From the NCBI GenBank assembly GCA_028748945.1, contig JAQTOL010000003.1, forward strand, positions 1 to 24,197: DNA of 24,197 nt, in the 5' to 3' direction. Below are positions 1 to 24,197 of the stretch, one piece after another (within the stretch, counting starts at the first letter, position 1; each line of letters begins with the position of its first letter). The DNA is from Paludibacter sp. Lineage in GTDB: Bacteria > Bacteroidota > Bacteroidia > Bacteroidales > Paludibacteraceae. The notes beneath the pieces are model-generated. The model worked only from the letters and a program-made list of their open reading frames with translations. It was not told where the DNA came from and searched no databases. A program made the position numbers and the translations under genes.

Positions 1-710
1 ATGAAGATGGAAAAACTAAACAGGATTTGGATTCTTTGCTTAAAGGTTGGATAGGTAGTGATAAACCAATTACGATTCTAGATTTATCAGGTGTACCAAT
101 AACTATATTAAATACTATAATTGGTGTATTGTTGCGGATAGTTTATGATGGTCTCTTTTGGGCGAGAAATCTTTCGCAAGGTGGTAAAGAAAGACCTCTA
201 TTGTTATTGATGGAAGAAGCTCACAATTATTTAAATTCAGAAGGAAGTGCATTATCAATAGTTCAAAGAATAGTAAAAGAAGGACGTAAATATGGAATAG
301 GTACAATGATTGTAAGTCAAAGACCTTCTGAAATAAATTCAACCATTTTATCACAGTGTGGGACATTTTTTGCTTTAAGATTGACAAATTCTACAGATAG
401 GAGCCATATTACAAGTGCAGTTTCTGATAATCTTGAAGGACTAACAGGTATGTTGCCAATTTTAAAAACTGGTGAGGCAATAATATTGGGTGAAGCAGTA
501 AAATTACCTATGCGAACAATTATCAAAGCACCTTCAAAAGATAGAAGGCCTGATAGTCAAGATCCTGTTGTATTTGATGAAATTGATACAGATGAATCAC
601 TTCGCCCAGGTGGTTGGGGAAATAAAATGGAACCAGAACCAAATTATGAAGAATTTGTGGAAGCATGGAGAGCTCAAAATCCAAAAGTCAAAAGAGTAAT
701 CAATAAATAA
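1..710 (+). CDS. HerA/DUF87-family ATPase, C-terminal part (5' end outside window)
   Basis: The reading frame is open from base 3, so this is the 3' part of a longer gene cut by the window edge; the TTG at 27 is internal. Numbering from that TTG, the visible part has a strand ending in DLSG (19-22), a hydrophobic Walker B strand with acidic end LLLLMEEAH (58-66), and the region around VSQRPSEI (96-103) typical of HerA/FtsK-like hexameric motors, where a Gln/Arg lies just after the sensor strand. The Walker A loop must lie upstream of the window. HerA proteins are ATP-driven DNA translocases that work with a nuclease partner, either NurA in end resection or SIR2, DUF4297 and similar effectors in phage defence. 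No NurA is visible here. The gene ends 9 bases before the KTSC gene, and predicted nucleases follow, suggesting one operon. Family assignment is firm; the biological role is inferred. Confidence 0.88.
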   Translation, partial: EDGKTKQDLDSLLKGWIGSDKPITILDLSGVPITILNTIIGVLLRIVYDGLFWARNLSQGGKERPLLLLMEEAHNYLNSEGSALSIVQRIVKEGRKYGIGTMIVSQRPSEINSTILSQCGTFFALRLTNSTDRSHITSAVSDNLEGLTGMLPILKTGEAIILGEAVKLPMRTIIKAPSKDRRPDSQDPVVFDEIDTDESLRPGGWGNKMEPEPNYEEFVEAWRAQNPKVKRVINK

Positions 711-719
711 AATAATATT

Positions 720-929
720 ATGGAAAGAAAACCTGTAAAATCGTCAAATATTGCAGCAATAGGCTATGACGATAGTTCGGCTACATTAGAAATTGAATTT
801 CTAAATGGATCAATCTATCAGTACTTTGATGTACCAGATCATATTTATAAGGAAATTATGGGTGCAGATTCACAAGGAAAGTATTTGGCAGCAAACATAA
901 AAGGTAATTTTAGATATTCTAAAGTGTAA
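720..929 (+). CDS. Stand-alone KTSC domain protein
   Basis: A 69-residue protein that is almost entirely one KTSC domain. The diagnostic central YxY motif appears as YQYFDVP (residues 34-40), preceded by LEIEFLNGS and followed by a C-terminal FRYSKV. KTSC was named after the C-terminal extension of some lysyl-tRNA synthetases; its function is unproven, with RNA binding proposed. The ATG at 720 lies 9 bases after the HerA-type stop, and the PIN-KTSC gene starts 8 bases after this stop, so co-transcription is very likely. It aligns without gaps to the C-terminal 62 residues of the next protein (30 of 62 identical), implying duplication or fusion. It could be an accessory subunit that binds the same ligand as the PIN-KTSC protein. 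Confidence 0.9.
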   Translation: MERKPVKSSNIAAIGYDDSSATLEIEFLNGSIYQYFDVPDHIYKEIMGADSQGKYLAANIKGNFRYSKV

Positions 930-937
930 ATGAAGGT

Positions 938-1909
938 ATGAATGTACTATTTATCGATACAAATATTTATCTGCGTTTTTTCGATGAAAATAGAAAAGAT
1001 TTAAAGAAGTTGTTAGATACTTTGCTTAAAGTTTCAAACAATATTTTTATTACTGAACAAATTGTAGCCGAAATAGAAAGAAATAAATTACAAGTGTTTA
1101 AACAATCAATTTCGAACTATACAAATAAATTAAAAATTGATTCTGTTGTTCTCCCAGAACATTTCGCTACAGACTTTAATAATATAGAGATTGGCAATTG
1201 GAACAAACATAGAAAAGCCTTAAAAAACGAAAATGAAAAACTATCAAAAGAGATTGATGAAATAATTATAAAAAATTTGGATTTAATCTCTAAATCATAT
1301 GATTCTGTAAGTAAGGGTTTGGAATTTTTATATTTAAATGCAATAAAGGCTAGCAATGGGGAAATTAGTAATGCAAGACTAAGACGTGAATTAGGTAATC
1401 CTCCTGGGAAACAGTTGGACTCATTAGGTGATCAAGTTACATGGGAACAATTTTTAAATAAGGCTTCAACTTATAATGAAGTTTGGATTATAACCAATGA
1501 CAGTGACTATTTAACAGAATACAAAGGAACTATATTTTTAAATTCTTACTTATATTCAGAGTTACGAAACCGAAATTCAACTTTAAAAATTAATTGTTTT
1601 ACTGACTTATTGAGTGGACTTGAATCGTATGGTAAAAAGAACAATATTAACGATTTGATTGATAAAAAGACGGTAAAGGAAATTCGTGAGGAAGAAATGC
1701 AATATAGAATTGTATTGGAATCAAGTAATTTAAAGTCTGTTAAATATGATTCTAACCAACATATTCTTGAAATAGAATTTTTAAATGAATCTCTATATCA
1801 ATATTTTGATGTTCCTGAAAATGTTTTTGAAAATTTATTAAGTTCAAGTTCTCCTGGCAGATTTTTTGAAAATGAAATTAAAGGTACATATCGTTATTCA
1901 AAAGTTTAA
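938..1909 (+). CDS. PIN-like ribonuclease (DUF4935-type) with C-terminal KTSC domain
   Basis: This 323-residue protein begins with a PIN-like fold: strand NVLFIDTNIYL with D7, then E45 in VAEIERN, D165 in LGDQVTWEQF, and D188/D190 in ITNDSDYL. These are the acidic positions expected to hold divalent metal in PIN nucleases, and the GDQ-W then TxDxD order resembles DUF4935 proteins. Residues about 85-160 form a helical, charged insertion. Residues 262-323 are a full KTSC domain (YQYFDVP at 287-293) ending in the same RYSKV as the preceding gene. PIN domains cut RNA; KTSC may bind RNA. The fusion therefore suggests an RNase with its own RNA-recognition module, which is inference. The ATG at 938 is 8 bases from the upstream stop, and the next gene starts 4 bases after this stop. 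Confidence 0.85.
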   Translation: MNVLFIDTNIYLRFFDENRKDLKKLLDTLLKVSNNIFITEQIVAEIERNKLQVFKQSISNYTNKLKIDSVVLPEHFATDFNNIEIGNWNKHRKALKNENEKLSKEIDEIIIKNLDLISKSYDSVSKGLEFLYLNAIKASNGEISNARLRRELGNPPGKQLDSLGDQVTWEQFLNKASTYNEVWIITNDSDYLTEYKGTIFLNSYLYSELRNRNSTLKINCFTDLLSGLESYGKKNNINDLIDKKTVKEIREEEMQYRIVLESSNLKSVKYDSNQHILEIEFLNESLYQYFDVPENVFENLLSSSSPGRFFENEIKGTYRYSKV

Positions 1910-1913
1910 ATAA

Positions 1914-2939
1914 ATGCTTCAACTTAATCAACAACTTAAACGTGTTGAAATTTCGAATTTCGAAATCGAGAACTCTATCGTTTTTAATTACTTTGATAAT
2001 CTCCCTGCATTCGAACGTGATGAGAAACTTCTTCGTGCCATATATATAGGAGTACTTGCCTTTATGGAAGATCGAATCTCTTCTTTCCTTTCAAAAACAA
2101 GCAATGAATTAGGGACGGAATTAGAAAGTCTGAAAATGATTTTCGAGATGAAGAAGGAATTATTTTATAAATCAACCATTAAAGGTGTATTAGCAGAAGA
2201 TGATATTGCTGAATTTTTAAATCAATACTTTTCAGATAAGCGATTAAAAGATAAAGCTATTTTAACCGGAAGTACTGCCGGTAATTTAGCACGTAATAAA
2301 ACAGGTGACATCCTTTGTGAAGTAGATGGTAATAGAGACTTGAAGATCGCAATTGAATGTAAGTTCGATAAAAGCGTTCGTTTGGGAGATATTGAAAACA
2401 AAGACATTTTTACAAGAAAATCGGATACTGCCTGGAGTCAGTTAATAGAAGCTCAAGCTAACAGGGATTCAAAAGTTAGTATCATAGTATTTGATATCTC
2501 GCTGGTAGAAAACTCGATATTAAAGAACTTTGACAATGTTGGTTATATTCCTGCAGTTGGCTTTGTTGCTATAATCAATTCACAAAAAGGAGATTATTCA
2601 AATTTGGCTATTGCTTATATGCTAGCCAGGGATATTGCTTTAAATGCAAAAGAAGTTGATTTAGATAAAGATTTATTAGCAATGATTGTAAATAGAGTTA
2701 TCAAAGATATTAATGAGATTCTATCTGTAAAATCTTTAGTGTTAAGTAATATAGAAAATAATAAAGCTATTCTGAAACAGCTTGAAAAATCAATGCTTCT
2801 TATGGAATTCAATCAAGAATACATGAAAAAATTCTTGAAAGAAGGTACACTTACTAAAAAAGATCTACTGGATTTTTATGTTGGCGAAGATGTGAAGGAT
2901 AAATATAAAGGAATTGAGAAGGAGATAAATGAAATGTGA
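1914..2939 (+). CDS. Predicted PD-(D/E)XK nuclease with coiled-coil flanks
   Basis: A 341-residue cytosolic protein with the signature of a restriction-endonuclease-like fold: E95 in a helix (GVLAEDDIAEF), D132 in KTGDILCEV, E148-x-K150 in the strand IAIECKF, and Q176 in AWSQLIEA, a plausible motif IV Gln. This order and spacing recalls the DUF2130/RmuC-like branch of the superfamily, but I cannot assign a named family. Charged helices at about 58-90 and 265-341 look like coiled coils that may mediate assembly. The ATG overlaps no gene but is only 4 bases after the PIN-KTSC stop, the tightest junction in the cluster. A role as DNA-cutting partner of the upstream HerA-type motor is inferred from adjacency. 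Confidence 0.72.
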   Translation: MLQLNQQLKRVEISNFEIENSIVFNYFDNLPAFERDEKLLRAIYIGVLAFMEDRISSFLSKTSNELGTELESLKMIFEMKKELFYKSTIKGVLAEDDIAEFLNQYFSDKRLKDKAILTGSTAGNLARNKTGDILCEVDGNRDLKIAIECKFDKSVRLGDIENKDIFTRKSDTAWSQLIEAQANRDSKVSIIVFDISLVENSILKNFDNVGYIPAVGFVAIINSQKGDYSNLAIAYMLARDIALNAKEVDLDKDLLAMIVNRVIKDINEILSVKSLVLSNIENNKAILKQLEKSMLLMEFNQEYMKKFLKEGTLTKKDLLDFYVGEDVKDKYKGIEKEINEM

Positions 2940-2961
2940 TAAATAATATTAAAAAAATACT

Positions 2962-3252
2962 ATGGGACTTTACAAAACTGATAGTTGCTTTTTTACTAAA
3001 ATTGAAGTGATAAGTTGTGATGAAACAGATGGAAAACAATTGGATGGATATTATTATCGAATTATGTTCAATGATAAAGTTAGAGAAATCAGACTAAGTC
3101 ATAATGATGATTGGGAAAATGATAAATGGATAAAAAATTACGGAAATGATTTTTTAAACTTAATTGATGAAAAAGAAAGGGGGAGTTTTTTTCAATATGC
3201 AAAAACGTTGGATGAAGTAAAGGTGTATTTTAATGCCATAAATATAAAATAA
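2962..3252 (+). CDS. Small hypothetical protein in the nuclease cluster
   Basis: A 96-residue soluble protein I do not recognise. It has no signal peptide or membrane segment. The N-terminal half is predicted beta (FFTKIEVISCDE, YYYRIMFNDKVREIRLS) and the C-terminal half helical (DFLNLIDEKERGSFFQYA, DEVKVYFNAI), giving a compact alpha/beta protein rich in Asp, Lys and aromatic residues. The ATG at 2962 follows the nuclease stop by 22 bases with an A-rich leader, so it is probably the last gene of the operon. It could be an adaptor, immunity or inhibitor protein for the nucleases; nothing in the sequence decides between these. Confidence 0.65.
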   Translation: MGLYKTDSCFFTKIEVISCDETDGKQLDGYYYRIMFNDKVREIRLSHNDDWENDKWIKNYGNDFLNLIDEKERGSFFQYAKTLDEVKVYFNAINIK

Positions 3253-3344
3253 TAGGATTGAACCCACCCTGAGGGATAACATTAAATTTTATTCATTTAT
3301 ATCTAGTAAATATTGAAAATTATGCTGTTTAGTATAATAAAGAG

Positions 3345-4028
3345 ATGACTATGAATATTGCTGTAAATACACTTTATTTAAATAAAGAATGGTTAGATAA
3401 AAGAGATTTAATTTTAAAGAGAGATAATTATACGTGTCAGGGTTGTCAAACATTTAATCCATCATTAGGGTCAGTTGAATTGTCTAATCCTATAGATAAT
3501 TCGCTTGAGATCCATTTTTATAGATCAACACCAGGAAGTAGTGTCTACACTATATCTTCCGAAAAATACAAATTGGATGTTGAAATAGATTTTGGTCGGA
3601 ACTGGATGGTTTTACCAGTATTACAAGTACACCATAAAAGATATATCCAAAATAAGAATCTTTGGGATTATGATGATACGGATTTAATTACTTTATGTAA
3701 GAACTGTCATAATAGTCTACATGATAATTTTGAAATACCGATATGTGATTCTAGCGGACTAATAATTAAAAATAAGAAATTCACTCCTAAAGATGAAGGT
3801 TGCGGAGGTTATCATACTTATGATCCTTGGACTTTCATTTATTTAAATAGGGAAAAAGAATATTTACTTAAAGATATAATAAAACCATTTATAAGATTAA
3901 TTGTAACAGAAGAAGAGGATTCCAGAATTGAAGAAATTAGAGAGATTGCAAAAACAATGTATCTTGATTTCTTTAAAAGATATATACCTAATTATACAAA
4001 TCAGTCATCTGCTAGCGCGGGTTTGTAA
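3345..4028 (+). CDS. HNH endonuclease domain protein
   Basis: A 227-residue protein with a zinc-supported HNH core. After RDLILKRDNYT come C31-x2-C34, then the catalytic-type LQVHHKRY with H96/H97, an Asn-containing stretch, and DLITLCKNCHNSLHD with C118-x2-C121, H122 and H126. HNH domains nick or cut DNA using one metal ion. An insertion of about 60 residues separates the first CxxC from the HH strand, longer than is usual in small HNH proteins, and a helical tail of about 100 residues follows. A second in-frame ATG lies two codons downstream (3351) and could be the true start. The gene lies 92 bases after the putative operon and may have its own promoter. Its last codons, encoding SASAGL, and the stop lie inside a dispersed intergenic hairpin repeat. 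Confidence 0.85.
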   Translation: MTMNIAVNTLYLNKEWLDKRDLILKRDNYTCQGCQTFNPSLGSVELSNPIDNSLEIHFYRSTPGSSVYTISSEKYKLDVEIDFGRNWMVLPVLQVHHKRYIQNKNLWDYDDTDLITLCKNCHNSLHDNFEIPICDSSGLIIKNKKFTPKDEGCGGYHTYDPWTFIYLNREKEYLLKDIIKPFIRLIVTEEEDSRIEEIREIAKTMYLDFFKRYIPNYTNQSSASAGL

Positions 4029-4034
4029 TTAATG
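4011..4034 (+). repeat. TGT-loop hairpin repeat (degenerate) forming the 3' end of the HNH gene
   Basis: Starts GCTAGCGCGGGTTTGT and matches the left arm and loop of the same family at 22464, 7137 and, in reverse, 6028. The right arm is decayed (AATTAATG rather than an AATCC-type arm). The HNH stop codon TAA at 4026-4028 lies within it. Confidence 0.7.
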
Positions 4035-4061
4035 TCAAAACATAATAACTAAAACTCTGTT

Positions 4062-4318
4062 CTCGCGGATATACTTGTTAGATGAGTAAAGTTTGGTCCA
4101 GGTGGATGGGTCCCGATAGCTATCGTGGATGTGATCCCATCCTATGTATTATAAGGATTTATAATCCGAAAAAATGAAATCTGCTTTACATGAGCTTGTA
4201 TTAATGGATTACATCCCGATAGCTATCGGGACCAAAGAATACAAGAACTGGGATTAAAAATCCCAGTGACAAACAGCAATATTTGTATATTTAAAGAATA
4301 TATCCGGAAGGACAGGAG
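4062..4318 (+). repeat. Long composite intergenic repeat, copy 1 (expanded)
   Basis: The block CTCGCGGATATAC to ATATCCGG is matched almost throughout by 22608-22756. Copy 1 is about 103 bases longer because a segment is bounded by two direct copies of TCCCGATAGCTATCG (4111-4125 and 4214-4228). It contains the palindrome CCCGATAGCTATCGGG (4215-4230), a stem GGATGGG (4104-4110) with CCCATCC (4136-4142), and a perfect 8-base hairpin CTGGGATT/AATCCCAG (4248-4266). No coding capacity is evident. Confidence 0.85.
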
Positions 4319-4319
4319 A

Positions 4320-4352
4320 AAACGTTTTTAAACGTATAAATGAAAAATTGAT
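4320..4352 (+). repeat. AAACGTTT-type repeat, copy 1
   Basis: The segment around ACGTTTTTAAACGT followed by ATAAATGAAAAATTGAT recurs at 23877-23909 with one difference inside the palindrome. It directly follows the long composite repeat. No function is evident. Confidence 0.75.
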
Positions 4353-4368
4353 TTTTTTATTGTTAGCA

Positions 4369-4444
4369 AACAAGGGGCAGAAGTGAAGGAGATTTACAGG
4401 TTATTGGTGGATGAGTTTAGGTATTTTGAATAAAAGCCCTTGTT
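4369..4444. repeat. Imperfect inverted repeat around a short spacer
   Basis: AACAAGGGGC (4369-4378) pairs with GCCCTTGTT (4436-4444) apart from one bulged G, and weaker pairing extends outward. The 57-base spacer has no ORF worth calling. I see nothing further between 4445 and the next gene at 4523. Confidence 0.5.
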
Positions 4445-4522
4445 GTGCGTAATGTCTGATTGTTTGGCAAAGTACTTTCTTACTTATATTCTTAAAATAT
4501 AAACTTTATAAAAACAAACAAA

Positions 4523-4855
4523 TTGGAAATAACTAAAGAAGACTATTTGGTTGCTCTGGAAATAGTGAACAAATATCATGAGCAAATTTTAAAAGAACAT
4601 ATTCAAGTAGAACAAATATCAAAACCTAAAACAAGAGATTTTCTGAATAAGTACGGAAAAGAAATGAATAAGAAATTATATGATTTCTTAGACTACATTG
4701 TAACTAAAGCTGAAACAAATGATGACAAAAACTGGAACTATAAACGTTATTTATATTTGGAAAATATAACGGAAAAAAATTGCAAGGCTTTTAGATATTT
4801 CGGAAAGAATAATTGGTTAGAATTAGAAGCCTTGCTCAATAAATATGGTAAATAA
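4523..4855 (+). CDS. Hypothetical protein, 110 residues
   Basis: I do not recognise this protein. It reads as a highly charged, mostly helical soluble protein (Lys/Glu-rich, several aromatic residues, no signal peptide, no Cys pairs except one Cys at about residue 88). The only plausible start is TTG at 4523, since the next in-frame ATG is about 50 residues in; the preceding ACAAACAAA leader is A-rich as is common in Bacteroidota. Initiation at TTG, or loss of an original ATG, should be borne in mind, and the gene could be a remnant. It stands alone between two repeat-filled gaps, with no operon partner. Confidence 0.55.
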   Translation: MEITKEDYLVALEIVNKYHEQILKEHIQVEQISKPKTRDFLNKYGKEMNKKLYDFLDYIVTKAETNDDKNWNYKRYLYLENITEKNCKAFRYFGKNNWLELEALLNKYGK

Positions 4856-4868
4856 ACCCTGTTCTGAG

Positions 4869-4952
4869 TAACGTAGTTGGCGCGGATGTTACAACCCCTC
4901 GTCCTGGCGGATATGGCCGGTAGGTGGATCCCGATAGTTATCGTGGACGGAC
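4869..4952 (+). repeat. Intergenic repeat mosaic upstream of the DUF4349 gene
   Basis: TAACGTAGTTGGCGCGGATG (4869 onward) matches 8801-8822 at 18 of 22 positions. It is followed by GTCCTGGCGGATATGGCCGG, similar to the head of the element at 9042, and by a diverged palindrome CCCGATAGTTATCG (4930-4943). From 4953 to 5063 I see only an A-rich leader. Confidence 0.65.
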
Positions 4953-5063
4953 GTTAGGGCAAAGAGAGTCAGGCGGCAGTGTAGAAAAAAAGAAAAAGCG
5001 AACGATACGAATCAGAATCTGAAAAAATACAGAACCAATTTTTGAAAACAGAAAGAAAACAAC

Positions 5064-5963
5064 ATGAAAAACATCACAACAATTTTAGTAATTGCTTTAT
5101 CCATTGCACTTTTTAGTTGTTCCCCTAAAGCATCCGAAGAAGCTCCGGCAGTTGAGAGTACAGCAGATATAGTTTCATCTTCTGCAGCCGTTGAAAATAA
5201 CAAAGATACGACTCACCAATTTATTCGGACGGCTGACTTAAAGTTTAAAGTCAAAAGTGTTATAAAAAGTACTTACGACATTGAAGATATAACTGCACGA
5301 ACAGGTGGATTTGTAACGTATACGAATTTAACGAGTGATGTTCTGTCGACTGAGACAAAAGAAATTAATTTTGATTCTTCTGTCATTGTTACTCATTTTG
5401 TAGTTACAAACTCAATTATCATTCGGGTACCAAATACAAAACTGGACACAACGTTAAAACAAATTTCAAGAAACATCGTATATCTTGACAGTCGTGTTAT
5501 AAAAGCAGACGATGTTGCGCTGCAATTGTTATCAAATAATTTGACTATCAGACGGTCTGACAAGAATGAAGCCCGACTAATAAATGCGATTGACAATCGT
5601 GGAAAAAAACTGAATGAAACTACTTCCGCTGAAGAACTTCTTCTAAACAAACAAGAGCAAGCAGATAATGCCCGAATTGCAAATTTATCGCTCAAAGATC
5701 AAATTAACTTTAGTACCATTCATCTGACTATTTATCAGAATCAGGGAGTAAATTACGAGAAAATTGTACGTGAGAAAAACTCAAAACAGTATGAACCAGG
5801 TTTAGGATATAGAATCTTAGACTCATTGTCATATGGTTGGAGTATATTTGAAGATATTATCGTTTTTCTAATAAACCTTTGGGGACTGGTTCTACTTGGA
5901 GTTATCGGATTTTTGGGTTACAAACTTTATGTTATTAAATTCAGGAAAAAGAAACACGAATAA
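5064..5963 (+). CDS. DUF4349 domain lipoprotein
   Basis: A 299-residue lipoprotein. The signal peptide MKNITTILVIALSIALFSC ends at lipobox Cys19. An acidic, Ser/Ala-rich linker follows (about 20-50), then the DUF4349 core from FIRTADLKFKVKSV with the characteristic TGGFV motif (about 90-94) and IIIRVPNTKLD (about 126-136). A helical coiled-coil region precedes DQINFSTIHLTIYQ, and one hydrophobic segment lies near the C-terminus (about 262-288) before a basic FRKKKHE tail. This layout matches DUF4349 proteins: extracytoplasmic domain with a C-terminal membrane anchor, function unknown. The gene is isolated, with repeat DNA on both sides. Confidence 0.85.
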   Translation: MKNITTILVIALSIALFSCSPKASEEAPAVESTADIVSSSAAVENNKDTTHQFIRTADLKFKVKSVIKSTYDIEDITARTGGFVTYTNLTSDVLSTETKEINFDSSVIVTHFVVTNSIIIRVPNTKLDTTLKQISRNIVYLDSRVIKADDVALQLLSNNLTIRRSDKNEARLINAIDNRGKKLNETTSAEELLLNKQEQADNARIANLSLKDQINFSTIHLTIYQNQGVNYEKIVREKNSKQYEPGLGYRILDSLSYGWSIFEDIIVFLINLWGLVLLGVIGFLGYKLYVIKFRKKKHE

Positions 5964-5984
5964 AACCTGAAGGAACCAAGCTCC

Positions 5985-6024
5985 CCAACAATAAAAGAAA
6001 GAAGCACAGGTCACAGACCTGCGC
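5985..6024 (-). repeat. Reverse-oriented TGT-loop hairpin with shared linker
   Basis: Bases 5985-6015 match 22488-22518 at 30 of 31 positions, including the linker CAACAATAAAAGAAAGAA. On the - strand, GCGCAGGTC and GACCTGTGC pair around loop TGT (6004-6024 on the + coordinates), with a G·U at the third pair. The rest of this 152-base gap, including GGGCGTTATGGCAAAT near 6070, holds nothing I can name. Confidence 0.75.
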
Positions 6025-6115
6025 TAGCGGGGGAAATGATCGCTCAAATAGTACAGAGCACATAGTCACGGGCGTTATGGCAAATAAAAATCTCTACTAA
6101 TTAAAATAACAAAAA

Positions 6116-7123
6116 ATGAAAATAATTATAATAATATTAATTTTCTTAGTTGTAATTCCAATAATATTAATTACATGGCATGTGATTAAATTATTTAAGA
6201 AACCTGATTTTTCAAAAATTCCGATTTATTATCCATTTAAGTCAGAAAAAGCAAAAATAAGATATTATGAATACTATGATAAACGCTCGGAAGAATATCC
6301 AGTTAAATCTGAAACAAAATATTTAACAACTTCTTATGGAGAAACTTTTGTAAGAATTTTCGGTGATGAAAAAAAATCGCCATTGGTTCTTTTGCCTTCT
6401 GCAAATGCATCTTCTTTGATTTGGTTGTCGAATATTAAAACTTTATCAGAAAATTTTCGAATTTATGCAGTTGATAACATATATGATGTGGGTAGAAGTG
6501 TTAATTCTTATCCAATTATAAGTTCTGACGATTTGGTAAATTGGTTGGATGAATTATTTACAAAATTAGAGTTATCAGATAATATAAACTTAATGGGGCT
6601 TTCTTTTGGAGGTTGGTTAACAAGTCAATATGCACTTCGTTTTCCAAATCGGCTTAATAAAATAATTTTAGCAGCTCCTGTTGCAACAGTAATTCAGTTG
6701 CCTGCTGCATGGGCTTATAGAGCAATCCTGGGTGCATTACCGCATAGATATTTCATGAAAGTATTTTTTGTTAATTGGATGTTTCAAAACCTTGTAAAGA
6801 AAAAAGACGATAATAGTATTGCATTACTAAATAAACTTATTGACGATGGATTGATGGTAATGAAGTGTTACAAATTTAGAATGCCACTTACACCAGCTGT
6901 TCTGACAGACATCGAGTTGCAAAATTTTAAAATTCCTGTTCTATTCATAGTAGGTGAAAATGAAGTAATATACCCTGCAAAAAATGCCATTCAAAGATTA
7001 AATAGTGTTGCCCCAAATATAAAAACAGAAATAATTAAAGATGCAAGTCACGATTTAACAATTTCTCAATCTGAAATTTTTAATAATTTAGTGATTAATT
7101 TTTTGAATAGAAATGATAAATAA
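6116..7123 (+). CDS. Alpha/beta hydrolase with N-terminal membrane anchor
   Basis: A 335-residue alpha/beta-hydrolase-fold protein. Residues 3-22 are a continuous hydrophobic segment, best read as an uncleaved membrane anchor since no clear cleavage site follows. The nucleophile elbow is GLSFGG with Ser163, the acidic member is probably Glu283 in VGENEVIYP (Glu where Asp is usual), and the general base is His312 in DASHDL. The strand VLLPSANASS (91-100) provides the oxyanion region, and residues 190-265 form the cap. Substrate cannot be told from sequence; esterase or lipase activity is the default inference. It is preceded by an A-rich leader and stands alone. Confidence 0.86.
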   Translation: MKIIIIILIFLVVIPIILITWHVIKLFKKPDFSKIPIYYPFKSEKAKIRYYEYYDKRSEEYPVKSETKYLTTSYGETFVRIFGDEKKSPLVLLPSANASSLIWLSNIKTLSENFRIYAVDNIYDVGRSVNSYPIISSDDLVNWLDELFTKLELSDNINLMGLSFGGWLTSQYALRFPNRLNKIILAAPVATVIQLPAAWAYRAILGALPHRYFMKVFFVNWMFQNLVKKKDDNSIALLNKLIDDGLMVMKCYKFRMPLTPAVLTDIELQNFKIPVLFIVGENEVIYPAKNAIQRLNSVAPNIKTEIIKDASHDLTISQSEIFNNLVINFLNRNDK

Positions 7124-7136
7124 TAAAATTTCCCTT

Positions 7137-7161
7137 GCTGGCGCGGTTTTGTAATCCAACC
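7137..7161 (+). repeat. TGT-loop hairpin repeat, partly decayed
   Basis: Begins GCTGGCGCGGTTT, with loop TGT (7150-7152) and right arm AATCC. The left five bases pair with the right five apart from one T-T mismatch. The same family occurs at 22464 and 4011. Confidence 0.65.
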
Positions 7162-7228
7162 TCCCCCTCGTTTGTTCCCGATATGTATCGGGACGTGCGG
7201 CAGCGTGTGAGGAACAAACGAGGGGGAG
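7161..7228. repeat. 18-base perfect inverted repeat enclosing a GATA-type palindrome
   Basis: CTCCCCCTCGTTTGTTCC (7161-7178) is perfectly complementary to 7211-7228. Inside, CCCGATATGTATCGGG (7177-7192) forms its own hairpin, and the remainder contains GGACGTGCGG, found again at 10785. A stem of this length would fold strongly in RNA, but no T-run follows directly, so I do not call it a terminator. Confidence 0.8.
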
Positions 7229-7290
7229 AAGAAGAAAACTGTTTTTTGGGCTTTTAAAGTTTATCGTCTAGTAAATATGAAAATCAAAAT

Positions 7291-7722
7291 ATGATGACTG
7301 AAAATTTATTATTGAGAGATTCCGAGATTAATCCAACAAATGAAGTCCTGGAAAATGCACTTGGAAAAGATATTTTCCTTGTTTACGAAGACTTGATTGA
7401 AATTATAACAAATGTTGAATTTGAATTAAAGCCTGAATGGAATTTTTACAAAGATGGTAAAGCATGGCTATGTAAAGTGACTTACAAAAAAAAGACTGTT
7501 TTTTGGCTTTCTATATGGGAACAGCATATAAAGACAGGTTTTTATTTTACGGAGAAAACTCGATTAGGAATCTTCAATTTGCAAATAAACGAGAAAATTA
7601 TGCAGGATTTTGAAGAAACGAAAACGGTGGGAAAATTATTTCCTCTGGTTCTCAACATTGATAAAAAAAGGCAGTTAGAGGATTTGAAAGAAATAATAAA
7701 ATATAAGAAAAGTTTGAAATAA
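7291..7722 (+). CDS. DUF3788 family protein
   Basis: A 143-residue cytosolic protein matching DUF3788 in length and pattern: LLRDSEINPTNEVLENALG near the N-terminus, EWNFYKDGKAWLCKVTYKKK (about 49-68) and VFWLSIWEQHIKTGFYF (about 70-86), then a C-terminal helix. The family has no established function; some members resemble the YdhG/small-ligand-binding fold, which I cannot confirm here. Two consecutive ATGs (7291, 7294) can serve as start. It is a lone gene between repeat-rich gaps of 167 and 147 bases. Confidence 0.75.
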   Translation: MMTENLLLRDSEINPTNEVLENALGKDIFLVYEDLIEIITNVEFELKPEWNFYKDGKAWLCKVTYKKKTVFWLSIWEQHIKTGFYFTEKTRLGIFNLQINEKIMQDFEETKTVGKLFPLVLNIDKKRQLEDLKEIIKYKKSLK

Positions 7723-7764
7723 TAATTAGTTGAAAAATAATTAAGGTTCAACCCACCCCCCCCT

Positions 7765-7796
7765 CGTTTGTTCCCGATAGCCCCGATAGCTATCGG
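7765..7796. repeat. CGTTTGTTCCC-type arm joined to a GATAGCTATC palindrome
   Basis: Bases 7765-7790 are identical to 23822-23847 over 26 positions. CCGATAGCTATCGG (7783-7796) is a perfect palindrome. The left part also matches the arms at 7161 and 14453. Confidence 0.75.
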
Positions 7797-7869
7797 TGTG
7801 GGCGTGCGGCAAGTTTGGAAAAAAAATAATGATTAATCTTTCATGAATGGTTATTGATAACGTAAATAG

Positions 7870-8784
7870 ATGAAAAATTACATTTTAATAATTACAATAA
7901 TATTTTTTATAAGTTGTAATAATGAGGAGATTAAGAACCCACAAAAAATATATGGATTGAGTTATCCATCATTTAATCTTGTTTATTATACTGAGCCTGA
8001 TAGCATAGTTGAGTTTGATATTTCAAATGGGAAACATAAATCATTATGGCCGGTTAATAAATTTGAAGGTCTGGCTTTGAGTCAAACCTATGTCAGTTCA
8101 AAGAATCTGGATATCTTAATATATCTGATAAATCCGAATGATCTGGGTTTTATTGATCTAAAAACAGGGGGATTTAATAGAATAAGCTTTTCGGATGATA
8201 GCACACATATTTACATTGGTGCATTAGAAGTAGATGAAAAGACAGATATTTTAATGTCAATATTTACATATTATGATTATACTTCCCGAGAATACAGTCT
8301 GGGAATTGATGAAATTAATTTACGCACTTTTGAAATAGTAAAGAGTCATAAGTTAATTAAAAAAAGTAGTGAACGAATGCTGTTATCAGACATGGATCCT
8401 GTTAGTAAAAATATATATATCATTTCACCATTTTCAAAAACTCTATTTATTTATAATTATTCTACCGGTGATGTGATTGAAAGAAATATTGACGTTCGTT
8501 TCAATGACATTCATTATTTTAATAATAAATTAATTGGCACCAGTGATTTTAGTCTGGTGTCATATTCTATTGACTCTAATGTTGTTACTACTATTAGTAA
8601 ATATAATGAATTAGCGTTAGTTTATTTAGAAAGCTATTTCTTTGACAAAAAGAATGAATCTTATTGGATAGGGACAAATAATTCAGAGAACATTCATCTT
8701 GTTGATTTTGTAAATATCAACCTGAATAATGCTACTATTAATAAAAGAATAAATATGGATAAACCAGTATTCAAACTAAATTAA
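7870..8784 (+). CDS. Lipoprotein with predicted beta-propeller-like body
   Basis: A 304-residue protein with a short lipoprotein signal, MKNYILIITIIFFISC, lipobox Cys16. The body alternates short hydrophobic strands and turns with recurring segments such as SIVEFDISNGKHKSLWP, LGFIDLKTGGFNRISF, DEINLRTFEIVKSHKL and TLFIYNYSTGDVIERN, a spacing typical of six- or seven-bladed propellers (YVTN/WD-like). I cannot name a family or ligand. It is expected in the outer or inner membrane facing the periplasm or exterior. It is isolated, flanked by repeat clusters. Confidence 0.68.
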   Translation: MKNYILIITIIFFISCNNEEIKNPQKIYGLSYPSFNLVYYTEPDSIVEFDISNGKHKSLWPVNKFEGLALSQTYVSSKNLDILIYLINPNDLGFIDLKTGGFNRISFSDDSTHIYIGALEVDEKTDILMSIFTYYDYTSREYSLGIDEINLRTFEIVKSHKLIKKSSERMLLSDMDPVSKNIYIISPFSKTLFIYNYSTGDVIERNIDVRFNDIHYFNNKLIGTSDFSLVSYSIDSNVVTTISKYNELALVYLESYFFDKKNESYWIGTNNSENIHLVDFVNINLNNATINKRINMDKPVFKLN

Positions 8785-8800
8785 CTACCACCGTTCGGTG

Positions 8801-8950
8801 TAGCGTACTTGGCGCTGGTGTTCGGCGAAGTCTTCATCCACGATAGCTATCGGGATTCGTCGGGTTAGAATGAAAGCTCCTGCTTTCCATAATGGAATTG
8901 ATTGTAGAAGTCAGGAGACTTCCTTTTAGCTTTGATGCCGATAGCTATCG
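8801..8950. repeat. Repeat cluster after the propeller-like lipoprotein gene
   Basis: Contains TAGCGTACTTGGCGCTGGTG (a partner of 4869), TGTTCGGCGAAGTC (8819-8832, a shortened form of the insert at 14607-14631), CGATAGCTATCG at 8841-8852 and again at 8939-8950, and a 6-base hairpin GAAGTC/GACTTC with loop AGGA (8907-8922) followed by CTTTT. The last might act as a weak terminator but also looks like repeat sequence. Confidence 0.65.
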
Positions 8951-8958
8951 TGGATGGA

Positions 8959-8992
8959 CCCCCGCTCCCGCGCGATTGTATCGCGTGGGAAA
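8959..8992 (+). repeat. TGT-loop hairpin repeat, GC-rich form, copy A
   Basis: Identical over 34 bases to 10646-10679. Stem CCCGCGCGAT (8967-8976) and ATCGCGTGGG (8980-8989) gives ten pairs with one G·U at the fourth position, around loop TGT. Confidence 0.85.
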
Positions 8993-9041
8993 GCGAATGG
9001 GGCAGTAGAAAAATATTTAAAATAGAGCTATGAAAAAATTC

Positions 9042-9143
9042 CGTCCTAGTGGATATGATAGGTAGAGTAGTTGGGAACCGAAAGTCTTGTGCTTTTGAAA
9101 AATTGTAATCCCAACTTATGTATTCTTCGGATTTTTAATCCGT
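9042..9143 (+). repeat. Second relative of the long composite repeat
   Basis: Shares the order of parts with 4062-4170: a GGATAT...GGTAGA head, a 7-base stem AGTTGGG (9069-9075) with CCCAACT (9110-9116), TTATGTATTC, and the small hairpin CGGATT/AATCCG. Stem bases differ from copy 1 but pairing is kept. Between 9144 and the gene start at 9305 I see only AT-rich leader. Confidence 0.65.
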
Positions 9144-9304
9144 ATAAACAAAGGAATGAAAACAAGAGTTTGTAATGATAGATAAAGTTTATCTAAAATG
9201 ATAAGTGAGATACAATGAAACAATATGAAGCCGCTAGGTTCCATTCAAAAAATCAAAAAAAACGAAATAAAACAATATTAATACTTCAAATAAATTTAAT
9301 GATT

Positions 9305-10567
9305 ATGAAATCCTTTTACACCTGTTGTTTTTACTTATTGATTGCCTTCTCAACAGTAGCTGCACAAAACTTAACCAATAACAAACCACAGTACATATCA
9401 AATACATTTACATCAACCAGGAATGAAATATTTAAAGATTTGAATAATAGCAAGATTTCTTCAATAACAGATACAAACCCAATGAAAGTTTCATTGCAGT
9501 CTAATAAAACTAGTTATCTGTTGGACAGTGTTATTACTACGACAGTAGATGGAATAAATTCAAATAAATCACGGTTTAACTACGACAGTAAAGGAAATAG
9601 GATACTTGGTGAATATTATTCCTGGGATAAAACCAATAATTACTGGATTTATACTAATAAATTTGAAGATACTTTTGACAGTCTTGGAAATAATACACTT
9701 GATATTAACTATGAATGGAATAAGACAAATAACAACTGGGTGAATGCATTTAAATGGGAAAGTTCATATGATAGTATTAATAATAAAAATTTAGAGTTTT
9801 ACTATGATTGGATCAATAATGCATGGACATTATCACAAAGAATTGAATATTTCTACGACAACGATGGAAATAAATCAAATGTATTTAAATATTTTTACTC
9901 TCAAATTATGAATAATGAGAGTAAAGATGTTTATACTTATGATAATAATGGTAAGGCAACAAAATATACTAACTATCACTGGGACAAAACATTTCAAAGC
10001 TGGTCGTATTCTTTTAAAAATGAATTCAAATACAACACTGAGGGCAACTTGACCATGGAGACTCACTATTCGTGGAATAATTACGATAGTATATGGATAG
10101 CTGGTTCCCAATATGAATACTTTTTCGATAATAATGGTAACAATAATTCTTGGGTTTATTCCAATTGGGATAACAGCAATAATGTATTTGTTGGTATCAA
10201 TAAATATGAATATATCCGGGATAATAATGGAAACATCTCTCAACTTTTAAGCTATAAATTCAGTACCGAATGGTATCTAAATAAAATAGGCAATTATTAC
10301 TTTTCAACAAAAGATTTAACAGGAATAAAGAATGTAACAAGCATGCATATAAGTATTTCTCCAAATCCAACAACCAACGAGATTAGGATTAATGGATTAA
10401 ATGAACAAACAAAATTCAGTTTGATAGATTATAATGGAAAGCTATTAATGACCAGAGATATTGAAGATAACGAATCAATAAAACTTAATTCATTATCAAA
10501 AGGAATTTATCTTGTAAGATTAATCAATAGTGAAGTTAGCTATGTATCAAAAATAATCAAAGAATGA
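9305..10567 (+). CDS. T9SS type A sorting-domain protein with YD/W repeats
   Basis: I place the start at ATG 9305 because it gives a good signal peptide (MKSFYTCCFYLLIAFSTVAAQ); the frame is open back to ATG 9215, but those residues are basic and look non-coding. The 420-residue product has eight repeats of about 30 residues with the pattern YDxxGN, then YxW, then NxW (for example FNYDSKGNR, TFDSLGNNT, YFYDNDGNK, YIRDNNGN), resembling cell-surface YD-type repeats. The last roughly 75 residues, from ISPNPTTNEIRI to SKGIYLVRLI, are a T9SS type A sorting domain, which directs export across the outer membrane and is removed or anchored there. The ligand or role is unknown. The gene is followed by 325 bases of repeat DNA. 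Confidence 0.8.
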   Translation: MKSFYTCCFYLLIAFSTVAAQNLTNNKPQYISNTFTSTRNEIFKDLNNSKISSITDTNPMKVSLQSNKTSYLLDSVITTTVDGINSNKSRFNYDSKGNRILGEYYSWDKTNNYWIYTNKFEDTFDSLGNNTLDINYEWNKTNNNWVNAFKWESSYDSINNKNLEFYYDWINNAWTLSQRIEYFYDNDGNKSNVFKYFYSQIMNNESKDVYTYDNNGKATKYTNYHWDKTFQSWSYSFKNEFKYNTEGNLTMETHYSWNNYDSIWIAGSQYEYFFDNNGNNNSWVYSNWDNSNNVFVGINKYEYIRDNNGNISQLLSYKFSTEWYLNKIGNYYFSTKDLTGIKNVTSMHISISPNPTTNEIRINGLNEQTKFSLIDYNGKLLMTRDIEDNESIKLNSLSKGIYLVRLINSEVSYVSKIIKE

Positions 10568-10645
10568 AATAATATATAGCTTGATAAATTTGAAAAATAA
10601 GAAAGGAACGAGAACTTAACACTCTGTTCGCCCAGAATATCGATT

Positions 10646-10679
10646 CCCCCGCTCCCGCGCGATTGTATCGCGTGGGAAA
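10646..10679 (+). repeat. TGT-loop hairpin repeat, GC-rich form, copy B
   Basis: Identical over 34 bases to 8959-8992; the hairpin occupies 10654-10676. Such exact identity between copies about 1.7 kb apart implies recent copying or gene conversion. Confidence 0.85.
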
Positions 10680-10760
10680 CAAACGGTATAATGGCAAAGC
10701 AGCGAGGTTAAAGGGATATTAGATAACTTGATAGAAAATTAGTCTGCCACACGATACTCC

Positions 10761-10778
10761 CCCCGATAGCTATCGGGG
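10761..10778. repeat. 18-base GATAGCTATC palindrome
   Basis: CCCCGATAGCTATCGGGG is perfectly self-complementary. It is followed by a second half-site CTATCGGGACGTGCGG. The rest of the 10568-10892 gap shows no ORF or further signal. Confidence 0.85.
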
Positions 10779-10892
10779 CTATCGGGACGTGCGGAAGCGT
10801 AGGGAATGGAACCGGAAGGTGGAGTAACAAGTGGAAAGAATAGCATATTAAGCATTATAATTATTAATTATTTAAATTATTAAAACGTCATT

Positions 10893-13800
10893 ATGAAAAA
10901 GTTTAGCACTATTTTATTTTTGGCATTAATCACAGTTGTAATTTTTGCCCGTGATTCTAAAACATTGAATGTACCTTTAACCGGTACGCCCACAACTTTG
11001 ATTAAATCTTATGACAAAAACAAAGTCGATAACCTTTTTGGTAATATTAATTCCAATAATCAATCTCTTCCATTAACCGTATTAAATGAAACAGATTTAG
11101 GAGTTAAAATTCCGGAAGGTATGGATGCCGTGTCTTTTGGTGATTTTGACAATGATGGTGATTTAGATCTTTTGGTAAGTGGTGAATATGAAATGGGAAT
11201 GCCCGGTGGAAAGTACCTGACTAAGATATATAAAAATGACAATGGAAAATTCATAGAATATACAAGCAATCTGGTAGGTGTATCCAGTAAAAATGTGGGA
11301 TGGTTTGATATTGATCATGATGGTGATCTCGATATTTATGTTTTTGGCTTAAGTGGTTATGATGAGGACTTTCAGCAGATATTTGTCAATAAGCTATATA
11401 TAAATAATAACGGAGTATTTACTGAAAAAGAATTTCCAATAAAGATTTACCCGGGTGATGGTATTGCGTGGGGTGATTATGATAATGACGGAGATTTAGA
11501 TCTTGCTTTATCAGGTTCTTCTGCATTTGGTACTTATTATACCAAAGTCTATGAAAATCAAAAAGGTACATTTGTTGAGAAGGCTAATTTGTTGGGTTTA
11601 GGGTACGGGGCTCCAACTATTTCATGGTTCGATTTTGATAAAGATGGAGATTTGGATTTATTGAATACAGGTAATTCTACTGCGGGGGCTACTAAGAATC
11701 TTACTACTAAAGTTTATATCAATAAAAACGGCATTTTTGTTGATTCTAATTTCGATCTTCCGGGTGTTGATTATGCAATAACTAACTTTGCTGATTACAA
11801 CAATGATGGTTATTATGATATTTTATTAGCCGGTGATGGTTATTACAATAAAATTGGCCAGAGAATAACAAACGTTATTTGCAATAAAGATTTAAGTTAT
11901 AAATACTCTGACACTCTTAATTTGAAACTGACAAAAACCTATTACGGCAATGCGCTGACTGCCGATTTTAATAATGATGGTTTGTTGGATATACTAATGA
12001 CCGGAACATTTGGAACATATCCAAGAGATAATACTATTCCCAAATTATACATTAACAATAGTATTGGATATGATACATTAAATTATAGTTTCCCTGCAGC
12101 TGTTAAGAATATGGCTGTTGCCGATTACGATAACGATGGTGATCTGGATATTATTCTGTCGGGAAAGAAAGGGAGTTATTTGGACGGAATTTACAGTACG
12201 AAATTTTACCGGAATGATATAAATGTTTCCAACGCGCCTCCTGTTTGTCCTGATACTTATCAAACAATCATACAGGGAGATTCAGTAATTCTCAGTTGGT
12301 CAAAAGCAGACGATGATGGCTTGTCCGACACGAAGACTAATCGGAATTCATTAACCTATAATGTTTATTTGAAATACAATGATAGTTTGATAATTTCTCC
12401 AAATTCAAGAATTGAAAATGGATTTAGAAAAATTGTTGACTATGGTAATGCGCAACTTGATACCTTCAAAATTATTAAAAAATTATCATCCGGTCACTAT
12501 GAATGGGGAGTTCAGACAATAGATAATTCTTACATTGGTTCGAGCTTTTCCACGGTTCAGACATTTGATTATTGTTCAAATTTTAAAATAGATGCAGGTG
12601 CTGATAAATCAATTATTTGTGGAGGAAAGGTTCAGATTGATTCCCCATTAATTAGTAATGCCGGTATCGGAACTCTTACTTATCATTGGACACCTTCAAC
12701 CGGATTAAATAACGATACGATTCCAAATCCAATAGCATCGGTTACTCAGAATACAAAATATTATATTACTGTTATGTCATCAAATGGCTGTAGTGCTATT
12801 GATAGCTTGACTGTTCTGGTAAATGCTTTAACTGCAAACGCGGGAGAAGACAAAACGATCATCTGTGGAGGTACTGCCCAATTAAATACTGTTACAACAA
12901 ACTATACAGGAACCGGAATGCTGAAATATAAATGGACTCCATCAACAGGTTTAAATAATGATACAATTGCGAATCCAACTGCAACAGTAATAAATTATGT
13001 GACTTATACCGTTACAGTAACAACACCAAATGGTTGTACGGCTACGGATGATGTTAAAGTGACGGTAAATACTTTAACTGCAAACGCGGGAGAAGACAAA
13101 ATAATTATTTGTGGAGGTATTGCTCAATTAAATACTGTTACAACAAATTATACAGGTGCAGGCACTTTGAAATATAAATGGACACCCTCAACAGGTTTAA
13201 ATAATGATACAATTGCGAATCCTACTGCAACAGCAACAAGCGATAAGATTTACATCGTCACTGTAACTACTCCAAATGGGTGTACTGCTACAGATGAAAT
13301 AAAAGTGACGGTTAATCCATTAACTGTAAATGCAGGAGATGACAAAACCATTATTTGCGGTGGTACTGTCCAATTGAATACTGTAGCTACAAATTATATC
13401 GGATCAGAAATCCTGAAATATAAATGGACACCATCAACCGGATTAAATAATGATACAATTCCAAATCCGACTGCAACCCTAATAAATAATATAACTTACA
13501 CTGTTACAGTAACAACTCCGAATGGTGGTTGTAATGCCACTGATGAGTTGGGGGTAACGATCAAAGCTATGGATAAACCTGAAATAGGAATGGTGGGCGT
13601 AAGCAGCAATAATAAGAATTTGATAGCATGGAATAAACCAGTTTCTTCAGGTATTGAATCGTATTATATTTATAGAGAAACTAACGTTACCAATGTTTAT
13701 GAAAAAATTGGCCTTGTACCTTACGATTCATTGAGCATTTATGTTGATAATCAATCTTTACCCGATGTACAATCTAACAAATACAAATTATCAATCTATG

Positions 13801-14432
13801 ATCGTCATGGACTTGAATCTCCACAAAGTGATTACCATAAAACCATGCATCTTGCTATTAACAAAGGCATGGGAACAACCTGGAACTTAAGTTGGGAAGC
13901 TTACGAAGGTTTTGTAGTTTCTACTTACAATATTTATAGAGGAACAACACCAGCCAATCTAACATTATTAGGTAGTACATCGGGAGGTAACACACAATAC
14001 AACGACCTAAATGCACCTACAGGAGATATATATTATCAATTGGAGGTTATTAGTCCAAATAATGTAAATCCCACAAAAGTACCCGGTTCATTACAAAAAG
14101 CAAAAGGAGAAAAAAATGACTTATTCAATTCATTGGCATCATACAATTCTTCACGTTCGAACATTGCATCAAATGTTTTAAATGGAATTTATGAACTGAA
14201 TGACGAAAGAAGCAATATCAGGATTTATCCAAATCCGGTAAAAAATGAATTAAATATAGATTTTGAAGGAGGTTCTGCATTCGAAATTATGAACCTAATG
14301 GGACAGATAGTTTATAATGGTAACCTGATAAAAAACTCAATCGTACAAACATCTAATCTGTCTTCTGGTGTATATTTAATTAAATTTAAAACAGGAAAGT
14401 CATTTGAATATAAGAAGATACTAAAAGAATAA
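10893..14432 (+). CDS. Large T9SS protein: FG-GAP/VCBS repeats, fibronectin-like and PKD-like repeats
   Basis: A 1179-residue secreted protein. After signal peptide MKKFSTILFLALITVVIFA come seven FG-GAP/VCBS motifs of DxDxDGDxD type (first at residue 84, last near 411; for example DFDNDGDLD, DYDNDGDLD), which bind calcium in a propeller. A fibronectin III-like region follows (about 448-560), then four Ig/PKD-like repeats of 82 residues starting near 567, 646, 728 and 810, each with NAGxDKxIICGG and KWTPSTGLNNDT. Two more fibronectin-like segments lie at about 895-1060, and a T9SS type A sorting domain from NIRIYPNPVKNE (1108-1179). It is expected outside the cell or on its surface, perhaps in adhesion or polymer binding. 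Repeats 2 and 3 are still nearly alike in DNA. It has its own leader and no operon partner. Confidence 0.9.
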   Translation: MKKFSTILFLALITVVIFARDSKTLNVPLTGTPTTLIKSYDKNKVDNLFGNINSNNQSLPLTVLNETDLGVKIPEGMDAVSFGDFDNDGDLDLLVSGEYEMGMPGGKYLTKIYKNDNGKFIEYTSNLVGVSSKNVGWFDIDHDGDLDIYVFGLSGYDEDFQQIFVNKLYINNNGVFTEKEFPIKIYPGDGIAWGDYDNDGDLDLALSGSSAFGTYYTKVYENQKGTFVEKANLLGLGYGAPTISWFDFDKDGDLDLLNTGNSTAGATKNLTTKVYINKNGIFVDSNFDLPGVDYAITNFADYNNDGYYDILLAGDGYYNKIGQRITNVICNKDLSYKYSDTLNLKLTKTYYGNALTADFNNDGLLDILMTGTFGTYPRDNTIPKLYINNSIGYDTLNYSFPAAVKNMAVADYDNDGDLDIILSGKKGSYLDGIYSTKFYRNDINVSNAPPVCPDTYQTIIQGDSVILSWSKADDDGLSDTKTNRNSLTYNVYLKYNDSLIISPNSRIENGFRKIVDYGNAQLDTFKIIKKLSSGHYEWGVQTIDNSYIGSSFSTVQTFDYCSNFKIDAGADKSIICGGKVQIDSPLISNAGIGTLTYHWTPSTGLNNDTIPNPIASVTQNTKYYITVMSSNGCSAIDSLTVLVNALTANAGEDKTIICGGTAQLNTVTTNYTGTGMLKYKWTPSTGLNNDTIANPTATVINYVTYTVTVTTPNGCTATDDVKVTVNTLTANAGEDKIIICGGIAQLNTVTTNYTGAGTLKYKWTPSTGLNNDTIANPTATATSDKIYIVTVTTPNGCTATDEIKVTVNPLTVNAGDDKTIICGGTVQLNTVATNYIGSEILKYKWTPSTGLNNDTIPNPTATLINNITYTVTVTTPNGGCNATDELGVTIKAMDKPEIGMVGVSSNNKNLIAWNKPVSSGIESYYIYRETNVTNVYEKIGLVPYDSLSIYVDNQSLPDVQSNKYKLSIYDRHGLESPQSDYHKTMHLAINKGMGTTWNLSWEAYEGFVVSTYNIYRGTTPANLTLLGSTSGGNTQYNDLNAPTGDIYYQLEVISPNNVNPTKVPGSLQKAKGEKNDLFNSLASYNSSRSNIASNVLNGIYELNDERSNIRIYPNPVKNELNIDFEGGSAFEIMNLMGQIVYNGNLIKNSIVQTSNLSSGVYLIKFKTGKSFEYKKILKE

Positions 14433-14452
14433 ACCAAAGACAAATAACCAAG

Positions 14453-14505
14453 CTCCCCCTCGTTTGTCCCCCCCCGATAGCTATCGGGGGGAACATGGAG
14501 AGGGG
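14453..14505. repeat. CTCGTTTG arm with 22-base GATAGCTATC palindrome
   Basis: CTCCCCCTCGTTTGT repeats the left arm seen at 7161, then a perfect palindrome of six C, GATAGCTATC, six G occupies 14470-14491. An imperfect right arm ATGGAGAGGGG follows. Confidence 0.8.
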
Positions 14506-14600
14506 TAATTGCTAAAATTATGATTCTGACAGTTAGCTTGTCTGAATGAGGTTTAAGCAGATAATGGTTTTGTATTTTGATTCTGGGACAAGTATACACA

Positions 14601-14639
14601 CGATAGTGTTCGACTGAGCTCTCGCCGAAGTCTATCGGG
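14601..14639. repeat. GATAG/CTATC palindrome split by a 25-base insert
   Basis: CGATAG (14601-14606) and CTATCGGG (14632-14639) are the two halves of the common palindrome, separated by 25 bases that contain the small palindrome GAGCTC and TTCG/CGAA ends. A shortened version of the insert, TGTTCGGCGAAGTC, lies at 8819. From 14640 to 14780 I see only AT-rich leader. Confidence 0.6.
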
Positions 14640-14780
14640 ACCGCGTTCTATTCTTTATATTAAATACGACAATATAGTTGTTCTGTTACTAAGTTTATCC
14701 GGCATAAATAATAAGGTTTGAAATAACGATTAAATATTTAATTTCAATATAAACAAATAAGTTCAATAGTAAATAATACG

Positions 14781-17700
14781 ATGAAAAAACTTATATCAAT
14801 TTTCGGTTTGATCCTATTGATCAATTTAGTAGCAGCGCAGGTGTCAAAAAAGGGCAATTTGGCCGATTTAGGAATATTTGATAAATGTCTGAAAACGACT
14901 AATGAAAAACCTAAATTTATAAAACGCACCCGAACGGTAGCTCAACAATCAAAGACTGTCAATGTTGCAACTGCCGGAACATTGAATAACCTGCTCACGA
15001 GTGATGAAAAGAGTACCATTAGCAATCTAACAATTACCGGAAATATAGATGCCCGTGATTTTAGAATCATGCGTGACAGCATGGCAAATTTAAAAGCTTT
15101 AGATATAAGTGCGGTAACCATTGTATCCTATACAGGATATGACGGAACCGGTTATTCCGGGTCAACTTATCCTGCCAATGAAATTCCGGAGAATGCATTT
15201 TATGCTTCGGGTTTTGGACCGGGAAATTTAAATTACGGGCTGGCTTCAATCGTGCTGCCAACCTCATTGACCTCAATTGGGAGAATGGCATTTACATTTT
15301 GTAGCTCATTGACTTCCGTTTCTATTTCGGCATCCGTAACACAAATTGGACTCGTAGCTTTTGTAGGTTGCAGTGCAACGATTAACGTTGATCAGGCTAA
15401 TCCTGATTATTCCAGTGTGGAAGGCGTTTTGTTTGATAAAGCAATGACGACACTGATACAATGTCCCCTTTCGATTACCGGGAACTACGACCTTCCTTCA
15501 ACTGTAGATTCAATAGCCGTTTATGGTTTTTGCTTTTGTGATAAATTATCTTCCATAAATATACCTTCTTCAGTGGTATCAATCGGGATATATGCATTTA
15601 CAAGTTGCAGCGGTATTATAAATGTAGCTGCAAACAATCCGAACTATACAAGTCAGGAAGGCGTATTGTTTAATAAATCATTGAAAACGCTTATTCAGTG
15701 TCCAACTTCGAAATCCGGAAGTTATATTATTCCTTCCTTAGTAGATACCTTAGGCGAAAATTCATTTTACAATTGCAGTTTAATGACTGCAGTTACAATG
15801 CCTTCTTCAGTTAGCTATATATCCGATTTATCATTCTATAATTGCTCAGGTTTAACTTCAATTACAGTAAACAGCCTGCCTGTTTCCTTAGGCTCAACAT
15901 ATAATGTCTTTTACAATGTAAACCAAAGTACATGTATCCTGAATGTACCTTATGGAACCAAGCCACTTTATCAGTCAGCCAGTGGTTGGAGCAGCTTTAG
16001 CAACATTGTAGAAAATACACATGGTTTTATTTTAGAAACGAATAAACTCATTCTGTCATCATTTGCCGGAAGTAATGCCAAAATGAAGATTTCTTCGAAT
16101 GATCCATGGGCAGTCAGTTCAAATCAGAGTTGGTTGAAAGTAATCCCTGAAAACGGATCGGGGAGCGATACCATTTCGGTAACTGCGGAAGCAAATTCTT
16201 CCACTGATAACCGCACGGGAATTGTTACAGTTTCAGCAGATGGAAGTCAGTCTCAAACCATCGAGGTGACACAATCAGGAATTCCAAGAACCTTAAATAT
16301 AACCGCCGGGGGGTTATCTGCAAGCATGACAGCTACAGAACTCAGCTCCGTGATTAACCTTAAACTCAGTGGAACAATTGATGCACGCGATTTTAAAACC
16401 ATGAGGGATAGGATGCCTAAGCTAACTTTCCTCGATTTAAGTGAGGTAAGCATTGCAGCGTATAACGGATCTGAAGGTACTGCCAGTTGGATTACAGTGT
16501 ATCCGGCCAATAAAATTCCAGAATATGCTTTTAGTCAGGGTAACATCCACCAAAATTATTCTTTAGCAACTGTAAAATTGCCATCGACAATTACAGTAAT
16601 TGGCGACTATGCTTTTTATTTATCCGGAGCATTAACTGATATTGTAATTCCAAATACGGTTACAAATATTGGAAATACTGCATTTGGATACTGTAATGCT
16701 TTGGTCAATGTAACTTTGCCCACCAACCTTTCCAGCATCGGGAACAGCACTTTTATGGGTTGTGGATTTTCAGGCATATTAATTCCAAATTCGGTGAAAA
16801 CCATCGGAACCAATGGATTTGGCTCATGCAAAAACCTTAAAAGCGTAGACATTCCTAATTCAGTAACCAGTATTTCAAATTCAGCATTTGAGAATTGTAT
16901 TACTTTGACAGAATTGACAATAGGGAATTCGGTAAAGACTATTGATAATTCGGCATTCAGAGCCTGTACAAGTTTAGCTAATGTGTTTATCCCGAATTCA
17001 GTAACCACATTATCAGGTTTTGCTTTTGCAACATGTTCTAATCTTAAAACAGTACATTTGTCTGATTCATTAGTTTCAATCGGATATTATTGTTTTTATC
17101 AATGTCCTAAACTTACAGATATAATTATTCCTTCCAGTGTAACAACAATAGGATATTGGGCATTTAATTCCTGTACAGGATTAAAATCCATAACTGTAAA
17201 TTCAGATATTCCCTTAGATGTAAGTTCTTCGGGTTCAGTATTCACCGGTGTGGACATGACAATATGTATCTTGAATGTGCCTTTTGGAGCTAAAAGTGCT
17301 TATGCTTCAGCTAATCAATGGAAAGATTTCAGTAATATTGTTGAAAATTCTCAGGGTTTTGCACTGGATTTATATTCAGTGAAACTTTCATATACCGAAG
17401 GAAGTATTTCAAAAGTTAAAGTCAGTTCAAATAATCAATGGATGGTAAGTTCAGATCAAAGTTGGCTTAAAGTCAGTCCAACAACAGGTACTGGTAATGA
17501 TTCGATTACCCTTAGCGCTGATGTAAATAGTTCCATTTTAAGTCGAAGAGCTACTGTGACTGTTACGGCTACCGGAGTAAATTCAAAAACCATTAACGTA
17601 GAACAGTTAGCAGCACCTAAGATTATAAACTTGACAGCAGGAGGATTAGCAGCAGCTTTAACGTCTGCTGAACTTAGTACTATATCCAATATGATTTTAA

Positions 17701-20700
17701 CCGGAACAATTGATGCCCGGGACTTTAAAACCATGCGTGATAATATGCCACAACTGGCTTATCTGGATATTAGTGCAGTAAATATAGTTGCTTATACCGG
17801 AAATAGTGGAACAATAGGGACATATACCAATACCTATTTAGCTAATGAAATTCCGCAGAGGGCATTTTCAACGACTTATGCCGGAAAATTAAGTTTGATA
17901 TCAGTGCTGTTGCCAACTTCAGTAATCTCAATTGGAAATTTTGCATTTCAATTTTGTAGTGGATTAACAACATTAGCAATTCCTGAAACGGTAACAGCTA
18001 TAGGTTATTATGCTTTTGAGTCATGTAGTTCACTGAATGACATAACGATGCCTGCTTCTTTAATAAAAATAGAATCCTATACCTTCTCGAAATGCAGCAA
18101 ACTTAAAACTATTAAAATACCGGAATTGGTTACAACAATAAGTTTTGATGCTTTCGAGTCATGTACCGCTCTGACTAATGTCACTATTCTAAACTCAGTG
18201 ACCTACATTGATATGAATGCTTTTCAGAACTGCAGCAGTTTAAAAGAAATAATTATCCCCAATTCGGTAATAACTCTCGGCTCGGATGTGTTTGCTAATT
18301 GTAGCCAGCTGACCAATGTTACGCTTTCTAATTCGATGCCCGTCATTGCAAGTAGTACTTTTTCTAACTGTACGGAACTGGTTACTATTAACATCCCAAA
18401 CGCAGTGAAAATAATTGATAGGGGTGCTTTTCGAGGTTGCACTAAGCTGGAAACAGTCAATTTTGGTATAGCTGTTCAAAAACTGAATTATGGTGTGTTT
18501 CAGTCTTGTACCTCATTAAAACAAATTACAATCCCGAATACAGTGACATTTATTGACAATAGTGTTTTTATGAATTGTACAACGCTTACCGATATTACAA
18601 TTCCCAATTCGGTCACTTCAATTGGGTCGGATGCATTTAATGGTTGTAAGGCATTAAAAGAGATCTCAATTCCTAATTCTATTTCTAAATTGAGTCTTCA
18701 GACTTTCGCTAATTGTAGTGGATTAAAGAAGGTTACTTTAGGAGATTCTCTAACTTCGATTGAAAGCAGTGCATTTTATTATTGTATAAGTTTGGATAGT
18801 ATTACTCTTCCCGGATCGCTAACAACCATTGGTAGTTCGGCATTTGAAAACTGTAGAGGACTTAAAAAAGTTTCATTCGGAAATTCTTTAAATTCAATAG
18901 GTTCGGGTGGGTTTATGAGTTGTTTTGCCTTAAACAATATAACATTGCCATTTTCGTTGAAATCAATTGGTTCTGAAGCTTTCGAATCATGTTCATCCTT
19001 AACTGAAATCATCCTTCCAAATGCGGTATCAACACTTGGTGAAGCTGCTTTCAGAAGCTGTGAAAATCTTGTTAAAGTGGTGAATTCTAATTCGGTGGTT
19101 CATATACCATCGATGACCTTTTCCGGTTGTACTAAACTGGCAAATATAAGTATTGGCTCATCGGTGGTTTCAATAGGTGAACTTGCTTTCGATTATTGTG
19201 TATCACTTGACAATTTGACCTTGTCGGCATCATTGCAAATAATAAATGGTTACGCTTTTAGATATTGTAGTTCTTTAGATACAATTTCAATACCAGGTTC
19301 AGTTACTTCGATTGGAACATCGGCTTTTGAATCATGTACCAACTTAAAAGCTATTTATGTAAACAGGATGATTCCGGTTGATATTAGCAATAATATGAAT
19401 GTTTTCAATGAAGTGGATAGAACCAACTGTATATTACATGTTCCACATCAAACCAAATCATTGTATGCAACTGCCAACCAATGGAAAGAATTTGTCAATA
19501 TAGTAGAAAATCCTTATGGTTTGGTATTGGATACCGATTCCTTGAATCTTTCTGTAAATGCCGGTAGTAGTGCTAAAGTAAATATAATATCAAATACATC
19601 TTGGACAGCAAGTTCAGATCAAAGCTGGCTCATTGTTACACCCAATTCGGGTTCAGGAACTGATTCTGTTATTCTGACTGCTGAAGCAAATTCGTTGCTC
19701 TCCACTCGAACTGCAATACTAACTGTACAGGCTTCGGGTATCGAAACTCAATATGTTACAATTACTCAGGATGCGGCTACAAAAACAGTAGCCGTTACTG
19801 CCGGTGGATTAAACAGTGCACTGACTCATGACGAACACACAGTGTTGAATCGATTGACAATTACAGGAACGCTCGATGCCCGAGATTTTAAATTTATGAG
19901 AGACTCTATCCCAAATCTGACTTACCTGGATATAAGTCAAACAACGATTAATGCATACACAGGTTCAAACGGTACAGTTGGTTCCTATACGATTAACTAT
20001 CCGGCTGCTACAATTCCGCAAAATGCTTTTGATAATGGCTATTATTCTTCAAAAATTGCCTTAAAATCAATTATATTGCCTAATTCAATAAGCTCAATTG
20101 GAACATACGCATTTCAGTATTGTTTTAAACTTGACAGTATTGCTATTCCGAATTCTGTAACTTCAATTGGAGATTTTGCATTTGATTATTGTAACAATTT
20201 GAAAAGTGTCAAACTCTCCAATTCCCTTACAACAATTGGCAGGGTGTTTAGTAATTGCAGCAGTCTCACAAAAATAGTTATTCCAAATTCTGTTACATCA
20301 TTAACAGGAAGTACTTTTTCTTATTGTAGCAGATTAAAAGATGTAAGCTTTAGTAACTCGTTGACTAGTATTGGAAGTAATGCATTTAATAATTGCACCG
20401 GAATAACTGACATATCAATTCCTAATTCAGTTACGTTGATAGACAGTTATGCATTTATGAATTGTACTGGATTGACCAACCTAATAATAGGGAGTAAAGT
20501 TAATACAATTGGAATGAGTGCATTTTCAAATTGCAGCAGTTTGGCAGGACTTGTTCTGCCTAAATCGCTACAAACAATTGGTGATTATGCTTTTCAAGCT
20601 TGCAACTTATTACCTGTTGTCACGATACCGGAAAATGTGGGTTCTATTGGTTCTTATGCATTTAGTTGTAGTGGACTAAAATCAATTTTATCAGCGAACC

Positions 20701-22424
20701 CAACACCTCTTGTTATGAGTACTTATGGAGTTTTCTCTGCTGTTAACAAATCAACCTGTACCCTATATGTGCCTACTGGTTCTAAATCCTTATATCAGAA
20801 TACTGCTCAATGGAAAGATTTTAGTAATATTTCGGAGGAATTCGGATTTATGTTATCCAATGATACTGTAAGAATCCTTTCGGGAGAAAGTATAACCATA
20901 AACATTCCAACCACAAAAACGTTTACTGCAGTTTCTGATCAACCATGGTTAAAAACAAGTACAGTTGCTGGCATCAACAACACACAGATAGTGTTGGCCG
21001 GAGATGTAAATCCTGATTTGTTCTTACGAACAGCACTTGTAAAATTTAGTTTCGAAAATGGACCATCTCAAATTATTACAGTTATTCAGAGTGGAACACC
21101 AAAAACTGTGACTGTTAGTTCAGGAGGGTTGCAAACCAGTCTTACTAAACAAGAATTACTTACTGTTTCGAATCTGATCCTGACTGGAACTATTGATGCC
21201 CGCGATTTCAGAGTTATGCGCGATAGTATGCCGCAGTTGGCTGATATTGACATGAAAGATGTTAGCATTACTGCTTATTCCGGATCGGAAGGAACCAATT
21301 CAAGTATCAGTTCATATCCGGCTAATGCAACACCTATCAATGCATTTTATAAAACCTATTCAGGAGTTGGGAAAACCACATTGGCTTCAGTTATTCTTCC
21401 AACAAATATTACTTCCATTGGACAATCCAGTTTTGCTTATGCCATTGGATTGTCATCAATAGTTATTCCTGACCAGGTGACTTTGATAGGTATGACTGCT
21501 TTTGCATATTGTGGATTAAAAGAGTTGACAATAGGGAGTTCAGTAACCAATATAGGATTTGAAGCATTTCTAGCCTGTAATAAGTTGGCAGGTGTTGCTA
21601 TTCCTAATGCTGTGAAAACTATCGAGGCAGAAGCATTCAGCAGCTGTAGAGACTTAAAATGGGTTACTTTCCCCGATGGTCTGACAACAATAAACAGCAA
21701 AGCTTTTATGTTTTGCATTAGTCTGGATTCTGTTAATCTTCCAAATACGATAACAACTTTTGGCCCTGATATTTTTGGATTTTGCTATGCTTTGAAAAAA
21801 GCGAATATCCCTAACACTATTTCTGAATTAAAATCTGGGACATTCTATAGTTGTACGTCATTAAAAGAAATTTCAATCCCGGCTTCAGTTACTAAAATTG
21901 GAAACAGAGCGTTAGGAAAATGTACAGTATTTACAACAATTAATATACCGGCAACAGTTACCGGAATTGAGTATGGTGCATTCGAATTTTGTACAGGATT
22001 GACATCTGTTTATGCATACCAAATAACTCCTATTGATTTATCAGCTTCATATTATGCAACCGTGTTTAATAACGTTAATAAGACTAATTGCAAACTATAT
22101 GTTCCAATCGGTACAAAAGCACTATACGCTGCAGCAGTTGAATGGAAAGACTTTACTAACATCATTGAAATGACAACTGCTGTACCTACTTTATCCGAAT
22201 CGAATATCAAGATTTATCCAAATCCGGCGACAGACAAATTTAGCATTTCAGGATTAGATGAAACTGCCCAATTGACAATAACGGATTTGAGTGGAAAAGT
22301 GTTAGTATGCAAACAAATTGCCGGTAAAAACACAGTTTCAGTTATGGAATTGCCGAAGGGAATATATATTGTTCGGATTATAACTGCTAACGGTACTTTC
22401 GAACGAAAACTGGAAAAGAAATAA
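14781..22424 (+). CDS. Giant BspA-type LRR_5/BACON surface protein with T9SS sorting domain
   Basis: A 2547-residue protein with signal peptide MKKLISIFGLILLINLVAAQ. It is built from five modules. Each starts with a header carrying IDARDFxxMRD (or a close variant) then YPAN (headers near 59, 504, 949, 1669 and 2109), continues as LRR_5 repeats of 23 residues (consensus L..I.IPNSVTSIG..AF.NC), and closes with a cap such as CILNVP...QWKDFSNI. Four BACON domains link modules (about 414-500, 858-943, 1579-1664, 2021-2103). Module 3 holds 21 uninterrupted repeats (1037-1519), about twice as many as the others. Module 1 has two NPxY...GVLFxK segments typical of BspA proteins. Residues 2474-2547 (IKIYPNPATDK to the end) are a T9SS type A domain. 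BspA relatives bind host or matrix proteins; BACON domains are thought to bind glycans or mucin. The role here is therefore inferred to be adhesion. Confidence 0.93.
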   Translation: MKKLISIFGLILLINLVAAQVSKKGNLADLGIFDKCLKTTNEKPKFIKRTRTVAQQSKTVNVATAGTLNNLLTSDEKSTISNLTITGNIDARDFRIMRDSMANLKALDISAVTIVSYTGYDGTGYSGSTYPANEIPENAFYASGFGPGNLNYGLASIVLPTSLTSIGRMAFTFCSSLTSVSISASVTQIGLVAFVGCSATINVDQANPDYSSVEGVLFDKAMTTLIQCPLSITGNYDLPSTVDSIAVYGFCFCDKLSSINIPSSVVSIGIYAFTSCSGIINVAANNPNYTSQEGVLFNKSLKTLIQCPTSKSGSYIIPSLVDTLGENSFYNCSLMTAVTMPSSVSYISDLSFYNCSGLTSITVNSLPVSLGSTYNVFYNVNQSTCILNVPYGTKPLYQSASGWSSFSNIVENTHGFILETNKLILSSFAGSNAKMKISSNDPWAVSSNQSWLKVIPENGSGSDTISVTAEANSSTDNRTGIVTVSADGSQSQTIEVTQSGIPRTLNITAGGLSASMTATELSSVINLKLSGTIDARDFKTMRDRMPKLTFLDLSEVSIAAYNGSEGTASWITVYPANKIPEYAFSQGNIHQNYSLATVKLPSTITVIGDYAFYLSGALTDIVIPNTVTNIGNTAFGYCNALVNVTLPTNLSSIGNSTFMGCGFSGILIPNSVKTIGTNGFGSCKNLKSVDIPNSVTSISNSAFENCITLTELTIGNSVKTIDNSAFRACTSLANVFIPNSVTTLSGFAFATCSNLKTVHLSDSLVSIGYYCFYQCPKLTDIIIPSSVTTIGYWAFNSCTGLKSITVNSDIPLDVSSSGSVFTGVDMTICILNVPFGAKSAYASANQWKDFSNIVENSQGFALDLYSVKLSYTEGSISKVKVSSNNQWMVSSDQSWLKVSPTTGTGNDSITLSADVNSSILSRRATVTVTATGVNSKTINVEQLAAPKIINLTAGGLAAALTSAELSTISNMILTGTIDARDFKTMRDNMPQLAYLDISAVNIVAYTGNSGTIGTYTNTYLANEIPQRAFSTTYAGKLSLISVLLPTSVISIGNFAFQFCSGLTTLAIPETVTAIGYYAFESCSSLNDITMPASLIKIESYTFSKCSKLKTIKIPELVTTISFDAFESCTALTNVTILNSVTYIDMNAFQNCSSLKEIIIPNSVITLGSDVFANCSQLTNVTLSNSMPVIASSTFSNCTELVTINIPNAVKIIDRGAFRGCTKLETVNFGIAVQKLNYGVFQSCTSLKQITIPNTVTFIDNSVFMNCTTLTDITIPNSVTSIGSDAFNGCKALKEISIPNSISKLSLQTFANCSGLKKVTLGDSLTSIESSAFYYCISLDSITLPGSLTTIGSSAFENCRGLKKVSFGNSLNSIGSGGFMSCFALNNITLPFSLKSIGSEAFESCSSLTEIILPNAVSTLGEAAFRSCENLVKVVNSNSVVHIPSMTFSGCTKLANISIGSSVVSIGELAFDYCVSLDNLTLSASLQIINGYAFRYCSSLDTISIPGSVTSIGTSAFESCTNLKAIYVNRMIPVDISNNMNVFNEVDRTNCILHVPHQTKSLYATANQWKEFVNIVENPYGLVLDTDSLNLSVNAGSSAKVNIISNTSWTASSDQSWLIVTPNSGSGTDSVILTAEANSLLSTRTAILTVQASGIETQYVTITQDAATKTVAVTAGGLNSALTHDEHTVLNRLTITGTLDARDFKFMRDSIPNLTYLDISQTTINAYTGSNGTVGSYTINYPAATIPQNAFDNGYYSSKIALKSIILPNSISSIGTYAFQYCFKLDSIAIPNSVTSIGDFAFDYCNNLKSVKLSNSLTTIGRVFSNCSSLTKIVIPNSVTSLTGSTFSYCSRLKDVSFSNSLTSIGSNAFNNCTGITDISIPNSVTLIDSYAFMNCTGLTNLIIGSKVNTIGMSAFSNCSSLAGLVLPKSLQTIGDYAFQACNLLPVVTIPENVGSIGSYAFSCSGLKSILSANPTPLVMSTYGVFSAVNKSTCTLYVPTGSKSLYQNTAQWKDFSNISEEFGFMLSNDTVRILSGESITINIPTTKTFTAVSDQPWLKTSTVAGINNTQIVLAGDVNPDLFLRTALVKFSFENGPSQIITVIQSGTPKTVTVSSGGLQTSLTKQELLTVSNLILTGTIDARDFRVMRDSMPQLADIDMKDVSITAYSGSEGTNSSISSYPANATPINAFYKTYSGVGKTTLASVILPTNITSIGQSSFAYAIGLSSIVIPDQVTLIGMTAFAYCGLKELTIGSSVTNIGFEAFLACNKLAGVAIPNAVKTIEAEAFSSCRDLKWVTFPDGLTTINSKAFMFCISLDSVNLPNTITTFGPDIFGFCYALKKANIPNTISELKSGTFYSCTSLKEISIPASVTKIGNRALGKCTVFTTINIPATVTGIEYGAFEFCTGLTSVYAYQITPIDLSASYYATVFNNVNKTNCKLYVPIGTKALYAAAVEWKDFTNIIEMTTAVPTLSESNIKIYPNPATDKFSISGLDETAQLTITDLSGKVLVCKQIAGKNTVSVMELPKGIYIVRIITANGTFERKLEKK

Positions 22425-22463
22425 CCGGATGAATTGGCCGGTTCTACGTTATGGAATCCCCCT

Positions 22464-22538
22464 GCTGGCGCAGATTTGTAATCTGTGCCAACAATAAAAG
22501 AAAGAAACACAGGTCACACCCCGTCCCGATAGCTATCG
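22464..22538. repeat. BIME-like composite: forward hairpin, linker, start of reverse hairpin, palindrome
   Basis: The forward hairpin pairs GGCGCAGATT (22467-22476) with AATCTGTGCC (22480-22489) around loop TGT, ten pairs with one G·U. The linker CAACAATAAAAGAAAGAA and ACACAGGTCACA follow, matching the reverse-oriented unit at 5985-6015, then CCCGATAGCTATCG (22525-22538). Confidence 0.8.
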
Positions 22539-22607
22539 TGGTCTGAGCTGTCGGTGGGCAGAAGAGTGAAACGAGATAAGAAAAAAAAGGTATGATAAGT
22601 TTCTGTA

Positions 22608-22756
22608 CTCGCGGATATACTTATTAGATGAGTAAAGTTTGGTTCTGTTGGATGGGTCGCGATAGTTATCGGGATCAAAGAATACAAGAACCGGGATTAA
22701 AATCCCAGTGACAAACTGCCACATTTGTATATTTAGAATATATCCGGCAGGAAGGG
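22608..22756 (+). repeat. Long composite intergenic repeat, copy 2 (compact)
   Basis: Aligns along its length with 4062-4318 but lacks the extra 103-base unit. It contains a diverged palindrome GCGATAGTTATCGGG and the hairpin GGGATT/AATCCC (22693-22706). The gene start follows 27 bases later, so it might carry leader signals for the next gene; nothing proves this. Confidence 0.85.
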
Positions 22757-22783
22757 TAATGAAAGTGTTATAAAATTAAAGCA

Positions 22784-23803
22784 ATGAAATATCTGAAACT
22801 TACTCCAATTCTTTTTCTTTTGTTTTTATCTTGTTCAAAAGACAAAGATATAGAGGACAGACACGGGGATATAAATGTAGATTTTACTATTGCAGACAGT
22901 ATTGATCATTTTATTTTAAATGATCATTCCACGGATATAAATGGAGCTGCGTTAACTTATAAATGGACATTATCAAGCGATACAATTCCTTTATTCAATC
23001 CGAATTCTGCTTCAGCCTATTTTAATTTACCCATTTTGAAAGATTCGCAGCAGCTTACCATAAAACATGTTGTAAGTAATGGTCTTGTTTCCGACTCGGT
23101 TATCAGAAACATAACTCTTCCCAAGACCACGGTTGAACGTTTATATGGTCTGGGAATTAAAGTTGACTACTCACAAAGTAATAATGATAACTATAATTGG
23201 TATTATGACCAAATGGATACGGGCCCATATTCCTCTGTCAATTGTGGTCCGACAACAGTAACAATGGCCATAAAATGGGTACAGGAAGATTTCACTAAAA
23301 CAACTTTGGATGCCAGAAACACTTACCGGCCTTCAGGTGGGTGGTGGTACACCAACGACATCACAAATTACCTGAATATGTATTCGGTACCAAACTACAT
23401 CATTCCCGTTAAGCAGATTGATTCACTTCAAAGTCAGATTAATTCAGGAAATATTGTTATTCTTTGTCTTGATATGTATTACATCAGAAATCAGGGGAAA
23501 GACAAATGGCATATTGATAAATTTTATACAGCAAGCACAATCGGATGGGGACATTTTATTGTTGTGAAAGGATATAAAATTGTTGATAAGACAGTTTATT
23601 ACGAGGTTTATGATCCATATAGTTTCGGCAAAAAATACAGTAACGGCCTTATAAAAGGCAAAGACAGATATTATAGAAGTGTAGATTTAAATTCTGCTGT
23701 TTTGAAGTGGTGGGCTTATGCTATAGTTGTTTCTAAAACTACCCAAAGAAGCGGCATTCGGCGGGTTAAGGCAAGTGAAATAAAACATAAACCTGGACAA
23801 TAA
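22784..23803 (+). CDS. Lipoprotein with C39-like cysteine peptidase domain
   Basis: A 339-residue lipoprotein: signal MKYLKLTPILFLLFLSC with lipobox Cys17. Residues about 28-112 form an Ig/PKD-like domain (ALTYKWTLSSDT, LTIKHVVSNG). Residues about 120-318 match the papain-like Peptidase_C39_2 pattern: nucleophile Cys154 in VNCGPTTVTMA, His257 in GWGHFIVVKGY, and Asp277 in YEVYDPYS, so the catalytic triad appears intact. The C39 fold in bacteriocin exporters removes Gly-Gly leaders; lone secreted members like this have unknown substrates and may cut peptides or peptidoglycan cross-links. The tail after 318 is basic. It lies 359 bases after the giant adhesin gene and is probably a separate transcript; a role in processing neighbouring surface proteins is only a guess. 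Confidence 0.82.
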   Translation: MKYLKLTPILFLLFLSCSKDKDIEDRHGDINVDFTIADSIDHFILNDHSTDINGAALTYKWTLSSDTIPLFNPNSASAYFNLPILKDSQQLTIKHVVSNGLVSDSVIRNITLPKTTVERLYGLGIKVDYSQSNNDNYNWYYDQMDTGPYSSVNCGPTTVTMAIKWVQEDFTKTTLDARNTYRPSGGWWYTNDITNYLNMYSVPNYIIPVKQIDSLQSQINSGNIVILCLDMYYIRNQGKDKWHIDKFYTASTIGWGHFIVVKGYKIVDKTVYYEVYDPYSFGKKYSNGLIKGKDRYYRSVDLNSAVLKWWAYAIVVSKTTQRSGIRRVKASEIKHKPGQ

Positions 23804-23821
23804 ACAATTCCATCTGCCCCC

Positions 23822-23862
23822 CGTTTGTTCCCGATAGCCCCGATAGCAATAGGGGGGGCGGA
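23822..23862. repeat. CGTTTGTTCCC-type arm with degenerate palindrome
   Basis: 26 bases identical to 7765-7790, after which the palindrome decays to GATAGCAATAGGGGG. Confidence 0.7.
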
Positions 23863-23876
23863 GAGAGGTAGATGGC

Positions 23877-23909
23877 AAACGTTTATAAACGTATAAATGA
23901 AAAATTGAT
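23877..23909 (+). repeat. AAACGTTT-type repeat, copy 2
   Basis: Contains the perfect 14-base palindrome ACGTTTATAAACGT (23879-23892) followed by ATAAATGAAAAATTGAT; partner of 4320-4352. Confidence 0.75.
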
Positions 23910-23913
23910 CCGA

Positions 23914-23995
23914 CACCGCTCCCGAATGAATGCATCGTGTAGAACTAAAGTAATAACTATTCAAGTGTTGCTACACGATGCAATCGTGCGGCAGT
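23914..23995. repeat. Facing pair of hairpin repeats
   Basis: TGCATCGTGTAG (23931-23942) and its exact reverse complement (23971-23982) are separated by 28 bases. The right copy forms its own hairpin, CACGAT/ATCGTG around GCA (23974-23988), which on the - strand has a TGC loop and the G·U position of the TGT-loop family. From 23996 to the window end I see AT-rich sequence with no ORF. Confidence 0.7.
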
Positions 23996-24197
23996 CTGGG
24001 AGAATTTAAAGGAATCAGGTTTATTCCATCATACGGAGTATAAACCCGTAATTTGATAAATTTATAATTGAAATCACTACTGTCCGGTTATAAATCAAAG
24101 ATAGTCAGTTGATTAGAATCTTGAGTAGTATTGTTTATGTAATGTTGTTTTATAAACAGTTCATTTATAGTAGTTTTCTCAAACACAGACAGACTAA

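What the first reader, a model, noticed from the sequence alone, without database searches (positions are those of the whole stretch)
1..2939. HerA-type motor with a KTSC/PIN-KTSC pair and a PD-(D/E)XK nuclease: candidate undescribed defence operon
Seen: four genes spaced 9, 8 and 4 bases apart encode a HerA/DUF87 ATPase, a KTSC protein, a PIN-KTSC fusion and a predicted PD-(D/E)XK nuclease. Known: HerA motors form defence complexes with SIR2, DUF4297 or other nucleases. Inference: this operon joins a DNA motor, a DNA nuclease and an RNase with an RNA-binding-like module, so phage DNA sensing might trigger both DNA and RNA cleavage. I do not know a named system with this exact gene set.
Basis: partly seen in the sequence, partly recalled or inferred. 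Interest (0 to 1): 0.75.

Follow-up and report, generated by a model that had tools for sequence, protein, structure and literature searches.

The report
Modular defence cassette sharing one nuclease
The stretch is the end of a known type of anti-phage gene set (SIR2-HerA with its small KTSC partner, cut by the contig edge) into which a second putative toxin-like gene has been slotted just before an unnamed nuclease-like gene that recurs at the end of several different anti-phage gene sets.

Summary
In detail: four same-strand genes, spaced 9, 8 and 4 nt. HerA (5'-cut by the contig start) plus KTSC is not a new pair: it matches the HerA of the solved SIR2/HerA complex, whose chain itself ends in a KTSC domain, and all 29 loci with a HerA gene among 72 relatives have SIR2 directly upstream.

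The new part is the last gene, NUC (341 aa), a PD-(D/E)XK-like protein with no PADLOC or Pfam match. It is the constant last gene behind six kinds of module (SIR2-HerA, OLD-like, PrrC-like, PDC-S46, SMC-like, c12/c13). Partner type is close to random on the NUC tree. NUC can be 91-94% identical in DNA where the genes before it are unrelated, and one island frame carries three different cassettes before NUC.

The window fits this. In nine relatives the HerA-KTSC DNA abuts NUC; here 984 nt (PIN-KTSC) lie between. PIN and NUC active sites are conserved. The full window order was seen nowhere else. NUC follows only 2 of 14 randomly sampled HerA loci, and no activity was tested; it could also be mainly an exchange anchor. 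New variant of a known kind.

The parts
3..710 (+). C-terminal 235 aa of HerA ATPase (Walker B region by my reading; the Walker A part lies beyond the contig edge)
   Evidence: 9.1e-81 to chain 8wiv_A
720..929 (+). Stand-alone KTSC protein, split form of the KTSC tail of the solved HerA
   Evidence: 1.7e-17 to 8wiv_A residues 629-696
930..1913 (+). 984-nt inserted segment, absent from nine relatives in which HerA-KTSC abuts NUC
938..1909 (+). PIN-KTSC fusion; D7, E45, D165, D188, D190 invariant in 61 sequences; KTSC domain at residues 261-318
1914..2939 (+). NUC, PD-(D/E)XK-like protein with E95, D132, E148, K150; constant last gene of several kinds of defence module
2962..3252 (+). ORF5, 96 aa, unknown; a homologue is the second gene downstream of NUC in one other genome of the genus (L075, same contig as L006); membership uncertain

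Best explanation
The window holds the right half of a horizontally exchanged, modular anti-phage cassette. Module 1 is a SIR2-HerA-KTSC system (SIR2 and the HerA N-terminus are inferred to lie beyond the contig edge). Module 2 is a PIN-KTSC gene inserted exactly between KTSC and the last gene. The last gene, NUC, is a PD-(D/E)XK-like protein kept as a shared terminal gene for whichever module precedes it. Shown by sequence: identities, conserved active-site residues, gene order, empty-site comparison, partner exchange. Inferred: the SIR2/HerA complex detects infection and depletes NAD+; PIN cuts RNA as a second arrest arm; the KTSC (elsewhere WYL-like) small domains bind nucleic acid and dock the effector; NUC adds a DNA-cutting arm common to the modules.
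For: HerA and KTSC match one solved chain, 8wiv_A, of the SIR2/HerA entries. All 29 loci with a HerA gene among 72 NUC loci have SIR2 directly upstream and KTSC directly downstream or fused. SIR2-HerA-KTSC-NUC is also on a Paracoccus plasmid and near a tyrosine integrase on an IMG/VR contig. An ATPase module precedes NUC in 64 of 72 loci; 60 of 70 co-oriented upstream gaps are within 20 nt, median 2. Partner type on the NUC tree needs 37 changes against a shuffled mean of 40.2. NUC DNA is 94.2% identical between a HerA and a PrrC-like locus, the match starting 6-12 nt inside the gene; the same 4.7-kb left frame carries different cassettes before NUC. Empty site: DNA matching window 1-930 ends 1-6 nt before NUC in nine loci; L034 against L038 shows the same for another insert. 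Three other contigs apparently carry PIN-KTSC and NUC together.
Against: No SIR2 was found in the window's own assembly (85% complete). L008 has only a 208-aa HerA piece before KTSC and NUC and no SIR2 next to it. NUC follows only 2 of 14 HerA loci in a random sample, so the core does not need it. PIN-KTSC is rare: none with both domains in 394 phylum and 392 order genomes besides the window's own. The NUC model is moderate (pLDDT 77, pTM 0.48), with no Foldseek hit under 0.001. Partner labels are not wholly random: HerA clusters somewhat on the tree (16 changes, mean 21.2). No activity was measured. The free exchange of partners argues against a specific NUC-partner interface.
Confidence: 0.6

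Rival explanations
1. NUC is mainly an exchange anchor or exchange enzyme: a conserved 1-kb gene at the right border gives homology (or makes a cut) by which new defence cassettes replace old ones; any anti-phage role is secondary.
For: In 37 of 47 locus pairs with NUC DNA at 85% or more the match stops near both ends of NUC; cassettes swap between a conserved left frame and NUC; structural neighbours include Holliday junction resolvases at low Z, 6.3-6.2.
Against: Strong protein-level conservation and near-overlapping, co-oriented coupling to each partner suggest co-expression for function; no terminal repeats or border motif seen in the loci looked at.
Confidence: 0.15
2. One reading: one dedicated complex in which the HerA motor senses phage DNA and triggers both the PIN RNase and the nuclease.
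For: Tight spacing in the window; conserved catalytic residues.
Against: The full order is in 0 of 72 NUC loci; PIN-KTSC and HerA homologue lists share no contig length (lists of 103 and the best 120 of 7135 only); HerA-KTSC stands with SIR2 in relatives.
Confidence: 0.12
3. NUC is a regulator (brake or trigger) that restrains or licenses the effector before it, like an antitoxin or a sensor of foreign DNA ends, rather than the killer.
For: Several partner classes carry an effector of their own (SIR2, OLD-like Toprim, PrrC-like); NUC is well conserved whatever the partner.
Against: Invariant E-D-ExK residues point to catalysis; NUC is not seen after 12 of 14 sampled HerA loci (one of these, L132, ends at a contig edge), so no brake is needed there.
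Confidence: 0.1

Closest known systems
SIR2-HerA anti-phage system (Nezha); solved entries 8wiv, 8wld and others
   Same: HerA fragment 9.1e-81 and KTSC 1.7e-17 to the same chain; the SIR2 of one relative, L009, 5.2e-93 to 8w9l
   Different: KTSC is a separate gene here; SIR2 not visible (contig edge); PIN-KTSC and NUC follow
HerA + KTSC + endoDNase variant mentioned in PMC9503650 (passage read)
   Same: HerA-like ATPase, KTSC protein, DNA nuclease
   Different: [quoted passage not shown] here NUC co-occurs with SIR2 in 29 of 29 loci with a HerA gene. Theirs may be another nuclease
PD-(D/E)XK nucleases (Bax1, Can2, VC1899, McrC, PaqCI, Hjc; that these belong to the superfamily is recalled)
   Different: Long N- and C-terminal helical parts; no sequence match in the PDB at E 10
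OLD-like, PrrC-like (PADLOC PDC-S06) and PDC-S46 defence ATPases
   Same: They stand in the module before NUC in 14, 13 and 3 of 72 loci; each label rests on one representative scanned
   Different: Not in the window; NUC has no match in PADLOC-DB
VapC-type PIN proteins
   Different: Fused to KTSC (in some relatives also WYL), 323 aa, no antitoxin gene recognised

Membership tests
SIR2-HerA (Nezha) | HerA of the system's kind | tested here: met
SIR2-HerA (Nezha) | SIR2 gene next to HerA | tested here: inconclusive
   window starts inside HerA; no SIR2 in own assembly; 29 of 29 relatives with a HerA gene have it
SIR2-HerA (Nezha) | Walker A and B of HerA | tested here: inconclusive
   Walker B region LLLLMEEAH present by my reading; Walker A part missing
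SIR2-HerA (Nezha) | NAD+ hydrolysis on infection | not testable with these tools
   no assay; described in PMC11559045 (passages)
PD-(D/E)XK nuclease superfamily (NUC) | E...D...ExK residues conserved | tested here: met
   invariant in 79 sequences
PD-(D/E)XK nuclease superfamily (NUC) | alpha-beta-beta-beta-alpha-beta core | tested here: met
   [not shown]
PIN domain RNases | PIN fold with conserved acidic residues | tested here: met
PIN domain RNases | RNA cleavage | not testable with these tools
HerA-DUF4297 or HerA-NurA | partner nuclease of the DUF4297 or NurA family | tested here: inconclusive
   NUC matches neither in Pfam or PADLOC, but the gene upstream of HerA is beyond the contig edge
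KTSC domain | match above Pfam cut-off | tested here: met
   [not shown]

The most novel reading that the evidence does not exclude
A class of modular immune operon not described in the papers searched: one highly conserved PD-(D/E)XK nuclease is the shared executor of many unrelated sensors/effectors (SIR2-HerA, OLD-like, PrrC-like, SMC-like ATPases, PIN, a reverse transcriptase), linked to them by interchangeable small KTSC, WYL-like or c4/c8 adaptor proteins, with a slot before the nuclease gene into which new modules are inserted or swapped.
Probability: 0.35. Interest if true: 0.8.

Novelty: new variant of a known kind. Interest (0 to 1): 0.62.

Why it matters
It points to an unnamed nuclease-like family (2455 homologues at E 0.001) that the defence library searched here does not model, although it closes operons of several systems that the library does model. 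If NUC contributes to protection, tests of SIR2-HerA, OLD-like or PrrC-like systems cloned without it may have missed a component; if it is an exchange anchor, it shows how defence cassettes are swapped gene by gene. Both readings can be tested with one catalytic mutant in several cassettes.

Tried and rejected
PIN-KTSC as the conserved heart of the operon: rejected, since it has 103 homologues against 2455 for NUC and none with both domains in the sampled genomes. Of 61 PADLOC-scanned PIN homologues, 4 match PDC-S34 and 5 an Effector model; the window's own matches none. PIN relatives sit on 61 plasmid records, only one place covering 80% of the query. NUC or PIN-KTSC as phage genes: NUC has no match in 50,697 phage records at E 0.01; single-sequence scans of IMG/VR gave none for either; alignment scans gave 1 NUC locus and 3 distant or partial PIN loci, the latter without NUC. 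Exchange by terminal repeats: no repeat or motif stood out in the loci looked at. KTSC and the 72-aa c4 protein as one family: weak (hhalign probability 54%), left open. Contig-length coincidences at 1987 and 2394 nt between the NUC and PIN lists were set aside as likely chance; only lengths of 5000 or more were tested. Several VIA rows (dynein, designed bundles and the like) match only the N-terminal helices and were passed over. A paper on the solved complex was not found. Of 23 papers holding 'SIR2-HerA' (20 listed) I read passages of one; a look-up in PMC12198126 failed and was not repeated.

Limits of counts. The 73 loci come from a pattern scan that finds close relatives of the window's NUC. 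L059, L064 and L075 (cut NUC) were left out of the tree. Gene calls in relatives are my own longest-ORF calls; cluster labels rest on one scanned representative each, and HsdM, HsdS, methylase (c10, c21, c16, c17) and membrane-protein (c13) labels are my reading of the letters, not scanned. In one search cluster c95 was labelled as a partner beside the ATPases; one search shows a reverse transcriptase.
Full report
Observation. The four genes are present as described: HerA C-terminal fragment 3-710, KTSC 720-929, PIN-KTSC 938-1909, NUC 1914-2939, all +, gaps 9, 8 and 4 nt. The window begins at the first base of its contig, so HerA is cut and nothing upstream can be read. Domain assignments by HMM are clear for HerA, KTSC and PIN_8. 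NUC has no Pfam or PADLOC match at E 1 and only a sub-cut-off NCBIfam match (0.027).

HerA and KTSC belong to a known system. The window's HerA fragment matches chain 8wiv_A at 9.1e-81, far ahead of the next (1.9e-35). The window's KTSC matches residues 629-696 of that same 696-aa chain at 1.7e-17. Entries of this sequence include 8wld, titled SIR2/HerA antiphage complex. The SIR2 of a close relative (L009, whose HerA is 91% identical to the window's) matches 8w9l at 5.2e-93. So HerA + KTSC here is the split form of a HerA with a KTSC tail; fused forms also occur (L023; P0224 and P0225). In PMC11559045 (passages) Nezha is described as SIR2 plus HerA acting through NAD+ depletion.

Gene neighbourhoods. 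A scan of the species-genome collection for NUC gave 73 loci, 72 usable. Of these, 29 hold a HerA gene; all 29 have SIR2 directly upstream and KTSC directly downstream, or fused in L023. In three a further module lies between KTSC and NUC (L034, L047, L078). L008 has only a 208-aa HerA piece with no SIR2 beside it. Other loci have before NUC an OLD-like ATPase (14 in all, 2 of them with HerA), a PrrC-like AAA_13 ATPase (PADLOC PDC-S06; 13), c12/c13 (a protein weakly like LmuB/PtuA ATPases plus a putative membrane protein; 6, one with HerA), PDC-S46 (3) or an SMC-like ATPase (2); two also have a reverse transcriptase (L057, L065; scanned in L057). An ATPase module precedes NUC in 64 of 72, and a small protein (KTSC, c4, c8 or WYL-like) in 60 of 72; several exceptions lie at contig edges. 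The gene before NUC is co-oriented in 70 of the 71 loci that have one, median gap 2 nt, 60 of 70 within 20 nt. Eight loci have HsdM- or HsdS-like genes (my reading) in the fetched stretch. By record title most hosts are Bacteroidota, with single loci or pairs in Ignavibacteria, Cloacimonadota, Aminicenantes, Parcubacteria and Candidatus Zapsychrus/Velamenicoccus. A Paracoccus plasmid has SIR2-HerA-KTSC-NUC in this order, and an IMG/VR contig carries the same four genes about 0.5 kb from a tyrosine integrase.

Counter-sample. In 394 genomes of the window's phylum besides its own (unnamed; Bacteroidota by inference) this HerA type (E 1e-60) is found at 14 loci in 13 genomes. SIR2 is next upstream in 12 of 14; KTSC follows in 12 of 14 at tblastn 2e-8 or better; NUC follows in 2 of 14, one of which has the contig length of L056; one locus (L132) ends at a contig edge. 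NUC is therefore an accessory of SIR2-HerA, not its core. PIN-KTSC with both domains was found in no other genome of 394 (phylum) or 392 (order, E 1e-12), only the best candidates of each genome being scored.

Exchange of modules. On a tree of 70 NUC proteins the partner label needs 37 changes (shuffled mean 40.2, as low in 12 of 200); HerA clusters somewhat (16 changes, mean 21.2, 3 of 500 as low). The tree is a quick one, 34 of 67 inner branches open. At DNA level NUC is 94.2% identical between L023 (SIR2-HerA) and L072 (PrrC-like), the match beginning 6-12 nt inside NUC and ending 13 nt before its end. Of 47 pairs with NUC at 85% or more, the match continues 200 nt or more to the left in 7 and 100 nt or more to the right in 6. 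L007 and L018 share 4.7 kb of left frame (87.7%) and NUC (91.5%), but SIR2-HerA-KTSC is replaced by WYL-like-KTSC-c8-PrrC-like. L007 and L010 share frame (90.4%) and NUC (93.0%), but their SIR2, HerA and KTSC are only 34, 39 and 46% identical as proteins. L026 and L028 share both flanks with a PrrC-like against an OLD-like cassette. No border repeats stood out; cassettes seem to bring their own first few NUC codons, an impression I did not quantify.

The window as an insertion. In nine loci (L007, L009, L011, L019, L023, L033, L042, L045, L048) DNA matching window 1-930 (75-80%) ends 1-6 nt before NUC; in the window 984 nt lie between. In seven of the nine the last 121-146 nt before NUC also align to the KTSC end of PIN-KTSC (window from 1766-1794); in L045 and L048 only 30 nt do. 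The insert thus appears to keep a KTSC-NUC junction. L034 against L038 shows the same event with another insert: 3.2 kb of SIR2-HerA-KTSC (81%) abuts NUC in L038 and is followed by 3.7 kb of c4-c12-c13 in L034. Elsewhere PIN-KTSC apparently lies with NUC: contig lengths 9845, 14688 and 85534 appear in both homologue lists; with lengths of 5000 or more jittered by up to 5%, three or more matches came up in 8 of 20,000 trials. This rests on equal lengths, not on reading those contigs. The HerA list shares no length with the PIN list, but lists only the best 120 of 7135.

Print record. KTSC with HerA occurs in 2 papers of the library, 'KTSC domain' in 5, KTSC with defense and nuclease in 3. [quoted passage not shown] The loci here have SIR2 and NUC together; their endoDNase may be another family. 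I found no description of NUC, but it has no name to search by.

Mechanism. Best supported: SIR2-HerA-KTSC is an infection-triggered NADase complex (from the literature); PIN-KTSC is a second, probably RNA-cutting arm; NUC adds DNA cleavage shared by the modules. The last two are inferred from active-site residues and operon place. That NUC keeps its sequence while partners change suggests that it acts on a constant target or through a constant adaptor, or that it is kept as an exchange anchor; these cannot be told apart here.

Noticed in passing
window 2962-3252: 96-aa ORF after NUC with a homologue downstream of NUC in one other genome of the genus (L075, same contig as L006); no family match.
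   Followed up: partly
window 3345-4028: 227-aa HNH protein (Pfam HNH 0.0013, below cut-off; PHROG HNH 1.1e-13) just right of the operon, a possible further defence gene.
   Followed up: no
window 14781-22424: 2547-aa protein with many leucine-rich-like repeats and a C-terminal sorting-like tail (by reading only), unrelated to the finding.
   Followed up: no
L057 6240-7985, L065 6287-7987: Reverse transcriptase (RVT_1, scanned in L057; L065 by similarity) directly before NUC, with an OLD-like ATPase and HsdM/HsdS-like genes nearby: possible RT-based defence module.
   Followed up: partly
L008 3052-4683; also L013, L015, L016, L021, L058: 543-617-aa proteins with a C-terminal KTSC domain (HATPase_c_4 in the one scanned, L008) before KTSC and NUC: a further module type.
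   Followed up: partly
L018 3314-4924, L007 114-4695: Conserved methylase-like frame (c16-c17, by reading) left of exchanged cassettes; seems a restriction-modification island with a swap slot.
   Followed up: partly
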